DNA of 64,000 nt from positions 82,491 through 146,490 of IMG/VR virus record IMGVR_UViG_3300013104_000002; one strand, 5' to 3'. This stretch comes from a virus. The translations under genes were made by a program, and so were the position numbers. The notes below the pieces were generated by a model that was not told the origin of the DNA, did no database searches, and worked only from the letters and a program-made list of their open reading frames with translations. Positions 1-64,000 of the stretch are shown one piece after another (positions within the stretch are counted from its first letter, which is position 1; every line of letters begins with the position of its first letter).

Positions 1-846
1 ACTATCTCTAAGTGGAGGATTCATTTTTACATCTTGAGAAAAAAACTTTTGCTTGGTTTCATTCCATAAATTTACAGGTATAGGTGCTATAAAAATATTT
101 ATATGGTAATATGCCCATCCAGATATATAAACATCATCTATCTTTATTCCACTTTTTATTTTTTTAAATTCATCCACATAAAATTGAAGAGTTTCAGGAA
201 TTTGTTCCCAATAATGCAAATTAGTGTCCCATTTAGGCACATTTTCCATATAAATTAGCATCTCATTTTTAGGTGGAGTTGTAAAATCTATATTTCTATA
301 ATCTAATTCTTTTTGTATTATTTCTGCATATTCAGGTATAGCTATAAGAACCTTATGCATAGATAGTGGAGCTTTTGCATCAGATAAAAATTCAATTACA
401 TTTACATTTTCTTCACCAAATTTAATATCTAAAGATTCAACAGCATCATCGATAGCATTATATTTTTTTTGCAATAGGTTATGAAAATCCATTTCTTCTA
501 ACTTCAAATCATTAGTTGCAATTTCATCTAATGAAAATCCATTAATATACATATCAATTCTGTCCATATGTTGGTTAATAACTTTATTAACACGTTTTAC
601 ATATTTTTTAAATTGGGGAAGTCTATGATGTTGATTTGCTTTTTTGGCAAAAAACTTAAGCCTATCGATTAAAATAAGTACAGACTGATCCTGCACCATA
701 AATTCATCTTTTTTAGGATTATAGGCTTTTCCATTTTCTATTTTTATGTCACCCAGTTCTGTCCAATCATTATCCTTTATATATTTTTCAGTTTTAAGCA
801 GAGATGGGGTGTACTTCTTTATATATTCATCTACGTATTCGCTCAT
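1..846 (-). CDS. Probable terminase large subunit, N-terminal part (runs off left edge)
   Basis: Open reading frame of 282 codons without a stop, starting at ATG 844-846 on the minus strand and leaving the window at base 1. The last visible residues read GIKIDDVYISGWAYYHINIF and then NPPLRDS, a layout I associate with the segment before the Walker A motif in large terminases of Bacteroidota phages. The Walker A and B motifs and the nuclease domain would lie outside the window, so the call rests on this pre-ATPase segment and on the leftward morphogenesis context. If right, the protein is the ATP-driven DNA packaging motor. The alternative is an unrelated structural protein. Confidence 0.55.
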   Translation of the reverse strand, partial: MSEYVDEYIKKYTPSLLKTEKYIKDNDWTELGDIKIENGKAYNPKKDEFMVQDQSVLILIDRLKFFAKKANQHHRLPQFKKYVKRVNKVINQHMDRIDMYINGFSLDEIATNDLKLEEMDFHNLLQKKYNAIDDAVESLDIKFGEENVNVIEFLSDAKAPLSMHKVLIAIPEYAEIIQKELDYRNIDFTTPPKNEMLIYMENVPKWDTNLHYWEQIPETLQFYVDEFKKIKSGIKIDDVYISGWAYYHINIFIAPIPVNLWNETKQKFFSQDVKMNPPLRDS

Positions 847-897
847 TTAATATCTTTATATTTACACTAAAAGGGACACGAAGTCCCTAGTTAATTT

Positions 898-1335
898 TTA
901 TTTTTCTCCTACAATACTTTGATATTCCATAAATCTAGCTGATTGAATTGTTATATCTCTGTATTGTTGTTTATAGAATTCGTAAAGTTCTTTATCAACT
1001 GTTTCTCTTTTTCCATTTTTTATGGCGAAAACTGACTTTAATTTAAAATCCTTTATTTCTTCTGAAATTTCTTCAGGAATTTCTATCAGATCTTTATAAA
1101 ATAAGTAAGCATAGTAGAGTTTCTTTTGGAGTTCTAATAAATCTATTTTTAGTATATTAAGTACTCCTATTGTTTCGAATACTAAATCTATTTGTTCTTC
1201 TTCTGTTAGTCCTAAAGATTTTTCTGCTAGTTTTTTTCTCTCTTCGATTATATTTTTTTCACTTTCTTGGACATGATTTTTTAATTCTACATAGTCCTTA
1301 AAAGTTTGCTGAAGATTATTCTGTATTATATTCAT
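898..1335 (-). CDS. Hypothetical protein, helical, 145 aa
   Basis: Not recognised. The sequence is dominated by charged helices (LAEKSLGLTEEEQIDLVFET, then KIDLLELQKKL) and suggests a coiled or all-helical small protein. It sits between the probable terminase and a 67-residue ORF in the leftward operon, one base from its upstream neighbour, so translational coupling is likely. A role in packaging or head assembly is inferred only from position. Confidence 0.8.
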   Translation of the reverse strand: MNIIQNNLQQTFKDYVELKNHVQESEKNIIEERKKLAEKSLGLTEEEQIDLVFETIGVLNILKIDLLELQKKLYYAYLFYKDLIEIPEEISEEIKDFKLKSVFAIKNGKRETVDKELYEFYKQQYRDITIQSARFMEYQSIVGEK

Positions 1336-1336
1336 A

Positions 1337-1540
1337 TTATTCGAAGCTGTCTGTATAGTAATCAGTTTTTATTGTTTCTTTTAAAGCATTATAAATTTCT
1401 TCATCAGACATATTATAATACTTTTTCTTAGCTGTTTTTTCTATTTGAGTTAATTTTTCTCCTGCCGAAAATCCATCATTAATAATAAATAATTCTGTAA
1501 ATAATTCTACGATTGCTCCTTGTAAATTTACGCTGTGCAT
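1337..1540 (-). CDS. Hypothetical protein, 67 aa
   Basis: Not recognised. Small acidic protein ending in TDYYTDSFE. Its start overlaps the end of the DUF1573-like gene by 13 bases in another frame, typical of tightly packed phage operons. No membrane segment or motif is visible. Confidence 0.7.
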   Translation of the reverse strand: MHSVNLQGAIVELFTELFIINDGFSAGEKLTQIEKTAKKKYYNMSDEEIYNALKETIKTDYYTDSFE

Positions 1541-1842
1541 TGTCCTGTGATTTTAATGATTCCTATTTTTTGATTTTTGTAACGGATTTCCATAACTTTT
1601 GAAACTTTTGTAGAGCATTCGTTGTAGGAAATATTAACTTTTTGAGTGTTTTTGTCTATTATTTTCTTTTCGCTAACTGAGCATTGGCAAGTTGGAACTA
1701 CGTCTAATAAACTTGAATCTTCTATTCCTGTTATTAGCAAATCTATAGAGGATTGACCTTTTTTAAATGTTCCAAAGTCTATTGTATAATTTCCATTCTC
1801 CTCGTAGAAATTAAATTTTTCTGTTGTGTTTTTTATTTTCAT
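1528..1842 (-). CDS. DUF1573-like protein, 104 aa
   Basis: The sequence follows the DUF1573 pattern: IDFGTFKKGQSSIDLLITG near residues 21-39, then LLDVVPTCQCSVSEK with the paired cysteines at the usual position, and a closing strand IGIIKITGQ. DUF1573 proteins are immunoglobulin-like beta-sandwich proteins common in Bacteroidota and their phages; their function is not known. Here it has no signal peptide, so it is cytoplasmic or a virion component. Its position in the leftward operon suggests a structural or accessory virion role (inference). Confidence 0.7.
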   Translation of the reverse strand: MKIKNTTEKFNFYEENGNYTIDFGTFKKGQSSIDLLITGIEDSSLLDVVPTCQCSVSEKKIIDKNTQKVNISYNECSTKVSKVMEIRYKNQKIGIIKITGQCTA

Positions 1843-1854
1843 TTTTTACTTATT

Positions 1855-2142
1855 TTAATCCCAATACCCTTTTTCACAATTATCTTCCATCAAAATTTTA
1901 TAATAAATACTACAAGACGAGCAAAAAGTACAGTTACCTAAAACATCATCTTCAGATTTCCCTGTAATCCAAGAATAAAAATCAGAAAGTTTCTTTAATA
2001 TTCTTTTTTTAATTGGAATTTTTTCTACATTTAAAGAGTTAAACTCGCAACCTTTACAAATTTTTCTTTTTCGTAATGTTTCCTCATCCTCTTTAGACTT
2101 TTTGAATCTGCTTAGAATGATGATTTTTATAGTTTTAAACAT
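1855..2142 (-). CDS. Cysteine-rich zinc-ribbon-like protein, 95 aa
   Basis: N-terminus is strongly basic. Cysteine pairs CKGCEF near residues 29-34 and CTFCSSCSIYYK near 71-82, plus CEKGYW at the end, look like a zinc-binding ribbon. Small proteins with this layout occur near structural genes of Bacteroidota phages, but I cannot give a function. It follows a spacer with a cloverleaf-like RNA. Confidence 0.7.
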   Translation of the reverse strand: MFKTIKIIILSRFKKSKEDEETLRKRKICKGCEFNSLNVEKIPIKKRILKKLSDFYSWITGKSEDDVLGNCTFCSSCSIYYKILMEDNCEKGYWD

Positions 2143-2163
2143 AATTCTTAATTTTGATTATCG

Positions 2164-2246
2164 GCGAGAGGTACTGAGAAAAAAGTAGTGACATAACTAA
2201 GATGTCGAAATTATTGCCTGAGCAACCTAAACATGCACTCTCTCGC
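2164..2246 (-). ncRNA. Cloverleaf-like structured RNA in operon spacer
   Basis: The 110-base spacer between two leftward genes folds into a closed multi-branch structure: outer stem of 7 perfect pairs (2164-2170 with 2240-2246) and three hairpins inside: 2172-2175/2184-2187, 2190-2194/2202-2206 (5 bp, 7-base loop) and 2214-2217/2222-2225. The span of 83 bases and the 5-bp/7-base arm recall a tRNA; on the minus strand the loop is CTTAGTT, which has U33 and would give anticodon UAG. There is no proper T-arm, so it is not a normal tRNA. Transcribed with the operon; role unknown. Confidence 0.4.
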
Positions 2247-2252
2247 TTCAAA

Positions 2253-2561
2253 TCAGTTTTCTATTTTCAATCTTTGATGCCCGCTCAACCAATGATGAAG
2301 CTGTTCTTCTGCTCTTTTATATTGTGGCGAGTTGTGGCTTTTTCTTAAGTTATCTATTTTTAACCTTTTATGGAGAAATGAACAGAATGCTCTTATGTGT
2401 ATCCCCATCTTTTCTGCTTTAGGGTCTTCCAGCTTTAAAAGAATAAACTTATAAAATGCCTTGTACAAATCCTCTACTTCTTCTCTAGGCATTTTTCTTC
2501 GTTCTGCATAACGATCTATTAAATCCTGCTCTGTATAGTATTCTATGAATCTACTTTCCAT
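2253..2561 (-). CDS. Hypothetical protein, 102 aa
   Basis: Not recognised with confidence. Helical N-terminus (YYTEQDLIDRYAERRKMPRE) and a segment MGIHIRAFCSFLHKRL. Short proteins of this kind stand near terminase genes in Bacteroidota phages. It overlaps the next upstream gene by 19 bases. Small-terminase-like function is possible from position and helical content but not shown. Confidence 0.7.
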   Translation of the reverse strand: MESRFIEYYTEQDLIDRYAERRKMPREEVEDLYKAFYKFILLKLEDPKAEKMGIHIRAFCSFLHKRLKIDNLRKSHNSPQYKRAEEQLHHWLSGHQRLKIEN

Positions 2562-2911
2562 AATACGGCTAATAATGCTGTCTTATTGTTATGTATGTAC
2601 AGTTTTATTAACTGTTCGAAAATGTTGTGTAACTCTTTTCCGTTTCTGTGGTCTTTATTTATTAGAATTCCTTTGTCAGATAATCTTTTTATCAATTGAC
2701 CATAATTTTCTTTGGAAGTTTTGTAATTTATAAGGAATCTTTTTTTAGACTGTTCATTTACTCCTCCGCTTGCTAATAGTTCACATAATAAATCCAGTTC
2801 CCTGGCTGTAACATCAGCAAAATTAAATATACAGACTGTTTGTACAATCTGCCTTATTGCAACTTCTTTATTTTCAGAACTAATTAACGAGATACAGTCT
2901 TTATTATTCAT
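2543..2911 (-). CDS. Hypothetical protein, helix-turn-helix-like, 122 aa
   Basis: Contains TARELDLLCELLASGGVNE (about residues 35-53) and then KENYGQLIKRLSDKGILI, a helix-turn-helix-like arrangement with a short wing. I recall related proteins from Bacteroidota phage morphogenesis regions but know no function. No membrane segment. Overlaps both neighbours, consistent with one operon. Confidence 0.7.
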   Translation of the reverse strand: MNNKDCISLISSENKEVAIRQIVQTVCIFNFADVTARELDLLCELLASGGVNEQSKKRFLINYKTSKENYGQLIKRLSDKGILINKDHRNGKELHNIFEQLIKLYIHNNKTALLAVLWKVDS

Positions 2912-3200
2912 TGATCTTACAGAATATTCTTTTTGCAGTAGGTAGTGAATATGTGTCTTTTACTATACCAAAACCTTCTATTTTTATTTCTGGGTCTAAT
3001 CCATTTTGATTTACTAAAATAAAATCTCCTTCTTTTATTTCCAATTGCTGTCTTCCTACTTTTATAACTTCAAATCTACGTAGACCTTGTTTTTCATGGG
3101 GCATGTTACTATTACTCCATATATCATTTTCTATTTTTGATTCTAACTTACTTAACTTAAAGACAATTTCTTCACCTAAAAAATCTAATTTATCTATCAT
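2904..3200 (-). CDS. GroES-like co-chaperonin candidate, 98 aa
   Basis: The C-terminal two thirds fit the Cpn10 core order: VIKVGRQQ, then EIKEGDFILVNQNG, then EIKIEGFGIV and a final strand AKRIFCKINE, corresponding to the V..VG, VK.GD.VLV, IK..G and DILAI segments of GroES. The N-terminal 38 residues are extra and helical. Phage co-chaperonins such as T4 gp31 are very divergent and cap GroEL during capsid folding. A divergent GroEL is encoded at 16020-17582, which makes the call more attractive. A chance beta-barrel resemblance cannot be excluded. Confidence 0.4.
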   Translation of the reverse strand: MIDKLDFLGEEIVFKLSKLESKIENDIWSNSNMPHEKQGLRRFEVIKVGRQQLEIKEGDFILVNQNGLDPEIKIEGFGIVKDTYSLPTAKRIFCKINE

Positions 3201-3562
3201 CTCTTTTTAAATTGCTGTGTTTTAATATATTTAAATGCGCGTTCTTGCTTGTAATTATATGATCTGCGTTTAGTTAATTTATCTTCCCAGTAATTAGGAT
3301 CTTCTTGTATTTTAGTAACCATGTTAACTATTTTTTTTCGTATAGGTCTAACATAATATCCGTGAAAACTTGTTCGATAAATCTGTTTTATGTCTGTTTT
3401 GTAGAAAAATACTAGTAACCTTCTATTTTCGTAATCATTTAAAAGGCAAACTATAACTCCTTCAAATCTTAAAATAATCATTCCTTTTTTCTTTGATCGG
3501 CGTATCATTCTGTGAGTATAACCAAGAAGAAAGTAAAGATATTTATAATATTTTTCTAACAT
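3197..3562 (-). CDS. Hypothetical basic protein, 121 aa
   Basis: First gene of the leftward operon. Lysine- and arginine-rich (MIRRSKKKGMIILRF; C-terminus IKTQQFKKR), with several hydrophobic strands (GVIVCLLNDYENRRLLVFFY). Its charge suggests nucleic-acid binding, but I do not recognise the family. A promoter at 3580-3613 reads into it. Confidence 0.7.
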   Translation of the reverse strand: MLEKYYKYLYFLLGYTHRMIRRSKKKGMIILRFEGVIVCLLNDYENRRLLVFFYKTDIKQIYRTSFHGYYVRPIRKKIVNMVTKIQEDPNYWEDKLTKRRSYNYKQERAFKYIKTQQFKKR

Positions 3563-3579
3563 TTTTATTCTTTATATTG

Positions 3580-3613
3580 CAAATATAAGGTACTTATTTG
3601 ATATCTCTACAAT
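3580..3613 (-). promoter_or_regulatory. Bacteroidota-type promoter for the leftward operon
   Basis: Minus strand reads TATATTTGC (3579-3587) with an ATTG box at 3610-3613, 22 bases upstream. The -7 box is a perfect match; the spacing is slightly long. Transcription would start about 3572 and run into the gene at 3562. Confidence 0.6.
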
Positions 3614-3699
3614 TTTTTATGTTATATTTTTGTTAAACTTTTATTTTTCATTTAAAATTCATTTTTTGGGTCGAAAGTTTTGACAAATAATCTAATAGA

Positions 3700-3731
3700 T
3701 TTGGAGGTTAAAAAAATATTTTGTAATTTAG
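3700..3731 (+). promoter_or_regulatory. Bacteroidota-type promoter
   Basis: TTTG at 3700-3703, 20-base spacer, TAATTTAG at 3724-3731 (one or two mismatches to TAnnTTTG). Predicted start near 3738, just before the gene at 3750. Confidence 0.5.
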
Positions 3732-3749
3732 CGGACTAAAGAAAGAAAA

Positions 3750-4037
3750 ATGTATTATCAGGAAGAACAAAATTTAAGGAGCAGATTAGGATATTCAGAA
3801 TTTAACGAGATATTTTATGAGCTCTTAGATACTTATATAACAACATCATTGGTGCATGTAGAAGCAAATAAAGAGTTTTATGATGATGTAATTTTTAAGA
3901 TGTTTGATGTTTATCAAAGAGATAACAAAGAATATTCAGTTAAAGAATTAGTTTTATTTTTCCATATATTTCTTCACTCAATGTTTAAAAATAAACCAAG
4001 TACAGATAGAAATGAAGATGAAATAACTTTAATTTAA
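3750..4037 (+). CDS. Hypothetical acidic protein, 95 aa
   Basis: First rightward gene, with its own promoter. All-helical, acidic, rich in Tyr, Phe and Glu (EFNEIFYELLDTY; LVLFFHIFLHSMF). No known motif. Short acidic proteins made first from a separate promoter are often host-takeover or anti-defence factors in phages; that is inference from position and size only. Confidence 0.75.
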   Translation: MYYQEEQNLRSRLGYSEFNEIFYELLDTYITTSLVHVEANKEFYDDVIFKMFDVYQRDNKEYSVKELVLFFHIFLHSMFKNKPSTDRNEDEITLI

Positions 4038-4044
4038 AAATAAA

Positions 4045-4076
4045 TTTGGAAGTTACAATTTAATTTCGTATCTTCG
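4045..4076 (+). promoter_or_regulatory. Bacteroidota-type promoter for the kissing-loop leader
   Basis: TTTG at 4045-4048, 20-base spacer, TATCTTCG at 4069-4076. Predicted transcription start near 4083, directly before the two interacting hairpins. Confidence 0.65.
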
Positions 4077-4100
4077 CGCATGTAAAGATGAAAGTTAGTA

Positions 4101-4214
4101 TTTATATTAGTTGTGACGATTTAATATAAGTAGAAAAAATATAAAAAGAAAAGTCCTTTAGAGAATCAAAAAGCAATTATCGTCACCCTGAATTGCTGGT
4201 TCTTTAGAGGCTTT
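4101..4214 (+). ncRNA. Two-hairpin kissing-loop leader RNA
   Basis: Hairpin 1: 9-bp stem 4101-4109/4122-4130 with a 12-base loop. Hairpin 2: 4150-4214, stems 4150-4155/4209-4214, 4157-4167/4198-4208 and 4172-4178/4191-4197, also with a 12-base loop. Loop 1 carries GTGACGAT (4113-4120) and loop 2 carries ATCGTCAC (4179-4186), an exact 8-base complement. The structure lies between a promoter and the gene at 4228, ending 13 bases before its start codon, so it can control translation or stability of that message. Confidence 0.7.
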
Positions 4215-4227
4215 CTCATTTTATACT

Positions 4228-5166
4228 ATGAACAAAATATTTAGATTACCATCAAGGCTTTTTTATGACCTATGGGACAAGGGAAATAACTTCTCTGGTC
4301 TTACTGGCGAAAAGCTTATTGCGGTATACTCTATTTTAAAAAGTTCGAGAGAAAAAGAAGTAAAATATTATTCATATAAATCAAAAAACAATAAAATAAT
4401 TAGTGGTTACTCTTTATTAAGAGCAAAGACTAATTTAAGTCTACATGTAATTCAAAAATATGTTCCTGTTTTAATTGAAATGGGACTATGTTTTATTGAT
4501 AAAAATGGAGATTTTGTTTTACTGGGTAATGAAAAGGTAAAAGAATTATATAACTGTACTAAATTAGTTCCTATTCGTATAGGAAGAAATTTAATTGATA
4601 CGGCGGATAATATTTTATCTGTTAAACTTTTTGCAGCCGAAAAACAACAAAAATTACAATACAAAAAAAGACTAACTCGAAGTGAAATTATAAAGCAAGG
4701 GGTTGATCCAAAAAATTCACAACAATTGAAGAAAGCTCAATCTGTTTTGAAAAGATTTGGTGATATTACTAATTTAAACGAGAAAACTGTTTTATCTGTA
4801 GAGGGATTTGCTGTTCTTAAACATGGCGCGGAAAATAATTTAAAAAATATTAAATCAAGCGGTAATTACATTAAAAGAAAACTTAAAATTAAGGGGCTTG
4901 TTAAAACTAAAAGACAATTTGAAAAAATACAAAAAATGTCTTATGAAGATTATCTTAATTTTAAAAAATTAGGAATGCTAACTTATAGACATACCTATTC
5001 AAATGGTTTCTTAGTAGAAGAAAAAATTTCATCGTTTTCACCTGTTGATTTAATTACTACAAAAGAAGAAAAAATAGTTGAACCTGTTATTATTAAATCT
5101 GAATACAATAATAAGCCTTATTTAGAGTTTGATATGATTGGGTTCTGGATTAACGGAAAAGGATAA
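4228..5166 (+). CDS. Hypothetical DNA-binding-like protein, 312 aa
   Basis: Not recognised. The N-terminal 110 residues look like a winged-helix fold: LTGEKLIAVYSILKSS, then GYSLLRAKTNLSLHVIQKY and LIEMGLCFIDKNGDFVLLGN, where the last part could be the wing. The middle and C-terminus are very basic and helical (residues 140-235). It is alone behind its own promoter and a kissing-loop leader, an arrangement that recalls replication-initiator or regulator genes under RNA control. No catalytic motif is visible. Confidence 0.75.
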   Translation: MNKIFRLPSRLFYDLWDKGNNFSGLTGEKLIAVYSILKSSREKEVKYYSYKSKNNKIISGYSLLRAKTNLSLHVIQKYVPVLIEMGLCFIDKNGDFVLLGNEKVKELYNCTKLVPIRIGRNLIDTADNILSVKLFAAEKQQKLQYKKRLTRSEIIKQGVDPKNSQQLKKAQSVLKRFGDITNLNEKTVLSVEGFAVLKHGAENNLKNIKSSGNYIKRKLKIKGLVKTKRQFEKIQKMSYEDYLNFKKLGMLTYRHTYSNGFLVEEKISSFSPVDLITTKEEKIVEPVIIKSEYNNKPYLEFDMIGFWINGKG

Positions 5167-5228
5167 AGCGTACCCTTGCTTTAAGTAGGTATAAAGTTTT
5201 TCCACGGACTATAAAAAACTTAAATAAA

Positions 5229-5260
5229 TTTGCATATTAAAAATAAATATATTATATTTG
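5229..5260 (+). promoter_or_regulatory. Strong Bacteroidota-type promoter
   Basis: TTTG at 5229-5232, 20-base spacer, perfect TATATTTG at 5253-5260. Predicted start near 5267, which places ATG 5276 as the first start codon of the following gene. Confidence 0.8.
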
Positions 5261-5275
5261 CTTAAAATAAATAAT

Positions 5276-5749
5276 ATGAAAATAGAATATAAAAAAGACG
5301 GAATACAAATAGGAAAAGAATTTTTTAGTTTAGAGAATATTACTAAGAAATGTAATGAAGTAAAAGTAAATGAACAGGAATTAGTCATTTTAACTATGGG
5401 ATGGGAAGGAAGAGGAGGAAACGCTTACGAACAAAGAGTGTTACCTTTAAAAAATGCTTTAGAATTACAATCTATTTTACTAGACAGAGAAGTTTATTTT
5501 GGAGAAATTTGGGGAAAACACTCCGAAGTTTATGGAGATATGTGTAAAGACACTTTTGAAATAGAGAGAAATGAAAATGAAGTAAAAAAGTTTTTGAAAA
5601 GTCATCCTAGTGGAGTTGATTATAATCATAGCTTTATCGATACTTATACTAATAGAATAATGGAATATTTAGACGAAGATCCCGATAGTTTGCAAGAAGA
5701 TGAGAATGAAGAATTAGTAGATAAAATTTACTCATTATTAAATTACTAA
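5276..5749 (+). CDS. Hypothetical acidic protein, 157 aa
   Basis: Not recognised. The frame is open upstream to TTG 5258, but that codon lies inside the -7 box of the promoter, so ATG 5276 is chosen. Two parts: a strand-rich first half (KKDGIQIGKEFFSLENI; LVILTMGWEGRGG) and a very acidic C-terminus (YLDEDPDSLQEDENEELVDK). First gene of a rightward operon that leads to recA and phoH. Confidence 0.75.
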   Translation: MKIEYKKDGIQIGKEFFSLENITKKCNEVKVNEQELVILTMGWEGRGGNAYEQRVLPLKNALELQSILLDREVYFGEIWGKHSEVYGDMCKDTFEIERNENEVKKFLKSHPSGVDYNHSFIDTYTNRIMEYLDEDPDSLQEDENEELVDKIYSLLNY

Positions 5750-5750
5750 A

Positions 5751-6050
5751 ATGTTATATAAGAGAGAAGAGTGGAAACAATATAGTGAAAGACTAAAATC
5801 CTGGAATTATACAGAAGAAGAAATAGAAGATATAAGAGAGGTTAGAGAAAATTTAGATAATTGTCCAGACGATCAATTTAAAGAACTTGTAGCGCAAGGA
5901 GTAGTAGTTAGAACGCGTAAATTAAAAAAGAAAAGAAATTACTACGTAAACGAGGAGGGTCAGTTCTTGTATTTAGACAGTTATAAACGTAAATATTTAA
6001 TAGCAGGGTATTTTAAAACAGAAGATGATAACGGTAGTAAACAAGTATAA
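5751..6050 (+). CDS. Hypothetical protein, 99 aa
   Basis: Not recognised. Charged helix EEEIEDIREVRENLDNCPDD followed by a basic segment RKLKKKRNYYVNEEG. One base separates it from the preceding gene and its end overlaps the next gene by 26 bases. Confidence 0.7.
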   Translation: MLYKREEWKQYSERLKSWNYTEEEIEDIREVRENLDNCPDDQFKELVAQGVVVRTRKLKKKRNYYVNEEGQFLYLDSYKRKYLIAGYFKTEDDNGSKQV

Positions 6051-6357
6051 GCACAGTCCTACTGAAAATGATGTTTATATAGGTAGAGGCAGTATTTTGG
6101 GAAATATCTTTACTTCAATACAAGACAGGAAAACTAAAGCAGAGTTTGTTTGTAAATCGGTAGAAGAAAGTATAGAAAAGCATAAACAAAAATTGTTAAA
6201 AGATATTGAAAACAAAAATTCTGATATATGTACAGAACTAAATAGGATATACAAATTATCTTTAAAACAAGATGTAAATTTAGTATGTTTCTGTAAACCT
6301 AAAAAATGTCATGGAGACACAATTAAAGAAATCATAGAATCAAAAATATATGGATAA
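6025..6357 (+). CDS. DUF4326 family protein, 110 aa
   Basis: Matches the DUF4326 pattern closely: VNKYKHSPTENDVYIGRGSI, then LGNIFTS near residue 25, and the C-terminal signature LVCFCKPKKCHGDTI (about residues 85-99). The family is frequent in phages and mobile elements; its biochemical function is not established, though the conserved Cys and His residues suggest metal binding. Length is normal for the family. Confidence 0.8.
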   Translation: MITVVNKYKHSPTENDVYIGRGSILGNIFTSIQDRKTKAEFVCKSVEESIEKHKQKLLKDIENKNSDICTELNRIYKLSLKQDVNLVCFCKPKKCHGDTIKEIIESKIYG

Positions 6358-6556
6358 TAGGTTACAAAAATTAATTTCAACGCATAGATTAATCTGCGGG
6401 GAAGTATTTCACGAATTAAACGAACTGAGTAAAATAGATATATCTAAGTTCAATAAAATAGATAAAGAAGATATTGAAAAATCTATTGAAAATTTATCTG
6501 AAGAGTTATCGCTTAGAAAAGCGTTTTTGTCTGATTTGGAAACTTTAATAGACTAA
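6350..6556 (+). CDS. Hypothetical helical protein, 68 aa
   Basis: Not recognised. Predicted all-helical, with heptad-like charged repeats (IDKEDIEKSIENLSEELSL). Overlaps the preceding gene by 8 bases; next gene starts 2 bases after its stop. Confidence 0.7.
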   Translation: MDNRLQKLISTHRLICGEVFHELNELSKIDISKFNKIDKEDIEKSIENLSEELSLRKAFLSDLETLID

Positions 6557-6558
6557 CT

Positions 6559-6816
6559 ATGGATAATTTATTTATTGATGCCGCAGAAGATGCAATAGTA
6601 AAACACACAAGAATTATAGAAGAACTCGAAAATTTGATATCTATTAAAAGAGAAGATTTTAGAATAGTTGATAACCAAACGGAAAAAGAAGTCACTGGTT
6701 TAGATTTAAAAAGTTTTATAGAATTGAACATAATTAAGAAAGCCCGCACAATAAAAGAGAATATGGTAGATATTGAAACTTGTTATAAACAAATGGAACT
6801 TTTTAGTAAAATTTAA
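6559..6816 (+). CDS. Hypothetical helical protein, 85 aa
   Basis: Not recognised. Amphipathic helices throughout (AIVKHTRIIEELENLISIKR), possibly a coiled-coil partner of the 68-residue protein before it. No motif found. Confidence 0.7.
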   Translation: MDNLFIDAAEDAIVKHTRIIEELENLISIKREDFRIVDNQTEKEVTGLDLKSFIELNIIKKARTIKENMVDIETCYKQMELFSKI

Positions 6817-6821
6817 AAATC

Positions 6822-7010
6822 ATGATGCACGTAAACGAATTAACATTTGAAGGAGAAACCCCTTGGATAAAAGCTATGAATGAGTCTAATTATTATTGGA
6901 CAAAATATTGCGACGAAAGTCTAAGTAAAGAAGAGCAACATAAAAACTTTACTTTATGGCAAGATATTAGAATGGATATTGAGATGGGACTTTATGGTAA
7001 TAATTCATAA
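6822..7010 (+). CDS. Hypothetical protein, 62 aa
   Basis: Not recognised. Tryptophan-rich small protein (ETPWIKAMNESNYYWTKY; TLWQDIRMD). ATG 6822 and ATG 6825 are adjacent possible starts. Ends 4 bases before the next chosen start. Confidence 0.65.
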   Translation: MMHVNELTFEGETPWIKAMNESNYYWTKYCDESLSKEEQHKNFTLWQDIRMDIEMGLYGNNS

Positions 7011-7014
7011 CTTA

Positions 7015-7251
7015 ATGGGATATTGGAATTACAGAATATTAGTAGATATTTATTATAATGAAGAGTTTTTTCAAATCCATGAAGTTTATTATGATGATGA
7101 AGGTAAGGTAAATGGATATGGAGAAAATTCTGTTTCAATTTATACAGAGGAAGGATTAGATGGAGTTAAGTGGCAATTAGATATGATGAATAAAGCATTG
7201 GATAAACCAATTTTATGGGGAGGTGAAAGATTTCCAGAAGAATATAATTAA
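7015..7251 (+). CDS. Hypothetical phage protein, 78 aa
   Basis: The frame is open from 6979 but ATG 7015 is preferred: it follows the upstream stop and gives the start MGYWNYRILVDIYYNEEFFQ. I recall a phage family of unknown function with this N-terminus (a conserved M.YWNYR followed by EVYYDDEG and a C-terminal M..AL.KPIL). No function can be given. Confidence 0.7.
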   Translation: MGYWNYRILVDIYYNEEFFQIHEVYYDDEGKVNGYGENSVSIYTEEGLDGVKWQLDMMNKALDKPILWGGERFPEEYN

Positions 7252-7257
7252 TTTACT

Positions 7258-7494
7258 ATGCCAGCCAAAAATAAAGAAACAGGAGAAAAACTACTTATAC
7301 GTAATTTTAAAGATGGCAGTAGCCACTTCTGGTGTGGATTTGCACATTTTTATCTAGATGAAAACAATAATCTTTTATGGGCATCTGGAGAACAAGATAA
7401 TCCACAGTACAGAACTGCTATGGAAGCATATATAAAACGCAATAAGAAGAGTTTTAAGCCACGTTTACAAGTTATTGAGGTTGATTATAGGTAA
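7258..7494 (+). CDS. Hypothetical protein, 78 aa
   Basis: Not recognised. Compact alpha/beta-looking protein (FKDGSSHFWCGFAHFYLDEN). Its TAA stop (7492-7494) is followed in the same frame by a DUF3820-like coding stretch, so the two could once have been, or may still be, one product by stop-codon readthrough. Confidence 0.7.
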   Translation: MPAKNKETGEKLLIRNFKDGSSHFWCGFAHFYLDENNNLLWASGEQDNPQYRTAMEAYIKRNKKSFKPRLQVIEVDYR

Positions 7495-7632
7495 GTTATT
7501 CCTTTTGGAGCTGATAAAGGTAAACGAGTTGATGAGGTAGAGAAAAAGCTGTTAAAATGGATGTTACAAAAATATACATTCAAACCTGGCGAAGAAAAAC
7601 TAAAAGAAGAGATAATAAGATATTTAAAATGA
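7495..7632 (+). CDS. DUF3820-like ORF without a standard start codon
   Basis: Reads IPFGADKGKRVDEVEKKLLK then WMLQKYTF, the PFGKYKGK...YL.W layout of DUF3820 proteins. No ATG, GTG or TTG precedes the domain; the codon standing where family members have the initiator Met is ATT 7498. Options: AUU initiation, readthrough of the in-frame TAA at 7492, or a decayed gene. The stop TGA (7630-7632) overlaps the next ATG as ATGA, as expected for a translated gene. Confidence 0.5.
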   Translation, partial: VIPFGADKGKRVDEVEKKLLKWMLQKYTFKPGEEKLKEEIIRYLK

Positions 7633-7820
7633 TAGCAACAAAATGTAAAAAGTGCCAACAAATAGGATATTGTGTTTGTAGATTTTCGGCAAAAATAGTT
7701 AAAACAGAAGATATTAAAGAACTAAAACAAATACTTTACGAATATTCAGGATATTCTTTTGACAGAATACTAAAAGAATGGAGTGATAATTTAAGTGTAT
7801 ATTCTCAAATAAATGATTAA
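7629..7820 (+). CDS. Cysteine-motif hypothetical protein, 63 aa
   Basis: An upstream ATG at 7557 lies inside the DUF3820-like ORF, so ATG 7629, overlapping its stop, is chosen. The start MIATKCKKCQQIGYCVCRF carries two CxxC-type pairs, suggesting a small zinc site, followed by a helical tail. Function unknown. Confidence 0.65.
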   Translation: MIATKCKKCQQIGYCVCRFSAKIVKTEDIKELKQILYEYSGYSFDRILKEWSDNLSVYSQIND

Positions 7821-7822
7821 AA

Positions 7823-8008
7823 ATGAAAATAGAAATTACAGAAGATAAAAGTAATAAAATGATTTCAATATATGTATTAGACAAGTGTTTATTTGAAGGA
7901 AATTACTGGGATTTTGATAGAAGTGGAAAAGGATTTAAAAAACTTTTTGAAAGTGCGGGAATAAAAGTTGAAATAGAAGAAAAACCATATGAAGAGTGGT
8001 ATGATTAG
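7823..8008 (+). CDS. Hypothetical protein, 61 aa
   Basis: Not recognised. Begins with strands (MKIEITEDKSNKMISIYVLD) and ends acidic. Short spacers on both sides place it in the operon that leads to recA. Confidence 0.7.
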   Translation: MKIEITEDKSNKMISIYVLDKCLFEGNYWDFDRSGKGFKKLFESAGIKVEIEEKPYEEWYD

Positions 8009-8384
8009 AAAATATAGTAAAAAAGGATTAGAAAAACGTAAAGAAGAGCGAAAAGACTTTCCAGAATTTTTTCAGAAGCATATTGAAATAGCAAAAAATA
8101 AATTTTGCGAAGAATGTGGAGAAAAATTAAAAGGAAATTCCAGCGAAATAGCCCACATACTTCCAAAATCTTATTATAAGTCTATAAGTACTAACGATAA
8201 TAATATAATTTATTTATGCGGAATTTATTCAGAAAACCAATGCCATACAAATTTCGATAATTACGATGAAAAAAAATTCAAAAAAATGCATTGTTATTCA
8301 AAAATAAGTAGTATCTTTACAGAATTAGAAAAAGAAATTACAGAAAAAATAACTTATAAAACCTACGATAGGTATACAGATTAA
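8001..8384 (+). CDS. HNH-type nuclease-like protein, 127 aa
   Basis: The start at 8001 (ATGATTAG, overlapping the previous stop) is preferred over an in-frame ATG at 7989. The protein has a CEECGEKL zinc knuckle, the AHILPKSYY segment resembling the first HNH strand, then NIIYLCGIY...CHTNFD with the second Cys/His set. This is the HNH layout found in phage homing or free-standing nucleases. It stands directly before recA, which may reflect insertion at a conserved site. Active-site completeness was not verified. Confidence 0.65.
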   Translation: MIRKYSKKGLEKRKEERKDFPEFFQKHIEIAKNKFCEECGEKLKGNSSEIAHILPKSYYKSISTNDNNIIYLCGIYSENQCHTNFDNYDEKKFKKMHCYSKISSIFTELEKEITEKITYKTYDRYTD

Positions 8385-8386
8385 AT

Positions 8387-9364
8387 ATGGCTACATTAGA
8401 GGAAACACTTAAAAAACTGAATAAAAATAAAAAAGAAGAAGATAAAATCGACAGACTTGGAGATAAAATTATTATAAGCACTAAAACTTCTACTGGAAGC
8501 CCTTATTTAGATTACCTAACTGGTGGTGGTTTTGCGAATGGTGGATATAACCATATTATTGCTTCTGGTGGTGTAGGTAAAAGTTCAATATCCTTATTAG
8601 CATGTAAAGATACAATTGAGAGGCGAAAAAAAGTTGCTGTATATTTCGATGCTGAGGGAACATTAAATGAGTCGTATTTTCAAAGAATGAATGTAAATAA
8701 AGAAAATTTCATTCATATTAAAGGCAGAAATCTTGAAGATATGTTAGATCAAGCAGAAGCATTTGCACAAACAGATGAAGTAGGGATAATTGTATTTGAT
8801 TCAATCCCTATTTTTGTACCTACAGCAGTCCAAGAAAAATCTGCATCAGAAAACAGTATAGGAAATGCTGCTAAAAGATACACGGAACGCATGCCTATTG
8901 TTGAAGGATTTGCAATGAACAGAGATATATGTCTTTTAGGATTAACTAGTTATAAGCTTAACCCAGGCGCAATGGGTTCTGACCCGCGCACACTACCAAG
9001 GGGTGAATGGCAAAAAACTATGGCAAACGTTACTTTAGATTTAACTAAAAAAGAAATGCTAAAAGACGATAAAAAGAATATCGTTGGGCATATTGTAGAT
9101 GTAAGGGTTAAAAAAAGTAAAAATAGTGCTTATGATCCAAAAGCAGTTTTTAATATAAATTTTTATAATGATGGAGGATTTAATGAAATCGATGAATATG
9201 CTCAAATATTTACTGAATTAGAAATTGCTAAATCAGGAGGAGCTTGGATTAGTTTTCCAGATAGATTTAGTGAAGAAAAGAAAGTAAACGGCTTAGCAAA
9301 ATTTATAGAGTATTTAAAGGCAAATCCAGAAGATTTTGAATTTCTAAAACAACAAGTAGTATGA
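8387..9364 (+). CDS. RecA/UvsX-like recombinase, 325 aa
   Basis: Strand-exchange ATPase. Walker A is SGGVGKSS at about residues 60-67, the catalytic Glu region is AVYFDAEGTLN (84-94), and Walker B is GIIVFDSI (133-140). The length and the DAEGT motif fit phage UvsX-type RecA homologues rather than DnaB. The C-terminal part is short and lacks the large acidic RecA tail. Expected role: recombination-dependent replication and repair together with SSB (13994) and the replicative helicase (61190). Its start is 2 bases after the HNH-like gene stop and its stop overlaps the next gene. Confidence 0.9.
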   Translation: MATLEETLKKLNKNKKEEDKIDRLGDKIIISTKTSTGSPYLDYLTGGGFANGGYNHIIASGGVGKSSISLLACKDTIERRKKVAVYFDAEGTLNESYFQRMNVNKENFIHIKGRNLEDMLDQAEAFAQTDEVGIIVFDSIPIFVPTAVQEKSASENSIGNAAKRYTERMPIVEGFAMNRDICLLGLTSYKLNPGAMGSDPRTLPRGEWQKTMANVTLDLTKKEMLKDDKKNIVGHIVDVRVKKSKNSAYDPKAVFNINFYNDGGFNEIDEYAQIFTELEIAKSGGAWISFPDRFSEEKKVNGLAKFIEYLKANPEDFEFLKQQVV

Positions 9365-9789
9365 GACCTTTAGAAGATATATTAAACGATTACGAAGAAT
9401 TAAGAGAATCTTATAGAAATTTTACCAGAACAGGAGATAGTAACAAAAATAGTCTTATAGAATTTCAGGGAAGATTTATAGATATTAAAGCTGATCTAAA
9501 ATATTGGAGAGTTAAATATACTCATGAATGGACTAGAAGGGACGACAAAGCTGCCACAGCGATCAAATTTAGAATAGCAGTTGCTATGACCAGAGGAGAG
9601 TACCCAACAGGAGACGAAGAAACTAAATTACCTACGATTACTAATGCTGAAAAATTAGCCAGTGGCTCTAAAGAATACAGAGAATTTGTGGAACAAAGAG
9701 GTTTTTATAAAGAATCTTTGACAAATTTAAGTGACACTAGAGAAGATATTAATTCGTATATTAACGAGATAAAAGACAGATTAAAATAA
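9361..9789 (+). CDS. Hypothetical helical protein following recA, 142 aa
   Basis: Not recognised. Highly helical and charged; the conserved-looking core is IDIKADLKYWRVKYTHEWTR followed by KIAFRIAVAMT-like sequence near residues 65-80. The ATGA overlap with recA suggests co-translation, so a recombination mediator or RecA partner is a reasonable but unproven idea. Confidence 0.75.
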   Translation: MRPLEDILNDYEELRESYRNFTRTGDSNKNSLIEFQGRFIDIKADLKYWRVKYTHEWTRRDDKAATAIKFRIAVAMTRGEYPTGDEETKLPTITNAEKLASGSKEYREFVEQRGFYKESLTNLSDTREDINSYINEIKDRLK

Positions 9790-9791
9790 AT

Positions 9792-10157
9792 ATGTTACAC
9801 ATAATCTACATATATGTAATAATTAATAGTTTTATAACTTCTAATTACTTATTTGACAGTTTCAATGATGATGGATTCTTAAAGAAGATACTTATTTTTC
9901 TGTTTTTATTCTTTTTTGGAGCGATTTTTATACTGTTATACTTAATTTTTCAAATCCCTATTTTTGAGTGGTTAAAAAATGAAATTAAATTTATATATCA
10001 TTTTTATTTAAGTGACTATTGGAAAAATGCGATAGAAAATAATGAAGAAAGAAGTAAAGAATCAGTACTAGAAATATTAAGTACTTTTGCAAAAAATAGT
10101 AATAAACAAAGCAAAAGACATAACAGATTAATACAGAATAGGTATGAGCAGATTTAA
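9792..10157 (+). CDS. Membrane protein, 121 aa
   Basis: Two or three hydrophobic segments in the first 60 residues (LHIIYIYVIINSFITSN; ILIFLFLFFFGAIFILLYL) followed by a charged cytoplasmic tail. Could be a holin-like or superinfection-exclusion membrane protein, but the position between recA and nuclease genes gives no clue. No signal peptidase site seen. Confidence 0.7.
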   Translation: MLHIIYIYVIINSFITSNYLFDSFNDDGFLKKILIFLFLFFFGAIFILLYLIFQIPIFEWLKNEIKFIYHFYLSDYWKNAIENNEERSKESVLEILSTFAKNSNKQSKRHNRLIQNRYEQI

Positions 10158-10302
10158 ATGGTATAGAAAATTATTAGGAGGAACTTGGTACAAACATGAA
10201 AATACCTTTCAGTTACCAGGTTTAATATTTGATTATTTTTGGGCTAGATACAATGAATTAAATAGATATACAAAAGTAATAGATATAGAAGAATGGCAAT
10301 AA
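10144..10302 (+). CDS. Hypothetical protein, 52 aa
   Basis: Small ORF overlapping both neighbours: ATG 10144, TAA 10300-10302. Sequence begins MSRFKWYRKLLGGTWYKHEN and ends VIDIEEWQ, giving a tryptophan-rich basic-to-acidic profile. Overlap by 10 bases with the next start supports translation. Confidence 0.6.
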   Translation: MSRFKWYRKLLGGTWYKHENTFQLPGLIFDYFWARYNELNRYTKVIDIEEWQ

Positions 10303-10715
10303 AAAAGAATAAGATTATACATTGGAAATACGGAAATGAAATTATAGATGATATTTGTAAAACTCCAGAAGGAAGTATCTCTTTTATTTATAGAATTACT
10401 TTAGAAGATGGTAGATACTATTTAGGCAGAAAGACAATGAAAAAGCCTAATTATACTAGCGGTAAGATGAAAGGACAATGTAAAGGCGAGTATAGCTGGC
10501 GTAGTTATACAGGGTCTTCAAAAGAACTAACTGCACTAATTAAATCTGGAATAAAGTATGAAAAAGAAATTCTAAAATTTTGCTATTCAAAAGCTGAAAC
10601 TACTTATGAAGAAACAAAAACCATACTTTGTTCAGGAGCTTTAACAGATCCTAACTGTTTTAATTTTTGGATAAAAGCTACAGTATACTCGAAACACTTA
10701 AAAGAAAACAGTTAA
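10293..10715 (+). CDS. GIY-YIG-like phage nuclease, 140 aa
   Basis: Contains FIYRITLEDGRYYLGRKT (about residues 30-47), a GIY...YIG-type pair of strands, then EYSWRSYTGSSKELTALIKS and EILKFCYSKAE, a sequence order I know from T4-like phage proteins related to GIY-YIG homing nucleases. The family usually ends in YN.WI, seen here as FNFWIKATVY. Likely a DNA endonuclease or a homing relic; the catalytic Arg and Glu were not assigned with certainty. Confidence 0.65.
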   Translation: MAIKKNKIIHWKYGNEIIDDICKTPEGSISFIYRITLEDGRYYLGRKTMKKPNYTSGKMKGQCKGEYSWRSYTGSSKELTALIKSGIKYEKEILKFCYSKAETTYEETKTILCSGALTDPNCFNFWIKATVYSKHLKENS

Positions 10716-10716
10716 T

Positions 10717-11184
10717 ATGAACTACGATAGTAAAGCAGATACATTAGAGCATATTAAAAGAGTAAGTGAATTACTAGGAGAATGTGCAATAAAATTAATA
10801 AAAAGAGCATCATTACATGATAATTCAAAATTAGAAAGCCCAGAAAAAGAAGGTTTTGATAAAATGACCCCTATTTTAAAGAATTTAGTTTTTGGCACAC
10901 CTGAATATACAGGATCTCTAAAAGAGCTTGAAGTAACCCTAGAGCATCATTATGCAAATAACAGCCATCATCCACAGCATTATAAAAACGGAGTAAATGG
11001 AATGGATTTGTTTGATGTCATAGAAATGTTTATGGACTGGAAAGCAGCAGGAGAAAGGAATAAGAATGGAGATATTTATAAGTCAATTTTAATTAATAAA
11101 GATAGATTTAATATTTCTGAACAGTTATGTGATATTTTTAAAAATACAGCCGATAATTTAGATTGGTATTTTGTAGAAAAATAA
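10717..11184 (+). CDS. DUF5662 family protein, 155 aa
   Basis: Matches DUF5662: SLHDNSKLESPE (about residues 32-43), TLEHHYANNSHHPQHY (68-83), MDLFDVIEMFMDWKAA (90-105) and RFNISEQLCDIFKNT. The many conserved His and Asp residues suggest an HD-like metal site, but no activity has been established that I know of. Common in phages. Confidence 0.75.
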   Translation: MNYDSKADTLEHIKRVSELLGECAIKLIKRASLHDNSKLESPEKEGFDKMTPILKNLVFGTPEYTGSLKELEVTLEHHYANNSHHPQHYKNGVNGMDLFDVIEMFMDWKAAGERNKNGDIYKSILINKDRFNISEQLCDIFKNTADNLDWYFVEK

Positions 11185-11249
11185 ATTAAAAAAGTCTTGC
11201 GTATATCAAATAAATTCCCTAAGTTTACAGTAATAAATAAAATATCAAA

Positions 11250-11954
11250 ATGAGAGAGTTAAAAAATGACATTCATTACAAAATCACTTTAGACGAAGAT
11301 CAAAAATTAGTTAAATCTGATATTTATGATAAAGAAATTGTTGTGATTTCAGGAAGAGCAGGATCAGGTAAAAGTTTAGTAGTTGCACAAACGGTACTTG
11401 ATTTAATTTTTAAAGGATACGTAGATAAGGTGTATGTAACCCGTGCAGCAGTTGAGGTTGGTAAAAGTTTAGGATTTCTTCCTGGTGAGCTTTCTTCAAA
11501 ATTCGATCCCTATATTGAGGCATTTAGAGATAATTTATATGCGTGTTATGATAAGAATAAAGTTGATAAGCATCTTACTCATCTAAGTGGAGGTGAAGAA
11601 AATAAAGACAAAAATGCTAATAAAACTACAGTTGCAAAAATTGAAGGTATACCAACACAATATATCCGAGGAAAAACAATAGGGAACAGAGAGGTATTAG
11701 TAATAGAAGAAGGTCAAAATTTAACTGAGTTTGAAATGGAGGCTTTATTAACTCGCCTAGGAAAAGGAGGTAGAATTGTAATTAATGGAGATAATGCACA
11801 AAAAGATATCAGAGAAACTTATACTGGATTAGATTTTGCTATAGAATTAGCTAAAAATATTGAAGGCATTGCTTATCATAAATTGAAATCAAATCACAGG
11901 TCAGATTTAGTTGGTAAAATACTAGATTATAAATATAATAAAGTTTCTAAATAA
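11250..11954 (+). CDS. phoH: PhoH-like ATPase, 234 aa
   Basis: P-loop ATPase of the PhoH family. Walker A GRAGSGKS lies at residues 35-42, Walker B is VLVIEEGQNL near residue 155, and the GRIVINGDNAQKD segment is the following conserved motif. PhoH-like genes are very common in large phages; recent knowledge links the family to RNA helicase/ATPase activity, but the phage role is unresolved. The gene lacks extra domains and is a normal length for phage versions. It is followed directly by the promoter of a long non-coding RNA. Confidence 0.92.
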   Translation: MRELKNDIHYKITLDEDQKLVKSDIYDKEIVVISGRAGSGKSLVVAQTVLDLIFKGYVDKVYVTRAAVEVGKSLGFLPGELSSKFDPYIEAFRDNLYACYDKNKVDKHLTHLSGGEENKDKNANKTTVAKIEGIPTQYIRGKTIGNREVLVIEEGQNLTEFEMEALLTRLGKGGRIVINGDNAQKDIRETYTGLDFAIELAKNIEGIAYHKLKSNHRSDLVGKILDYKYNKVSK

Positions 11955-11957
11955 ATA

Positions 11958-11989
11958 TTTGCATAATTAAAATAAAAGTATTATATTTG
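11958..11989 (+). promoter_or_regulatory. Strong Bacteroidota-type promoter for the 12-kb ncRNA
   Basis: TTTG at 11958-11961, 20-base spacer, perfect TATATTTG at 11982-11989 followed by C. Predicted start near 11996. No gene begins for about 500 bases, so the promoter mainly serves a non-coding transcript. Confidence 0.8.
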
Positions 11990-11995
11990 CAGTAT

Positions 11996-12490
11996 AAAGA
12001 TTGAGAAAATAAAGTGTGGCTCTTATAGATTAGTTGCGGGTTGATCAGTGTTCCGCGTAAAAAATTAACGAGTCGGCGCAAGTTTAGCTTAGAAATAAGT
12101 TCCAAGTATCACGAAGGCTGGATTAAATAAACTAAAAAACTCTAACCATAATCAATTTTTAACAGAAACAGAAGTTGCCCCAAAATAAATATTCGTAACG
12201 TTAAATCGTAATAGGCGCACGAAGGAGTTATTCCGCGATATTTATCTTCTGTTTTTATTATTTTGCGCGAAATCTAAAAAATATAAAGATCAAGCAGTTG
12301 TATATATTTCAGAATTAGGATCGTAATTACGCAACTTAAAATAAGTAATTCAAAGAAGACTATGAGTTTTTGACGGTTGAGCCTTTAAAACTGTTCCCTT
12401 CCTGCCGATGAGAATGGCTTATTTGGGTTAAAATAATAAAATAACGTATAGAAAGTAAGGGAGTGAAAAGCTTGAAAGTAGCTCCCTTTT
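11996..12490 (+). ncRNA. Candidate long structured non-coding RNA (about 490 bases)
   Basis: A stretch with no convincing ORF between a strong promoter and a terminator-like hairpin. Helices seen: 12035-12040/12052-12057 with self-complementary TGATCA in its loop; GAAA-capped hairpin 12088-12099; long hairpin 12166-12174/12246-12254 continued by 12185-12192/12238-12245 with a 10-base bulge; final hairpin 12457-12463/12482-12488. The words CACGAAGG (12110, 12218), TTCCGCG (12051, 12231) and GGCGCA (12075, 12214) each occur twice, which suggests repeated modules. Phages are known to carry large structured RNAs such as GOLLD and ROOL; no relation to those is claimed. Confidence 0.6.
12457..12490 (+). 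terminator. Terminator-like hairpin ending the long ncRNA
   Basis: Stem AAGGGAG 12457-12463 with CTCCCTT 12482-12488, followed by a short T run. The 5' arm could instead pair with TCCCTT at 12395-12400, giving a possible antiterminator alternative, so some read-through into the gene at 12503 may be regulated. Confidence 0.5.
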
Positions 12491-12502
12491 AAATTAAAAA
12501 TT

Positions 12503-12646
12503 ATGACAAAATTCACTAAAGGCTTCACTTATTTTTATAATGGTCGGAAATTAAAAGATTTCGATGAGTGGGAAAAATATTTTAAGAAAGCTCCAACAAC
12601 AGTAACTACAATAATTAAAAACCTAGAAGTGCATTTATATGATTAA
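12503..12646 (+). CDS. Hypothetical protein, 47 aa
   Basis: Small ORF after the ncRNA terminator: begins MTKFTKGFTYFYNGRKLKDF and ends NLEVHLYD. Its last codons overlap the next start (12639) by 8 bases, which supports translation. Not recognised. Confidence 0.6.
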   Translation: MTKFTKGFTYFYNGRKLKDFDEWEKYFKKAPTTVTTIIKNLEVHLYD

Positions 12647-13133
12647 TTTTACAGAAAGTAATACAGGAGGAATAATTTTTATTTCAAATTTAGGTTTTTC
12701 CACAGAACAAAGTAAAAAAGAACAAGAAATGGGACACCGATTATATGATGAAGCCAGAGAGCAACAAAATAAAATACAATATAAAAACTACTTAACTTCT
12801 AAAGAATTAAGTGACATGGAAGAAGTAAAAGAAACAGGAGTAAAACTAAACCAAGGAAAACCAGAACTATCTTTGTTATTTAAACAGTTCCCAAAAGCTT
12901 TAGAGGCAATTGCTAAATGTTCCGAATATGGTCATACTAAATATAAAGAAACAGATACAGATTATTTGAATTTTAAGCGTGTTCCAGGAGGAAGTAAAGC
13001 CTATGCAGATGCTGGATTAAGGCACAGACTTTTTAAGGAAGGAACAACAGATTTAGATAGTCAATTACCACATTCTTTCCATACTGCATGGAATGCTTTG
13101 GCGGAGTTAGAACTTATACTAGAAAATAAATAA
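12639..13133 (+). CDS. DUF5664 / dATP-dGTP diphosphohydrolase N-terminal family protein, 164 aa
   Basis: Contains KLNQGKPELSLL near residue 70, IAKCSEYGHTKYKETDTDYL (about 90-109), then DAGLRHRLFKEGTTDLDSQL and HSFHTAWNALAEL. This is the pattern of PF18909, named after dATP/dGTP diphosphohydrolases, with the conserved KY, RH and H...H positions present. The family helps remodel nucleotide pools in some phages; here it would join MazG and ribonucleotide reductase. The first 65 residues are not part of the domain. Confidence 0.7.
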   Translation: MINFTESNTGGIIFISNLGFSTEQSKKEQEMGHRLYDEAREQQNKIQYKNYLTSKELSDMEEVKETGVKLNQGKPELSLLFKQFPKALEAIAKCSEYGHTKYKETDTDYLNFKRVPGGSKAYADAGLRHRLFKEGTTDLDSQLPHSFHTAWNALAELELILENK

Positions 13134-13141
13134 AATTAATT

Positions 13142-13300
13142 ATGAGACTAAAAGTCCATCTAATATCACAATCTAAGCCTGTAGAGCATATAGAAGTTAT
13201 AAATACATATATAAAATCAGGTATGTATTGTATTTTATTACCTAATGAAGAGGTATATAAATATCCAATGATAAATATATTTAGAGTAATTGAAAATTAA
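13142..13300 (+). CDS. Hypothetical protein, 52 aa
   Basis: Small ORF from ATG 13142 to TAA 13298-13300, beginning MRLKVHLISQSKPVEHIEVI. Strand-rich, possibly a small beta-barrel. Fits between two genes with 8-9 base spacers. Not recognised. Confidence 0.6.
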   Translation: MRLKVHLISQSKPVEHIEVINTYIKSGMYCILLPNEEVYKYPMINIFRVIEN

Positions 13301-13309
13301 TAAAAAAGA

Positions 13310-13783
13310 ATGACAAAAATTAAACTATTATATCTAACTAAAGTAGGTATACGACCAAACGAAATCGGCGAAAAAAGAATTCAAAATGCTTTAGAAAAAG
13401 AAAAATCAGCAGGTAAAACAGATGGTATGCCTCTAAGTTTCTATATAGAAAATAATTTAAGACCGCCAGATGATGTTGAAGACGATCAATCAGAGATAGA
13501 TGAAGACGGAAATATTACTTTACAAGACCATGAAATGGAGTCATTTTATACTGAAGCTATTCTAAACCTGGAAGATTTCTCTATGGTAGTTGATGATGAA
13601 ATGGAAGGAGCAACCGTTTACACTAAATCAGGTGCTTTTATCAATGTTGAACAAGATTCAGATGATGTGCATGCCCAGATAGAGTATTTAAATAGAGGTT
13701 GGGCGGAAAGAGTTAAAGACTGGATTCAACAACAGATAAGAATATATAGATACAGAAAACAACAAAAAAAGTTGCACAAGTAA
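13310..13783 (+). CDS. Hypothetical protein, 157 aa
   Basis: Not recognised. Acidic linker (DDVEDDQSEIDEDGNITLQD), then a strand-rich segment EGATVYTKSGAFINVEQDSD and a basic helical C-terminus (IRIYRYRKQQKKLHK). The stop overlaps the -33 region of the next promoter, so the operon probably ends here. Confidence 0.75.
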   Translation: MTKIKLLYLTKVGIRPNEIGEKRIQNALEKEKSAGKTDGMPLSFYIENNLRPPDDVEDDQSEIDEDGNITLQDHEMESFYTEAILNLEDFSMVVDDEMEGATVYTKSGAFINVEQDSDDVHAQIEYLNRGWAERVKDWIQQQIRIYRYRKQQKKLHK

Positions 13784-13802
13784 AATAAAAGTAGTATATT
13801 TG
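13771..13802 (+). promoter_or_regulatory. Strong Bacteroidota-type promoter for the SSB operon
   Basis: GTTG at 13771-13774, 20-base spacer, perfect TATATTTG at 13795-13802 followed by C. Start near 13809, reading a small ORF and then ssb. Confidence 0.75.
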
Positions 13803-13820
13803 CATTAAATAAATATAAAA

Positions 13821-13991
13821 ATGGAAAGATTAGTAACACACACTATTGAAGAAAAAAGAGACGGAAAGAAGATAGTTAGAAATTTCTTCTTTAATGAAGA
13901 TAAGACAAACTGGCTAGAAAAAGCCCAATCTTACTTTACAAAACATCAAAAGAAAGTAGCAAAATTAAAACATAAAAATCAAATTAAATAA
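13821..13991 (+). CDS. Hypothetical basic protein, 56 aa
   Basis: Small ORF from ATG 13821 to TAA 13989-13991, starting MERLVTHTIEEKRDGKKIVR and ending in a run of Lys/His. It is the first gene after a strong promoter and stands 2 bases before ssb. Net positive charge suggests nucleic-acid contact; not recognised. Confidence 0.65.
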   Translation: MERLVTHTIEEKRDGKKIVRNFFFNEDKTNWLEKAQSYFTKHQKKVAKLKHKNQIK

Positions 13992-13993
13992 AA

Positions 13994-14716
13994 ATGGCGT
14001 TAGAGAAAAATTATCTACAACTTGAATTTGGAACGGGGTTGTTCTTCGACTACAGTGGTGAGGAGAAACAAGGTTATGAAAAACACACATCATCAAAAGG
14101 AAATGTGTCTTATAGAAAGTATTATAAAGACGGAGTATCAGGAGTATTAGAATCTGTTTCTATCTATCAGGGAAAATTCGGAAATCAAATTTCTATGAAT
14201 ATTAAAGATGGGGAAAAAGTATTTTATGTTCCTGTAGATATTGCAGACCAAAAAGGTAATGTCGATACATATGCGGAAAGCTTGACTAAATTATTACCTC
14301 AATTAGTAAAAGGTAAAACTGTAACTGTAAAAGCTTATAATTTTACTCCAGAAGGCGAAAAATATGCTAAAATTGGAGTTTCTATTACTCAAGACGGGGA
14401 GAAATTAAAAAGTGCTCTTACAAATGCTTATTACAAGGAAGGTAAACTGGTTGAAGGAGATATTCCAGCTATTGTTTGGAAGGAAGATGCTTTAGGTAAA
14501 AAGAAACCATCTGCGGTATCGTTAGAAGCCAAAAACGATTATCTACTTAATGTAATTAAGGAACAGACAGAAAGATTAAAATGGGTTCAAGGTGAAAACC
14601 AAACTCCAGATACATCCACTAAATCCGATCCAAAAGCAGTAAAACCTGTTGCTCCTAGCGACGCATTTGAACCAGCCACAAATGTAAATACTGATTATGA
14701 AAATTTACCTTTCTGA
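13994..14716 (+). CDS. ssb: Single-stranded DNA-binding protein, 240 aa
   Basis: An OB-fold-like core covers about residues 1-135 (SIYQGKFGNQISMNIKDGEK, then FYVPVDIADQKG, and VKGKTVTVKAYNFTPEGEKY). The C-terminal 45 residues are a Pro/Ser/Asp-rich linker that ends in DYENLPF, the acidic hydrophobic tip by which SSB proteins recruit replication partners. This tail is the best evidence. It would coat single strands during phage replication together with RecA and the helicase. Strong own promoter at 13771. Confidence 0.75.
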   Translation: MALEKNYLQLEFGTGLFFDYSGEEKQGYEKHTSSKGNVSYRKYYKDGVSGVLESVSIYQGKFGNQISMNIKDGEKVFYVPVDIADQKGNVDTYAESLTKLLPQLVKGKTVTVKAYNFTPEGEKYAKIGVSITQDGEKLKSALTNAYYKEGKLVEGDIPAIVWKEDALGKKKPSAVSLEAKNDYLLNVIKEQTERLKWVQGENQTPDTSTKSDPKAVKPVAPSDAFEPATNVNTDYENLPF

Positions 14717-14717
14717 T

Positions 14718-15243
14718 ATGAGTAATCAGATTTGTAAAAAATGCTTTCTAAATAAATCTTTTGAAGAATATTATAATCAACCTAATTCAAAATCAGGTAT
14801 TCAAACAACATGCAAATCTTGTGTAAAAGAAAGAGTAAAAATTAGACATCATAAGGTTAAGTCAAAACTCAGAATTTGTTGAAAAGGAAAGAATTAGACA
14901 CAAAGAGAAATACTCCAGATTAGGGTATAAAGACTCTCAAAAAGAATGGGATAAAGATAAACCTTGGAAAAATTCACGAATTTATAAATCTCTTAGAAAA
15001 AATTACCCAGATTTAAATAATAATCTTGAATTACACCATTGGAATTATAATGACGAATTTTTAGAAGATATTTTTATTTTAGATGTTAAGGAACACAAAA
15101 GTTTACATAGATACCTAAAATTAGATATTGAAAAAAGACTGTTTTATTTAGAAAATGGAACTTACTTAGATAGTAGAGAGAAACATAAGAATTTTATAGA
15201 AAGTTTAGATTTTAAAATTATTGAGTATACTCCTGTCATGTAA
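14718..15243 (+). pseudogene. HNH homing endonuclease split by a frameshift
   Basis: First part (14718-14882) starts MSNQICKKCFLNKSFEEYYN and has a second pair CKSC, the zinc-finger N-terminus typical of HNH homing nucleases. It stops at TGA 14880. The +1 frame then continues with EKYSRLGYKDSQKEWDKDKP, and LELHHWNYN, the HNH core, to TAA 15241-15243. Together they make one protein of about 174 residues with one base too many between about 14845 and 14880. Real decay, a programmed +1 shift and a sequencing error are all possible. Confidence 0.6.
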
Positions 15244-15275
15244 AAAGTGATGGGAGTTTAAATTAAAAACAAAAA

Positions 15276-15683
15276 ATGACACAAGAAAAAGAAATAGTTA
15301 ATAAATACGATTATATTTACGATAAAGATCAAGTAATTGCTATAAATGGAAACGCTTTATTAAGTTTTATGACGTTCCTGGAGCAAGTAGTTGAAAAAGA
15401 ACCAAAAATTGCCGCTTTAAGAGTTTACCCAAAAGAAACTTCTGAAATTAGAGATGAAAAAGGAGAATTGGTTAAGGTAGAGGTAAATTGGGAAGAGCAT
15501 AACCCAAACAGTTTCTTTTTTACTGCCGCAGATAATAACGGAGGTGTACCAATAATGACTGAAATAGCTTTAAAAGCCGAACAATTATTACATGCCTTTA
15601 CTTTAATTCACCAGGAAAATATCAACAACAAAATCGCCAAAAAACAACAAGATATAAATGCAGCAAACATTTTTAAAGCATAG
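15276..15683 (+). CDS. Hypothetical protein, 135 aa
   Basis: Not recognised. N-terminal helix after VIAINGNALLSFMTFLEQVV, a strand-rich middle (LRVYPKETSEIRD; EVNWEEHNPNSFFFTAADN), and a helical C-terminus. Looks like a complete single-domain protein. Its end overlaps the next gene by 26 bases. Confidence 0.75.
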   Translation: MTQEKEIVNKYDYIYDKDQVIAINGNALLSFMTFLEQVVEKEPKIAALRVYPKETSEIRDEKGELVKVEVNWEEHNPNSFFFTAADNNGGVPIMTEIALKAEQLLHAFTLIHQENINNKIAKKQQDINAANIFKA

Positions 15684-15882
15684 TGAATACCTGAAAAGAA
15701 TAAAAAAATTACTTAGTGCAGATTTTGTAGGCTGGGTAACAGAAGGTAGTAAAAAATCCCTAAAGATTAAGGTAGGTAAGAACGAGCATTATTTACCTCT
15801 TGAAGGGGAAATTATAAATGAAGAAACTTATAGAGATTTGATTACTAAAATACTAAGTCCCGATGAAAGAAGAGAATTATAA
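15658..15882 (+). CDS. Hypothetical protein, 74 aa
   Basis: Not recognised. Segment DFVGWVTEGSKKSLKIKVGK suggests a small beta-rich fold. Overlaps both neighbours. Confidence 0.65.
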   Translation: MQQTFLKHSEYLKRIKKLLSADFVGWVTEGSKKSLKIKVGKNEHYLPLEGEIINEETYRDLITKILSPDERREL

Positions 15883-16033
15883 AAAACTATATACCTACCT
15901 GTTGGAGCAAGGAGAGATTCGTCGAATGAAAAGAATGACAGGAAATTGGGAGCAGGATCGCGAAAAATTTATTAAATACCAAACAGAACTAGAAAACCAA
16001 GCTAACATAATAAACGTAGATGAAGCCGAATAA
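15863..16033 (+). CDS. Hypothetical protein, 56 aa
   Basis: Small helical ORF from ATG 15863 to TAA 16031-16033, starting MKEENYKKLYTYLLEQGEIR and ending INVDEAE. It overlaps the chaperonin start by 14 bases, a sign of translational coupling. Not recognised. Confidence 0.65.
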   Translation: MKEENYKKLYTYLLEQGEIRRMKRMTGNWEQDREKFIKYQTELENQANIINVDEAE

Positions 16034-17582
16034 TATATTAATTGACGATCAAAAATTACTAGATGAAGGGTTTATGTTATCTTGTTATGCTATTCAAAGG
16101 ACGTTAGGAGCAGAAGGAAGATTAGCTTTATTGGATAATGTAGATAAATTACCAAAATCAACCAAAGATGGTGTTGGAATTATTAGGCACATTAGATTTC
16201 CTAATAAAACAATGAATTTTGGAGCATTACAGGCTATTGCTGGCTCTCTAAGAACATTAGAATTATGTGGAGATGCAACTACTACGACAGCTGTCTTTAT
16301 GTTGGGTTACATGAAAAACATAAAAAGAAAGTATTTTAATAAAGCAGTTGAGAGAGGCATTCATATTGGAGTCAAGGAAGCTTATGAACACTTAGATATG
16401 TTATCAAAAACAGCTACTCCAAATGACTTGCTTAGAATAGCCAGGGTTGCGTGTAATAATGATGAAAAATTAGCCAATACTTTAATAGAGGCTTTTGATT
16501 ATGCAGGAGAAGATGGAGTAGTAAGCTATTCAGTAAAAGAAAATAAAGAATTTACGGAGTTTGTAGCAAGAGATGGAATGTTTTTAGACACTCATGGTTA
16601 TACAAGTCCCTTTTTTATTAATAAAGAAGATAAACAAGCTTGTTTTGAAGGAGAGAAAGTTGCTGTCATATGTAGTGCAACGTGGGAATACTCTCAACAC
16701 ATAATTAATCAAATCCAATTATTCTATAGTCAAAATATTCCAAGATCTACACCTCTTATAGTGTTTATTGAAAGATCTAACTCTGATATGACTGAAAAAC
16801 TAGTTTCTTTAAAGGAAGTAGGATTTAATATATGTTTAGTTGCAACTAGTGGATATGATGAATTTGAAAGTGAAACCCTTTTAAACGATGTGGCTAATTT
16901 TACAGGAGCTTCAGTTTACAATCCTAGGAATCCAGATTCAAAAGTAATCTTTGGGGTAGCAGATAAAATATGTGTTACCTTAGAAAACACCAGCATTGTA
17001 GTAAATGATGTTCCAAAAATATTTAAAGAAAGTTTAGAAAAATTAGAAAAATCTGAAAAACCAGACCCGAGACGTATAAAAAGATTAAAAACAAGAGCTG
17101 CTATAATTGAAGTAGGAGGTTTAAACTTACAAAATGCAGTGGAGATTGGAGACAGAATCGAAGATGGTATTGGAGCTATAAAAAGTGCTAAAAAAAGTGG
17201 TTTTGTTGTAGGAGGAGGAGCTGCTCTAGTCTTTATCAGTAATCTAATGACTAAAAGAATTAACAACAAGGAGGAACAAAGAGGATACGACTTAGTAAAA
17301 ACTGTACTTAAACAACCTATGTTAGCCATCCTGGAAAACTCTAATAGAAAACAGCCTAAATTTTATGAGTTCTGGAAGAAAGACTATTTAGGTGAGGCTA
17401 TGAAAAAATATGGAAGGGGTTATAATGCTATTACTGATGAAATTACTAATTTATTAGATGATGGTATTATTGACAGTAAATATTCTTTAAAAGTAGCATT
17501 GGAGTCAGCTACGGAAAGGGCAATACAGCAGTTAAATACAAGTATTATTATACACTTTCCAGAAAATCAAAGTTTAGATTAA
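16020..17582 (+). CDS. groEL: GroEL-type group I chaperonin, divergent, 520 aa
   Basis: ATP-binding motifs of GroEL are present in order: TLGAEGR (28-34), TKDGVG (48-53), GDATTTT (84-90, with the catalytic Asp 85 of GDGTTT), RIEDGI (379-384, the second catalytic Asp 382), VVGGGAALV (396-404) and the C-terminal NAITDEI...IIDSKYSLKVALESA. The apical domain (about 175-360) is divergent and the GGM-rich tail is missing. Length is slightly below the usual 545. Phage chaperonins of this kind are known from a few large phages and are thought to fold virion proteins, sometimes without GroES. A GroES-like candidate lies at 2904-3200. Confidence 0.9.
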   Translation: MKPNNILIDDQKLLDEGFMLSCYAIQRTLGAEGRLALLDNVDKLPKSTKDGVGIIRHIRFPNKTMNFGALQAIAGSLRTLELCGDATTTTAVFMLGYMKNIKRKYFNKAVERGIHIGVKEAYEHLDMLSKTATPNDLLRIARVACNNDEKLANTLIEAFDYAGEDGVVSYSVKENKEFTEFVARDGMFLDTHGYTSPFFINKEDKQACFEGEKVAVICSATWEYSQHIINQIQLFYSQNIPRSTPLIVFIERSNSDMTEKLVSLKEVGFNICLVATSGYDEFESETLLNDVANFTGASVYNPRNPDSKVIFGVADKICVTLENTSIVVNDVPKIFKESLEKLEKSEKPDPRRIKRLKTRAAIIEVGGLNLQNAVEIGDRIEDGIGAIKSAKKSGFVVGGGAALVFISNLMTKRINNKEEQRGYDLVKTVLKQPMLAILENSNRKQPKFYEFWKKDYLGEAMKKYGRGYNAITDEITNLLDDGIIDSKYSLKVALESATERAIQQLNTSIIIHFPENQSLD

Positions 17583-17590
17583 CAAAGTTT

Positions 17591-17630
17591 AAGAGAAAAT
17601 GAGTAACTCAGGTGAAAATTTTCTCTTTTT
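17591..17630 (+). terminator. Intrinsic terminator after groEL
   Basis: Stem 17591-17600 (AAGAGAAAAT) with 17618-17627 (ATTTTCTCTT), 17-base loop, T run at 17626-17632. It closes the ssb-groEL unit before the next promoter. Confidence 0.75.
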
Positions 17631-17632
17631 TA

Positions 17633-17664
17633 TTTGTGTATATAAAAAATAATTACTATATTTG
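17633..17664 (+). promoter_or_regulatory. Strong Bacteroidota-type promoter
   Basis: TTTG at 17633-17636, 20-base spacer, perfect TATATTTG at 17657-17664 followed by C. Start near 17671, just after the groEL terminator. Confidence 0.8.
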
Positions 17665-17684
17665 CTATATTAAAATTAAAAATT

Positions 17685-17852
17685 ATGAAAAATTACACAA
17701 GAGACGAGTTAATAGCATTTGGTAAAAATTGTTTTTATAAAGGTTTTGATAAAGGTTTTGATAAAGCAGAAAACTACGATGTTAATTGTTTCACAGCTTG
17801 GAGGGAAGAAATAGAAAATTTACTTTCTAACCTATACTCAGAAGAATGTTAG
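17685..17852 (+). CDS. Hypothetical protein, 55 aa
   Basis: Small ORF from ATG 17685 to TAG 17850-17852. Contains the short repeat YKGFDKGFDKAE. Overlaps the next start by 7 bases. Not recognised. Confidence 0.65.
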   Translation: MKNYTRDELIAFGKNCFYKGFDKGFDKAENYDVNCFTAWREEIENLLSNLYSEEC

Positions 17853-18043
17853 TACGCTTAGAAAAAATCAGAAAAACCAATAGTAGTCTAGTCATAGATG
17901 AAGTTGGTAAATTACTTGGTAAGATCAGAGAGGATTTGTTTATAGATTGTATTTTAGATAGAGATTTATTAGAGGAAGATGAATATTATTATTTTTGGGT
18001 TGATAAACATAAGCTAAATAAATGTTTGATAAAAATTATATAA
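17846..18043 (+). CDS. Hypothetical protein, 65 aa
   Basis: Not recognised. Acidic middle (DRDLLEEDEYYYFWVDK) and hydrophobic C-terminus. Co-transcribed with the 55-residue ORF from the promoter at 17633. Confidence 0.65.
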   Translation: MLVRLEKIRKTNSSLVIDEVGKLLGKIREDLFIDCILDRDLLEEDEYYYFWVDKHKLNKCLIKII

Positions 18044-18085
18044 AATAAAAATAAAATTATGTAACATAGCTAAATTTTAATAAGC

Positions 18086-18093
18086 TAGTTTTG
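18086..18093 (+). promoter_or_regulatory. Possible -7 promoter box
   Basis: TAGTTTTGC fits TAnnTTTG at 18086-18093, 31 bases before the next gene, but no clear TTG box lies 20 bases upstream. It may be a weak promoter for the membrane coiled-coil gene. Confidence 0.35.
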
Positions 18094-18123
18094 CCACATT
18101 ATTAAAACAAATTAAAAACAAAA

Positions 18124-18882
18124 ATGGAAAAAACAAAAGTAACAACAAAAGAATTAATTGGAAGATATAAGTATTTATTAGCTGGCATTACAACTTTATT
18201 AATATTTTTTTCAGTAAGGTCATGTGTGAACAAGCAAAGTGCTATGTTGGCTGGAATTATTTCCAACCAAAAAGAACAAATAGCTAAGCTAGAGGACGGA
18301 GTAAAGGTTTCAGAAAATGATCGGCTTAGAATTAAAGATTCGGCGAGACTTGAAGACATTAAAGCACAAAAATATATTGCTTCACTACAAGACAGAATCA
18401 AAAACAGTGAGAATAAAGTCAATTCATTAGAAACTGACGCTAAAAAAGCTAAAGAAAAAGTAAAAAACTTATCTTACAGTGAATCAGCAAAAGAATTTAA
18501 TGAAATTTACAAAACAAATAATGCGGAAGCTTTAACCACTGGGGTTAATTTAAAAAATAATTTACCTAATTTAGTTCTTGAAACAGTAGTAGGAGCAAAT
18601 TACGCGCAAGATATCATAAAAGAAAAAAATACCCAGTTATTTGCAAAAGACAGTATTATTTTAAATAAAGATTCACAGTTAAAAAACTCATCCCTAGTTC
18701 TTCAAGCAACAGAAAAAAGTTTAAAAGATAACCAGGAACTAAATAAATTACAAAAAGAGTTTAGTAAAAATCTGGAAAAAGAGAATAAAAAATTAAAGCA
18801 AAAAAATACTTTAAATAAAATACTAGTACCCGCTGCTGCTGTATTAGGGATTATTATCGGAGTTAAAACATCTGGGAAATAA
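18124..18882 (+). CDS. Membrane-anchored coiled-coil protein, 252 aa
   Basis: One transmembrane segment near residues 17-33 (YLLAGITTLLIFFSVRS), long charged coiled coils (about 40-110 and 180-230), and a second hydrophobic segment at the end (ILVPAAAVLGIIIGV, 233-247). The layout recalls Bacteroidota phage lysis-region or spanin-like proteins, but no lysis enzyme was found nearby, so the role stays open. The stop overlaps the next ATG. Confidence 0.75.
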   Translation: MEKTKVTTKELIGRYKYLLAGITTLLIFFSVRSCVNKQSAMLAGIISNQKEQIAKLEDGVKVSENDRLRIKDSARLEDIKAQKYIASLQDRIKNSENKVNSLETDAKKAKEKVKNLSYSESAKEFNEIYKTNNAEALTTGVNLKNNLPNLVLETVVGANYAQDIIKEKNTQLFAKDSIILNKDSQLKNSSLVLQATEKSLKDNQELNKLQKEFSKNLEKENKKLKQKNTLNKILVPAAAVLGIIIGVKTSGK

Positions 18883-19139
18883 TGAATTGCTTGACTTATT
18901 TATTAGATTTGTGGCGGAAAGGAGAAAGATTTAAAATCTTATATTCAGGAGATCATTGCATCGGGTATAATTCAGAAGATTATTTTGATTTTGGAAATTA
19001 CACTTATAAAAAATCTGAAACTTTTATCTCTTTAGAGAAATGCCACTCCAAAGAAACAGTAATTAAGATATTTGATTTACTACAAAAAGATATTGAGACA
19101 ATAAATGAATACTACACATATAAAAAAATTAGAGAATAA
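18882..19139 (+). CDS. Hypothetical protein, 85 aa
   Basis: Not recognised. Begins MNCLTYLLDLWRKGERFKIL and has strands with Tyr/Asp (YNSEDYFDFGNYTYKKS). Overlaps the kinase-like gene by 35 bases. Confidence 0.7.
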   Translation: MNCLTYLLDLWRKGERFKILYSGDHCIGYNSEDYFDFGNYTYKKSETFISLEKCHSKETVIKIFDLLQKDIETINEYYTYKKIRE

Positions 19140-19617
19140 ACTGAATTCAGTGAAAGAAGTAGCGACTTTGACACAATTACAAGATGTAAATACTGATCTA
19201 ATATTAACTTTGTGCGGTAATAAAATAGGAGCAGGTAGTTATAGAACAGTCTATGAATATAATTTAGACTCAAAATATGTAATAAAAATAGAACCTAACG
19301 CTACAGACGCAAATATTACGGAATATATTTTGTGGGATGAAATACAAGGATTACAAAAAGAATTAGCTTGGGTTAAAGATTGGTTTGCCCCAGTTCTATG
19401 GATAAGTCCTAATAACAAAATATTAGTAATGCAAAAGACTGAGGAAAAACCTCAAAAGCAAAGACCTAGAGAAGTTCCTGCATTTTTCACAGATTTAAAA
19501 TACGATAATTGGGGATGGATAGGAAATAAATTTGTATGTCATGATTATGGGTTCATATATCGGTTTATAAAGTACGAGAAAAAATTTCAAAAAATTAAAA
19601 AAGATGCTTGGTGGTAA
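19105..19617 (+). CDS. Compact protein-kinase-like protein, 170 aa
   Basis: Kinase motifs appear in the normal order but in a very short protein: glycine loop IGAGSYRTVYEY (41-52), VIKIEP with Lys 61, a possible alpha-C Glu at 73 or 79, a hinge-like VMQKTEE (108-114), DLKYDNWG (130-137; catalytic Asp and Asn of HRDLK..N) and VCHDYGF (144-150; DFG equivalent). The helical C-lobe after the DFG-like motif is almost absent. It may be an active minimal kinase, a nucleotide-binding pseudokinase or a host-signalling decoy. Fold inferred from motifs only. Confidence 0.6.
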   Translation: MNTTHIKKLENKLNSVKEVATLTQLQDVNTDLILTLCGNKIGAGSYRTVYEYNLDSKYVIKIEPNATDANITEYILWDEIQGLQKELAWVKDWFAPVLWISPNNKILVMQKTEEKPQKQRPREVPAFFTDLKYDNWGWIGNKFVCHDYGFIYRFIKYEKKFQKIKKDAWW

Positions 19618-20366
19618 TGAGTAAAACTAAAATTAAAGAAAATAAAACATATTCTACTATATCTTCGGGAACATTTATCGTTACTAAGTATATAGATTGC
19701 TTTAATATAGAAATCTTATTTGAAAATGGTTATAAAACAAAAGTTACGACTTCACAAATAGGAAAAGGAATAATAGGAAACCCTTACTATCCAAAAATTT
19801 GCAATGTAGGTTTTATAGGAGAGGGAAAATACAACTCTACAAACAGTAGGAAAATATATAAGACTTGGTCTTCAATGATTGAGAGAGTATATGGTAAAAA
19901 TCTTCCAACATACAAAGATGTAACTGTTTGCGAAGAATGGCATAACTTTCAAAACTTTGCCAAATGGTTTGAAGAAAATTATAACTATGAAACTATGAAA
20001 GATTGGTATTTAGATAAAGATTTGTTATCAGAAAAAACAAAAATATATTCTTCCGATACTTGCTGTTTTTTGCCACCCGCTATTAATTCACTTATAGGTT
20101 TTATACATTCAGATTTAACTATCAAAGAGTTAAAAAATAGATATTATATAAGAGTTATGGTGGATGGTAATAGAAGGTCATTTGGAGGTTTTTCAACAAA
20201 AGAAGAAGCTTTTGAAAGATACTTAACTGAAAGGAAATTACAAGCGTCAATTATTTTAGATAAGTATAAACAGTATCTTAGTAAGGTGATTTTAAAAAAG
20301 TTAAATAGTTTGGCAGATAATATAGATAAGAAAGTACACATTAAAATAATTAAGGACAATTTATAA
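19617..20366 (+). CDS. Homing-endonuclease-like protein, 249 aa
   Basis: The frame is open from TTG 19608, but ATG 19617 overlaps the previous stop (TAATG) and is chosen. It matches a family common in phages of Bacteroidota and Firmicutes: KIYKTWSSMIERVYGK, VTVCEEWHNFQNFAKWFEEN, LDKDLLSEKTKIYSSDTCCF, PPAINSLIG and a C-terminal AP2-like part (YYIRVMVDGNRRSFGGFSTK). Members are annotated as HNH/AP2 homing nucleases. Its insertion among unrelated small genes fits a selfish free-standing nuclease. Confidence 0.65.
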   Translation: MSKTKIKENKTYSTISSGTFIVTKYIDCFNIEILFENGYKTKVTTSQIGKGIIGNPYYPKICNVGFIGEGKYNSTNSRKIYKTWSSMIERVYGKNLPTYKDVTVCEEWHNFQNFAKWFEENYNYETMKDWYLDKDLLSEKTKIYSSDTCCFLPPAINSLIGFIHSDLTIKELKNRYYIRVMVDGNRRSFGGFSTKEEAFERYLTERKLQASIILDKYKQYLSKVILKKLNSLADNIDKKVHIKIIKDNL

Positions 20367-20369
20367 AAG

Positions 20370-21122
20370 ATGATTAAAACAAATTTTACTTACACAGATA
20401 CAGAAGATTACAAAACATGGATTAGTTTTTATCCAAAAAGAAATAAAGGAACAGGATTTTATTTATGTTATGAAAATAATGGATATTTTGATCCTAGACC
20501 TCAAATAAATACTAACGTAACAACTCTGGTAAGTCTAGTATTGCCATTTATCAGTTTATGGCTGATACCAATTACGATTATCTTATGGTTTTATTCTTGG
20601 GGAAGTCTGTATATTCATTTACCTTACGATACAGGTAGAAATAATACAGCAGAATCTAAAACTTATGGTTTGATGTTTTATCATATAGATTCTGGATTTC
20701 CTAATCAAATGTGGTTTAGACATTGGAAATCTTTTGACTTTCCTTGGGCTTATAAATTCCACAAAAGAGAAGTGTTACACAAAGATGGTTGGTACACAGA
20801 ACAAAAAGGAGATAATTTATGGGACAAAGAATTTTGGAAAGATCATCTTGTTGTAAATACATACCCTTATACTTACACTCTAAAATCTGGTGAAAAACAA
20901 AATACAACAGCCGAAATTTACGAAGAAAAAAGAACTTGGAAAAGATGGTTTGGATTATCTAAAATGACAAGACATTATATAGAAGTAGAATTCAAGGATG
21001 AATTAGGTGAAAGAGCAGGTAGCTGGAAGGGAGGCGTTATTTCAACAAGCCATTCGCTGAATAAAAATGAAACAGCTTTAGAATGTCTAAGAAGAATGGA
21101 AAATGAGAGAAAGTTTAATTAA
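20370..21122 (+). CDS. Conserved phage protein with hydrophobic segment, 250 aa
   Basis: I recall phage proteins sharing the C-terminal pattern HYIEVEFKDELGERAGSWKGG and ETALECLRRMENERKF, without known function. The region 50-75 is strongly hydrophobic (VSLVLPFISLWLIPITIILW), so membrane association is likely. Rich in Trp and Tyr. Confidence 0.7.
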   Translation: MIKTNFTYTDTEDYKTWISFYPKRNKGTGFYLCYENNGYFDPRPQINTNVTTLVSLVLPFISLWLIPITIILWFYSWGSLYIHLPYDTGRNNTAESKTYGLMFYHIDSGFPNQMWFRHWKSFDFPWAYKFHKREVLHKDGWYTEQKGDNLWDKEFWKDHLVVNTYPYTYTLKSGEKQNTTAEIYEEKRTWKRWFGLSKMTRHYIEVEFKDELGERAGSWKGGVISTSHSLNKNETALECLRRMENERKFN

Positions 21123-21190
21123 GCCTTTTTAAGACAAGAAAATAACATTAGGTATATCTAACTATCAAAAATATAAAACAATCTCTTAAA

Positions 21191-21502
21191 ATGAAAGAAA
21201 TAATAGAAAAATTAAATAATGAGAATATAAAGCAACACTCATATGATTGGGAGGAAGACTTACCTGAAGAATTTTTGCAGTATTTTGAAAATGCAGAGTG
21301 TGTTGACTCAGAATTATATGTAGATAAACATAGATGGTATGAAACTTCAACTTCGGTTTATAAAATTGAAGATAAATTTATAGGAGTAGATGCAGTTACA
21401 GACGTATTTTCAGAGCAGATGGGTTATAGTGATTGCTATCATACTTTGTATTTCTTTGAAATGGAAGAGTTTATTACAACTTCTTACAAAATAAAGAAAT
21501 AA
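21191..21502 (+). CDS. Hypothetical protein, 103 aa
   Basis: Not recognised. Acidic, with YDWEEDLPEEFLQYFENAEC near the N-terminus and TDVFSEQMGYSDCYHTLYFF in the middle. Stop overlaps the next ATG (TAATG). Confidence 0.7.
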   Translation: MKEIIEKLNNENIKQHSYDWEEDLPEEFLQYFENAECVDSELYVDKHRWYETSTSVYKIEDKFIGVDAVTDVFSEQMGYSDCYHTLYFFEMEEFITTSYKIKK

Positions 21503-21699
21503 TGACAAGAAAGGACTATCTAGAACTAAAACATAAACATGGTTCACGACATTTTGAGTTGTGTTATGAAGTATATTTAGAAGAAGCGCGCGGAAATAAA
21601 ATAGATAAAGATAATTTTGATCATTTATTTAGTATGTTTGTTAATATTACAGGTGGAATGCAAAGAATCATAACATTTCTGGACGAAAAATATAAGTAA
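21502..21699 (+). CDS. Hypothetical protein, 65 aa
   Basis: Not recognised. Helical small protein starting MTRKDYLELKHKHGSRHFEL. Packed between two genes without spacers. Confidence 0.7.
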   Translation: MTRKDYLELKHKHGSRHFELCYEVYLEEARGNKIDKDNFDHLFSMFVNITGGMQRIITFLDEKYK

Positions 21700-22317
21700 A
21701 TGAAGAAAATTATACTCCATCTTTGTGCAGATTTAGGATCTGATAGTTATTTCTATCAAAAAGACGATAGTTACCAAGTTATAATGATTGGAGAGGACAT
21801 AGGAGTTGAGAATTACAACCCTCCTCAGAATGTTTACGGCGTTATAGCTAATCCAGTTTGTACTGAGTTATCAACAGCGAAAGGTTTCCATAAAGAAAAT
21901 GATTTAGAAAAAGGTATGTTTCTAGTTAATCATTGTCTAAGAATTATTAAAGAAGCCAAGCCTAAATGGTGGTTATTAGAAAATCCTGCAAATGGGAGAC
22001 TTAAAGATATATTAGGAAAACCTAAGTTTATTTACCAACCTTGGGAATATGGGAGTCCTTGGACAAAAAGGACAGGATTATGGGGAGAATTTAATATGCC
22101 TGAAAAACTCTATAATAAATGGGAATCAGTTCCTAAGAACGATAAAATATATGTACGACCAGGAAGACCTAAGCCAGCATTAGCTTTTTTACATAAATCA
22201 GCTATAGAAAATATACCAGAGTTTGAGCCTTTCAAAGAGTTTATTAAAAACGATGCAGATTTTAGATCACTATGTTCACAAGGATTTGCAAAAGAATTCT
22301 ATAAAAATAATAAATAA
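21700..22317 (+). CDS. Cytosine-C5-methyltransferase-like protein, 205 aa
   Basis: Short Dcm-like fold: motif I region KIILHLCADLGSDSYFY (residues 3-19), a motif IV-like ANPVCTELS with Cys 54, and motif VI-like WWLLENPANG with ENP at 94-96 instead of the usual ENV. There is no target-recognition domain. A second protein of the same type lies at 38969. Such phage proteins are usually annotated as DNA cytosine methylases, but the altered motifs mean that another substrate or loss of activity is possible. Confidence 0.65.
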   Translation: MKKIILHLCADLGSDSYFYQKDDSYQVIMIGEDIGVENYNPPQNVYGVIANPVCTELSTAKGFHKENDLEKGMFLVNHCLRIIKEAKPKWWLLENPANGRLKDILGKPKFIYQPWEYGSPWTKRTGLWGEFNMPEKLYNKWESVPKNDKIYVRPGRPKPALAFLHKSAIENIPEFEPFKEFIKNDADFRSLCSQGFAKEFYKNNK

Positions 22318-22562
22318 TGAAAATAGTACAGAATAAATTCACTTATAATCAAGAGACAGAAGAATGGATTTCTAATAAAACTTATTTAGGTTTAGGAACT
22401 GGAGATGATAAAAAACTCATAATTTATTTTGGAGACAAGGTCACTCTTATTTACTGGAGAGAAAAAAGAGGGTATGAAACCACCATTTTTCAAGGAAGAG
22501 AGATTGAAGAGTCAGAATTAGAAAAACTTTTTAATTTATTAGGAATAGAATGGAATATTTAG
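22317..22562 (+). CDS. Hypothetical protein, 81 aa
   Basis: Not recognised. Beta-rich small protein (KKLIIYFGDKVTLIYW; GYETTIFQGREIEESELEKL). Overlaps the previous stop by one base. Confidence 0.7.
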   Translation: MKIVQNKFTYNQETEEWISNKTYLGLGTGDDKKLIIYFGDKVTLIYWREKRGYETTIFQGREIEESELEKLFNLLGIEWNI

Positions 22563-22691
22563 CACAACAAATTATAGAGGACTTTGAAGAGAATTATCCT
22601 ATTCCAACCTCATTATCTGATTGAAGAAGACAAGTCAGAAGAAATCTTATTATACATAACAGCCAAAAAATATATACAAAGACACGTATGA
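22550..22691 (+). pseudogene. Small ORF broken by a frameshift
   Basis: Frame 1 from ATG 22550 reads MEYLAQQIIEDFEENYPIPT and stops at TGA 22622. A second frame continues smoothly with YLIEEDKSEEILLYITAKK and ends at TGA 22689-22691, overlapping the next ATG as ATGA. The total length is one base over a multiple of three, so a single-base indel near 22600-22622 would restore about 46 codons. Confidence 0.45.
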
Positions 22692-23038
22692 AAATAACAA
22701 AAACTAAAAAAGTAGAAACCATAACGGAAGAAATAGAAGTTTTAGACGGAACTTATTACTTTTCTTTAGGTTATAGAAATGAAGAACCTACATATTACTA
22801 TAAAGTTATTATAGATAGCGGTGATTGGGATGAAGGATTTGCCGATATCCATGTAACGAAAATAAAAGATGATTGGCAGGATTATTTTATTTCTCAAAAA
22901 ACATACTTTGAAAATGGATTAATATATGACATTGAAAACTATTTTAAAAAGGAAAATGAGTTTGATAATTGGTACGAAGATATCTCTGAAGAAGTTTTTA
23001 TTGGCGCAAAAGAAAGAGTAAAACAAAGATTATGTTAA
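22688..23038 (+). CDS. Hypothetical protein, 116 aa
   Basis: Not recognised. Acidic and aromatic (IIDSGDWDEGFADIHVTKI; NEFDNWYEDISEEVFIG). Overlaps the next gene by 7 bases. Confidence 0.7.
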   Translation: MKITKTKKVETITEEIEVLDGTYYFSLGYRNEEPTYYYKVIIDSGDWDEGFADIHVTKIKDDWQDYFISQKTYFENGLIYDIENYFKKENEFDNWYEDISEEVFIGAKERVKQRLC

Positions 23039-23451
23039 GTAGGGAAGTAACTCGTAAAAATATCCAGGTAAAAGAAGACTCAGGGATACCGATAACAGAT
23101 TATATTCCACCTAAACCGATAAATAATATGACAGATAAAAGAATAGTGTTTGTACCAAAATATGAGCCTAGTTTTGAGACTAAAGAAAAATTAGATAAAC
23201 TAATGATAGACAAACAAGAAAGAATTAGATCTAAAGTGAAAGTCCTTTCAAATTTCTCACATGAGTTTATAAAAAGTGATGCTATGATTAATCCTATAGT
23301 TATACATTCTATGGAATTACTAAGACAAGGACAAGATGTTTATAAGGTTATGGAATTTATGACCAATGCATTTATAAAGAAAGATAAAGAACAATTCGAC
23401 TTAATCAAGCAATTAATTTCGGGAGAAAAGATAAATTATGGGAACTTATAA
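23032..23451 (+). CDS. Hypothetical protein, 139 aa
   Basis: Not recognised. Proline-rich start (DSGIPITDYIPPKPINN) and a helical C-terminal half. Overlaps neighbours at both ends. Confidence 0.7.
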   Translation: MLSREVTRKNIQVKEDSGIPITDYIPPKPINNMTDKRIVFVPKYEPSFETKEKLDKLMIDKQERIRSKVKVLSNFSHEFIKSDAMINPIVIHSMELLRQGQDVYKVMEFMTNAFIKKDKEQFDLIKQLISGEKINYGNL

Positions 23452-23680
23452 AATGAATGGTAGACAAGTAAGTTACGGATCTTTTGAAGAACTCCAGGAA
23501 GTGTGTTCAACAGTGAGAAAGAAAATGTTTGAGTATATTACAGGTAAAATAGATGAACAACAATTTTTCACAATATATTGCGAATTAGAAGGATACCTTT
23601 TAGAGCATGGCTATACTAATGAAGAGTTTGATTACGATCTACCTGATTATGAACCGTTTTTAAATAGGGCGAAAAATTAG
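23438..23680 (+). CDS. Hypothetical protein, 80 aa
   Basis: Not recognised. Helical with acidic end (EEFDYDLPDYEPFLNRAKN). The ATT of the next, headless ORF overlaps its TAG stop. Confidence 0.7.
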   Translation: MGTYKMNGRQVSYGSFEELQEVCSTVRKKMFEYITGKIDEQQFFTIYCELEGYLLEHGYTNEEFDYDLPDYEPFLNRAKN

Positions 23681-23942
23681 ACACACAAGAACATTTACAA
23701 AAGAAGATATCGAAGATCTAGGATTCGAATATTTAAGAAAAGAAGGTGATAAAACCGTATACCTAAATAAAAATGGAAAAGATGAATGTATTTATTTTAA
23801 AGATGTTGTAGAAAACAATTACGGTAAATATGTAGCTATTGAAAATAATTGCGGGGATTTTTATTTTAAAGGTTGGATTACAGATAAAAATGCACTGAAA
23901 TTAATTTTAAAACAAATAGGAGTTTATACAATTTCGGGCTAA
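23676..23942 (+). CDS. ORF with no ATG/GTG/TTG start, about 88 aa
   Basis: An open, coding-like frame (TRTFTKEDIEDLGFEYLRKE; then NNYGKYVAIENNCGDFYFKG) extends from TAA 23661 to TAA 23940-23942. The only candidate starts are ATA 23664 and ATT 23676; ATT overlaps the preceding stop as ATTAG, the same kind of overlap seen elsewhere with ATG. AUU initiation is the simplest reading, a mutated start the alternative. Product not recognised. Confidence 0.5.
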   Translation: MRHTRTFTKEDIEDLGFEYLRKEGDKTVYLNKNGKDECIYFKDVVENNYGKYVAIENNCGDFYFKGWITDKNALKLILKQIGVYTISG

Positions 23943-23946
23943 AAGA

Positions 23947-23976
23947 AAACCCTCTAAGTTAATTCTTGGAGGGTTT
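23947..23976. terminator. Bidirectional terminator between convergent genes
   Basis: AAACCCTC 23947-23954 pairs with GAGGGTTT 23969-23976, with AAG/CTT continuing the stem inside. It is flanked by A/T runs on both sides and lies exactly between the rightward and leftward units. Confidence 0.75.
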
Positions 23977-23982
23977 ATTATT

Positions 23983-24492
23983 TTAAGTAAACTGTGTAAA
24001 CCATTTATCTGTTATATAATTATTTTCATCTATGAAAGTATCCACCATAGAATTTTTCATGGAATATAATAGATTTAGATGTTCTAATAGCTCTGTTTTT
24101 GTGTATAGTTTTTCTACTTGTTTTGCGGATTTTGTTTTTAGATATTCTGTGTAAGGTAGGAACACTTTATATTTCCACTTACATTCTGAATGATTTTGGT
24201 TTATATTGTTTGGATTCACTTCTCTTCCTGTGGAATTTATTAGTTGGTGTTTAACATCTAAAGTTTCAACTTGTAAATTTCCCGCCAAAAAAGATAATAC
24301 AGAAGAATCAATTTTCTGAACACCTAATTGTTTATCTGAAGACATAATAACTTTTTGACACAAAATGTTCAAGTTAATTGTAGAAAATCTTTTAAACAAA
24401 ACTTCTCCATTACACACCCAATCACCATTTAAAATTTTTTCTTTTGGATCCGTTATATAAATCTCTCCGTTAATTCTGTGTATGTTTTTCAT
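23983..24492 (-). CDS. Hypothetical protein, 169 aa
   Basis: Not recognised. Last gene of a three-gene leftward operon. Strand-rich first part (GEIYITDPKEKILNGDWVCN) and a helical tail (KLYTKTELLEHLNLLYSMKN). No motif identified. Confidence 0.7.
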   Translation of the reverse strand: MKNIHRINGEIYITDPKEKILNGDWVCNGEVLFKRFSTINLNILCQKVIMSSDKQLGVQKIDSSVLSFLAGNLQVETLDVKHQLINSTGREVNPNNINQNHSECKWKYKVFLPYTEYLKTKSAKQVEKLYTKTELLEHLNLLYSMKNSMVDTFIDENNYITDKWFTQFT

Positions 24493-24494
24493 AT

Positions 24495-24797
24495 TTATTT
24501 TATATTTTCTGTTGGGTAAGCATTGATAATAGACTCTTTGTTAACTTTCCACATTTGGCGTGTTCCAAGTATATCATAGGATTCTCCAAGTTCTACTAGT
24601 TTATACTTAGACCCTTTTCTATCTGGTCTTACAAATAAATCAATTCTGTTTGTCTTACTAGCTTCTGATAAAGCTTGTTCTACGTGATATTTTGCAAATT
24701 CAATCATTGCTTTTTGCACTCCCTCCATTTGAGAAGTATCTCCATATTTACCAAAGACTTCATCTAACTTATCTAATAAGTAATTTTCTGCTGTCAT
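24495..24797 (-). CDS. Hypothetical protein, 100 aa
   Basis: Not recognised in function. The helix MIEFAKYHVEQALSEASKTN is a pattern I have seen in many short proteins of Bacteroidota phages. Two bases separate it from the next leftward gene. Confidence 0.7.
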   Translation of the reverse strand: MTAENYLLDKLDEVFGKYGDTSQMEGVQKAMIEFAKYHVEQALSEASKTNRIDLFVRPDRKGSKYKLVELGESYDILGTRQMWKVNKESIINAYPTENIK

Positions 24798-24820
24798 ATT
24801 TATTTGTTTTTATATTTTTA

Positions 24821-24834
24821 TTTCGCGCGAAAAA
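24821..24834 (-). promoter_or_regulatory. T-run plus GC-box intergenic motif
   Basis: On the minus strand TTTTTCGCGCGAAA stands between a stop and the next start. The same motif recurs in rightward intergenic spacers (31272, 31582, 32073, 36205, 44761 and others), in the same orientation relative to the genes. Function unknown. Confidence 0.4.
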
Positions 24835-24837
24835 GAA

Positions 24838-25209
24838 TTAAACAGGAGGAACTAACTGCAATCCTTCAAATAATCCAGCTTCTAAAGCATCTTCATAAGT
24901 ATCGTACTCAATATTAAAATTAGGATTGCTGCCATTTTCACCAGTTTTTAAAATACTAACTAGGTATTTACTATTATATGGTAGAATTTGTATATGGATA
25001 TCATGGACTTCTCTAAGCCAACGTTGTAATAAAGATTGTGTTGGTGCCGAATACAACTCATCTTCAAAAAACTGTTCGGGATCAGAATAAAAGGGTAATT
25101 CTGGTTCAAACTTACCAAACTGATTATAACAACCATATCCTTTGACTAGAATGAGACCTTTTTCTTGTGCTAACTTAGCTGTTTCAAATTTTATTTTTTC
25201 TTCTTCCAT
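24838..25209 (-). CDS. Conserved phage protein of unknown function, 123 aa
   Basis: First gene of the leftward operon. Contains IKFETAKLAQEKGLILVKGY at the N-terminus, APTQSLLQRWLREVHDIHIQ in the middle and YDTYEDALEAGLFEGLQLV near the end, a combination I know from many phage and prophage proteins annotated as hypothetical. No enzyme motif. Confidence 0.75.
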   Translation of the reverse strand: MEEEKIKFETAKLAQEKGLILVKGYGCYNQFGKFEPELPFYSDPEQFFEDELYSAPTQSLLQRWLREVHDIHIQILPYNSKYLVSILKTGENGSNPNFNIEYDTYEDALEAGLFEGLQLVPPV

Positions 25210-25227
25210 AATTTAATTTTTAAAACA

Positions 25228-25259
25228 CAAATATACAACATTAAAATAATATACACAAC
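25228..25259 (-). promoter_or_regulatory. Strong Bacteroidota-type promoter, leftward
   Basis: Minus strand: GTTG at 25256-25259, 20-base spacer, perfect TATATTTG at 25228-25235. Start near 25221, driving the leftward three-gene operon. Confidence 0.8.
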
Positions 25260-25337
25260 AAAAAGTCCAAGAAAATACCCCACCTTATTAAAAAGGATAC
25301 CCCCCTGTTTATTAAAACCAAAAAAGTCGGTAGAAAA

Positions 25338-25369
25338 ATTGGAAATAAGAAATAATAATCGTATATTTG
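25338..25369 (+). promoter_or_regulatory. Strong Bacteroidota-type promoter, possibly leaderless
   Basis: ATTG at 25338-25341, 20-base spacer, perfect TATATTTG at 25362-25369. The start codon ATG 25374 is only 5 bases after the -7 box, at the place where transcription should begin, so the mRNA may be leaderless. Confidence 0.75.
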
Positions 25370-25373
25370 TCAC

Positions 25374-25934
25374 ATGGATAAAATAAAAGCATTTGAGTAT
25401 TTAATTCTAAAATTAGTAGAATGGTACGGAGATAATAATGACATGGGAACTCTTAAGAGCCTAAAACTTCTTTGGTTTGTATCAGTTGTTGAAGCAAATA
25501 AAGATTCTAAAGATAGTTTAATTGATAAAGTATTTGATAATTTTCATGCAATGCCTTATGGACATGTTGAAAAGGATATTTATGAAGCAATCCGTGGCAA
25601 AAAAATAAAAAACATAGAGCTGAAAAGTAATACCGCCAATATATTAAATAAGGATAGAATATTAGAAACCGATAAAGAGATTAGAGAATTAATAGATAAG
25701 AGTATTGAAAAATTTAAAATATTAGCTCCTGAATATATAAACCTACTTTCGTTTGATCTGGTTATTTTAAGTCAAAGATGGTATTCATGGAAGTATTACT
25801 ATAAAAAAGCCAGACAAAAAGATAAGTTCTCAGAGAAAATACCAAATGAAATAATAAAAAACGAATTCAAATACTATGAGACTTATAACGAAAATGTTAT
25901 TTACAGACTTCTGTGTGGGAGGACTATACCATAA
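25374..25934 (+). CDS. Panacea / DUF4065 (SocA-like) antitoxin-domain protein, 186 aa
   Basis: The N-terminal part LKSLKLLWFVSVVEANKDSK, the segment FDNFHAMPYGHVEKDIYEAI and the helical remainder follow the DUF4065 pattern (KL.KLLYF...F.a..yGPV...vy). Proteins with this domain act as chaperone-like antitoxins or proteolytic adaptors paired with varied toxins. Here the gene stands alone with its own promoter and no co-directional partner; its only neighbour is the divergent operon at 23983-25209. A phage-borne antitoxin could neutralise a host toxin-based abortive defence (inference). Confidence 0.6.
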   Translation: MDKIKAFEYLILKLVEWYGDNNDMGTLKSLKLLWFVSVVEANKDSKDSLIDKVFDNFHAMPYGHVEKDIYEAIRGKKIKNIELKSNTANILNKDRILETDKEIRELIDKSIEKFKILAPEYINLLSFDLVILSQRWYSWKYYYKKARQKDKFSEKIPNEIIKNEFKYYETYNENVIYRLLCGRTIP

Positions 25935-26400
25935 CTCTCCAATCAGCCAGGCACTTTTTCCCTCCATACCCACCTTAGTATTGTTTCGGTTTTATCTGTC
26001 CTTAGAAAGCCGATTTTTACTTTTCGTTTCCAGATTTATTTTTAGTTGTTAGTTACTTTTATTTTGTTTCTTAGTTACTTGCTTAGTTACTTTTTATCTG
26101 TTTTTATATTGTTTTTCGCAGAATTTTTTAGCTCCTGTTTATTTTATATTTTCATTAGTATAATTTAAATAGGATTTTTTGTTTTTATAATCAAATTGTT
26201 TTTGCCCGAAATTATAATATATGAACGCATGTGCGCGTACAATACGAAATTCTTTTTTAATATCCTAGTGTTTTTTATTTTTTATTAAGTTATTTTCGCC
26301 GTTTCTTTGTAGTGTTGAAAGGGTAGTGGGTTACTAACCAACTAAACAAAGTTCTTATAAGTAAAAGATTTTTAATAAACAAATTTATTTTTAATTATTT
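25935..26400. other. T-rich intergenic region with short direct repeats
   Basis: No convincing gene on either strand. The plus strand is T-rich, opposite to the A-rich coding strand of the flanking genes. TTAGTTACTT occurs three times (26049-26058, 26071-26080, 26083-26092). A GC-rich island with ACGCATGTGCGCGT stands at 26225-26238. It could be a replication or regulatory region, or hold the remains of a leftward gene. Confidence 0.45.
26049..26092 (+). repeat. Three direct repeats of TTAGTTACTT
   Basis: Perfect 10-base copies at 26049, 26071 and 26083, spaced 22 and 12 bases apart (start to start). Iteron-like arrangement in a T-rich non-coding region. Confidence 0.6.
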
Positions 26401-26406
26401 TTGTTT

Positions 26407-26719
26407 TATCTTTACAAAAGAATTAAGGATTACAAGTTATTTGACATATTGACAAGCGGTGTTACAAGTATCATATAAAGCTACTATTAATTTAGAAAGT
26501 GATTGCAGGGTGCGAACAAAGGTACACGCTTAATTTATCGGATTAAAACAATACTCTATTTATTAGAGAATCATATAAACATATATTAATGGCTTAATGT
26601 AAAGCCTTTTCTTATTCTTTTTTGTCGGCGAAATGCGGGAAAAGAAAACAAAGCCCTTGCAATTTAGTTGTAGCATCGAAGCAACGAGGGCGCAATTAAC
26701 AATTTAAAACAAAAACATT
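26407..26719 (+). promoter_or_regulatory. Putative promoter box and structured 5' leader of the small-gene array
   Basis: A TATCTTTAC box at 26407-26415 is like the one at 40906. About 300 bases follow without a gene and with hairpins at 26554-26558/26564-26568, 26591-26595/26602-26606 (followed by a T-rich run, terminator-like) and 26653-26660/26681-26691 (8 bp with a 3-base bulge), the last ending 28 bases before ATG 26720. Suggests an attenuator-like leader; no ligand is suggested. Confidence 0.45.
26591..26629 (+). terminator. Terminator-like hairpin inside the leader
   Basis: GGCTT 26591-26595 pairs with AAGCC 26602-26606, then TTTTCTTATTCTTTTTT. Because genes follow downstream from the same strand, it may act as an attenuator. 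Confidence 0.5.
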
Positions 26720-27040
26720 ATGTTAGATATTATAGTAATTCCAGCAAAAAGATTTTATTATTTACATTTAGAAGGTAATAAATACAGATTATTAGAGGAT
26801 ACAGGTAAAACAATCAATAAACATAGAATTATGTTAAACGTTGGCTATCCTAATGTAAAGACTTTTATAAAACAAAGTCAGGTTAATACTTTAAGTAATT
26901 GTGAAAGGTTATTCGAAGCTACTTTTAACAGACTACCAATTGACGAAAAAGGTTATCATATTGGAAAGTTTCACAAATTAGACAACATTGATTTTTTTGA
27001 AATGTTAGAAACTAAAAGAAAGTTATTATGCAAGAATTAG
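26720..27040 (+). CDS. Hypothetical protein, 106 aa
   Basis: First gene of the long small-gene array. Not recognised. Basic alpha/beta protein (LDIIVIPAKRFYYLHLEGNK; FNRLPIDEKGYHIGKFHKLD). Follows the structured leader. Confidence 0.75.
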   Translation: MLDIIVIPAKRFYYLHLEGNKYRLLEDTGKTINKHRIMLNVGYPNVKTFIKQSQVNTLSNCERLFEATFNRLPIDEKGYHIGKFHKLDNIDFFEMLETKRKLLCKN

Positions 27041-27123
27041 AAAACTTTTTATTTTTTATATCAATTATAGGCGGTTTAATTATCGCCTTTTGTGTATTCT
27101 TATATTATAAATCTAAAGACTAA
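27028..27123 (+). CDS. Single-pass membrane peptide, 31 aa
   Basis: ATG 27028 to TAA 27121-27123; begins MQELENFLFFISIIGGLIIA, one hydrophobic helix and a short charged tail YYKSKD. Overlaps the previous gene by 13 bases. Very short, so moderate confidence. Confidence 0.5.
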   Translation: MQELENFLFFISIIGGLIIAFCVFLYYKSKD

Positions 27124-27147
27124 TTTCGGCAAAAAAGAAATAAAACA

Positions 27148-27264
27148 ATGAAACTAACAGACAAAACACAAGTAATAATAGGTTTAACTATACTTATTAT
27201 AACAATAATAGCAGGATTTATTTCTTTGCTTTATGTAATTGAATTATTAACATCTAAATTTTAG
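27148..27264 (+). CDS. Single-pass membrane peptide, 38 aa
   Basis: ATG 27148 to TAG 27262-27264; MKLTDKTQVIIGLTILIITI continues as one long hydrophobic helix. Similar in build to the 31-residue peptide just before it; could be holin-like or a membrane-targeting host modulator. Confidence 0.5.
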   Translation: MKLTDKTQVIIGLTILIITIIAGFISLLYVIELLTSKF

Positions 27265-27268
27265 TATT

Positions 27269-27481
27269 ATGGAAGCAATAATATATGGAGTATTAAACAG
27301 TGAATTATGTTTAATAGACACTTCAAAAACTGAAAGAGGTGCAAAACAATACGCAACAAGAAACGGTTATAATTTAATCGGTTTTAGGATTGGTTACAAT
27401 GCTTTTATTTTAGCCGAAAAAATCAACGGTAAATGGGAGCATAAAGATACTGCCTATACAGCTAATATAGTTAACAACTAA
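27269..27481 (+). CDS. Hypothetical protein, 70 aa
   Basis: Not recognised. ERGAKQYATRNGYNLIGFRI suggests a small alpha/beta fold with a helix that follows a first hairpin. Similar short proteins occur in Bacteroides phage regions. Confidence 0.7.
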   Translation: MEAIIYGVLNSELCLIDTSKTERGAKQYATRNGYNLIGFRIGYNAFILAEKINGKWEHKDTAYTANIVNN

Positions 27482-27492
27482 AAACATTTTTT

Positions 27493-27681
27493 ATGATACG
27501 AGAATTTATAATAGTAATAATAGGCTGTATTTTAGGCGTTTTTTCTATGACTTATTTTGCTTATAATGAGGGGCAAAAGAATAAAGAAAAGGAAATTATT
27601 AAAAGAGCATTACAAATAAATAAAGACTGCTACAATCAAACAGATTTAGATATAATAATTTTTAACGAATCACAATTATGA
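27493..27681 (+). CDS. Membrane-anchored small protein, 62 aa
   Basis: N-terminal hydrophobic helix (FIIVIIGCILGVFSMTYFA) followed by a charged tail. Possible membrane anchor; no lipobox. Confidence 0.65.
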   Translation: MIREFIIVIIGCILGVFSMTYFAYNEGQKNKEKEIIKRALQINKDCYNQTDLDIIIFNESQL

Positions 27682-27980
27682 AAACATTAGATATAAACGC
27701 AAAGACTTGGTTTGACAAAGTAAACGGTAATAGTTATTTTAGTGCCGTTATTACAATAGATTACGGAACGCCCGAACAAAAAGAAATTAAATTGCCTTTC
27801 CAATATGGTTATGGTTCACAATATGAAAGTGAAGCAAAAGCCGTATTAACTGAACATAATTATATAAGTCCTTCTTATGGGCAAAATTTATATACTTATT
27901 GTTTAGAGAATAATATAATACTACGTTCAAATAATATTAAAAACTGCCGTAAAAAAGATTTAAAACATGAAAATAACTAA
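27678..27980 (+). CDS. Hypothetical protein, 100 aa
   Basis: Not recognised in function. Begins MKTLDINAKTWFDKVNGNSY and continues with strands (ITIDYGTPEQKEIKLPFQYG), a beta-rich small domain seen in other phages. ATGA overlap with the preceding gene. Confidence 0.7.
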   Translation: MKTLDINAKTWFDKVNGNSYFSAVITIDYGTPEQKEIKLPFQYGYGSQYESEAKAVLTEHNYISPSYGQNLYTYCLENNIILRSNNIKNCRKKDLKHENN

Positions 27981-28125
27981 ACACCAAACCAAAGAATTAA
28001 CTTACTATGAATGTGAACCAATTAAAGGCTATCATTTATTTGCTTTCTCTTTTATTGCACTTTTAAGAGATTTATTTATTGTATATAAACTAACTATGTT
28101 TAACCCTAAAACAATCAAGAACTAA
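27967..28125 (+). CDS. Hypothetical protein, 52 aa
   Basis: ATG 27967 to TAA 28123-28125, overlapping both neighbours (TAATG at the end). Contains a hydrophobic stretch FAFSFIALLRDLFIVYKL, so possibly membrane-associated. Not recognised. Confidence 0.6.
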   Translation: MKITKHQTKELTYYECEPIKGYHLFAFSFIALLRDLFIVYKLTMFNPKTIKN

Positions 28126-28316
28126 TGACATTTCTAAAATCACAAAGTACACTTGCATACAGGCTACTAAAGAACGAAAAAACAAAGCTTTATTATATTC
28201 GCCGTATAAAAGATAAAAAGACAGTTTTAATAGGCGACAACGACAAAGCAGAGCCGTTTATTTTATATGGTTTGGCGGAAAATAAAGAAGAAATAAAAGA
28301 ATTATTTAAAAATTAA
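28125..28316 (+). CDS. Hypothetical protein, 63 aa
   Basis: Not recognised. Basic, strand-rich (LAYRLLKNEKTKLYYIRRIK). Start overlaps the preceding stop by one base. Confidence 0.65.
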   Translation: MTFLKSQSTLAYRLLKNEKTKLYYIRRIKDKKTVLIGDNDKAEPFILYGLAENKEEIKELFKN

Positions 28317-28321
28317 ATACA

Positions 28322-28522
28322 ATGGAAAACGAAATAGTATTTGAAGATTGTGATACACCAACAACAATTGCTAAAAAGACGGTTGATATTTTTGTTGGCA
28401 CTAATGAACTAAAGCCACGACTTAAAAAGTTAGGGATTGATTACGTGAGAGTTCAGCGAGGTTTGAAAGTAGTTTATATTTTGCGGGGGAAACAAATAGG
28501 AAAATTAGAAATAACTTTATAA
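28322..28522 (+). CDS. Hypothetical protein, 66 aa
   Basis: Not recognised. Mixed small protein (KKTVDIFVGTNELKPRLKKL) with a strand-rich C-terminus (RVQRGLKVVYILRGKQIGKL). Confidence 0.65.
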   Translation: MENEIVFEDCDTPTTIAKKTVDIFVGTNELKPRLKKLGIDYVRVQRGLKVVYILRGKQIGKLEITL

Positions 28523-28566
28523 AAAAGATTATATTTGTATAGCAAACATTTAAAAACAAAAAAGAC

Positions 28567-28899
28567 ATGAAAGCAAAAATAAAAGCATTAGCAAATTTCT
28601 TAGATTGTAAAAAGAAAGAAATTGAACAAGGTTACAACGAAAACACCTTCGAACATGAAGGAGAAGAGTATCTTGTTGTTACAGATAGCGAAGCAGACGA
28701 TCTTTGGGAAGAGGATTTAGATAACTACATTGAAGAGTTTATTTACCCTCAATTTAAAGAAATAGGTTTACAGGAAAGATATTTTGACGAAGAGGCTTGG
28801 AAAAATGATGCAAAATATGATGGTCGAGCACATTCTCTGGCTCGATATGATGGTAACGAATACGAACAAGACGGATTTTATATTTATAGAACCAATTAA
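28567..28899 (+). CDS. Hypothetical acidic protein, 110 aa
   Basis: Not recognised in function. Very acidic (GEEYLVVTDSEADDLWEEDL) with a C-terminal SLARYDGNEYEQDGFYIYR pattern; related small proteins are known to me from phages of diverse hosts. Acidic DNA-mimic behaviour is conceivable but unproven. Confidence 0.7.
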   Translation: MKAKIKALANFLDCKKKEIEQGYNENTFEHEGEEYLVVTDSEADDLWEEDLDNYIEEFIYPQFKEIGLQERYFDEEAWKNDAKYDGRAHSLARYDGNEYEQDGFYIYRTN

Positions 28900-28900
28900 C

Positions 28901-29029
28901 ATGCAACTACAAACCAAAATCGATTTAGAAACTAAATATAGGTTTATTTTTCGGCAAAATAAAATAACAAAAGCTGATATAAAAACCGCAAACAAAATAT
29001 TAATACAGTTAAAAAATATAAAGTCATGA
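28901..29029 (+). CDS. Hypothetical protein, 42 aa
   Basis: The frame is open further upstream but overlaps the previous gene; ATG 28901, 2 bases after its stop, is chosen. Basic helical peptide (MQLQTKIDLETKYRFIFRQN). ATGA overlap with the next gene. Confidence 0.55.
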   Translation: MQLQTKIDLETKYRFIFRQNKITKADIKTANKILIQLKNIKS

Positions 29030-29304
29030 ACTGGAAACAAAAAATAAAAGCCTATTTAAGAAAAGGGAATATCGAAAGGGCGCAAAAAGATAAACAGGAA
29101 AGAGTCAAACAAATCTTAGACTTAATAAAAAAAGACAAAGACCCAAAAGAACAAATAAAGACTTTAGAGAGAGTAACAGAACGTTACAACCTCTACTTAT
29201 CAGATTATAAAAACAACGCCTTAAAAGAACTACAGACAGTTAAATACAGGGTTGAAAGTGAGGTCGATGTTATCGAATGTTATTTGGGCGGTAAAACAAT
29301 TTAA
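29026..29304 (+). CDS. Hypothetical helical protein, 92 aa
   Basis: Not recognised. Lysine-rich helices (KAYLRKGNIERAQKDKQERV; LKTLERVTERYNL-type coils). Likely coiled coil. Confidence 0.65.
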   Translation: MNWKQKIKAYLRKGNIERAQKDKQERVKQILDLIKKDKDPKEQIKTLERVTERYNLYLSDYKNNALKELQTVKYRVESEVDVIECYLGGKTI

Positions 29305-29315
29305 AAATAAAGATT

Positions 29316-29480
29316 ATGAAACCATTTGATGAATTAGTAGAAGAAACAGTAAAAAGCCTTATTAATGGAAATACAGAAAACATTTTAAGTGATGATGTAT
29401 TTAAGGCAGTACAGAAAAGATTAAGAGAAATTAAAACTAATTGTACTCTAGTTTTAAAGCAAATGAAAGAATCAAAATAA
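29316..29480 (+). CDS. Hypothetical protein, 54 aa
   Basis: ATG 29316 to TAA 29478-29480, starting MKPFDELVEETVKSLINGNT. Helical, not recognised. Confidence 0.6.
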   Translation: MKPFDELVEETVKSLINGNTENILSDDVFKAVQKRLREIKTNCTLVLKQMKESK

Positions 29481-29495
29481 TTTAAAACTTATATT

Positions 29496-29607
29496 ATGAA
29501 AACTAATAAATACACTATGTATTCCAGATGATACTTATTTAAAAACTGTATCTAATAATTTACAAGTCATTAAGGAATATTCTTTTTTTGATTGCACTGT
29601 TTCTTAA
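29496..29607 (+). pseudogene. Small ORF remnant with frameshift
   Basis: ATG 29496 reads only 11 codons to TGA, while another frame from about 29519 reads IPDDTYLKTVSNNLQVIKEY and ends at TAA 29605-29607. One indel near 29515-29525 would give a 36-codon gene. Low information, may be a decayed gene. Confidence 0.35.
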
Positions 29608-29658
29608 TCACTAACATCTGAACTAAATATAAAATCATTTAACTTAATAGTTTTTATC

Positions 29659-30045
29659 ATGCAAACACAAATAGACAATACAGAAAATAATATATTAATA
29701 GCAAAGTTCTTAGGCTGGAAAGAACAAACAGACCCAACAAGAAGATGGTTTACACAGTTCTTTAATGAGTATGGAGAGCGAAAAGGAGGAACAAACAAAG
29801 AACCTTTATTATTTCATTCTGATTGGAACTGGCTTATGTTAGCAGTAGAAAAGATAAACAGCTTTGAAAGTGGTCGTTTTACCGTTCAAATTAATTCAAT
29901 GGATACTTATATCCACGATTTAGTAAAAGGAGGTTATATTTTTCAATCTGAGTGTAAATGGCAAACTTATGAGCTTATTAATTCAGTTTATGAAGCAGTA
30001 ATAGAGTTTATAAAATGGTATAACGAACAACAAAAGGCGGGATAA
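29659..30045 (+). CDS. Conserved small phage protein, 128 aa
   Basis: I recall Bacteroidota phage proteins with this order: ILIAKFLGWKE near residue 13, LLFHSDWNWLMLAVEKINSF in the middle and AVIEFIKWYNEQ at the end. Function unknown. The ORF at 34762 looks like a distant relative (FAEFMGI; FSFDWNKVHELKEFI). Confidence 0.75.
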   Translation: MQTQIDNTENNILIAKFLGWKEQTDPTRRWFTQFFNEYGERKGGTNKEPLLFHSDWNWLMLAVEKINSFESGRFTVQINSMDTYIHDLVKGGYIFQSECKWQTYELINSVYEAVIEFIKWYNEQQKAG

Positions 30046-30066
30046 AAGAATAAAACAGAAATTACT

Positions 30067-30285
30067 ATGACAACAGACCAAATAAAAGAAAAGCTTTGCG
30101 AATATGATGAACGCAATCCAAACTACAATAAAGACTATCCTAAAGTAAAAGAAGAATGCTACTGCGATAACTGTTTCTATGGGGGACATTATTTAGCAGA
30201 AGAATTATTAAAAGTCATTGCAGAACTCGAAAAAGAAAAAGAAGATTTTAAAATTCTTGAAAAATGCTATCTTGGTATTGAATAA
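30067..30285 (+). CDS. Cysteine-motif hypothetical protein, 72 aa
   Basis: ECYCDNCFYGGHYLAEEL at residues 29-46 has a CxCxxC cluster, perhaps a metal site. Helical C-terminus. Not recognised. Confidence 0.65.
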   Translation: MTTDQIKEKLCEYDERNPNYNKDYPKVKEECYCDNCFYGGHYLAEELLKVIAELEKEKEDFKILEKCYLGIE

Positions 30286-30290
30286 TTTTC

Positions 30291-30298
30291 TATATTTG
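30291..30298 (+). promoter_or_regulatory. Possible -7 box TATATTTG
   Basis: Perfect TATATTTGC at 30291-30299, but no TTG box at the right distance (CTTG at 30271 leaves only 16 bases). May be a weak promoter for the ORF at 30338. Confidence 0.4.
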
Positions 30299-30304
30299 CA
30301 CCTT

Positions 30305-30562
30305 AAATCAATGTTTAACGGCAAAAAAACTTATTAAATGGGTTATATAGCAAGAGAAATAAGGACAAATAAGGTATATTATAGTAAAGGAGCAAACAAA
30401 TTAGCGGATAAAATAGGCTGTAACTACTCAACTATAACAAAATACTTCTCTAAACAACAAAATAAAGGAACGGAAAAGGAAATAAAAGGCTTTATTATAT
30501 CTGAAACAATAGATTTAACTAACCAAAACCGAGGAAATAATATAAAAATCAATGTTTAACGG
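30305..30562 (+). repeat. 17-bp direct repeat flanking one ORF
   Basis: AAATCAATGTTTAACGG occurs at 30305-30321 and again at 30546-30562, followed in both copies after four bases by AAAACTT. The second copy includes the last codons of the ORF at 30338. The ORF may have been inserted or duplicated by recombination. Confidence 0.65.
30338..30559 (+). CDS. NUMOD1-like helix-turn-helix protein, 73 aa
   Basis: KVYYSKGANKLADKIGCNYS (12-31) followed by TITKYFSKQQ and GFIIS resembles the NUMOD1 DNA-binding repeat that accompanies homing endonucleases. It stands without a nuclease domain between direct repeats, so it may be a remnant or a stand-alone regulator. Confidence 0.55.
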   Translation: MGYIAREIRTNKVYYSKGANKLADKIGCNYSTITKYFSKQQNKGTEKEIKGFIISETIDLTNQNRGNNIKINV

Positions 30563-30604
30563 GAATAAAACTTCCTATTCGGCGCAAAATAAAAAATAAA
30601 ACAG

Positions 30605-30823
30605 ATGAAAACAATCAAACAATGGTTAGAAACATTAGAAGAACCATACAAAACAGAAGCTTTAAATAACTCATACTCTTCAAATGAAGCTATAGAAGTA
30701 ATGTCCCTATCAGAAGCTTTGAAATGGGCTTTTACTTGGTCAGTTACCAATGAAGGTCACTACTATTGGTGTAATTTACATTCAATAAATCTAAATTCAG
30801 AAAGATTTGAACAGGAAAGTTAA
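30605..30823 (+). CDS. Hypothetical protein, 72 aa
   Basis: Not recognised. Helical start MKTIKQWLETLEEPYKTEAL and a Trp-rich segment WAFTWSVTNEGHYYWCNLHS; I recall similar short proteins in Bacteroides phages. Confidence 0.7.
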   Translation: MKTIKQWLETLEEPYKTEALNNSYSSNEAIEVMSLSEALKWAFTWSVTNEGHYYWCNLHSINLNSERFEQES

Positions 30824-30946
30824 TAGGTGTACAACCCCAACCCACAATAAATTTGACTTTCAAACAAGGGCAAAAAAGTGAATTTAACTTAAAAACAACA
30901 AAAATCAGGCGAAAATAGTGATTTTTTACCTATTCAAATATAAAGT

Positions 30947-31246
30947 ATGGTTATGAAAAATCCAAATAAGAAGTTTGATAAGCAATTAGACACAATGAGA
31001 GAAGAGGCTTTACAGTATTTAAAGTATCTGGTATATAATAAGTTTAAGCAAAATAAGACCTTAAATTGTTTTGGTTTAGCTATGGGTGTTTGCTTTTGGG
31101 TTGATTTAGATAATGAGGTATTATATGACCATGAGGTAAATGATAAGTTTGTACAGGAATTTATTCAGGAATGGGATGATGTGTTTAAGCTTACAGGAGA
31201 AGGTATTAAATGGTTTAGGGATGGTTCTGTTATTACTGATTGGTAA
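30947..31246 (+). CDS. Hypothetical protein, 99 aa
   Basis: Not recognised. Start is ATG 30947 or ATG 30953. Helical N-terminus, then CFGLAMGVCFWVDLDNEVLY and an acidic C-terminus. About 120 A-rich bases without a gene precede it. Confidence 0.65.
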   Translation: MVMKNPNKKFDKQLDTMREEALQYLKYLVYNKFKQNKTLNCFGLAMGVCFWVDLDNEVLYDHEVNDKFVQEFIQEWDDVFKLTGEGIKWFRDGSVITDW

Positions 31247-31271
31247 CTATTGTTTATCCTGTTTTAATTTC

Positions 31272-31284
31272 TTTTTCGCGCGAA
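31272..31284 (+). promoter_or_regulatory. T-run plus GC-box intergenic motif
   Basis: TTTTTCGCGCGAA between a stop and the next start, with variants at 31582, 32073, 33226, 34445, 34719 and 36205. See the findings for the full list. Confidence 0.4.
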
Positions 31285-31306
31285 TTAATCAATTAAACTT
31301 AATACT

Positions 31307-31552
31307 ATGAAAACTATAATTAACATAGAAAACCACATTATAAACCGTTTAAAAATTTACTGTGTGGATTATCAAAGCATAAGAGGATTTAACACTAATT
31401 ATTTAATACATGAAGCTTATAAACCTGAATATTTAACCTTAAAATATAATACAGTTTTAATAGGTTGTAAAGGGCATGAAATAAGTGTAACAGAATTGGA
31501 TATTAAATCTTTAATAAAACTATTTAGATTTATTGTAAGAGGTGGTAATTAG
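31307..31552 (+). CDS. Hypothetical protein, 81 aa
   Basis: Not recognised. Strand-rich (ENHIINRLKIYCVDYQSIRG; TVLIGCKGHEISVTELDIKS). Flanked on both sides by the GC-box spacer motif. Confidence 0.65.
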   Translation: MKTIINIENHIINRLKIYCVDYQSIRGFNTNYLIHEAYKPEYLTLKYNTVLIGCKGHEISVTELDIKSLIKLFRFIVRGGN

Positions 31553-31617
31553 TAGTATTTTTTATTTCTGTTTTAATTTTCTTTTTCCCGCGATTTAACA
31601 ACTAATAACAAAACAAC

Positions 31618-32067
31618 ATGAAAGACTTAATAATAACAGCTTTAAACGAAGCTAATACGATTTTAGAGAAAAGAGTACCACAAACAAATATAGAAGTAAA
31701 GCAGGTTATTATAGAGGATGTTAACCCCTTGGAACTGGTTAAATTTATGAAGAAAAATAATATTCCCGATAATGCTTGGTTCGGGGGTATTGATAACGGT
31801 TATGATGGTTTTAGTGATGTTTGTTTAAATTACGATGTTATTTTACCCACTACAGAAAAAGAGAAATTAAAATTTAGACAAGAAAAGTTTAAACAAATAG
31901 CATTTAAACCTGTACATGATATTCTAATTAGTAACGGTTATAAAAGAGTAGGGTTTAATTCAGGATTATTAAAACAGTTTTCTGATACTAATGTATTTGA
32001 TATGTTCTTTAATAAAGAATTTGATAGGCTTGTAGAGTATTATTCGCTATCTTTTATCCTTGCTTAA
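31618..32067 (+). CDS. Hypothetical protein, 149 aa
   Basis: Not recognised. One of the larger proteins of the array; ELVKFMKKNNIPDNAWFGGI and FDGFSDVCLNYDV-like sequence give it a mixed fold. No motif. GC-box spacers at 31582 and 32073. Confidence 0.7.
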   Translation: MKDLIITALNEANTILEKRVPQTNIEVKQVIIEDVNPLELVKFMKKNNIPDNAWFGGIDNGYDGFSDVCLNYDVILPTTEKEKLKFRQEKFKQIAFKPVHDILISNGYKRVGFNSGLLKQFSDTNVFDMFFNKEFDRLVEYYSLSFILA

Positions 32068-32109
32068 TTTTCTTTTTCCCGCCAATTTTAATAATTAAAA
32101 TGAATATTT

Positions 32110-32313
32110 ATGAACGATAGTGTATTAGATAGACAAAGAAAAATTGAAAAACTAGAAAATGAACTCCTCTTAATAAAGCAAAACTTTAGATTACTAAAGA
32201 GAAATGATAAAAATTATAAACAAGTGAGAGATAGTATTAATAATATGTATAATAAAATAGAGAATTTAAGACAACGTAATAAGCTTTTAATTTCTTTTAT
32301 CGGAGATTTTTAA
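32110..32313 (+). CDS. Coiled-coil protein, 67 aa
   Basis: Almost entirely heptad-like charged helix (RKIEKLENELLLIKQNFRLL). Not recognised. Confidence 0.65.
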   Translation: MNDSVLDRQRKIEKLENELLLIKQNFRLLKRNDKNYKQVRDSINNMYNKIENLRQRNKLLISFIGDF

Positions 32314-32330
32314 CTTTTAAATTATTTACT

Positions 32331-32516
32331 ATGAAACTATCTATATCGACATTTAAAATACTGTGCCACTTATGGAATTACCCCGAAGAAGTTTTAGAAG
32401 ATAGAGAATATCTTAATAAGACTTTATTGGCTTTAAATAGTCAGGATATTAATTTCAGTAAAAAAGAGAAAGAAACTGCAATAAAAGAAATAACTAAACT
32501 CTTAGATGTATTATGA
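32331..32516 (+). CDS. Hypothetical helical protein, 61 aa
   Basis: Not recognised. STFKILCHLWNYPEEVLEDR and FSKKEKETAIKEITKLLDVL are two helices. ATGA overlap with the next gene. Confidence 0.65.
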   Translation: MKLSISTFKILCHLWNYPEEVLEDREYLNKTLLALNSQDINFSKKEKETAIKEITKLLDVL

Positions 32517-32719
32517 CAAACTTGCAATTAAAAAACGACATAGAAAAATTGCTATCTTATGATATGTACTGTTATAGTGATATTACAACAGATTACTGCC
32601 CTGAACTTGGTTTTATATTAGATGTTAAAGATAATAGTTATTTTTACACTAATAAGCAGGACAGAGATAATGATGATTCAGAGATTATGAAATTATTAGA
32701 AAATAAATTTTACATGTAA
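32513..32719 (+). CDS. Hypothetical protein, 68 aa
   Basis: Not recognised. Small acidic alpha/beta protein (GFILDVKDNSYFYTNKQDRD). Overlaps both neighbours. Confidence 0.65.
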   Translation: MTNLQLKNDIEKLLSYDMYCYSDITTDYCPELGFILDVKDNSYFYTNKQDRDNDDSEIMKLLENKFYM

Positions 32720-32919
32720 TGAACTTAAACGAAAGAATTTTAGAAAATGACTACCCTGTTAACTGGGGTTATTTGTATGTAGCTGATAACAGAATAATTC
32801 GTTCAGATATACAAGGTACAATTGCAGACTTAAAAAGAGATTTAAGAAGTCAGGGAATTTCTTGCACAGTAATTACTTTATGTGATATTGAAGGTAGAAG
32901 AAAATTGATGACAGAGTAA
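32719..32919 (+). CDS. Hypothetical protein, 66 aa
   Basis: Not recognised. WGYLYVADNRIIRSDIQGTI and CTVITLCDIEGRRKL suggest a compact alpha/beta fold. The spacer behind it holds a tRNA-like sequence. Confidence 0.65.
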   Translation: MNLNERILENDYPVNWGYLYVADNRIIRSDIQGTIADLKRDLRSQGISCTVITLCDIEGRRKLMTE

Positions 32920-32934
32920 ATCAGTCAAAAAACA

Positions 32935-32993
32935 GGCAAAGGCGAGGTGCAGTCCGAAATAATAAGGAAATTGGGTTCGATTCCCTTTTTGCC
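32935..32993 (+). other. Truncated tRNA-like sequence
   Basis: GGCAAA at 32935-32940 can pair with TTTGCC at 32988-32993, and GGGTTCGATTCCC at 32973-32985 is a T-arm-like hairpin with the loop TTCGATT. The distance of 59 bases is too short for a tRNA and no anticodon arm is visible. Likely a tRNA remnant or a captured 3' half. Confidence 0.4.
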
Positions 32994-33016
32994 ACTAATT
33001 TAAAAACAACTTAATT

Positions 33017-33223
33017 ATGAAAACATTTGAACTAATACCAACAAACGGTAGAAAATCGTTTTACGGAAAAGCAAAAGTAATAGAGTCAGAAAATAAAATA
33101 GAACTGCAAAGTTATGATACTATTGTAGCTCAAATTATTGATGGTGTGTTTACTGTAAATGGTAAATATAGCCTTACTACTGATATTCATATCAAGAGTT
33201 TTAGAAAATTTTATTCTGTTTAA
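33017..33223 (+). CDS. Hypothetical protein, 68 aa
   Basis: Not recognised. Beta-rich (KTFELIPTNGRKSFYGKAKV; DGVFTVNGKYSLTTDIHIKS), a build I have seen in several Bacteroidota phage small proteins. Confidence 0.7.
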   Translation: MKTFELIPTNGRKSFYGKAKVIESENKIELQSYDTIVAQIIDGVFTVNGKYSLTTDIHIKSFRKFYSV

Positions 33224-33264
33224 TCTTTTTATGCGCGAAAATAATAACTAAAAACAACGTAATT

Positions 33265-33567
33265 ATGAAATCAAATTTCCAAGTTTTTAAAGAGCAAGTA
33301 GGTAAAACAAGAACGTTTTTGTCTTCATTAATGGCTGTATGGGAGTCACCAAGCCACGATTTACTAGCATTATTGTTACAGAATCTTAGTTTTGATGGCT
33401 CAGAATGTATAAATTACAATTTCAATAAAGACTTTAAGAAGTGTGAAGACATTGTAAAAGCTTTAAAGGAGTTAAAAGGGAGAAGCGAATCTTGTCCAGT
33501 AACACAATATATTTGTGAGGAAGTAGATTTACTTTATACAGGATATGTAGTAATGGGTAATTGTTAA
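33265..33567 (+). CDS. Hypothetical protein, 100 aa
   Basis: Not recognised. Helical, with three cysteines in the second half (GSECINY; KKCEDIVKAL; ESCPVTQYICEEV). No clear metal motif. Confidence 0.65.
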   Translation: MKSNFQVFKEQVGKTRTFLSSLMAVWESPSHDLLALLLQNLSFDGSECINYNFNKDFKKCEDIVKALKELKGRSESCPVTQYICEEVDLLYTGYVVMGNC

Positions 33568-33570
33568 GCT

Positions 33571-33837
33571 ATGAAAAATTACAATCTAATAAGAGCAGAA
33601 AATAATGAGCTACAAAAATTGCAAAAATTTAAAAAGCCTTTCACAGATTTTGTAAATACAATAGTTTACTCAGGAGAAGAAACTGATGAAGATATGTGTG
33701 AATTTTTTCTATTACAGGACAGCGAAAAAGAATTCGAAAAGTTAGACATAGAAATAGAAAAAACAGCCTTAAAATTAGCCAGACTTTTGGAATTAAAAGA
33801 ACAAGAATTAAAAAACGCTATAATAAACATGTTATGA
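33571..33837 (+). CDS. Hypothetical helical protein, 88 aa
   Basis: Not recognised. Charged helices at both ends with an acidic middle (YSGEETDEDMCEFFLLQDSE). ATGA overlap with the next gene. Confidence 0.65.
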   Translation: MKNYNLIRAENNELQKLQKFKKPFTDFVNTIVYSGEETDEDMCEFFLLQDSEKEFEKLDIEIEKTALKLARLLELKEQELKNAIINML

Positions 33838-34052
33838 GTATGGACTTACTACAAGACGCATTAGAAAAAGTGACTTATGAAATGGCTTCAACAATAAAAA
33901 GAGGTCAGGAAATAACGTTAAATGAAAAATATACACTATATTTGTATGAAGCAGGACAAAGCTTAGTTATAGTGGAAACAGAAGACTGGAAAGAAATTTA
34001 CTGGGTACAATATAATCCAGAGAATAAAGCTATTGATTATGGAGGACTTTAA
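33834..34052 (+). CDS. Hypothetical protein, 72 aa
   Basis: Not recognised. Helix then strands (EITLNEKYTLYLYEAGQSLV). Overlaps the previous gene. Confidence 0.65.
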   Translation: MSMDLLQDALEKVTYEMASTIKRGQEITLNEKYTLYLYEAGQSLVIVETEDWKEIYWVQYNPENKAIDYGGL

Positions 34053-34053
34053 A

Positions 34054-34239
34054 ATGGAGAACTTACATCAAATTAAGAATTATCTTGCAGAAGCATCAAG
34101 AAGAGCCAATGATTTTGCCGATCAAAATAACGTTGAACTAATGGAATACTGGAAAGGTCAAGTTTTAGGAATGATTAAGATAATCAATCTTTTAGAATTA
34201 GATATTAATACGGAATTTTATATAAAACAAATACCTTAA
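34054..34239 (+). CDS. Hypothetical helical protein, 61 aa
   Basis: The frame is open from TTG 34033, but ATG 34054 right after the preceding stop is chosen. Helices NYLAEASRRANDFADQNNVE and GMIKIINLLEL. Not recognised. Confidence 0.6.
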   Translation: MENLHQIKNYLAEASRRANDFADQNNVELMEYWKGQVLGMIKIINLLELDINTEFYIKQIP

Positions 34240-34242
34240 ACT

Positions 34243-34440
34243 ATGGAAGATTTAAACATTAAATTATTAGAGGGTTATTTAACAGAGGGTAAAGATAACA
34301 AAGAAATAGAAATACAAGACTATGAAGATTTAGGAACAGAGATAAAAGTTTGGTACTATTGGTATACTCCAAATTTAGAAACTATATCTTTATTTGATTT
34401 AATCAGTTTTGTTTATAGTAAAAATTCAGTTTCTTTTTAA
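34243..34440 (+). CDS. Hypothetical acidic protein, 65 aa
   Basis: Not recognised. Acidic first half, aromatic second half (EIKVWYYWYTPNLETISLFD). Followed by a GC-box spacer (34445-34460). Confidence 0.65.
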   Translation: MEDLNIKLLEGYLTEGKDNKEIEIQDYEDLGTEIKVWYYWYTPNLETISLFDLISFVYSKNSVSF

Positions 34441-34481
34441 CCCCTTTTTTTCGCCAAAAAAACAATTTAAAAAATAAAATT

Positions 34482-34703
34482 ATGACAACAGTAACAGTAG
34501 ATATAGCAGAAAAAGATTTATTAAATTATACAATAATTGATAATATGAATTTAGAAATGTATGACGAAAACGGTCACAACAATTTATTTAAACAATATTC
34601 TTTCACGCTTTATCAAAAAAGAATTATGGGAGATGATAAAGTTACAATGCAAATATCTTTACATAGATTTTTATTGTTTAAAGGTTTTGGATTGGTAAAA
34701 TAA
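34482..34703 (+). CDS. Hypothetical protein, 73 aa
   Basis: Not recognised. Starts TTVTVDIAEKDLLNYTII and ends with a basic hydrophobic strand. GC-box motifs lie on both sides. Confidence 0.65.
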   Translation: MTTVTVDIAEKDLLNYTIIDNMNLEMYDENGHNNLFKQYSFTLYQKRIMGDDKVTMQISLHRFLLFKGFGLVK

Positions 34704-34761
34704 CTATGTTTTTATCTATTTTTGCCGAAAATTATACATACATTTACAAAAAATACTTATT

Positions 34762-35115
34762 ATGAATGATAGAAATATAAAGTTTGCCGAATTTATGGGT
34801 ATTATAAATACAGATAAAGATTTAGGAAAGTGGTTTTTAGAAAATCCAAAAGACGAAGAAATAAATTTTTCCTTTGATTGGAATAAAGTACACGAACTAA
34901 AAGAGTTTATAGAGAGTCAATACGAGGTTTTTGTGCATATTTTAGGTAAAGGCTGTTTAGTTACTACAACTAACTCAAAATTATTAGAAGCTAACGATTG
35001 GAATGATTGTTTAGCAATGTTAGAAATTTCTCCTGAGGAAGTACAAAGTATAACAGGAATTGAATGGGCTAACAGGGTTTTAGAAATATTTATAGATAAA
35101 ATAAAAAGATTATGA
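34762..35115 (+). CDS. Hypothetical protein, 117 aa
   Basis: Possibly a distant relative of the protein at 29659: KFAEFMGIINTDKDLGKWF, NFSFDWNKVHELKEFIESQ and a C-terminal helix ANRVLEIFIDKIK. Function unknown. Confidence 0.7.
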   Translation: MNDRNIKFAEFMGIINTDKDLGKWFLENPKDEEINFSFDWNKVHELKEFIESQYEVFVHILGKGCLVTTTNSKLLEANDWNDCLAMLEISPEEVQSITGIEWANRVLEIFIDKIKRL

Positions 35116-35279
35116 AAAAAGAAATATTAAAAGCTATTATGGAAAGATATGGCTCTCTATCAACATTAAAAACAGCAATGTATGAAGATTTAGATACAGT
35201 TATTGTTAATCTTTCTGCTGACTTAGATGATGAATATTCAGAGGAGGAAATTTCAGATTACGTAAGTTTAATTCTATAA
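35112..35279 (+). CDS. Hypothetical protein, 55 aa
   Basis: ATG 35112 to TAA 35277-35279, starting MKKEILKAIMERYGSLSTLK. Helical with an acidic second half (LDDEYSEEEISDYV). ATGA overlap with the preceding gene. Confidence 0.6.
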   Translation: MKKEILKAIMERYGSLSTLKTAMYEDLDTVIVNLSADLDDEYSEEEISDYVSLIL

Positions 35280-35363
35280 ACTACTAAATTAACGCATATG
35301 AAAGATAGACTAACAGATTATGACAAGAATTTCAGTAGAAGAGGCAATTAAAAAATTAGAGTT

Positions 35364-35735
35364 ATGAAAATAGAATTGAAGGACTTAATGAATGACAACG
35401 AAATGTTATCTCATATTTTTTTAGGGTGCATCAAAAGGGAGCATATTATTAAAATACGAGACAAATATGTAAATGGTAAAGATTGGAGAACTGAATCGGT
35501 TAAAATACCTGTAGAGATGAAAATAGGTGGGATTCCTGTAAACCCTAAAGAATTTTTTGATAGCTGGAAAGACCAAATGCAAGATATGATTTTTAAAAGA
35601 GCAAAATCATTAGTTTCTGAAAAGTTAGGTTCTCAAAAGATGATAGACATGCAGAATAAACTTCAAGAATATGAAGAAGTTTTAAAAAGTTGGGAATCAG
35701 AAATTAAGTGGGATGTTGAAAACCCTTTAAAATAA
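35364..35735 (+). CDS. Hypothetical protein, 123 aa
   Basis: Not recognised. Contains VNPKEFFDSWKDQMQDMIFK and a charged C-terminal helix that may form a coiled coil. The 84-base spacer before it holds only peptides shorter than 18 codons. Confidence 0.65.
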   Translation: MKIELKDLMNDNEMLSHIFLGCIKREHIIKIRDKYVNGKDWRTESVKIPVEMKIGGIPVNPKEFFDSWKDQMQDMIFKRAKSLVSEKLGSQKMIDMQNKLQEYEEVLKSWESEIKWDVENPLK

Positions 35736-35759
35736 AATTTCAATATAAAAAAGGAAACT

Positions 35760-36035
35760 ATGAGAAACTATTTATTATTCAGCCTAGAACAGGACATGCC
35801 AATAAAATGGTTTGAAAAGTTCGACAAAGAAGAAATTAAAACAGCTATTATTAATCACCTAACAGAACATAAAACTGATCAATTAGAATTTTGTCGAGAA
35901 TTTTCCGCAAAAGATTTAAAAAAGTATATAGGATATGAAATTATAGATTTCTATCAAAACAATAATAACAAGGTTTGTAAAGTAATCACAAAAGGAAATA
36001 GAGAGTTTTATAAACCGTTAGATTCATACAAATGA
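35760..36035 (+). CDS. Hypothetical protein, 91 aa
   Basis: Not recognised. Helical first half, strands at the end (YEIIDFYQNNNNKVCKVITK). Confidence 0.65.
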   Translation: MRNYLLFSLEQDMPIKWFEKFDKEEIKTAIINHLTEHKTDQLEFCREFSAKDLKKYIGYEIIDFYQNNNNKVCKVITKGNREFYKPLDSYK

Positions 36036-36202
36036 AAGAACAATTAAGAGCTTTAATCACCAAGTTAGAGCAGGAGAATAGAAACAGAAGTATTATTTTA
36101 GAAGATGATAATACTTTACCTGAAACACATTATAATTTACGTGTAAAGTATAACAATACATTATATATTATTAAACAGTTGAAAGAGATTTTACTTTCTT
36201 AA
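36032..36202 (+). CDS. Hypothetical coiled-coil-like protein, 56 aa
   Basis: ATG 36032 to TAA 36200-36202; MKEQLRALITKLEQENRNRS then strands. ATGA overlap with the previous gene. Not recognised. Confidence 0.6.
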   Translation: MKEQLRALITKLEQENRNRSIILEDDNTLPETHYNLRVKYNNTLYIIKQLKEILLS

Positions 36203-36232
36203 TTTCTTTTTTCGCGCAAAAAACTTAAAAAC

Positions 36233-36607
36233 ATGACAACACAAACAAAATCAATAAGATATTTCCAAAAAGGAGACTATATAGTAAGAACTGCTCCCTC
36301 AAAATCGTATGGAGATAGAAGTTACATAGGAGAAAAGTTAACTTTTATAGGTATTGCAAATGGTAATATTTATTTAGAAAGGGAAGAAGATAATGTAATG
36401 ACAAAAATATTAGGAACAAAACAAATAGTTTTAGCTTTAGATATATGGAATGAAGATTGGCAATATTGGGAGAATCCAGAAGATTTGTTTGCAAAAGAAC
36501 CTATCTTAAATGAAAAATATTTACAGTATTTATTAGATAAAGCAGTTCTTGAAGAAAATTATGAGGAGGCAGAAAAAATCAAAAACCAGTTAAAAGACTT
36601 ATTATGA
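36233..36607 (+). CDS. Hypothetical protein with UVR-like C-terminal helix pair, 124 aa
   Basis: N-terminal beta-rich domain (QKGDYIVRTAPSKSYGDRSY; KLTFIGIANGNIYLEREED) like small SH3-type folds of phage proteins, and a C-terminal LLDKAVLEENYEEAEKIKNQ that matches the UVR motif shape (helical hairpin used for protein contacts in UvrB/UvrC). Function unknown. Confidence 0.65.
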   Translation: MTTQTKSIRYFQKGDYIVRTAPSKSYGDRSYIGEKLTFIGIANGNIYLEREEDNVMTKILGTKQIVLALDIWNEDWQYWENPEDLFAKEPILNEKYLQYLLDKAVLEENYEEAEKIKNQLKDLL

Positions 36608-36801
36608 TAAGATATAGAATAACACAGATATTTGCGATGCTTTTAGTAATTACTTTATTTACTACTATTATTGTAGGGATAGCTTGGTTATTTAATGCGC
36701 AACCAGAAAATTTATATAAAATCTGGAAATTTTTAGGGGGTTGCTTGGCAATTGCTTTTGTTTTTCAACTTTTATTCGGCGTAAAAATAGATTTTAAATG
36801 A
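36604..36801 (+). CDS. Two-pass membrane protein, 65 aa
   Basis: Two hydrophobic segments (FAMLLVITLFTTIIVGIAWL and KFLGGCLAIAFVFQLLFGV). Holin-like size and build, but no lysis genes nearby. Not recognised. Confidence 0.65.
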   Translation: MIRYRITQIFAMLLVITLFTTIIVGIAWLFNAQPENLYKIWKFLGGCLAIAFVFQLLFGVKIDFK

Positions 36802-36947
36802 AACAGACAGACTTAGAAGTCCTAAAAAGACTAAATAACGAAATAGACAGACAAGAAGTAATACAGTGGTTTAATGAAAACGACATAGATTATTTCACTA
36901 TGACTGATTTAGAAATGTATATAACTTATATAGAAAAAAACTTATGA
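36798..36947 (+). CDS. Hypothetical protein, 49 aa
   Basis: ATG 36798 to TGA 36945-36947, with ATGA overlaps on both sides. MKQTDLEVLKRLNNEIDRQE, helical and acidic. Not recognised. Confidence 0.6.
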   Translation: MKQTDLEVLKRLNNEIDRQEVIQWFNENDIDYFTMTDLEMYITYIEKNL

Positions 36948-37228
36948 AAACAATACAATTTACAGGAACAGAAATCGAGATAACTAATTTAAATTTCGCA
37001 TTAGATATTTCAGATAACATTTTACCTAAACAAACTGAAACAAGAGTTTATCTTTTAACAGTGGAAGATAGTGATATTTCAGAAGAAAATATGAGTGATG
37101 GAGAATTTATGAAATTAGCAGAAGAAAAGGGAAGTGTTTATTCTTTAGAAGGATTTCAACAGGCTTTTAATTGGGAAGAAGTTAATAGTAGCACCGATGT
37201 TATTAGATTTATAAATGTAACTATTTAA
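36944..37228 (+). CDS. Hypothetical protein, 94 aa
   Basis: Not recognised. Contains SDGEFMKLAEEKGSVYSLEG followed by FQQAFNWEEVNSS, a short motif I know from several Bacteroidota phage proteins of unknown role. Confidence 0.7.
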   Translation: MKTIQFTGTEIEITNLNFALDISDNILPKQTETRVYLLTVEDSDISEENMSDGEFMKLAEEKGSVYSLEGFQQAFNWEEVNSSTDVIRFINVTI

Positions 37229-37239
37229 TTCGAGGTAAA

Positions 37240-37551
37240 ATGGAAGAAAACATAAAAATACTACAGACAAAAATTAAACTACTACAAGATATTAAACGAT
37301 GTGATAAGACTATCCTATATAATCTTAAAAATAAAGCAGGTGAGATTATAAATATCTTAAACTCTACTCGTGATAAAGAGAGTACAGTAGAAAGAAATAT
37401 CTACATCCTAAGTAAAGAACAAAGACAGACTTTAGAAGATCTTCTATACAGTCTAAAGGCAGATAACTTAACTTCACAAAGAACAGAGCAACATGTTAAA
37501 GATTATGTGCGGGAAAAAGAAATAAAACAAGAAATATTAGACGGACTATGA
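37240..37551 (+). CDS. Hypothetical helical protein, 103 aa
   Basis: Not recognised. Charged helices throughout, no motif. ATGA overlap with the next gene. Confidence 0.65.
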   Translation: MEENIKILQTKIKLLQDIKRCDKTILYNLKNKAGEIINILNSTRDKESTVERNIYILSKEQRQTLEDLLYSLKADNLTSQRTEQHVKDYVREKEIKQEILDGL

Positions 37552-37730
37552 AACCAATAGATAGATTAAAACAACAATACTATTATGTTCTTTATTATAA
37601 AATAGACGAAGAGGTAAAAAAATACAGGAAAATAAGGTATCAAGCTATGAAAGAGTTTTGTTTGGACTGTTCTTTACTTTCTCCCGCCGAAATAGAAGAA
37701 ATGGAGCGAAGCGTAGGTGTTGAACATTAA
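37548..37730 (+). CDS. Hypothetical protein, 60 aa
   Basis: Not recognised. Tyr- and Lys-rich (QQYYYVLYYKIDEEVKKYRK) with a CLDC pair near the middle. Confidence 0.6.
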   Translation: MKPIDRLKQQYYYVLYYKIDEEVKKYRKIRYQAMKEFCLDCSLLSPAEIEEMERSVGVEH

Positions 37731-37741
37731 AGAAATAAGAT

Positions 37742-38050
37742 ATGAAAATATATTCAGAACAAGATTTAAGAGAAGCTTTTAGGGCAGGTAGTAGCTACGG
37801 TATGAATTATGTAAGCTGGCTTTCAGAAGTAAAAGATGAAGATGAGTACATTGAAAGTTTAAATCCTAAACAAGTAGATGAAGAGAAAATAAGTTTTACT
37901 TATTCTTTTTTGCGCCGAAAATTAGAATGGGAAGATTTTTGTGATTTAACAGGAATTAACTACTACGCTACAAGAAACGGGTTTGAAATAAAAGACAATG
38001 AGATATTTGAAATTACAGAATCAGAAGCTAAAGAATATGACTTAATTTAG
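37742..38050 (+). CDS. Hypothetical protein, 102 aa
   Basis: Not recognised. DLREAFRAGSSYGMNYVSWL is an N-terminal pattern seen in other phage small proteins; the second half is FCDLTGINYYATRNGFEIKD, a possible helix-turn-strand DNA-contact unit. Confidence 0.65.
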   Translation: MKIYSEQDLREAFRAGSSYGMNYVSWLSEVKDEDEYIESLNPKQVDEEKISFTYSFLRRKLEWEDFCDLTGINYYATRNGFEIKDNEIFEITESEAKEYDLI

Positions 38051-38055
38051 AAGCT

Positions 38056-38229
38056 ATGAAAACAACTTTAAAAGTACTACATAAGAGATTTAATAAACCC
38101 GAATTAATATTAGAGACAACTATAAGCAGTTTTAAAATTTCTCAAACAAGAAAAAGTAACAAAGGGATAGACTGTTTTCAATGGTTCACAGAAGAAAGAT
38201 TTAATAAAGAATTTAAATTTTTAGATTAA
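38056..38229 (+). CDS. Hypothetical protein, 57 aa
   Basis: ATG 38056 to TAA 38227-38229. Basic start MKTTLKVLHKRFNKPELILE and aromatic end. Not recognised. Confidence 0.6.
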   Translation: MKTTLKVLHKRFNKPELILETTISSFKISQTRKSNKGIDCFQWFTEERFNKEFKFLD

Positions 38230-38231
38230 TT

Positions 38232-38477
38232 ATGATAACAAAATACATCAGACTATTATCTTACGATGAAGCTTGCAAAGTAATAGATTTCGTAAATGAA
38301 AACTCCAAACATTATGCTTATATTACTATGGGCGGTGTTGGAGTACAGACAGAAGATTGGGCAGATTTAGAGAAATACATACAAACATTTACAAAAAGAT
38401 ATAATATTTCCAGCGAGCATCCCTATAAAACGGAGCAAAGAATAGTGAGTAATTTAAAGAATTGTTTTGAAATGTAG
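38232..38477 (+). CDS. Hypothetical protein, 81 aa
   Basis: Not recognised. YAYITMGGVGVQTEDWADLE is a conspicuous strand-turn-strand segment. Short spacers both sides. Confidence 0.65.
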   Translation: MITKYIRLLSYDEACKVIDFVNENSKHYAYITMGGVGVQTEDWADLEKYIQTFTKRYNISSEHPYKTEQRIVSNLKNCFEM

Positions 38478-38482
38478 AAATT

Positions 38483-38746
38483 ATGATAAAAGAAAAAGAC
38501 AGATTTAGATATTCCCTACAGCCATTTAAAGGTTATAAATTTAGAGCTATATATTTAGTTGAAGATAATGAGACAGGTGAACAATTAACAAATGTAGATG
38601 TTTATACAAATTGTGAAAACAAACAAATTGTTTTATTAGCCTTTTTTCGCGAATCAAAGAAAAAATATCCTCAACCACTTACAGCACAAATAATTCATTT
38701 TACTTCAAAGGAAGAACAAACACTTAGAGATATATGGAAGCATTAA
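38483..38746 (+). CDS. Hypothetical protein, 87 aa
   Basis: Not recognised. Basic, strand-rich (FKGYKFRAIYLVEDNETGEQ). Overlaps the next gene by 13 bases. Confidence 0.65.
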   Translation: MIKEKDRFRYSLQPFKGYKFRAIYLVEDNETGEQLTNVDVYTNCENKQIVLLAFFRESKKKYPQPLTAQIIHFTSKEEQTLRDIWKH

Positions 38747-38982
38747 AAATATTTAAATATTACTCCGACATAGGATACGATGTATTTTTTACTAAAATTT
38801 TCGGTAAAGAAGGACTAAAAATGGTAAAAAGGTATAGTTATAAAGCTGAGAGATCATTGGTTTGCACCCAGATATTCGAATACTCTGAGAAAAACGACAA
38901 AGAACTAAGAGAATGTTTACTATTCATGTATAATGATATTGAAGAACAAGAAGAAACTGGTAATTACTATGAAGAAATTTAA
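38734..38982 (+). CDS. Hypothetical protein, 82 aa
   Basis: Not recognised. Ends acidic (FMYNDIEEQEETGNYYEEI). Overlaps the methyltransferase-like gene. Confidence 0.65.
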   Translation: MEALKIFKYYSDIGYDVFFTKIFGKEGLKMVKRYSYKAERSLVCTQIFEYSEKNDKELRECLLFMYNDIEEQEETGNYYEEI

Positions 38983-39661
38983 AACTATACTAGTGGGGTG
39001 TGAGGAAAGTCAAGCTGTCACTATAGAGCTTAGAAAATTAGGGCATATAGCTTACAGTTGCGATTTACTTCCTTGTAGTGGAAATCATACAGAATGGCAC
39101 TTACAAATGGATGTTTTTAAAGCTATTGAGGGTGGAAAGTTAATCACTGAATCAGGAGAACTGATTTTAATAGATAAATGGGATATGGGAATTTTCTTCC
39201 CAGATTGCACATACTTAACTTGTAGTGCAGAATGGGCATATAAGGAGCCTCCGTATCATCAGAAAGTAAAAGAGGATACATTAACAGGTAAAAAAAGAAT
39301 AGAAGCGAGAGACAAAGCAATAGAATTTGTAAAAGCATTATATGACTCTTACATCCCTAAAATAGTAATTGAAAATCCTGTAGGAGTATTAGGGACTAGA
39401 TTTATGAAACCAACCCAGACCATTCAACCTTATGAGTACGGAGATGATGCGAGTAAAAGGACATGTTTATGGATGAAGAATTTGCCTAAATTAAAACCCA
39501 CACAATATGTAGCCCCCAGAATAGTAAACGGTAAGGAAAGATGGGCTAACCAGACAGATTCAGGACAAAATAAATTAACACCAACAGAAGACAGAGCAAA
39601 ATTAAGAAGTAAAACTTATCCAGGAATTGCAAAACAAATGGCAATCCAATTTACTAGATAA
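38969..39661 (+). CDS. Cytosine-methyltransferase-like protein, 230 aa
   Basis: ATG 38969 is preferred to 38933 because it places motif I at the start: FKTILVGCEESQAVTIELRK (4-23). Further motifs: YSCDLLPCSG, FFPDCTYLTCS with PDC at 78-80 (motif IV position) and VIENPVGVL with ENP at 135-137. The fold is Dcm-like but the catalytic motifs deviate from PCQ and ENV, and there is no target-recognition domain. It is the second protein of this type in the window, only distantly similar to the one at 21700. Could protect phage DNA by modification or be inactive. Confidence 0.65.
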   Translation: MKKFKTILVGCEESQAVTIELRKLGHIAYSCDLLPCSGNHTEWHLQMDVFKAIEGGKLITESGELILIDKWDMGIFFPDCTYLTCSAEWAYKEPPYHQKVKEDTLTGKKRIEARDKAIEFVKALYDSYIPKIVIENPVGVLGTRFMKPTQTIQPYEYGDDASKRTCLWMKNLPKLKPTQYVAPRIVNGKERWANQTDSGQNKLTPTEDRAKLRSKTYPGIAKQMAIQFTR

Positions 39662-39672
39662 ATGATAATTAA

Positions 39673-40236
39673 ATGCGTAAAAGAAGGACTAAAATAAAAC
39701 AGGGAGATGTATTTAATAGATTAACAATAGTTTCATTTGCATATTCTGACTCAAAAAGAAAAAGTTACTTTAATGTGATTTGTGAATGTGGGAACGAAAA
39801 AGTAATTTGTGGGGCACTCATGATTTCAGGAAACACTAAAAGTTGTGGCTGTCTTTCAAAAGAGATTAGGGCAAAAAAGAGAATACCCGAAAACTATTCT
39901 GAAATAACTTCCATTATTTTAGGTTATAAAAGACATGCTAAAGATAGGGGGTTTATCTGGGGATTAAGGCGAGAAGATGTGAAAATTATTATATTCCAAA
40001 ATTGCAATTATTGTGGAATGCCTCCCATGAATATAAAAAGAACTAAGAATTCTATAGGAGAAGGTTTACGTTATTCAGGAATAGATAGAAGAGACTCCCT
40101 AAAGGATTATACCTTAGAGAATGTTGTACCTTGTTGTAAGATATGCAACTTTGCAAAAAGCAACCTCACTTTTATAGAATTTAAAGCTTGGTTAGAAAGA
40201 ATATGTGAAAATATTAATAAATGGGAAAATATTTAA
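39673..40236 (+). CDS. HNH homing endonuclease, 187 aa
   Basis: N-terminal ICECGNEKVICG...SCGCLSKE is the DNA-binding zinc element often attached to phage homing nucleases; the C-terminal NCNYCGMPPMN, YSGIDRRDS, LENVVPCCKICNFAKSNLT is a complete HNH core with zinc-binding Cys pairs. Free-standing HNH nuclease, probably selfish. Stands directly after the methylase-like gene. Its frame has no sign of decay, unlike the HNH gene at 14718. Confidence 0.85.
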   Translation: MRKRRTKIKQGDVFNRLTIVSFAYSDSKRKSYFNVICECGNEKVICGALMISGNTKSCGCLSKEIRAKKRIPENYSEITSIILGYKRHAKDRGFIWGLRREDVKIIIFQNCNYCGMPPMNIKRTKNSIGEGLRYSGIDRRDSLKDYTLENVVPCCKICNFAKSNLTFIEFKAWLERICENINKWENI

Positions 40237-40238
40237 AT

Positions 40239-40529
40239 ATGAAAACAATAGAAATTTACGGCACATTATACTTAACAGTAACAGCCGACGAGGCACAGGA
40301 ATTACCTGATGAAGGACATGAAATATATTTACTTAAAGAAGATGGGAGTTTGGACGATATTAACTTAGAAAGTATTTTATACGAAAATGTAGAGTATGTT
40401 GTTAAAATCGGCGAAATAGAAGAACTAAGAAGCGAGTACGAAGAAGGACAACAAAACAGATTTAGAAATAATGTGAGAATGAGTTTTGAAGATTTTATAG
40501 ATCAAAAAGTTGAAATGTGTTTGATATGA
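40239..40529 (+). CDS. Hypothetical acidic protein, 96 aa
   Basis: An in-frame ATG at 40221 overlaps the HNH gene; ATG 40239 is chosen. Very acidic (TADEAQELPDEGHEIYLLKE). Not recognised. Confidence 0.7.
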   Translation: MKTIEIYGTLYLTVTADEAQELPDEGHEIYLLKEDGSLDDINLESILYENVEYVVKIGEIEELRSEYEEGQQNRFRNNVRMSFEDFIDQKVEMCLI

Positions 40530-40672
40530 ATAAAGTAGATAAATTACTAAAAGCATTAAAACCTTGTACAAAAGCTCTTATGAAACTTTCATTTAAAGAG
40601 TTTGAGGTTAAAGATGGACAAAAACAAATAAGTCCTACAATAAGTAATCAAAATATATTAATAGAGGATTAG
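40526..40672 (+). CDS. Hypothetical protein, 48 aa
   Basis: ATG 40526 to TAG 40670-40672, overlapping the previous stop. Basic helical start MNKVDKLLKALKPCTKALMK. Not recognised. Confidence 0.6.
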   Translation: MNKVDKLLKALKPCTKALMKLSFKEFEVKDGQKQISPTISNQNILIED

Positions 40673-40673
40673 T

Positions 40674-40874
40674 ATGCACCAATTGACATCAGAAGAAATA
40701 CCACAAGAAATAATAGATAGATATATTCCGCAAGAAATAATATTAAGAGAGAAACTAATTAGAAAAATAAACGAGATGTATCAGTACCATCCAGAATCTT
40801 ATAATAATGCTTGTAAAGGTAATTACTCTTTTATTCAGGATTTATTAGAGAGACATATTTTTCATTACTGTTAA
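40674..40874 (+). CDS. Hypothetical protein, 66 aa
   Basis: Not recognised. Helical (EEIPQEIIDRYIPQEIILRE). Last gene before a promoter at 40882. Confidence 0.65.
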   Translation: MHQLTSEEIPQEIIDRYIPQEIILREKLIRKINEMYQYHPESYNNACKGNYSFIQDLLERHIFHYC

Positions 40875-40881
40875 TTCTTTT

Positions 40882-40913
40882 TTTGTATAAATGGGAATTA
40901 ATCATTATCTTTA
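40882..40913 (+). promoter_or_regulatory. Bacteroidota-type promoter with structured leader
   Basis: TTTG at 40882-40885, 20-base spacer, TATCTTTA at 40906-40913. The leader to ATG 41010 carries a 5-bp hairpin with a 7-base loop (40940-40956) and a second hairpin 40957-40960/40971-40974. Confidence 0.65.
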
Positions 40914-41009
40914 CAATTTAATATTAAATAAGTAAAGTAATGGTGGTTCAGACCATCTAAGAGTTCGAAGTTAGAAAAGAATTTATATCGATTTAAGTAT
41001 AAAGCTGAT

Positions 41010-41498
41010 ATGATGAAGTTTTTAAATAACAATTTTTACGAATCAGTAAATGGTACAGTTTCTTTAAATCATAACTCCTTTAATTGTAGTAACACAAGAA
41101 GAGAATGGTTTGTTTGGTATAATGATTATGCTATAAAAAACACTCCTTTAAAAATTGTTTTAAAACAAATGGATTTTAGAGGAAGAAAATTTATATCCAA
41201 AAATAATATAATTAGTAAAGAAGATAAAAGATACTTCGCTTTTTCAGAAAAAGTAATTAGATTGATGTGCAATATTTACGAAAATGATGAAAGGACAATT
41301 CTACCAAGTAAGGCTAAAAAATTAATAAATCTCTTTGAAAAGAGAGGATTTAAAGATTTTGAACCTTCTGAAGAAGACTGGACATATATCAATGGTCATA
41401 TAGGAGATGGTATCTCTTTTTGGCACTGGAGTGATAGATGTAACTTTTTAAGATGTAAAGTAATTTTAGAATATTTTAAAAGAGAAGGATTATGTTAG
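41010..41498 (+). CDS. Hypothetical protein, 162 aa
   Basis: Not recognised. Basic, Asn-rich, with NTRREWFVWYNDYAIKNTPL and ISFWHWSDRCNFLRCKVILE. First gene after a promoter with a folded leader, so regulated separately from the array before it. Confidence 0.7.
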   Translation: MMKFLNNNFYESVNGTVSLNHNSFNCSNTRREWFVWYNDYAIKNTPLKIVLKQMDFRGRKFISKNNIISKEDKRYFAFSEKVIRLMCNIYENDERTILPSKAKKLINLFEKRGFKDFEPSEEDWTYINGHIGDGISFWHWSDRCNFLRCKVILEYFKREGLC

Positions 41499-41866
41499 AA
41501 AAAGCACAAGAACTTAAAGGACTACAAAGTCAACTTAAGATAAAAGATGTACAAATAACTGAGAAAAAAGCTCAGATAGGAGAATTACAAAGAGAATTGA
41601 ATGTTTTACAGAATTCGCGCCAAAAAATCTTAGACAAAATAGAAAGAATTAAACCTAAAGAACAACTGAGAGTAACAGAACACAGTCTTTTAAGATATAT
41701 TCAACGTGTGAAGGGTATTGATTTAAAAGAGATTGAAAAAGAAATACTCGAGGATACTAGTTTAATAGAAGCCAGGAAAACTTTAGATACAGATGGTAAG
41801 TTTCCTTTAAAAGATGGAGGAAGAGTTGTAATAAAAAATTCAACAATTGTAACTGTAGAAAAGTAA
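41492..41866 (+). CDS. Conserved phage coiled-coil protein, 124 aa
   Basis: Long N-terminal coiled coil (residues 1-52) and a C-terminal domain RVTEHSLLRYIQRVKGIDLK, then GRVVIKNSTIVTV, with a His-Leu-Leu-Arg-Tyr pattern I recall from a widespread phage family of unknown function. Overlaps the previous gene by 7 bases. Confidence 0.7.
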   Translation: MLEKAQELKGLQSQLKIKDVQITEKKAQIGELQRELNVLQNSRQKILDKIERIKPKEQLRVTEHSLLRYIQRVKGIDLKEIEKEILEDTSLIEARKTLDTDGKFPLKDGGRVVIKNSTIVTVEK

Positions 41867-41869
41867 ATT

Positions 41870-42088
41870 ATGAAACATTTTATCTATTTTGAATCTACCG
41901 AGGGAGGTATGAAATCAAATAAATATTCATTTAAAGATAACAATATAGAATTTAATCTATTTGGTTGGATGAATAAAAAATCTGGATGTAATATTTCAGA
42001 TACTCAACTACTGAATTGGGCGAAAGAATGTAAAATAGGAGACTATTTTGAACATAGGATGGGGACTTGTGTTAGGGTAAGTAAATAA
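41870..42088 (+). CDS. Hypothetical protein, 72 aa
   Basis: Not recognised. Ends GDYFEHRMGTCVRVSK, a strand-rich closing segment seen in small phage proteins. Precedes a promoter. Confidence 0.65.
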   Translation: MKHFIYFESTEGGMKSNKYSFKDNNIEFNLFGWMNKKSGCNISDTQLLNWAKECKIGDYFEHRMGTCVRVSK

Positions 42089-42101
42089 AAACAGAAATTT
42101 C

Positions 42102-42132
42102 TTTGGTAAATTAAAAAATAGTATTAACTTTG
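42102..42132 (+). promoter_or_regulatory. Bacteroidota-type promoter of the nuclease cluster
   Basis: TTTG at 42102-42105, 19-base spacer, TAACTTTG at 42125-42132. Start near 42139, just before the exonuclease gene. Confidence 0.7.
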
Positions 42133-42149
42133 ACAAAATTATAAAAGAT

Positions 42150-42905
42150 ATGAAACTAAGTAAACCACTTATTTACCACGATTTAGAAACGACTGGTGTA
42201 TCAACAGAAAATGATCGTATAGTTGAAATAGCAGCAATTAAGTATTTTCCAGATGGAAGTACAGAGGAAAAACATTTTTTAATTAATCCTGAAATACCTA
42301 TCCCTTTGGGGGCAGCAGAAGTGCATGGAATAACAGACGATAAAATTAAAGACGCACCTACATTCAAACAGTTAGCGGTATCTATGAGATCTTGGTTCGA
42401 TGGATGCGATTTAGCAGGTTATAATTCAGACCGTTTTGATGTTTTACTTTTGTCAGCAGAATTTGAGCGCGCAGGACTAGAAGGAATAACTTGGAATCCT
42501 GCATTGTTAGATATTTTCACAATGTATAGAAAATTATTTCCTAATACGTTATCAGATGTTTACAAAAGATTGACAGGAAAAGTACTTGAAGGTGCTCACG
42601 GAGCTATCAATGACATAAGATCAACTAAAGAAATAGCAGATATTTTAATTCCAAGTATGATTGAATTATCTGAAACACCTTTGGAAACTGTTGTTGATTT
42701 TGATAATTACATGCAGGGTAGTAATAAGAGGTATGATCTTGCGGGAAAGCTATATAAAGATGAAGAAGGGGTTGTTAGGTACAACTTTGGTAAGGATTTA
42801 GGTAAATCAGTTAAAGAGTTCCCTGGCTTCGGTCAATGGATGTTAAACCAATCTTTCCCCCAAGAGACAAAAAATAAATTAAAAGAACTAATATATAATA
42901 AATAA
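42150..42905 (+). CDS. DnaQ-like DEDDh 3'-5' exonuclease, 251 aa
   Basis: All five catalytic positions of a DEDDh exonuclease are visible: YHDLETTG (Asp 11, Glu 13), EVHGITDDKI, GYNSDRFDVLLL (Asp 97), and GAHGAINDIRST (His 150, Asp 155). It resembles stand-alone epsilon-type exonucleases; the last 90 residues form a separate tail of unknown role. Likely proofreading or DNA trimming for the phage replisome. First gene of a three-gene nuclease operon with its own promoter. Confidence 0.9.
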   Translation: MKLSKPLIYHDLETTGVSTENDRIVEIAAIKYFPDGSTEEKHFLINPEIPIPLGAAEVHGITDDKIKDAPTFKQLAVSMRSWFDGCDLAGYNSDRFDVLLLSAEFERAGLEGITWNPALLDIFTMYRKLFPNTLSDVYKRLTGKVLEGAHGAINDIRSTKEIADILIPSMIELSETPLETVVDFDNYMQGSNKRYDLAGKLYKDEEGVVRYNFGKDLGKSVKEFPGFGQWMLNQSFPQETKNKLKELIYNK

Positions 42906-43846
42906 TGGAAGAAAAAAAGTACCTTTACTGGGCGATACAATCAAGTCAATCAGTAAACCCAACAGAAGAACAATTAGAGCTTTTTCAAGCTAAATATAAA
43001 GAAGATTATGAACAAGATTTAGTTTATGAAGGAGAAGATCTTTTAGATAAATTTAGATTAAATGGTTTTAGAAATCCTTTATTCAGCTCTATTACTTCGA
43101 TCATTTTAGCTTTTGAGAACGGAGGAGAGATGAGAGTGAAATATATTACAGGAAGTGAGGCTGATTTGTTACAGAATTTTGTAAACCTATTACGAAACAG
43201 TTTTCAAGATTATACCCTTATTAACTTTGATTCTGAAATTTTATTACCGTTTTTAGGTGTTCGCCTACATAAGAACAATTTTATCAACTTAATCCATCGA
43301 GACTTAAAATACCAAGGCGGAATGAGAAGCTGGAACTTTACAGGAATCTCAATAAAAGACTACTACAAAGGTGGAGGTAAATATAGTTTCTCTTTAAAAG
43401 AGATTGCTTACATTTTAAATATTGACACACAAGGATTAATCAACCATCGTGATGAATTTACTTATGTAAATGCAGGGGATGAAGAAGCTTTAAAAATTTC
43501 GGCTATAAAACAAGTAGAAGTAATGGCTGAGATTTGGAGAAAATTAAATGAACTTCCAAAACTGGAAACTAAATTAATTGAAGAAACAGTTAAAGATGTA
43601 GTTGAAGAGGAAAATACAGGGAAAACTCTTCTTAAGTCTATTTATCGCGCCGAAAACATTGACAACAAAACAAAAGAAGAATTGAAGAACCTTTTGGCTA
43701 AAAAGAAAATTCTAAAAAAAGATAAAGCTATTATAGAAGAAATTCTGACATCAATTTACATCAGTAATGAAATGTTTAAAACAGATTCAGACGCGACAAA
43801 AGAAAGAAAAAAACAAGAAATTAAAGACTTACTAAATGAGTATTAA
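42905..43846 (+). CDS. Possible RNase H-fold exonuclease-like protein, 313 aa
   Basis: The segment DYTLINFDSEILLPFLGVRL (about residues 100-119) resembles the ExoII motif of PolB-type 3'-5' exonucleases (NF..FD...L..R), and later KYSFSLKEIAYIL fits the following region. ExoI (a DxE pair) is not obvious, so an inactive or remote relative is possible. The C-terminal 100 residues are lysine-rich helices. Operon position between two nucleases supports a DNA-processing role. Confidence 0.5.
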   Translation: MEEKKYLYWAIQSSQSVNPTEEQLELFQAKYKEDYEQDLVYEGEDLLDKFRLNGFRNPLFSSITSIILAFENGGEMRVKYITGSEADLLQNFVNLLRNSFQDYTLINFDSEILLPFLGVRLHKNNFINLIHRDLKYQGGMRSWNFTGISIKDYYKGGGKYSFSLKEIAYILNIDTQGLINHRDEFTYVNAGDEEALKISAIKQVEVMAEIWRKLNELPKLETKLIEETVKDVVEEENTGKTLLKSIYRAENIDNKTKEELKNLLAKKKILKKDKAIIEEILTSIYISNEMFKTDSDATKERKKQEIKDLLNEY

Positions 43847-44585
43847 AATAGACTTACCTAAAAAATATAATTACGAAGAAGGGTCTTCCAGACCAGAATA
43901 TAAAAAATATAGTGGTTGGAATAAAGTATCTTATAGTCAGATTACAAGTTTTCTGAGTGATGAGTACAAAGGTGATTACTTTATGGGGTACTTTGTAGGT
44001 AAAAGAGATGATGGAAACATATTCAGTTTTTTTGGTAGCGGTTGTGGTGACTACTTAAATCGAAAAGATCAGCGAGTAGATGAATACCTATCAGAAGATT
44101 GTAAAAAGATTTTAGACTCAATTCAACAACCAGATAATGCTGATTATGAATATGAGATTTTAATTGATTTAGAGCCTTTTGGATTAGAAAAAACTGTTTT
44201 GCAGGGGTTTTCAGATATTCAGTACGAAATTGCCCCTAAAGTCCTAGAATTAGCAGATTACAAAACTTTGAACCTTGATAAGAAAAAAGAATTCTATGAA
44301 TCAGATGACTATCAACAGTTGAATACTTATGGATTTGGATTAGAAGAATTAGGGTTTACTATTAATAAAAGTTCTGTTTTTGGTTTAGGAAGAAAAGGAA
44401 ATACTTTAGATAAAACTAAATTTAGTTCTGCTGGAAATCCTTTATGGCTTAGATTAAGTGGAGAAGTTGAGGAAATTGACAGACCTTATAATAGAGAAGA
44501 AGCAAAGAAATATGTTCAAAAAATTGCTGACACTTGTGTAAAGATAAATGAATATTTTAAAGTTTTTAATAAACACTTTAACTAA
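43836..44585 (+). CDS. PD-(D/E)XK nuclease, RecB/Cas4-like, 249 aa
   Basis: Pattern of a RecB-like nuclease: KVSYSQITSFLSDEYKGDYF (an N-terminal SQI segment), EILIDLEPFGLEKTVLQGFS with DIQYE giving the core G-F-x-D, and VLELADYKTLN as the D-x-K motif (D-Y-K). The typical Cas4 cysteine cluster is missing. Acts probably as an exonuclease or recombination nuclease together with the DEDDh exonuclease and RecA. Overlaps the preceding gene by 11 bases. Confidence 0.7.
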   Translation: MSIKIDLPKKYNYEEGSSRPEYKKYSGWNKVSYSQITSFLSDEYKGDYFMGYFVGKRDDGNIFSFFGSGCGDYLNRKDQRVDEYLSEDCKKILDSIQQPDNADYEYEILIDLEPFGLEKTVLQGFSDIQYEIAPKVLELADYKTLNLDKKKEFYESDDYQQLNTYGFGLEELGFTINKSSVFGLGRKGNTLDKTKFSSAGNPLWLRLSGEVEEIDRPYNREEAKKYVQKIADTCVKINEYFKVFNKHFN

Positions 44586-44588
44586 TTT

Positions 44589-44620
44589 CTTGCATAATTA
44601 AAATAAAGGTTGTAGATTTG
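44589..44620 (+). promoter_or_regulatory. Strong Bacteroidota-type promoter of the tRNA-like gene
   Basis: CTTG at 44589-44592, 20-base spacer, TAGATTTG at 44613-44620 followed by C. Transcription would begin near 44627, three bases before the tRNA-like acceptor stem. Confidence 0.75.
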
Positions 44621-44629
44621 CAGTATTAA

Positions 44630-44754
44630 GTTGAGATGGTGGAATTAGTAGACACTATATTGAATAAAATCCATTGGTATGACAGGTATGCCTATTTAAT
44701 ATGAAAATGTGAATAATAGTAGCATTTATGTAGGTTCAAGTCCTACTCTTGACT
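44630..44754 (+). tRNA. tRNA-like RNA (leucine-type body) with extended anticodon arm
   Basis: Clear tRNA parts: acceptor stem of 7 pairs 44630-44636/44747-44753, T8, class II type D-arm 44639-44641/44653-44655 as in tRNA-Leu, variable arm 44705-44709/44723-44727, and perfect T-arm 44730-44734/44742-44746 with loop TTCAAGT. In place of a normal anticodon arm stands a 10-bp stem 44657-44666/44693-44702 with a 9-base bulge and a terminal 5-bp hairpin 44676-44680/44688-44692 with loop GACAGGT. Relative to a normal 7-base anticodon loop about 29 bases are extra. It may be an intron, or a tRNA mimic. No CCA is encoded. Confidence 0.65.
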
Positions 44755-44758
44755 TATT

Positions 44759-44774
44759 CTTTTTTTGCGCGAAA
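44759..44774 (+). promoter_or_regulatory. T-run plus GC-box intergenic motif
   Basis: CTTTTTTTTGCGCGAAAA directly behind the tRNA-like gene; another member of the motif class listed at 24821 and 31272. Confidence 0.4.
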
Positions 44775-44787
44775 ATATTAACAATAC

Positions 44788-44882
44788 AACAAAGAGTACT
44801 GAATACAACTTAATAGCGCCATTATCCTTAGGGAGTGAATCAGTGATATAATCGTGGGTAAAATTATCAATAACTCTTTGTT
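44788..44882 (+). ncRNA. Three-way-junction RNA, riboswitch-like leader
   Basis: P1: 10 perfect pairs 44788-44797/44873-44882. P2 starts at once with ACTGA/TCAGT (44798-44802/44840-44844) and contains two small hairpins. P3: 44845-44847/44866-44868 and 44850-44852/44863-44865 with a 2-base bulge and 10-base loop. The structure ends 18 bases before ATG 44901. The coaxial P1-P2 with short joints is like three-way-junction riboswitch aptamers; ligand unknown. Confidence 0.55.
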
Positions 44883-44900
44883 TAACTTTAAAATACTAAC

Positions 44901-45053
44901 ATGAAAGAGTATATTAGAAAAACTATAAATGTAGATAAAGATTCTATTCATTTAAAAGAGATTATGAAAACAGAGTATGAACCTGGATTTGATCCACATG
45001 ATTCTTTTTCGTATGATATTTTTGCAGGAATAAAAGTAACTTATAAAGAATAA
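44901..45053 (+). CDS. Hypothetical protein, 50 aa
   Basis: ATG 44901 to TAA 45051-45053; MKEYIRKTINVDKDSIHLKE and a Phe-rich acidic end. First gene after the three-way-junction RNA, so its expression may be what that RNA controls. Not recognised. Confidence 0.6.
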   Translation: MKEYIRKTINVDKDSIHLKEIMKTEYEPGFDPHDSFSYDIFAGIKVTYKE

Positions 45054-45056
45054 ATT

Positions 45057-45209
45057 ATGAACGATTTAAAATACTTTTTAATAACTATTTGTGTAGTAAT
45101 TACATTGATAGTTTTAGGTACAGATTTTGAACATTATTTAAAATCCGCCGAAAAACAAAAAGAATTAGAGATAAAAAGATTAGAATTATTAATTAAATTG
45201 AAGAAATAA
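45057..45209 (+). CDS. Small membrane protein, 50 aa
   Basis: ATG 45057 to TAA 45207-45209. Hydrophobic helix YFLITICVVITLIVLGTDF and a charged helical tail. TAATG overlap with the next gene. Spanin- or holin-like size. Confidence 0.6.
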   Translation: MNDLKYFLITICVVITLIVLGTDFEHYLKSAEKQKELEIKRLELLIKLKK

Positions 45210-45457
45210 TGATAGTATCAGAATTAATTTCAATAATAGTAGCTGTTTTATTTATGGTTATACTGATTGTAAGATATAGAATAACTAAAGAGGCTAACTT
45301 TTTTGTTTATCTCTTTGAAAGAGGAATTGGAGGTTGGTTTCTTAAATTCTTTTCACTGTATTTTATTTTAGCCGTTATTTCTCACTGGTTTGCATTTTTT
45401 ATCGGCGATATTAAGCTAGAAATAGATTGGAGTTTTTTAAATTATAAAGTATTTTAA
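45209..45457 (+). CDS. Two-pass membrane protein, 82 aa
   Basis: Hydrophobic segments at residues 3-21 (VSELISIIVAVLFMVILIV) and 42-63 (FLKFFSLYFILAVISHWFAF). Forms a membrane/lipoprotein cluster with 45057 and 45527, which might be a lysis or exclusion module. Confidence 0.65.
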   Translation: MIVSELISIIVAVLFMVILIVRYRITKEANFFVYLFERGIGGWFLKFFSLYFILAVISHWFAFFIGDIKLEIDWSFLNYKVF

Positions 45458-45526
45458 ATTGAACAAACCATTAATAACATCAGTAGTTTTAGCTATTATA
45501 GCAATAACCTTAATATTTACTTTAAC

Positions 45527-45769
45527 ATGAGAAATTTATTTTTAGCCGTTTTTATGGCGGTGATTTTAGGAAGTTGTACGCAGAACCAAAGAGCAAGAAA
45601 TTTTGGCGGAAAAGAGAAGATTAAACTGCCAGAGAATAATATTTTGGTAAACTCTACTTGGAAACAAGACAATTTATGGATTTTAACTAAAGATACTATA
45701 ACTGATAAGTTTTATTTTAGAGAAAGTTCATCGTTTGGGGTTTTGGAAGGAAGTATAGAATTTAATTAA
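45527..45769 (+). CDS. Small lipoprotein, 80 aa
   Basis: Signal peptide with lipobox: MRNLFLAVFMAVILGSC, Cys 17. The mature part is short and beta-rich. Phage lipoproteins are commonly superinfection-exclusion factors or outer-membrane spanins; with the two membrane proteins before it a spanin-like role is conceivable. Confidence 0.75.
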   Translation: MRNLFLAVFMAVILGSCTQNQRARNFGGKEKIKLPENNILVNSTWKQDNLWILTKDTITDKFYFRESSSFGVLEGSIEFN

Positions 45770-45774
45770 TAAAT

Positions 45775-46080
45775 ATGAATCAAATATTTAAAAAACAGAA
45801 AACCATTAGACTTGATGAAAATTATCATTTAGTTTCAGATGGAGGTAATGGAGTGCAGTTAGTATTTACAGAAACCCGCGAAAGAAAAAAGAAAGACAGT
45901 GAAGAAAAAGAAGAGTTCGAATACACTGAGTCATTATACTTTACCAGGATTGCGCAAGCATTAAACCGCTATGTAGATTTAACTCAAAATAAATCACAAG
46001 ATTTAAAAGAGCTTATTGAAAATACCAGTAAGATTTATGAAATCATTAATCAGTTTGATATTAATTTTAAACAGTTTTAA
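45775..46080 (+). CDS. Conserved small phage protein, 101 aa
   Basis: Order IRLDENYHLVSDGGNGVQLV, Lys/Glu-rich loop, LYFTRIAQALNRYVDLTQNK and helical end; I recall many phage proteins with this layout (Y.L.SD...V.L...AL..Y) but no function. Confidence 0.7.
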   Translation: MNQIFKKQKTIRLDENYHLVSDGGNGVQLVFTETRERKKKDSEEKEEFEYTESLYFTRIAQALNRYVDLTQNKSQDLKELIENTSKIYEIINQFDINFKQF

Positions 46081-46082
46081 AA

Positions 46083-46436
46083 ATGAGCGATTACGAAAGC
46101 CACACAGGAAGACTGATCTTACAAAAAAGATTAGAAAACGAAAATGATAAAGAATATTTCCAAAGAGTTTTAGGAAGTAAGTTTAAAGAAGAGTATTGGG
46201 CTGAAGAGGAGAGCATGCAAGAATTTTTAGGAATGTGTAATATATTTGAAGAATACTTTTATGCAAATGATAAACTATACTTAAATACCGAGCATAAAGA
46301 ATTAGATCCTTATGATGATATCCAAGAATTAGATGGAGATGATGAAAATGGTTATACTTATTATATGAGGTTTTATAATGGAGGTACTTGTTTATCAGAA
46401 ATGATTGAAGAAAGTTTAGAACAGAAAAATAAATAA
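46083..46436 (+). CDS. Hypothetical acidic protein, 117 aa
   Basis: Not recognised. Strongly acidic (HKELDPYDDIQELDGDDENG). Could mimic DNA or bind a host factor, by charge only. Confidence 0.65.
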   Translation: MSDYESHTGRLILQKRLENENDKEYFQRVLGSKFKEEYWAEEESMQEFLGMCNIFEEYFYANDKLYLNTEHKELDPYDDIQELDGDDENGYTYYMRFYNGGTCLSEMIEESLEQKNK

Positions 46437-46437
46437 T

Positions 46438-46683
46438 ATGAAAGTTATAGAAACAGTTAGTAAAGGAGAATGGGGAAATGATGGTAGAATTGAAATTCAA
46501 GTAGTGACAGATACTTTTATAGGTTCTGTCGAGTTTGGAGAAGGGGAGCCAGAGGATATGACTTTAAACAGAGATTTATCGGATGCTTACAATATTGCAT
46601 CGTTAATTTCCGCCGCATACGAAGCAGGTAAAAAAGGAGAAATATATGAATCTGTATATATTGATGAAGAAGAGGAAGAATAA
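46438..46683 (+). CDS. Hypothetical acidic protein, 81 aa
   Basis: Not recognised in function. Strands IEIQVVTDTFIGSVEFGEGE then NIASLISAAYEAGKKGE and an all-acidic tail DEEEEE; the AAYEAGK element is known to me from other phage small proteins. Confidence 0.7.
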   Translation: MKVIETVSKGEWGNDGRIEIQVVTDTFIGSVEFGEGEPEDMTLNRDLSDAYNIASLISAAYEAGKKGEIYESVYIDEEEEE

Positions 46684-46715
46684 CAAATTTTGTCAAAAAC
46701 AAACAGTTTAAAAGA

Positions 46716-46747
46716 GTTGTGTATTTAATATATTATAACTACTTTTA
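46716..46747 (+). promoter_or_regulatory. Bacteroidota-type promoter of the pre-nrd RNA
   Basis: GTTG at 46716-46719, 20-base spacer, TACTTTTA at 46740-46747. Start near 46753, leading to a short structured RNA. Confidence 0.55.
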
Positions 46748-46752
46748 CATCA

Positions 46753-46861
46753 TATTAAAAAGGCAACCGAGTTGTCAGTAAATGAGCAGTCTTGTTTAGA
46801 AGAGCTTGATTTATACAAAAATTAATAGAGACAGTTGGGTAATTTCTTCTGTCTCTTTTTT
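46753..46861 (+). ncRNA. Small-RNA-like leader upstream of nrdB
   Basis: About 110 bases with three hairpins: 46762-46767/46771-46776 (loop CGA), 46785-46787 and 46790-46793 with 46800-46803 and 46804-46806, and a final terminator hairpin. A complete promoter-to-terminator unit in front of nrdB; either a stand-alone sRNA or an attenuated leader that decides read-through into the reductase genes. Confidence 0.55.
46827..46860 (+). terminator. Intrinsic terminator or attenuator before nrdB
   Basis: AGAGACAG 46827-46834 pairs with CTGTCTCT 46849-46856, followed by a T run (46854-46861). It lies 24 bases before the nrdB start. Confidence 0.75.
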
Positions 46862-46884
46862 ATCCGCCAAATTTAAATAAATAT

Positions 46885-47838
46885 ATGTACTTAAAAAACA
46901 ATGAACAAGAAAAAAGATGGAGTATATTTCCATTAATTCATAAAGATCTTTGGGATTTTTATAAAGGAGTAGAAGCTCAGACATGGGTGGCAGAAGAGAT
47001 TGATTTATCCAATGATAGATATGAAGAACTAGAAGAAAACGAAAAAGAATATCTTAAAAATTTGCTAGCTTTCTTTGCCGTTTCAGATGGATTAGTTTTG
47101 GAAAACTTAGCAACTAACTTTCTTCAAGAAGTTGATGTATTAGAAGCTCAATACTACTATGGACATCAAACATTTATAGAACAAGTCCATGCAAATATGT
47201 ACAGCTTACTTATAGACACATTTATTAAGGATAGAAATGAACAAAATCAAATGTTTAACTCTATCACAGAAATAGAAACAGTTAAGAAAAAAGCGGAGTG
47301 GGCAATGAACTGGATTAATCACCCATCATTTGCACATAGATTAGTAGCTTTTGCTTGTGTAGAAGGGTTGGCTTTTTCCAGTACTTTTGCAGGAATATTT
47401 TGGTTTAGAAGCCGTCATAAAATGCCAGGACTGTGTGAAGCAAATGAATTAATAATGCGGGATGAGAACAGTCACTATGGATTTGCCACTTATCTTTATA
47501 ATAACTATTTGAAAGACGAATATAAACTTCCTGTAGAAGATATTCAAAAAATAATATTAGATTGCTACGAGGTAGAAAAAGTATTTGTTGATGAGAGTAT
47601 GCCTGAAGGATTGCAAGGAATTACTAAAAAAGATATGCTTAATTATGTTAAGTATGTAACAGATACAATTTTAATCGGGTTTGAATTAGAACCTTATTTT
47701 AGTGTAAGTAACCCTTTAGACTATATGACACGTATAGCATTACCAAGAAAAACTAATTTCTTTGAGAAACGGAATACAGAATATACTAGAGTAGAAGTTC
47801 CAAAGAATAAAGAAGACATGTTTACCGAAGATTTTTAA
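46885..47838 (+). CDS. nrdB: Ribonucleotide reductase class Ia beta subunit, 317 aa
   Basis: Radical-generating subunit that reduces ribonucleotides with NrdA. All metal ligands and the radical Tyr are visible: Asp 68 (AVSDGLVLEN), Glu 99 and His 102 (IEQVHANMY), Tyr 106 four residues after His 102, Glu 160 (CVEGLAF), Glu 194 and His 197 (RDENSHYGF). Length fits short class Ia/Ib phage proteins. Nine bases separate it from nrdA. Expression may be gated by the terminator at 46827. Confidence 0.95.
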   Translation: MYLKNNEQEKRWSIFPLIHKDLWDFYKGVEAQTWVAEEIDLSNDRYEELEENEKEYLKNLLAFFAVSDGLVLENLATNFLQEVDVLEAQYYYGHQTFIEQVHANMYSLLIDTFIKDRNEQNQMFNSITEIETVKKKAEWAMNWINHPSFAHRLVAFACVEGLAFSSTFAGIFWFRSRHKMPGLCEANELIMRDENSHYGFATYLYNNYLKDEYKLPVEDIQKIILDCYEVEKVFVDESMPEGLQGITKKDMLNYVKYVTDTILIGFELEPYFSVSNPLDYMTRIALPRKTNFFEKRNTEYTRVEVPKNKEDMFTEDF

Positions 47839-47846
47839 ATACAAAT

Positions 47847-49991
47847 ATGAAAATAATAAAAAAAGACAATAGCAGCCAACAATTTTTACCCAACAAAATT
47901 CATTCTAGATTAAAAGCCCAATCAAAAGGTTTAAAAGTAGATATAGATAAAGTATTCCAAAAAGTAATTCCTAATATTACAGATGGTATAACAACTTCTC
48001 AATTAGATGAATTATTAGCGTTTTCAACAGCCGATTTTATTAAATTTCACCCAGATTACAGTATTCTTGCGTCTAGGCTCATAGTTACCAGACAAGCTAA
48101 ATTATTAGGGGTAGAGCCAGAAGAAGTAGACTTAAGTTACGATTTCTTCGGTATAACTACTTTTTTGAGAGGATATTCTCAGAAAGATGAGAACAAAAAA
48201 CCCTTAGAACTTCCAAGTATGATGTATGACAGAGTAGCGGATTACTTTGGAATAGATAAAAAAGAAGCTGATGAATTCAGAGAAGAATTAAAGGGTAAAA
48301 GAATAAGTGTAGCTACTCCTATATTGACCAATGCAGGAACACTAAGAAATTCTTATATTTCCTGTAATATCACAACTAATATAGATGATTCTATAGAGGG
48401 TATCGAAGAAACATTAACTAATATAGCTTACGGAAGTAAGGAAGGATCTGGAATAGGGTTATTAATAGACAATGTTAGGTCTCAAGATAGTTTAGTGGCA
48501 TCTTTTAATGGAAATGCAGGAGGAGTAGTGAGATATGCCGATATGGTACAATCAAAAATGAGGTTTTATAAACAAGGTAACAGATCAGGAAGTGCTGCAT
48601 TATACTTATCAGTTTGGCACAGAGATATTATTCCGTTTTTAGAGCTAAAATTACCAACTGGAGATGAAAAGCTAAGAGCAAGAGATTTATTCTTAGGGGT
48701 TGTTATTAATGACAACTTTATGAAGGCTTTAATTAATGAAGAGGATTGGTATTTGTTTTGTCCTAATGATATTAAAAAAGCAGGATTAAAACCTTTATAT
48801 GATTTATGGGGAGAAGAATATGAAAAAGAATACAAAAAAGCGGTAGAATTAGGTATAGGTAAAAAAGTTAATCCTAAAACTATTTGGGATGCTATAATTA
48901 AAAGTCAGGCAGAATCAGGAGTTCCGTATGTATTTTTTAAAGATGCTGCTAATAGAGGGAATATGCAGGATAATATTGGAACAATAAAGTCATTAAATCT
49001 TTGCATAGAGTTTATGGGAGTCAGTAAACCTAATTATACTTCTCAATGTGATTTAGGATTAATACCTGTAGCTTATCATGACAGTTTAGATAGTATAGCT
49101 AAATCTACCAGAGTACTTACAAGGCTGTTAAACAGAGTAATTGATAAAAACCAATGGTCGGATCAGGCTGCAAAAAATGCAGGTGAAGATCAACGTGCAA
49201 TTGGAATAGGTATAGGCGGACTAGCGGATTTTATGGCTAAGAAAAAAATAAGCTTTACTTCAGAAGAAGGTAAAAAATGGAATAAAGATATTGCAGAAAC
49301 TATTTACAAAAATGCACTGATTGCGTCTAATAAAATGGCTGAAAAAGAAAACAGAGTCTATCCCGCATGGTATGGAAGTAAGTATGAAAAAGGATTAACT
49401 TACATTAAAGATTGGACTCCTGGTAAAAAAGGAGAACCTATTAAGATGTTAAACTCTATTTTAAGCTGTTACATGCCTTCTGCTTCTACTTCTATTTTGT
49501 TATCAGTTAATGAAGCTTTTGAACCATTTTCTTCTAATATGCAAGTAAGAAGTGTAGGAGCTGGTGAATTCTTAGTATTAAACAGATACTTAGTAAGAGA
49601 TTTAGAAGAACTTAATCTTTGGAATGATGATACTATGAACAATATTATTATAAATGCAGGAAGTGTGCAGTATCTTGATATTCCAGAAGAAATTAAGGTG
49701 AGATATAAAACAGTTTGGGAAATACCTCAAAAAGAAATAATTAATATGGCATCTGATAGAAATGAATTTTGTGATCAATCTCAATCTATGAATCTTTACT
49801 TTGAAGATATAAACTACGCTAAAATTAGCAGTTCTTTAAAATATGGGTGGGAAAAGGGATTAAAAACAGGAGTTTATTATATGAGAAGTAAATCTAAGTT
49901 AGCTAATCCTACAAGACTATCAGGAAACTTACAACCTCTAAAAGAAAAACCTAAAGAATCCCTTTTCGAATGTTTCGGATGTTCTTCTTAA
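47847..49991 (+). CDS. nrdA: Ribonucleotide reductase class I alpha subunit, 714 aa
   Basis: Catalytic subunit. An ATP-cone-like N-terminus (residues 1-90) carries IIKKDNSSQQFLPNKIHSRL and DGITTSQLDELL. Active-site residues: Cys 173 (SYISCN), Asn 384, Cys 386 and Glu 388 (LNLCIEF), Cys 401 (SQCDLGLIP), the MPSASTS loop, the radical-transfer pair Tyr-Tyr in GVYYMRSK and the thioredoxin-type end ECFGCSS (Cys 709, Cys 712). It is complete. Its terminator follows at once. Confidence 0.95.
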   Translation: MKIIKKDNSSQQFLPNKIHSRLKAQSKGLKVDIDKVFQKVIPNITDGITTSQLDELLAFSTADFIKFHPDYSILASRLIVTRQAKLLGVEPEEVDLSYDFFGITTFLRGYSQKDENKKPLELPSMMYDRVADYFGIDKKEADEFREELKGKRISVATPILTNAGTLRNSYISCNITTNIDDSIEGIEETLTNIAYGSKEGSGIGLLIDNVRSQDSLVASFNGNAGGVVRYADMVQSKMRFYKQGNRSGSAALYLSVWHRDIIPFLELKLPTGDEKLRARDLFLGVVINDNFMKALINEEDWYLFCPNDIKKAGLKPLYDLWGEEYEKEYKKAVELGIGKKVNPKTIWDAIIKSQAESGVPYVFFKDAANRGNMQDNIGTIKSLNLCIEFMGVSKPNYTSQCDLGLIPVAYHDSLDSIAKSTRVLTRLLNRVIDKNQWSDQAAKNAGEDQRAIGIGIGGLADFMAKKKISFTSEEGKKWNKDIAETIYKNALIASNKMAEKENRVYPAWYGSKYEKGLTYIKDWTPGKKGEPIKMLNSILSCYMPSASTSILLSVNEAFEPFSSNMQVRSVGAGEFLVLNRYLVRDLEELNLWNDDTMNNIIINAGSVQYLDIPEEIKVRYKTVWEIPQKEIINMASDRNEFCDQSQSMNLYFEDINYAKISSSLKYGWEKGLKTGVYYMRSKSKLANPTRLSGNLQPLKEKPKESLFECFGCSS

Positions 49992-49996
49992 AAACC

Positions 49997-50024
49997 AAAT
50001 CCTCCTTAATTGGGGGATTTTTTA
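49997..50024 (+). terminator. Intrinsic terminator after nrdA
   Basis: AAATCCTCC 49997-50005 pairs with GGGGGATTT 50012-50020 (one G-T pair), followed by TTTTAT. Closes the nrd operon. Confidence 0.8.
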
Positions 50025-50034
50025 TATAAAATAA

Positions 50035-50066
50035 TTTGGTAATTTGAATAATAAGTTATACGTTTG
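50035..50066 (+). promoter_or_regulatory. Bacteroidota-type promoter
   Basis: TTTG at 50035-50038, 20-base spacer, TACGTTTG at 50059-50066. Start near 50073, just before ATG 50084. Confidence 0.7.
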
Positions 50067-50083
50067 TAGAAAATAATAAGAAT

Positions 50084-50227
50084 ATGAAAAGAATTAGAGT
50101 AGAACTAGCAAATCACACTTATGAACAGATATCTGTAGATGAAAATATGAGAATTTCAGAAATATTTATTCATTTAAATTTACTTTATGGTAAAGATAGA
50201 TGGTGTGAATGGGAAGATATAGATTAA
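50084..50227 (+). CDS. Hypothetical protein, 47 aa, with in-frame stop before a short extension
   Basis: ATG 50084 to TAA 50225-50227: MKRIRVELANHTYEQISVDE, ending WCEWEDID. After the TAA the same frame stays open for 15 codons (NTNDEEVLEYYYKNK) to TAA 50273-50275, next to the following ATG. A recent nonsense change or readthrough would explain this. Not recognised. Confidence 0.55.
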   Translation: MKRIRVELANHTYEQISVDENMRISEIFIHLNLLYGKDRWCEWEDID

Positions 50228-50278
50228 AACACAAATGATGAAGAGGTATTAGAATATTATTATAAAAATAAATAAGAT

Positions 50279-50842
50279 ATGCAAACACTTAAAGAATATA
50301 TTTACAATAGACATGATATTGATTGTAATCAAAAATATGGAGGTAATTTACCCTACAGTTTCCATTTAAAAGCTGTAGAAGCGCAAGGTGAAAAGTTTAT
50401 ACATTTAGTGAGAGCAGGTCATGTTTTTAATACCGAAAACCAATTCTCGAAAGGAGTAATGTATGAAGAAATAGTCAAGTTGGCTTTATCTGCTCACGAT
50501 TTAATTGAGGATGGTAGATTATCTTACAATGATATAAAAGAAATGGCATCTAATCTTGGTAATAGTGTTGCAGGAGAAATGGTGGCAGATATAGTATATT
50601 GCTGTACAGATGAAAAAGGTAAGACAAGGGCGGAAAGAAAAAATGAAAAATATTATAAAGAACTGTCAGAAAATAAATTAGCAGTCTTTGTAAAATTAGC
50701 AGATTTATCAGCAAATACTTTATTCAGTAAATTAACAGGAAGCTCTATGTACGAAAAATATAAATCTGAATTTCCTAAATTTAAGGATAAAGTGTATGTT
50801 CCAGAGTATGAAGAATTCTTTAACTACTTAGAAAATATTTAA
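50279..50842 (+). CDS. HD-domain hydrolase, SpoT/MESH1-like, 187 aa
   Basis: Contains the HD-superfamily positions in RelA/SpoT order: SFHLKAV (His 29), SAHDLIEDGRLSYNDI (His 73, Asp 74, Glu 77, Asp 78), then GKTRAERKNEKYY and VFVKLADLSANT (Asp 142). This is the layout of SpoT and MESH1 hydrolases, which remove the 3'-pyrophosphate of (p)ppGpp, although related proteins act on other nucleotides. There is no synthetase domain. In a phage it could keep (p)ppGpp low so that host RNA synthesis and nucleotide making continue (inference). Confidence 0.7.
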   Translation: MQTLKEYIYNRHDIDCNQKYGGNLPYSFHLKAVEAQGEKFIHLVRAGHVFNTENQFSKGVMYEEIVKLALSAHDLIEDGRLSYNDIKEMASNLGNSVAGEMVADIVYCCTDEKGKTRAERKNEKYYKELSENKLAVFVKLADLSANTLFSKLTGSSMYEKYKSEFPKFKDKVYVPEYEEFFNYLENI

Positions 50843-50844
50843 TT

Positions 50845-51081
50845 ATGAAAACACCAACATTAGAAGAAGTAAAAGAGTATTTTAAAGATGCTGAAACAAT
50901 AGAGTGTTTAGGTACTGGTAAAGAAGTAATATATTTAAATAATCCAATATTCGGGAAGTATGTAACTATGGATATATTTGAATATGACCGCGGATTTGCT
51001 AAATCTACCTTATTTACCACAACAGAAGGATACGCAAAAATACTAACCTACAAAGAAAAACCAAAACCACCAATTTACTAA
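50845..51081 (+). CDS. Hypothetical protein, 78 aa
   Basis: Not recognised in function. The N-terminus KTPTLEEVKEYFKDAETIEC is a pattern found in many Bacteroidota phage small proteins; a beta-rich second half follows. Two bases after the HD gene. Confidence 0.7.
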   Translation: MKTPTLEEVKEYFKDAETIECLGTGKEVIYLNNPIFGKYVTMDIFEYDRGFAKSTLFTTTEGYAKILTYKEKPKPPIY

Positions 51082-51129
51082 CAATAGTTTACCTCATCAA
51101 TAAGGGAAACATTTAAAAACTAAAACAAA

Positions 51130-51366
51130 ATGGAATACGCAATATTTATATTGACCTTTATTTTTATACTATGGGCACATCATAGGATAAAATATTCAAA
51201 ATCTAATTACGGAAAGTTTGAATACTACCTAAACGGAGAAGCTAATAATTTAAAAAGCCTAATAATATTATTTGAAATTTTTATGCTTATAGGATTAATT
51301 ATTCTGTGTGTTTATTTAGGAGGATTATTAACAAAACATTTTTTATCTATTTTAAATTTTAAATAA
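51130..51366 (+). CDS. Two-pass membrane protein, 78 aa
   Basis: Hydrophobic segments at residues 2-17 (EYAIFILTFIFILWAH) and 44-70 (LIILFEIFMLIGLIILCVYL). Not recognised. Confidence 0.65.
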   Translation: MEYAIFILTFIFILWAHHRIKYSKSNYGKFEYYLNGEANNLKSLIILFEIFMLIGLIILCVYLGGLLTKHFLSILNFK

Positions 51367-51390
51367 AACTGAATTATAAAAACTACACCA

Positions 51391-51798
51391 ATGGAAAGAA
51401 TAGAATTAAAACACCTTGCGCCTTATTTGGCTTATAATTTAAGAGTGTATAAAATCGGAAGAACACCATTACTTTTAACAGTAAATAATTACAATACATT
51501 GATAGACAATCAGGAATGGAAACCGATTTTAATAAATTTATCCGACTTAACAAAAGAAATAGAGGTTAATGGAGAAAAATTTAAACCGCTCGAAAGATTA
51601 ACTCAAATTATGGGTGTTGAAGGAATGAATGTTTTACGTAGTGATTTGTCGATTAAAGTTCTTTATTCAAAACAATTTATTGATATGGATTTTACAAGTT
51701 ATTTAGGAGCAATACAAAAACTATTCGAGTGGCACTTCGATGTATTCGGATTAATTGAAAAAGGATTGGCTATTGATATGAATACTCTAAATAAATAG
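51391..51798 (+). CDS. Conserved Bacteroidota phage protein, 135 aa
   Basis: Starts with ERIELKHLAPYLAYNLRVYK and ends LFEWHFDVFGLIEKGLAIDM, a sequence type I know from Flavobacterium and Bacteroides phages and prophages, function unknown. Alpha/beta with a central LSDLTKEIEVNGEKFKPLER. Confidence 0.75.
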   Translation: MERIELKHLAPYLAYNLRVYKIGRTPLLLTVNNYNTLIDNQEWKPILINLSDLTKEIEVNGEKFKPLERLTQIMGVEGMNVLRSDLSIKVLYSKQFIDMDFTSYLGAIQKLFEWHFDVFGLIEKGLAIDMNTLNK

Positions 51799-51800
51799 CA

Positions 51801-52034
51801 ATGGAAAAAGTAAAAACAAAATTAGAAATAATGGATGCTGTAAATAAAATAAAACTAACTCAAATTAGTGACGGTGAAAAGATAGCTCGTATAATTGCCG
51901 ATAAGGCTATAAAAGAATATAGAAATGATTTAATGGAAGATTTAGAAAATCAATTAGGTTTAAAGAGAATAATTCAAGACGCCATTGTGTCAGGAATGCA
52001 TGAATGGACTAAAGATATGATAGACGGATATTAG
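51801..52034 (+). CDS. Hypothetical helical protein, 77 aa
   Basis: Not recognised. All-helical, charged (NDLMEDLENQLGLKRIIQDA). Confidence 0.65.
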   Translation: MEKVKTKLEIMDAVNKIKLTQISDGEKIARIIADKAIKEYRNDLMEDLENQLGLKRIIQDAIVSGMHEWTKDMIDGY

Positions 52035-52035
52035 T

Positions 52036-52149
52036 ATGAGAGAATTTTTAAAATCTATACATGATTATCCGAATGAAAGTATCGGGTTGATGGTTGTAGT
52101 TGTATTTTGCATATATATGTTTTTAACTTATAAATTATATAAAAAATAA
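52036..52149 (+). CDS. Single-pass membrane peptide, 37 aa
   Basis: ATG 52036 to TAA 52147-52149: MREFLKSIHDYPNESIGLMV, then a hydrophobic helix and a basic end. Not recognised. Confidence 0.55.
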   Translation: MREFLKSIHDYPNESIGLMVVVVFCIYMFLTYKLYKK

Positions 52150-52151
52150 AA

Positions 52152-52685
52152 ATGGAAAAAGAAAAACACATATTAAAGGGAATGACTGAATATGTACAGA
52201 AATTTTACAAAAAATGGACGGAAGACAATAATCCTGATTGCCAAAGCACAGGAAGATATATTTTAGGTACGAAAGCACTTTCTGATTTTCTACTACAAAA
52301 ATTAGAAATATGGATGTTTATCCCAGTAAAGCTTGTAGATGGTGTTTGGGTAGTCTTGGAAGAGCCGGAAAGAGAGTATTACGATTCTATGATTGGGTGG
52401 AATTGCCCTGAAGATGCTGAAAACTATTATGAAAAATTAAAAGAATACCAAGAAGCAAAAGAAAGGGTTTTGTTTGAAGGATTAAGAGAACAAAAAGAGA
52501 GATGGCATCAAAATAAAAGAACATTTTACTATATAGCAGACAAAAGAATTTTAACTAAGACCGAGTATTTTAATGGGGAAATAGAAATCTATTTTGATTT
52601 AAAAGATGCCTTTAAAATAATTGAAGATATAATACCTTTGGGATTTATTTTAACCGAATCAACCGCAAAGAAATTAGGACTATGA
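52152..52685 (+). CDS. Hypothetical protein, 177 aa
   Basis: Not recognised. Alpha/beta with Trp- and Glu-rich stretches (IPVKLVDGVWVVLEEPEREY; EKLKEYQEAKERVLFEGLRE). Two bases after the preceding peptide, ATGA overlap with the next. Confidence 0.7.
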   Translation: MEKEKHILKGMTEYVQKFYKKWTEDNNPDCQSTGRYILGTKALSDFLLQKLEIWMFIPVKLVDGVWVVLEEPEREYYDSMIGWNCPEDAENYYEKLKEYQEAKERVLFEGLREQKERWHQNKRTFYYIADKRILTKTEYFNGEIEIYFDLKDAFKIIEDIIPLGFILTESTAKKLGL

Positions 52686-52963
52686 GTCAATACGAATTAG
52701 GAATTACAGTTATATTTATATTAGGAGTTTTCTTCTTATGTCTCTTCATAGTCACAAATACCGAGCCTATAACAGAAGAACATTTAGAAGAACAAAGACA
52801 GAGGATGAAAAAGAAGGAAGCTGAATTAAACCATATTTATTGGCAAATTTCCGAAATAAAAAGAATATCAGAAGCTAAATCCATAGCAATTAAATCTCAT
52901 AATTGGGATGAATATAAGAGACTTTGTAATGAATACGACAATTTAACAATTGATTTGAGATGA
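52682..52963 (+). CDS. Membrane-anchored coiled-coil protein, 93 aa
   Basis: N-terminal hydrophobic helix (LGITVIFILGVFFLCLFIVT) followed by charged coiled coil. Inner-membrane spanin-like build, but the partner lipoprotein is not adjacent. ATGA overlap with the next ORF. Confidence 0.65.
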   Translation: MSQYELGITVIFILGVFFLCLFIVTNTEPITEEHLEEQRQRMKKKEAELNHIYWQISEIKRISEAKSIAIKSHNWDEYKRLCNEYDNLTIDLR

Positions 52964-53070
52964 CAGCAATAGTAGAATATTTTAAAAACGCAAGTATAGG
53001 AGAATTTTGTCTAGGAGTATTCCTAGGAGTTGTATTTATTAAAATGATAATTGAGATATTAAAAGATTAA
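52960..53070 (+). CDS. Single-pass membrane peptide, 36 aa
   Basis: ATG 52960 to TAA 53068-53070; MTAIVEYFKNASIGEFCLGV, then a hydrophobic helix. Abuts the thymidylate synthase homologue. Not recognised. Confidence 0.55.
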   Translation: MTAIVEYFKNASIGEFCLGVFLGVVFIKMIIEILKD

Positions 53071-54129
53071 ATGGATAAACAATATAAGGAATTATTAGAA
53101 ACACTTTTGGTTAAAGGTTATTGGTACGATGACCCAAACAGAGTTGGAACAAAAAGATTACAAATAAATGATTATAAAATAACTCATAATTTTGAAGAAG
53201 GATTTCCAGTTTTAACTACTAAGAAAACTTATTATAAAGGGGCTTTTGGTGAACTTTTATCTTTTTTACGTGGCGAAACAAACTTAAAAAACTTACATAA
53301 TAATGGTGTAAAATTTTGGGATAAGGATGGGTATAATTATTATAGAAAGTTATGTAAAGATAATAATTGGATACCACTAAGTTTTGAAGATTATATTAAA
53401 GCTGTTGAAGAAAACGGATTATATGGTAACAATATAGTCTTAAAGTTGGGCTTAGGTAAACTGGGTAAAATATATCCATATCAAATGCGTAAGTGGAATG
53501 GACAAATAGATCAGATAAAAAATCTTATAAAAACATTACAGGAAAATCCAGTAGCTACAAAGAAGACAGTGACTATGTGGAATCCTAGTGATTTAAAAGA
53601 TTCAGCATTATCTCCGTGTCATTGGTCATTTGAGTGTCTGGTTACGCCTTTATCAGAAAGTTATGAAGGAGTTTTATTTGATTTAGGAAGCAATGAACCC
53701 AAACAAACAATTTGGAAATCACCTAAATATGGATTGATAATTAAATGGCATCAACACTCTGTAGATTGCTTTCTCGGATTACCATTAAACATAATTTATT
53801 ACAGTCTATTGTGTTATATCTTATGCGAATTATGTAATTTAAAACCTTTAGGAATTATTGGTGATTTATCTAATGTACATTTATATGATAATGCTGTTGA
53901 GGGCGCGAAAGAACAATTAAAAAGAGAGGAATATAAACTACCAACATTCAAATTCTCAGAAAAAGCAAAAATTCTATTTAAAAAATATAAAGGATCAGAG
54001 CCTAAAGATTACGGATATTATGATAATTTAGATAATGTCTTATCAGCTTTAACGGTTGATGATTTTATTATAGAGAATTATGAAAGTCACCCTACAATAA
54101 AAGTAGAAATGTTACCTTATAAGAAATGA
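53071..54129 (+). CDS. Thymidylate synthase homologue with altered phosphate site, 352 aa
   Basis: Fold and catalytic residues of thymidylate synthase: RVGTKRLQ near Arg 24, PVLTTKK, GELLSFLRGETN, catalytic Cys 183 in LSPCHWSF, DCFLGLPLNI with Asn 240 (the dUMP-selecting Asn), and SNVHLYDNA with His 270 and Tyr 272. Unusual: the arginines that bind the dUMP phosphate in E. coli ThyA are changed, R126-R127 to Lys 164-Lys 165 and R166 (QRS) to His 229 (QHS). Two insertions (about 86-130 and 192-222) make it about 90 residues longer than ThyA. It may make dTMP, or be a pyrimidine hydroxymethylase or other modified paralogue. Confidence 0.8.
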   Translation: MDKQYKELLETLLVKGYWYDDPNRVGTKRLQINDYKITHNFEEGFPVLTTKKTYYKGAFGELLSFLRGETNLKNLHNNGVKFWDKDGYNYYRKLCKDNNWIPLSFEDYIKAVEENGLYGNNIVLKLGLGKLGKIYPYQMRKWNGQIDQIKNLIKTLQENPVATKKTVTMWNPSDLKDSALSPCHWSFECLVTPLSESYEGVLFDLGSNEPKQTIWKSPKYGLIIKWHQHSVDCFLGLPLNIIYYSLLCYILCELCNLKPLGIIGDLSNVHLYDNAVEGAKEQLKREEYKLPTFKFSEKAKILFKKYKGSEPKDYGYYDNLDNVLSALTVDDFIIENYESHPTIKVEMLPYKK

Positions 54130-54665
54130 AAGATAAAAACTTAGAATATATCAGAAAAGGTAAAACAGGATGTGTGTTTGCAACTATTTTAGCCCGTAAT
54201 CCTGAAAAGATAGGTTGGAAAAGAATAATAAATCCACAGCTTTTAGACATACCTAAAAATGCTTACATTGTATCGTACATATTCGAAGACAGAACCAAGG
54301 AAGAAGTTATGAATTGGGCTTTAAATCAAGGAATGTACTTAGACATTACTTCTAAAGACTCTACAGGATTAAGGTATAGAGGGGAAAATGGTGTAAGTTG
54401 GGTACAATACTTTGGTAAAGAAAGTCATGTGAAAACTAGACAAACTCCACATTCAGAACTACTTTTTTGTGTTAAATTACCTAAGAAAATGTATTATAAA
54501 GTAGGTTTTAAAGGAGTATTACACTTAGCGCATGCTTCTGTAGAACATTTTAAAGAAAATTTGTTAGATAAAATCTGGGATTCATGTTTTAAATCTACAG
54601 AGAAACGATTAGGATATAAACCAACTGTATTAGAGGCAGCGAAAACAACTTTTAAAAATGAATAA
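54126..54665 (+). CDS. Hypothetical protein, 179 aa
   Basis: Not recognised. Well-folded looking, with CVFATILARNPEKIGWKRI, WVQYFGKESHVKTRQTPHSE and FKGVLHLAHASVEHFKE. Conserved-looking His and Trp residues suggest an enzyme. The overlap with the thymidylate synthase homologue (ATGA) makes a role in the same pathway possible. Confidence 0.7.
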   Translation: MKDKNLEYIRKGKTGCVFATILARNPEKIGWKRIINPQLLDIPKNAYIVSYIFEDRTKEEVMNWALNQGMYLDITSKDSTGLRYRGENGVSWVQYFGKESHVKTRQTPHSELLFCVKLPKKMYYKVGFKGVLHLAHASVEHFKENLLDKIWDSCFKSTEKRLGYKPTVLEAAKTTFKNE

Positions 54666-54891
54666 AGAGAGATATATAGGATACGGTAATCTATTAGAAT
54701 TACCTTCAGGAAGAATAGGTTTAGAGTTAACTTTAAACGATTTAAGAGAATTAATTAAAGAAATGGAAACTAAAGATAAAATTAAGATATTAGTTTTACC
54801 TCTTAAGCCACATAATGTTACTAGTTATAAATCACACAGTGTAAAAGTTGGCGAATCAAAGTATAAAACAGAATTAATAAATGAGCACTAA
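54658..54891 (+). CDS. Hypothetical protein, 77 aa
   Basis: Not recognised. Basic small alpha/beta protein (LTLNDLRELIKEMETKDKIK). Overlaps both neighbours. Confidence 0.65.
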   Translation: MNKERYIGYGNLLELPSGRIGLELTLNDLRELIKEMETKDKIKILVLPLKPHNVTSYKSHSVKVGESKYKTELINEH

Positions 54892-55294
54892 GATAATTGT
54901 TATTGGACAAGCACCTCCAGCCGTTACGCAAAGTTATCCTTACGACACTACAATGCTTTACAGTTGGTTTGAGGAACTAAGTATAAGTAAACAAGAAGCG
55001 CAAAATATATTTGAATTCGATGCAGTTTATGATCAGTTTCCTGGGTATGATAAAAACGGAGGACACAATAAGCCGAGTTTAGAGCAGATGGAAGATTATT
55101 GGAATCGCGGGCTAAAAGAAAAAATAGAAAAAAGTAAATCTATTTTAGTTTTAGGAGGAGTGGCTAGGGATTTTATAAAAACCAAACAGATAGATAAACG
55201 AGCTGTTTTTACTATTCACCCTTCAAAAAGAAATTACTCTTTATATAATAAAAATAAAGAAAATATTTTGAATCAAATAAAAAGTTTGTTATGA
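54881..55294 (+). CDS. Uracil-DNA-glycosylase-superfamily-like protein, 137 aa
   Basis: The start IIVIGQAPPAVTQSYPYDTT (residues 5-24) has the G-Q-A-P motif of UDG-type enzymes, the middle has ILVLGGVARDFI (88-99) and the end TIHPSKRNY (111-119) has the H-P-S motif. This is the order of motifs in the superfamily, in a short form. It may excise or bind an unusual base; it stands near the thymidylate synthase homologue, which also fits uracil or modified-base management. Confidence 0.6.
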   Translation: MSTKIIVIGQAPPAVTQSYPYDTTMLYSWFEELSISKQEAQNIFEFDAVYDQFPGYDKNGGHNKPSLEQMEDYWNRGLKEKIEKSKSILVLGGVARDFIKTKQIDKRAVFTIHPSKRNYSLYNKNKENILNQIKSLL

Positions 55295-55767
55295 GCAAAT
55301 ACATACCAGTAAAAGGAACTGCCACAAAATCCACTATGGAATGGACATGGGAGAGCAAACCAACTAAAAAAGAAACTTATATAAATCCAAAAATTGCTGA
55401 AAAAGAAAGAATAGAAAAAATTCCTTTAGAACACCTGACTTTTAAAGATATATACAAATTTCCATTTAAAAATAGCGGATATGGTCGGGTATATGATGAT
55501 GAAAATAACTTTATATTTCAATTTCATTTTGGTAATGAAGAAACACAAGAAAAGTGCCTAAAAATATTGAATGGAGAATTAACTGAATATAAAAGACAAG
55601 AAGTAGTTAATCAGCATGGTGAAATATTTATAAACGGACATTCTTTTATTTTAATTAGAGGGTGGGGATCACTTACAGGTGTTGGGGCTTATAATTTAAA
55701 TGAAGAGTGTGCTGCCAAGATTCAGGATAGCTTAGCAGAATTTATTGTAGAAAAATTACAGAAATAA
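55291..55767 (+). CDS. Hypothetical protein, 158 aa
   Basis: Not recognised in function. Strand-rich second half (YGRVYDDENNFIFQFHF; GEIFINGHSFILIRGWGSLT), and a C-terminal helix with DSLAEFIVEKL. ATGA overlap with the UDG-like gene. A promoter starts right behind it. Confidence 0.7.
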   Translation: MSKYIPVKGTATKSTMEWTWESKPTKKETYINPKIAEKERIEKIPLEHLTFKDIYKFPFKNSGYGRVYDDENNFIFQFHFGNEETQEKCLKILNGELTEYKRQEVVNQHGEIFINGHSFILIRGWGSLTGVGAYNLNEECAAKIQDSLAEFIVEKLQK

Positions 55768-55798
55768 TTTGGTAATCACAAATAAAGATGTATATTTG
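55768..55798 (+). promoter_or_regulatory. Strong Bacteroidota-type promoter
   Basis: TTTG at 55768-55771, 19-base spacer, perfect TATATTTG at 55791-55798 followed by C. Drives the gene at 55823. Confidence 0.75.
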
Positions 55799-55822
55799 CA
55801 TAATAATTAATATAAAACAAAG

Positions 55823-56101
55823 ATGAAAAGAAGAGAATTATTACAGTCAACATTAACAGAAGATAAGAATGTATCAACGCTGGTTACAAATGCTTTAGCA
55901 AAAGATGCAAAATTTATCAAAAAAGCTAAAAGAGACTTGGACGATGCTCGAGAGGAAGCAGAAGAAGCATTAGAAGAAAGATTAGCTTCAAACACTCCTC
56001 TTGACAAATCAGTTGTTGAAGTGCTTTACGCTAAAATCAAAGAATTAAAAGCAATCACTGCATTATACGAAGAGTTCGAGAAAGAGATTTTAGCAGACTA
56101 A
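55823..56101 (+). CDS. Small helical protein as a monocistronic unit, 92 aa
   Basis: All-helical and very charged: KRDLDDAREEAEEALEERLA. Encoded alone between a strong promoter and a UUCG-capped terminator, which suggests high, separate expression. Its codon use is less AT-biased in the middle. Not recognised; a structural or DNA-organising role is possible. Confidence 0.75.
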   Translation: MKRRELLQSTLTEDKNVSTLVTNALAKDAKFIKKAKRDLDDAREEAEEALEERLASNTPLDKSVVEVLYAKIKELKAITALYEEFEKEILAD

Positions 56102-56106
56102 TAACA

Positions 56107-56125
56107 GCCCTCTTCGGAGGGTTTT
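56107..56125 (+). terminator. UUCG-tetraloop intrinsic terminator
   Basis: CCCTC 56108-56112, TTCG loop, GAGGG 56117-56121, then TTTT. Textbook compact terminator. Confidence 0.85.
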
Positions 56126-56136
56126 AAATTAAACTT

Positions 56137-57492
56137 ATGAAAACATTATATTTTGTTACACCAACCATAATTTCATATCTAGATTTAGTTTCTATGGGAG
56201 GCTCTGATAAGGCTGATGATGCTTCTACTTTAGGAAAATATAATTCTGGATTAAAATTCAGCATGGCTCTAGCTTTACAGAATAATATAAAGATGATTGT
56301 TAGAACCTATGATAGAGAGTTTTCAGATAATCATGACCGAAAAAGGGAAACTTCTTATTTTGTAGGTACTTATATAGAGTCATGTGAACAAACCGAGAAG
56401 GAAAAAGAGTTGATTAAAGTCACTAAATCGGTTTTTTCTGAAAATTTTCATTCTGGTGTTTGTGATGATTATGGTGGGGGAGAGTACCCCGAAGAATATC
56501 TAAAGACAGGATTTTCTACTAAATTAGGTGTAGACTGGTCTTTATGGATGCTTTTGAGGGAAATCTACTCTAATATGGTTGATGAGAATGGATATTATTC
56601 AGAAGAACTACCAGAGATACATTATGGAACAGTTTTTAGTTTGTGTTTTAAAGAAGACTCAGAATTTGCTCAGATTTGGAATAACCGTCATCTTTATATT
56701 AACGAAAAAGAGCCTTTATTCAAAATAAGTAACTCTTTAGATATATTAGAAAACCAGGAAAACTATCTACGAATTTACAAACAGAACATTCTTGTTTACG
56801 AAGATAAAAAAATCCCTAGCCGATATGCATTTAATATTAAATTTGGCGACATAGATGAACGAAGAATTCTATCAAATGTTTGGAATATAGAGCAGGAAAT
56901 AGCTTCCCAAATAATGTCAACCGATAATGAAGATTTTTTAAAAGAAATTATCACACCTAATTTCAAAACAGAAGAAAAGGAATTCTTATCAAACATTGAC
57001 CCATATAAAAATGCCTCTGATTTAATTAATTCCATAGTGCACAAAGTTTATGAGAAAAATGAAGAGGTTAGATCTTATGTTTGGATTATTGATTCTATTA
57101 AAAAGAGAAAAGATTGTAAAATCGCGGGCAAAAAGATTAAAAACATTGGTGATAGCATCTGGTCTTATTCAAATACAGTTACAGTTGAAAGTCTTCCAGA
57201 ACCATATGCTGAACCAGATATTGAAGTTGAGGGAGAAATATTGGCTACACCTTTTTCTGCGGAAATTAAAAAATACTATAATTTTAATCTAGACGTTGAA
57301 ATAACAAAAGCTAAACTAAAAGGAAGTAAGTGTATTGCCGATAAATATAAAAATTGTTTAATTATAGACAATAATTTTTCAGTAGAAGATGACTTCCCAG
57401 AATTTATAGTGCAATATCTGGATCTCACCCAATCTGGAAATGTAATAACCAATTTAAGTAAATATATCTGTAATCTAATTAAAAAGAAATGA
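56137..57492 (+). CDS. GHKL-type ATPase-like protein with permuted motif order, 451 aa
   Basis: Residues 31-48 (TLGKYNSGLKFSMALALQ) resemble the glycine-rich ATP lid of GHKL ATPases (G.FG.GLK), and residues 138-150 (MLLREIYSNMVDE) resemble the N-box (E..SN..DE) that normally comes before it. I recall phage proteins with the same order (FGTGLKYAI...REL.SN..DE), so this looks like a circularly permuted GHKL domain. The remaining 300 residues are unfamiliar. ATPase activity and role are unknown; chaperone, topoisomerase-like and defence-related functions are all possible. Confidence 0.6.
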   Translation: MKTLYFVTPTIISYLDLVSMGGSDKADDASTLGKYNSGLKFSMALALQNNIKMIVRTYDREFSDNHDRKRETSYFVGTYIESCEQTEKEKELIKVTKSVFSENFHSGVCDDYGGGEYPEEYLKTGFSTKLGVDWSLWMLLREIYSNMVDENGYYSEELPEIHYGTVFSLCFKEDSEFAQIWNNRHLYINEKEPLFKISNSLDILENQENYLRIYKQNILVYEDKKIPSRYAFNIKFGDIDERRILSNVWNIEQEIASQIMSTDNEDFLKEIITPNFKTEEKEFLSNIDPYKNASDLINSIVHKVYEKNEEVRSYVWIIDSIKKRKDCKIAGKKIKNIGDSIWSYSNTVTVESLPEPYAEPDIEVEGEILATPFSAEIKKYYNFNLDVEITKAKLKGSKCIADKYKNCLIIDNNFSVEDDFPEFIVQYLDLTQSGNVITNLSKYICNLIKKK

Positions 57493-57686
57493 GCGTAATA
57501 ACAACTGCCGACGAAAAACTAGAAGAAGCAAAAGAAAATATAAATATTGCTTATAAAAATATATTAACCGTATTAGATCCAGATACTTGGGGTTCAAATG
57601 AGTTTAACGCTTATTACCTAGATGATTTACATAAAGTATTGCTAAAATTACTAGAAATTAAAAGATTATTAAAATGCCGGAAATAA
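57489..57686 (+). CDS. Hypothetical helical protein, 65 aa
   Basis: Not recognised. Helical, acidic start (TTADEKLEEAKENINIAYKN). ATGA overlap with the GHKL-like gene. Confidence 0.65.
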   Translation: MSVITTADEKLEEAKENINIAYKNILTVLDPDTWGSNEFNAYYLDDLHKVLLKLLEIKRLLKCRK

Positions 57687-57871
57687 TATTAGAAGAAATA
57701 GCAATGCCACCTATAAATAGAAAGTATCGAAAACATCCTTTAGATTTAAATGGTAAGCAGTGGGTGGTAAAAGATGGGTTAGAAGAAATATATAGAGGAA
57801 ACTTTGAAAATGCTTCTTTAATATGCTACAATTTAAATAAGAAATACTATAAAGAAAATCCCTGGAAATAA
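57674..57871 (+). CDS. Hypothetical protein, 65 aa
   Basis: Not recognised. Basic small protein (NRKYRKHPLDLNGKQWVVKD). Overlaps both neighbours. Confidence 0.65.
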   Translation: MPEIILEEIAMPPINRKYRKHPLDLNGKQWVVKDGLEEIYRGNFENASLICYNLNKKYYKENPWK

Positions 57872-58572
57872 TGGAAAAAGAAATTAAATACTATAACAAC
57901 AGACCTGTAGTAGTTTTAGAAAAAGACAAAGATACGGATTTCTACAAAGTACTTGTAAAAGTAGAAATACAAGGTAAGAATTTAGATGATATTGCAGAAC
58001 AATTTAGAGGTTGCGATGCCTGTATGGTTGGACATAAAAGTAGTTGTTATTGTGATGATGAAGTAGCGAAAGCATATGATGTTTTGGACATTATTTTTAC
58101 CGATTACAATATTGATGAGGAAAATGTGTTTTTTGTTCGTGGAAAAGAATTAAAAGACAGACCTTTTGAGTGGAAGGAAAACGAGCAGTTGAGAGATAAA
58201 ATTAAAGGTAATAAAAATGTATTAGATGGTTTAATTGATATTGTGGCAGAAAATAAAGCTTTGATTAAAGAGCAGGAAAAAAGATTAAAAGACAATGAAG
58301 ATAAAATTAAACAATCAGACGCTGTAGTAGAAAACAGAAAATCTCTTAAAGAATTTGCAATAAAAGATTATGACAAACTAACTGCTGATATCAAAAAACT
58401 AGAGTCTCAGAAAAATTTAATCATTGTAGGTTCAGAAGTAAAAGTCGAGTACAAAGATTACCAATATCTATTAAAACGTGATGAGGAATTATCTGCACTT
58501 GAATCGGGAGGAGTTGATAATTGGGAATGGTATGGAGAATCCCTTAAAAATTATTTTGAAGATGAGGAATAA
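57871..58572 (+). CDS. Hypothetical protein with cysteine cluster and coiled coil, 233 aa
   Basis: N-terminal domain with a Cys-rich segment FRGCDACMVGHKSSCYCDDE (about 46-65), a likely metal site, then a long coiled coil (about 120-190) and an acidic end. Not recognised. Overlaps the MazG-like gene by 11 bases. Confidence 0.7.
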   Translation: MEKEIKYYNNRPVVVLEKDKDTDFYKVLVKVEIQGKNLDDIAEQFRGCDACMVGHKSSCYCDDEVAKAYDVLDIIFTDYNIDEENVFFVRGKELKDRPFEWKENEQLRDKIKGNKNVLDGLIDIVAENKALIKEQEKRLKDNEDKIKQSDAVVENRKSLKEFAIKDYDKLTADIKKLESQKNLIIVGSEVKVEYKDYQYLLKRDEELSALESGGVDNWEWYGESLKNYFEDEE

Positions 58573-58999
58573 TAAACAACTAATTTTAGAATCACAATTA
58601 GAAGAACAGAAAATGAAAAACGATAATTACATAAATAATCTAGTAAAAGAAATTCATAGTAAGAACTTAGAAGCTGGTTGGTGGAACGATCCTGAAACAG
58701 GTGAAAGTTTATTAAATAATAGATTTACACCATATGTAATTGCCACAAAATTACTTCTAACCGTAACAGAAATAGCCGAAGCAACAGAGGGTTATAGAAA
58801 GAACTTAATGGACGATAAACTTACTGATCGTCCTATGTTTGAAGTTGAATTGGCAGATGCAGTTATTAGACTTTTTGATGTTGCAGGAGTTATGAATTTT
58901 GATTTAGGTGGAGCTATACAAGCTAAAAGAAATTTTAATGTTTTGCGTCCCGATCATCAAAAAGAGAACAGACTTAAGCTAAATGGTAAAAAATTCTAA
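58562..58999 (+). CDS. MazG-like nucleotide pyrophosphohydrolase, 145 aa
   Basis: The frame is open further upstream inside the preceding gene; ATG 58562 is chosen. The core LLLTVTEIAEATEGYRKNLM and FEVELADAVIRLFDVAG carries the E..E and E..D metal-binding pairs of MazG-type all-alpha NTP pyrophosphatases. Phage MazG proteins clean nucleotide pools or affect (p)ppGpp levels; here it complements the SpoT-like hydrolase and the reductase. A typical single-domain length. Confidence 0.8.
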   Translation: MRNNKQLILESQLEEQKMKNDNYINNLVKEIHSKNLEAGWWNDPETGESLLNNRFTPYVIATKLLLTVTEIAEATEGYRKNLMDDKLTDRPMFEVELADAVIRLFDVAGVMNFDLGGAIQAKRNFNVLRPDHQKENRLKLNGKKF

Positions 59000-59000
59000 T

Positions 59001-59234
59001 ATGAAATATTCCAAAATAGCAATAATAAGTAATGATGAAGAATTAACTGATAAGGTGATAAATAAATTGGTACTAGAAGGTTATGTAACAGAAGGATCTA
59101 TGACAAGAAATATGTTATTATATAATTACTATATCCCTGATTTTGATGTAATAGTTTCTCCGCTAGCTTTAGAAGTACATTATCCATCATATGAGGATAA
59201 TAAAATATACGGAGATGAATTTTTAAAAATGTGA
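59001..59234 (+). CDS. Hypothetical protein, 77 aa
   Basis: ATG 59001 just after the MazG stop is chosen over an in-frame ATG at 58983. Alpha/beta start MKYSKIAIISNDEELTDKVI; not recognised. Confidence 0.65.
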   Translation: MKYSKIAIISNDEELTDKVINKLVLEGYVTEGSMTRNMLLYNYYIPDFDVIVSPLALEVHYPSYEDNKIYGDEFLKM

Positions 59235-59236
59235 AA

Positions 59237-59452
59237 ATGAATAAAGAACTAAACATCAAGTGCCAATGTGGATCGGAAATAGTTAACTTAATGAGATTCC
59301 CAGATGAAGAAGAAACTTATTTAACTATTTACAGCTATAGCTCTGAAAGATATTCTTTTTTAGACCGTTTGAAGATTTTATTCGGCGTAAAAACAAGAAC
59401 AACAGACATAGTTTTAAGTAAAGAAGATTGGAATAAATTAAAACAGTTTTAA
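59237..59452 (+). CDS. Hypothetical protein, 71 aa
   Basis: GTG 59231 is also possible; ATG 59237 is chosen. Starts MNKELNIKCQCGSEIVNLMR, with a CxCG element. Not recognised. Confidence 0.65.
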   Translation: MNKELNIKCQCGSEIVNLMRFPDEEETYLTIYSYSSERYSFLDRLKILFGVKTRTTDIVLSKEDWNKLKQF

Positions 59453-59453
59453 G

Positions 59454-59642
59454 ATGAAAAAAGAAGTAAGAGCGTTATTTACTCTAACAAGTAAAGAAAT
59501 AGATGAAGCGTTTTATGATTTTTATGTTAGAAAATTCAGAGAGTCTAATTTGAATGCTACATTCTCACCACAAGATATAAAAATAGAGTTTAATGATTTT
59601 TTAGAAGTATCTTTAACAATAATAGAAGAGAAAGAGTTATGA
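59454..59642 (+). CDS. Hypothetical protein, 62 aa
   Basis: Not recognised. Helical (KEIDEAFYDFYVRKFRESNL). ATGA overlap with the next gene. Confidence 0.65.
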   Translation: MKKEVRALFTLTSKEIDEAFYDFYVRKFRESNLNATFSPQDIKIEFNDFLEVSLTIIEEKEL

Positions 59643-59938
59643 AAGCTTTTAAAATCAAAAATGCTGAAGGTAAGTTCTCAACTGGCAGTCAAAATCCTAG
59701 ATTCACTAATCGAGGTAAAACATGGGGAAGTCTTCAAGCAATTAAATTACATCTAAGACAGTTTTGTGACCAAGGAGGTTATAAAATCGTAGATAGTATA
59801 TTTTATAGACATCACCAATGGGAGAATAATATTCCGTCAGATTGGATAGTAGTTGAGTTATCCGAAGATGGGTTAAAAGAATATCCTGCAAAACAATTAT
59901 ACCCACCAACAGAAAAAGAAAAAATATGGAAGCAATAG
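59639..59938 (+). CDS. Hypothetical protein, 99 aa
   Basis: Not recognised in function. FKIKNAEGKFSTGSQNPRFT, then GKTWGSLQAIKLHLRQF is a pattern I know from other phage small proteins (K.W.....LK.HL). Overlaps the next gene. Confidence 0.7.
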   Translation: MKAFKIKNAEGKFSTGSQNPRFTNRGKTWGSLQAIKLHLRQFCDQGGYKIVDSIFYRHHQWENNIPSDWIVVELSEDGLKEYPAKQLYPPTEKEKIWKQ

Positions 59939-60159
59939 AATTAGTAAACATAATTTATCCTGAACACGACAGAACGAGTTGTAGTGACGAAGAATTAAGT
60001 AATTCATTTTGTTTTGAATTAGATGATTGGTACGAAGATAGTGATAAAATAAGTGAAAAGTATTTACCAAGATGTCGAAGATGCGCTTTATTACAAATAA
60101 GTCGCGGAAAAATAAAATTAACGGAAGAAAATAAAGAAGTAATTCAAAATTATTTTTAA
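59926..60159 (+). CDS. Hypothetical acidic protein, 77 aa
   Basis: Not recognised. Acidic with a CRRC motif near residue 55 (LPRCRRCALLQISRG). Possibly a single zinc knuckle together with Cys 18 and Cys 28. Confidence 0.65.
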   Translation: MEAIELVNIIYPEHDRTSCSDEELSNSFCFELDDWYEDSDKISEKYLPRCRRCALLQISRGKIKLTEENKEVIQNYF

Positions 60160-60160
60160 T

Positions 60161-60522
60161 ATGAGCGAATTAAGAATAAACCCAGAAAAAGTATCTCATA
60201 TAAGAATACACGGTTTACAAGAAACTAATTATTTCTACAGACCAGAAACTATCAGAAAATACTTCTTCGGTCTTTTTAAGGAGGTAGAAAGAGAAGGTTA
60301 TTATATTACTGGAGGCTTAGAGGATATTTATGGTATGAATTTTCTGTAGAAGATTTTAAAGACTTTGTTTCTATGAGAGATATAAATGGTATATTGTGGA
60401 ATAATCCTAAAATAGAAATTTTCGTGGGAAAAGAGAGAATAAAAACAAAATATTTCAAAACAGTCAGTGATGCTAAAGAATACTGTAATATAAACTTTCC
60501 AAATGTAAATGTGGTTATTTAA
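60161..60522 (+). pseudogene. Gene apparently split by a frameshift
   Basis: Frame 1 (60161-60349) reads SELRINPEKVSHIRIHGLQE and on to a stop after YGMNFL. A second frame is open across the junction (LRGYLWYEFSVEDFKDFV) and continues to TAA 60520-60522; its only ATG is 60373. Joined, they make a protein of about 120 residues. An indel near 60310-60345 is likely. Both halves may also be translated separately. Confidence 0.5.
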
Positions 60523-60616
60523 AGACATAAAATTCAAATTAACCGTAATATTTTATATTCTAATAATTATCTTAGAGATAGTAGTAATTTATTACGCAAT
60601 AAAACTAATATTTTAA
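60509..60616 (+). CDS. Single-pass membrane peptide, 35 aa
   Basis: ATG 60509 to TAA 60614-60616; MWLFKDIKFKLTVIFYILII continues as a hydrophobic helix. It stands directly before the putative helicase-loader gene. Not recognised. Confidence 0.5.
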   Translation: MWLFKDIKFKLTVIFYILIIILEIVVIYYAIKLIF

Positions 60617-60619
60617 ATT

Positions 60620-61186
60620 ATGTACATCAATTATAATATCGTAAAAACGCATAATCTTGTTCCTGAGGACATATTTTTTCTTTGTGCAATAAAACAAACT
60701 GAAAAAGATATCTTAGAGATCATCCCAGAAAATGTTTTAAGCCGATATGAGGCACAATCTCTTTTGACAAGTATCAAAGGCTCAAAGACAGAAAATCCGC
60801 GCCATAAGATAAGATTATCCGATAAAGGTAAAAGTCTGTTAGAAGATTTAGAAACACCTGAAATTCTGGAAGAGGATATTAAGATATTTTCTTGGTTAAA
60901 AGACATTTATATATCGAGTGGGAAAGAATTAGGTAATCAAAAAAAGTCCAAATTATTTATAGCTTTATTTAGAGTTCATTCAGGAATATCAAAGAATTGT
61001 TTAGCATACTTATGTCAATCTTTTATAAACGATGAAAGTCAATTTGAATGGTCAAAAAAACTAGAATTTTTGTTGTTTAAGCCTGCAAATATGTATGAAA
61101 AATTCAATATCGAAGGATCAAGACTTTATCAATATTATATTAAAAATCAAGAGCAGTTTGACAATAAGTTTCAAACATTAAATTAA
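60620..61186 (+). CDS. Winged-helix-like protein next to the helicase, 188 aa
   Basis: Not recognised by sequence. Helical N-terminus (VPEDIFFLCAIKQTEKDILE), RLSDKGKSLLEDLE typical of a winged-helix end, and a second helical domain. Directly precedes the replicative helicase by 3 bases; in related phages this place is often held by a helicase-loading or replisome protein, so that role is suggested by position. Confidence 0.65.
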   Translation: MYINYNIVKTHNLVPEDIFFLCAIKQTEKDILEIIPENVLSRYEAQSLLTSIKGSKTENPRHKIRLSDKGKSLLEDLETPEILEEDIKIFSWLKDIYISSGKELGNQKKSKLFIALFRVHSGISKNCLAYLCQSFINDESQFEWSKKLEFLLFKPANMYEKFNIEGSRLYQYYIKNQEQFDNKFQTLN

Positions 61187-61189
61187 ACT

Positions 61190-62323
61190 ATGAATGAAAT
61201 AATTTTAGATAAAAGAATCCGAAAAGTAGGAGAGGCAGCAACTGAAGCCTTTACCGAACTAAATAAAATACAGAAAAAAGAGAAGCTTATTCTAAGAACA
61301 GGGTTTGAGATGATTGACTGTCATATTGGGGGGCTATTGGCTGGGGATGCAGTTTTACTAGCTGGAGCTCCTGGCGCAGGAAAATCCGAATCTTTATACC
61401 GAATGATTGAGAGAATTATGAGCGTAGAAATAAATCCTATGGCTAGTAATTTTGTTAGTTTAGAGTATAGTATGGAAATGAAGATGCTTAACAAATTACT
61501 TAGATCTTCCCATAATATTTTAGGAAAGAAAAAATCATTAATATTATTTGAATCCTTCAATGAAGAAGAGGCTAAAAAAATAAAAGAATATTATGAAAGT
61601 TTACAGGATGATAGAAGGTATGTAGTCCAATCTCCTGTTACTCCAGATGAATTTTATAAAATGACTAGGGATTTTTGTTTAATAAATAAAGATAAAGAAG
61701 CCATACTGATTTCTGCCGATCACTTACTTTTATTTACGGGTTCTGATAAACAGTCAGTTTTAGAAAAAATAAGTGAGTACGTTAACTTATTAAAATTAGA
61801 ATTTAACAACGTTTATTTCCTTTTACTTTCTCAATTAAACAGGTCATATAATGCTATAATTAAAGCTAAATCTAATGAAATGATTCCTACTAATTCATTA
61901 ATTTTTGGTTCATCTTTTATGGAGCAATTAGTTTCCTATATTGTTATTATCACTAATCCTTTCAAACAGACAATTGATCAATATTTAAAAGTAAGTAAAA
62001 ATAGGTACGATTATTTGGAAGAATTTTATGGTGAAGAAGATAAAAATGAGAAAGTCTCGTTTAATACAATAGGTAATTTATTTTTCTTTGTAACAAAAAT
62101 TAGGGAAAGTGATAATGACTGGAAAAACTTGTTTATTACTAAGATGGATTTAAGTGATGAGGCTTTAAATAAAATGAAACAATCAGTTGAATCAACAACT
62201 ACAAATATTTTTACACCGAACTTTAGTACTTCTACTCCAGTATTTGAAAATCCAACAGTAGATTTAACTAAGTTTGAAACTTCTTTTAGTGATTTGAAAG
62301 GTAAAGACTCAAGTCCATTTTAA
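61190..62323 (+). CDS. DnaB-like replicative helicase, 377 aa
   Basis: RecA-fold ATPase with TGFEMIDCHIGGLLAGDAVL (37-56), Walker A GAPGAGKS (59-66), the NFVSLEYSMEM segment, Walker B ILISADHLLLF (about 175-185) and YFLLLSQLNRS with the Q-L-N-R motif H4 of DnaB helicases. The DnaG-interacting N-terminal domain of cellular DnaB is missing, as in T7- and T4-related short forms. The C-terminal tail ends DSSPF, which recalls an acidic tip. It would unwind the phage replication fork. Confidence 0.8.
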   Translation: MNEIILDKRIRKVGEAATEAFTELNKIQKKEKLILRTGFEMIDCHIGGLLAGDAVLLAGAPGAGKSESLYRMIERIMSVEINPMASNFVSLEYSMEMKMLNKLLRSSHNILGKKKSLILFESFNEEEAKKIKEYYESLQDDRRYVVQSPVTPDEFYKMTRDFCLINKDKEAILISADHLLLFTGSDKQSVLEKISEYVNLLKLEFNNVYFLLLSQLNRSYNAIIKAKSNEMIPTNSLIFGSSFMEQLVSYIVIITNPFKQTIDQYLKVSKNRYDYLEEFYGEEDKNEKVSFNTIGNLFFFVTKIRESDNDWKNLFITKMDLSDEALNKMKQSVESTTTNIFTPNFSTSTPVFENPTVDLTKFETSFSDLKGKDSSPF

Positions 62324-62338
62324 AATAAAGTGTGAAAA

Positions 62339-62435
62339 AGGGATTAGAGTAGCACATTTATCTCATTTCAGAATCCCTGCGGTTTAAACTCCAATACCCA
62401 AAGTTGTAATGACGAGTAATGCTGTAAAATGAGAT
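62339..62435 (+). ncRNA. H-type pseudoknot RNA in the helicase 3' region
   Basis: Interleaved helices S1 (7 bp, 62339-62345/62372-62378) and S2 (9 bp, 62360-62368/62427-62435), in the order S1-S2-S1'-S2'. A 48-base loop spans S1' to S2'. A terminator follows immediately. No separate promoter is visible, so it probably forms the 3' end of the helicase mRNA, perhaps released by processing. Confidence 0.55.
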
Positions 62436-62436
62436 T

Positions 62437-62468
62437 AAGGCAATCATTTATTTGGTTGCCTTTTTTAT
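62437..62468 (+). terminator. Intrinsic terminator after the pseudoknot
   Basis: AAGGCAA 62437-62443 pairs with TTGCCTT 62456-62462, followed by TTTTT. One base separates it from helix S2 of the pseudoknot. Confidence 0.8.
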
Positions 62469-62491
62469 TTTAGTAAAAATACCAGTTTTTA

Positions 62492-62523
62492 TTTGGTACT
62501 TTAAAATATTTGTCGTAGGTTTG
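62492..62523 (+). promoter_or_regulatory. Strong Bacteroidota-type promoter
   Basis: TTTG at 62492-62495, 20-base spacer, TAGGTTTG at 62516-62523 followed by T. Start near 62530; first ATG after it is 62545. Confidence 0.75.
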
Positions 62524-62544
62524 TCAGGAATTAAAATTATAAAT

Positions 62545-62754
62545 ATGAAATCAGCAGTAACACAAATACTAGAAAACCGGAATAAAAACTTTGATGCTAA
62601 TAAATTTATAAAGTGGTTTGACGAGAATAGATTAAATCTACTCCAACTAGAAGAACGTCAGATTATAGACACCGCTATAGAATTTGGAATGCATGGAAAA
62701 GAAATGATGGAAGAAAAAGGTAAAGAATACTATAATTTAATCTTTAAAAAATAA
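62545..62754 (+). CDS. Hypothetical protein, 69 aa
   Basis: The frame is open from 62452, but that start lies before the promoter at 62492-62523, so ATG 62545 is used. Helical: MKSAVTQILENRNKNFDANK and LLQLEERQIIDTAIEFGMHG. Similar short helical proteins exist in Bacteroidota phages; function unknown. Confidence 0.7.
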   Translation: MKSAVTQILENRNKNFDANKFIKWFDENRLNLLQLEERQIIDTAIEFGMHGKEMMEEKGKEYYNLIFKK

Positions 62755-62760
62755 ATTAAA

Positions 62761-63096
62761 ATGAAAAAACTAATTTTAGCATCAGCAGTAATTATTACAC
62801 TATTATCTTGTAAGAAACCAACACAAGAAATACAACCAACTATCCAGGTAGTTACAGATACAATTGAAAATTTTAGAATTGTAAAGCATATCAAAGAAGA
62901 TACAGAAACTAAAACTTCTTATCATTATAAGTATGATTGGTTAAATGGAAAATTCAGACAACAACCAAAAATATCAAGTGAAACAAAATATTACATCATT
63001 TTCACGGATGGGAGTATGGAAGAAACAACCAAAGAGAAAGGAATGTTCTATGAAAAAGGAGATACAATAAAATACTATACTTACGTTTATAAATAA
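62761..63096 (+). CDS. Lipoprotein, 111 aa
   Basis: Signal peptide and lipobox MKKLILASAVIITLLSC, Cys 17, then a beta-rich domain (YYIIFTDGSMEETTKEKGMF). Second lipoprotein in the window. Phage lipoproteins often block superinfection; no other clue. Confidence 0.75.
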   Translation: MKKLILASAVIITLLSCKKPTQEIQPTIQVVTDTIENFRIVKHIKEDTETKTSYHYKYDWLNGKFRQQPKISSETKYYIIFTDGSMEETTKEKGMFYEKGDTIKYYTYVYK

Positions 63097-63100
63097 AAAT

Positions 63101-63307
63101 ATGTTAATAGGAAAACAAATAACAGGATTTAAATTCGAAGAAAAAGATTATCCAGAAATAGGGTGGATTGAGGAAATGGATTTATTAATTGGAAGTGTAG
63201 GTAAAATAATAATGGAGAATAAATTTTTGAAATGTTATGAAGTAGATTTTGGAAATGATCAAGTTTGGCATTATCCCGCAAAAGAAATTAGAAAATATTT
63301 ATTATGA
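63101..63307 (+). CDS. Hypothetical protein, 68 aa
   Basis: Not recognised in function. Beta-barrel-like: ITGFKFEEKDYPEIGWIEEM, then IGSVGKIIMENKFLKCYEVD and WHYPAKEIRKYL, a common build of small phage proteins. ATGA overlap with the next gene. Confidence 0.7.
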   Translation: MLIGKQITGFKFEEKDYPEIGWIEEMDLLIGSVGKIIMENKFLKCYEVDFGNDQVWHYPAKEIRKYLL

Positions 63308-63540
63308 AAACACCAATAGAGGAATTAGTTAAAGAGTTACAAAACGGATTTTTAGAAGATAGGTTTAATTGCCTAAGTGATATACTAATACTATGTGTAA
63401 AATACCAAAGCTTAGAAGAAAGAGAATTAATCAACGCCTTTAATAAAGGATATGATAATGCAAGAGAAAATTCCATAGGATTTAATGAAGAAATATCAGA
63501 TGGAGTGTCTTATTATAATCAAACATTTAGTAGAGAATAA
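63304..63540 (+). CDS. Hypothetical protein, 78 aa
   Basis: Starts KTPIEELVKELQNGFLEDRF; not recognised. The C-terminal EREL..AFNKGYDNA element is typical of small Bacteroidota phage proteins. Confidence 0.7.
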   Translation: MKTPIEELVKELQNGFLEDRFNCLSDILILCVKYQSLEERELINAFNKGYDNARENSIGFNEEISDGVSYYNQTFSRE

Positions 63541-63604
63541 TTATGGGAATTATTTCAAAATTAGAAATAGAAGAAGGGAATATAATTAGTAAAAATTAGA
63601 AATT

Positions 63605-63889
63605 ATGATTGATACATACAATAACCGCGACGAAAAAGAAACTGAAAAAACTTTTGAAGATTTAAAGTTAGAATTAAGTAAAGAGGACAATGAAATAATC
63701 GATAATTATATTCATAAGTATGTCCAAGCTAAGAACGAAGCTGATAACAGAGTTAAATATTCTAAACAGAAAGAAGAAGATGTTAAGTTGTTCTTTTCCC
63801 TTTTAGATTCTTTCTTTCCCGCCGATATGGCAAATATAGAGTTATTAAATAATTTGGCACAAAAAATAAAAAATAATTATGGAATTTAA
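63605..63889 (+). CDS. Hypothetical helical protein, 94 aa
   Basis: Not recognised. Charged coiled coil (DEKETEKTFEDLKLELSKED). Overlaps the last ORF by 11 bases. A spacer of 64 bases before it holds only an 18-codon frame. Confidence 0.7.
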   Translation: MIDTYNNRDEKETEKTFEDLKLELSKEDNEIIDNYIHKYVQAKNEADNRVKYSKQKEEDVKLFFSLLDSFFPADMANIELLNNLAQKIKNNYGI

Positions 63890-64000
63890 AGGAACAAAAG
63901 ATTTATCATACTTTAAAACAAATGCAGAAGAAGACTATATGTATACACCAATATCTGTTTTAAGGTATATATCAGAGCTTGAAAAACAAGAATCAACTGA
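63879..64000 (+). CDS. Hypothetical phage protein, N-terminal part (runs off right edge)
   Basis: ATG 63879, open to the end of the window. Begins MEFKGTKDLSYFKTNAEEDY and contains TPISVLRYISELEKQ, a pattern I recall from many phage proteins of unknown function (DY..TPISVLRYI.ELE). Confidence 0.65.
   Translation, partial: MEFKGTKDLSYFKTNAEEDYMYTPISVLRYISELEKQEST

What the first reader, a model, noticed from the sequence alone, without database searches (positions are those of the whole stretch)
11996..12490. Undescribed long structured RNA between phoH and a small ORF
About 490 bases without a gene, bounded by a perfect promoter and a terminator-like hairpin, with a 17-bp bulged hairpin, a GAAA-capped hairpin, a hairpin with a self-complementary TGATCA loop, and three words (CACGAAGG, TTCCGCG, GGCGCA) that each occur twice. 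Large ornate RNAs exist in phages, but I recognise none of their sequence signatures here.
Basis: partly seen in the sequence, partly recalled or inferred. Interest (0 to 1): 0.75.

Follow-up and report, generated by a model that had tools for sequence, protein, structure and literature searches.

The report
Orphan noncoding stretch in phage
A phage of Bacteroidota-type bacteria has about 500 untranslated bases behind a textbook promoter, probably a transcribed RNA leader or small-RNA cassette; no relative of it was found and its folding is no better than chance, so it is not shown to be a new large structured RNA.

Summary
Window 11955-12502 is really noncoding and is the cleanest long gap of the window. 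It starts with an exact Bacteroidota-type promoter (TTTG-N20-TATATTTG, 11958-11989). The named hairpins and repeated words exist. They are not beyond chance: the whole stretch folds worse than nearly all its shuffles (z about +2), its best helices rank inside the shuffle range, and the repeated words are borderline (5-7% of shuffles). No Rfam family matches. No sequence relative was found in phages, IMG/VR or relatives' genomes. A single-sequence covariance model of the 5' domain found only one match, inside a coding gene.

Comparison with phages whose PhoH is 85-87% identical is informative. Behind phoH they carry nothing, a ~140-nt RNA, or 420-560-nt noncoding stretches holding a tRNA, with the same promoter type in most. 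So this site is a fast-changing slot for noncoding RNA. Best reading: a transcribed ncRNA cassette or leader, in two pieces (11996-~12262 and ~12265-12495), co-transcribed with the small operon at 12503. Standalone action, attenuation and mere spacer cannot be separated here.

By contrast, a sister phage clade carries a covarying ~260-nt RNA family without an Rfam match. It is absent from this window.

The parts
11958..11989 (+). Bacteroidota-type promoter: -33 TTTG, 20-nt spacer, -7 TATATTTG; predicted RNA start about 11994-11996
   Evidence: consensus in PMC2483708 and PMC7366714
11996..12160 (+). possible domain D1, closed by 11996-12004 with 12152-12160; holds the TGATCA-loop hairpin (12035-12057) and the GAAA hairpin (12087-12100)
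   Evidence: z -0.64; not beyond shuffles
12164..12260 (+). possible domain D2: bulged hairpin (11 + 8 pairs) followed by T-rich TTTTTATTATTTT; candidate 3' end of a ~265-nt RNA
   Evidence: z -1.19; second-strongest helix, reached by 23 of 200 shuffles
12261..12272 (.). TTTTGCGCGAAA word of a class strongly enriched in this phage, often at gene ends
   Evidence: 21 in the window on both strands against 0-4 in shuffles
12253..12441 (+). possible domain D3 closed by an A/T-rich 13-bp helix (12253-12265 with 12429-12441)
   Evidence: reached by 53 of 200 shuffles
12457..12488 (+). end hairpin (8 bp, 16-nt loop) 14 nt before the ATG; its 5' arm could instead pair with 12392-12400
   Evidence: not an intrinsic terminator by the scan
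12503..12646 (+). 47-aa ORF, first gene of the small operon; a similar ORF in L003 follows its promoter directly

Best explanation
The stretch is a transcribed noncoding cassette. The promoter at 11958-11989 makes an RNA starting at about 11996; part of it may stop or be processed after the D2 hairpin and T-rich run at about 12262, giving a ~265-nt RNA, and the rest runs through a second untranslated segment into the operon at 12503. It sits in a slot behind phoH where related phages hold different RNA genes, some with a tRNA. Shown: noncoding, promoter, position, and turnover of the slot. Inferred: transcription, ends, processing, and any function of the RNA itself.
For: Exact promoter and no ORF. 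G+C above that of other gaps. In relatives the same position holds: L002, promoter and 420 nt noncoding with a tRNA (CAU), Rfam 53.9 bits; L004, promoter by eye and ~560 nt with an irregular tRNA-like element, 32.4 bits; L012-L015, promoter and ~140-nt RNA with z -2.68. L003 has the promoter directly before the homologous ORF. This phage has a second such cassette at 44590-44900: similar promoter, tRNA-like element, TTTTTTTGCGCGAAAA, noncoding segment, ORF.
Against: No homologue by sequence or model, so no sign of conservation. Folding not beyond chance. The alignment with L002 is not significant (73 of 200 shuffles) nor with L004 (26 of 200). No expression data.
Confidence: 0.45

Rival explanations
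1. Regulatory 5' leader (attenuator) of the operon at 12503: AAGGGAG at 12457 pairs either with CTCCC downstream or with TTCCCTT at 12392, switching read-through or translation.
For: Two mutually exclusive pairings of the same arm just before the ORF; same strand and only the promoter upstream; another leader of this phage (4075-4225) is strongly folded, z -3.87.
Against: Helices of that strength are common in shuffles; no terminator by the scan; the homologous ORF of L003 has no such leader.
Confidence: 0.25
2. Nonfunctional spacer: remnant of a decayed or swapped-out RNA or protein gene, transcribed only because it lies behind the operon promoter.
For: No excess structure, no homologue, complete turnover among phages with 86% identical PhoH; homing-type endonuclease genes nearby, one with a shifted frame.
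Against: Phage genomes rarely keep 500 idle bases (general knowledge); G+C is higher than in other gaps; no ATG in the first 366 bases.
Confidence: 0.2
3. A large ornate phage RNA of the GOLLD/ROOL kind in its way of working, unrelated by sequence.
For: Relatives hold a tRNA inside long noncoding stretches at this slot; tRNAs sometimes lie in the GOLLD linker and near ROOL (PMC12286853).
Against: No tRNA here; no Rfam match; shorter than many GOLLD; no structure signal.
Confidence: 0.1

Closest known systems
GOLLD RNA
   Same: Long phage noncoding RNA; relatives of this phage have a tRNA inside noncoding stretches at the same slot
   Different: No Rfam match; no tRNA here; ~500 nt against often over 800
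ROOL RNA
   Same: Long phage noncoding RNA, often near tRNAs
   Different: No Rfam match; no ornate structure detectable
Phage mRNA leaders / attenuators
   Same: Promoter, untranslated stretch, hairpin, then operon on one strand
   Different: Unusually long; the homologous ORF in L003 lacks it; switching unproven
RNA-B (found here: covarying ~260-nt RNA of sister phages, L019-L024, L079-L094)
   Same: Noncoding, Bacteroidota promoter, same genome neighbourhood, similar size to the 5' piece
   Different: Models R1 and R2 give only noise in the window; different position, about 3 kb before phoH

Membership tests
GOLLD / ROOL / OLE / tmRNA / group I intron (Rfam) | match to the family's covariance model | tested here: not met
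   No match at gathering score; only three chance-level unrelated matches up to E = 10; no tRNA or tmRNA by ARAGORN
GOLLD / ROOL | forms a homo-oligomeric RNA cage | not testable with these tools
   needs purified RNA and cryo-EM
RNA-B of sister phages | match to models R1 and R2 | tested here: not met
   best R1 match in the window E = 1; only a 6.1-bit match at 12458-12564 touches the region; R2 none there
conserved structured RNA (any) | homologues with compensatory base changes | tested here: inconclusive
   no homologue found, so covariation cannot be counted
intrinsic-terminator-ended transcript | G+C-rich hairpin followed by a T run | tested here: not met
   none by the scan; D2 is A/T-rich with a broken T run
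Bacteroidota promoter | TTTG and TAnnTTTG about 20 nt apart | tested here: met
   11958-11989

The most novel reading that the evidence does not exclude
The phoH-downstream slot of these phages is a dedicated, rapidly replaced site for large noncoding RNAs (tRNA-bearing in some relatives), and the 11996-12495 RNA is a new family of its own that works as an RNA machine during infection.
Probability: 0.13. Interest if true: 0.7.

Novelty: new member of a known kind. Interest (0 to 1): 0.33.

Why it matters
If transcribed as predicted, it adds to evidence that large phages carry lineage-specific noncoding RNAs that Rfam does not know. The slot behind phoH gives a defined place to look for them, and a warning that single-sequence hairpins in A/T-rich phage DNA are not evidence of structure.

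Tried and rejected
Rfam at gathering and relaxed thresholds: nothing. Sequence search of phage records: only promoter matches and short A/T-rich ones. Word-pair pattern in IMG/VR: 13 hits, all G+C-rich and unrelated. Pattern of promoter plus 5' end: 0 hits. Search of 17 records and the window's own record: only promoter-like or short matches elsewhere. Shared words with L002 (GGYGCACGAA, TTCCGCG): alignment not significant. RNA-B homology, suggested by a similar 5' end: rejected by models R1 and R2. Single-sequence model R3 of D1: one match in the nearest relative (E 0.001) lies inside what reads as a coding region on that strand, with many broken pairs; rejected as chance. Scans for close relatives with the downstream ORF and with ribonucleotide reductase gave no close phage.

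Full report
What is there. The window is the last 64 kb of a 146-kb virus record. Several genes mark a tailed phage (RecA-like, PhoH, ribonucleotide reductase, GroEL-like), and exact TTTG/TAnnTTTG promoters point to a Bacteroidota host (consensus quoted in PMC2483708); the host itself is inferred. Between phoH (stop 11954) and a 47-aa ORF (start 12503) lie 548 bases without a gene. Other long gaps of the window include ones that read as shifted coding frames, so this is the cleanest long noncoding stretch.

The observation. Promoter, hairpins and repeated words are present at the stated places. Whether they exceed chance is another matter. The whole stretch folds worse than nearly all its dinucleotide shuffles (z +2.04; +1.96). 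The strongest single helices are matched by many shuffles, and repeated GC-rich words occur as often in 5-7% of shuffles. Piecewise z-scores are D1 -0.64, D2 -1.19, D3 +0.26 and end hairpin -1.95. As a control, an RNA family with clear compensatory changes in sister phages scores only +0.55 to -1.77 in the same test, so this test has little power here and cannot exclude structure. Three weak facts lean towards an untranslated RNA: G+C of 0.33 against 0.25 in other gaps, no ATG in the first 366 bases, and the promoter itself.

Anatomy. The stretch reads most naturally as two pieces. The first, 11996 to about 12262, can form a domain D1 and a bulged hairpin D2, followed by a T-rich run and the word TTTTGCGCGAAA. 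The second, about 12265 to 12495, can form D3 and an end hairpin just before the ORF. The same order (promoter, RNA element, T run with GCGCG, second untranslated segment, ORF) occurs at 44590-44900 of this window, where the RNA element is a tRNA-like structure with an enlarged anticodon arm (Rfam tRNA 27.9 bits, just under the gathering score of 29).

Relatives. Phages with 85-87% identical PhoH differ completely here. L001 and L003 have no such stretch; L003 has its promoter directly before an ORF like the one at 12503. L012-L015 have the promoter and a ~140-nt RNA whose two ends pair (z -2.68). In L002 one further ORF intervenes, then promoter and ~420 nt with a tRNA of anticodon CAU. L004 has ~560 nt with an irregular tRNA-like element (Rfam 32.4 bits). 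None is alignable with the window stretch beyond chance. The slot therefore turns over fast. The GIY-YIG gene at 10293 and a frame-shifted HNH-like gene at 14697-15243 show that mobile endonucleases are at hand (the HNH reading is by eye), which could drive the exchange; that is inference.

Search for the family. Rfam, phage records, 17 related records, two IMG/VR patterns and a single-sequence covariance model gave no credible relative.

Mechanism. The most likely account is a transcribed noncoding cassette co-transcribed with the operon at 12503, possibly yielding a ~265-nt RNA. An attenuating leader and a nonfunctional spacer are the main rivals. The evidence does not separate them.

Known systems. 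It is not a detectable member of GOLLD, ROOL, OLE, tmRNA or a group I intron. The tRNA-in-noncoding arrangement of the relatives resembles GOLLD, in whose linker tRNAs are sometimes found (PMC12286853), but the window stretch has no tRNA.

Side result. Sister phages (PhoH about 65% identical) carry RNA-B, a ~260-nt RNA found in 16 IMG/VR contigs by an exact pattern, with no Rfam match in the members scanned, none by that pattern in bacterial and archaeal genomes, and with compensatory changes at 14 of 31 pairs of its 5' half. It is a much better candidate for a new structured RNA than the finding itself.

Noticed in passing
L019 1615-1875, L021 1627-1880, L024 1680-1945, L071 438-695, L078 436-690, L079 5166-5412, L093 5300-5548 (- strand): RNA-B: a ~260-nt noncoding RNA of sister phages with strong covariation, in 16 IMG/VR contigs; no Rfam match in the members scanned. 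Likely a new structured RNA family; several copies lie behind two Bacteroidota promoters, about 3 kb before phoH.
   Followed up: partly
window 44630-44754: tRNA-like structure behind its own promoter with D, T and variable arms but the anticodon arm replaced by a long hairpin (Rfam tRNA 27.9 bits, below the gathering score).
   Followed up: partly
window 12261, 24815, 26618, 33226, 36207, 37906, 44760, 46856 and others: Words of a T run, five G/C bases and an A run (e.g. TTTTTTTGCGCGAAAA): 21 in the window on both strands against 0-4 in shuffles, several near gene ends or shortly before an ATG. Role unknown.
   Followed up: partly
window 4075-4225: Strongly folded untranslated leader (z -3.87) behind a near-consensus promoter and before the ORF at 4228.
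   Followed up: no
L012 4311-4450 and 7709-7860: Two short noncoding RNAs behind exact promoters with strongly paired ends (z -2.68 and -3.91).
   Followed up: no
L002 2200-2615; L004 4727-5285: Long noncoding stretches behind phoH with a tRNA(CAU) or irregular tRNA-like element inside, an arrangement like tRNAs in the GOLLD linker.
   Followed up: partly
L017 560-960; L022 10380-10540; L023 9650-9850: Further gene-free, structured-looking stretches next to tRNAs in relatives.
   Followed up: no
window 14697-15243: Apparent HNH-type endonuclease gene split by a frame shift (real decay or sequencing error); 14883-15275 is therefore not a true noncoding gap.
   Followed up: partly
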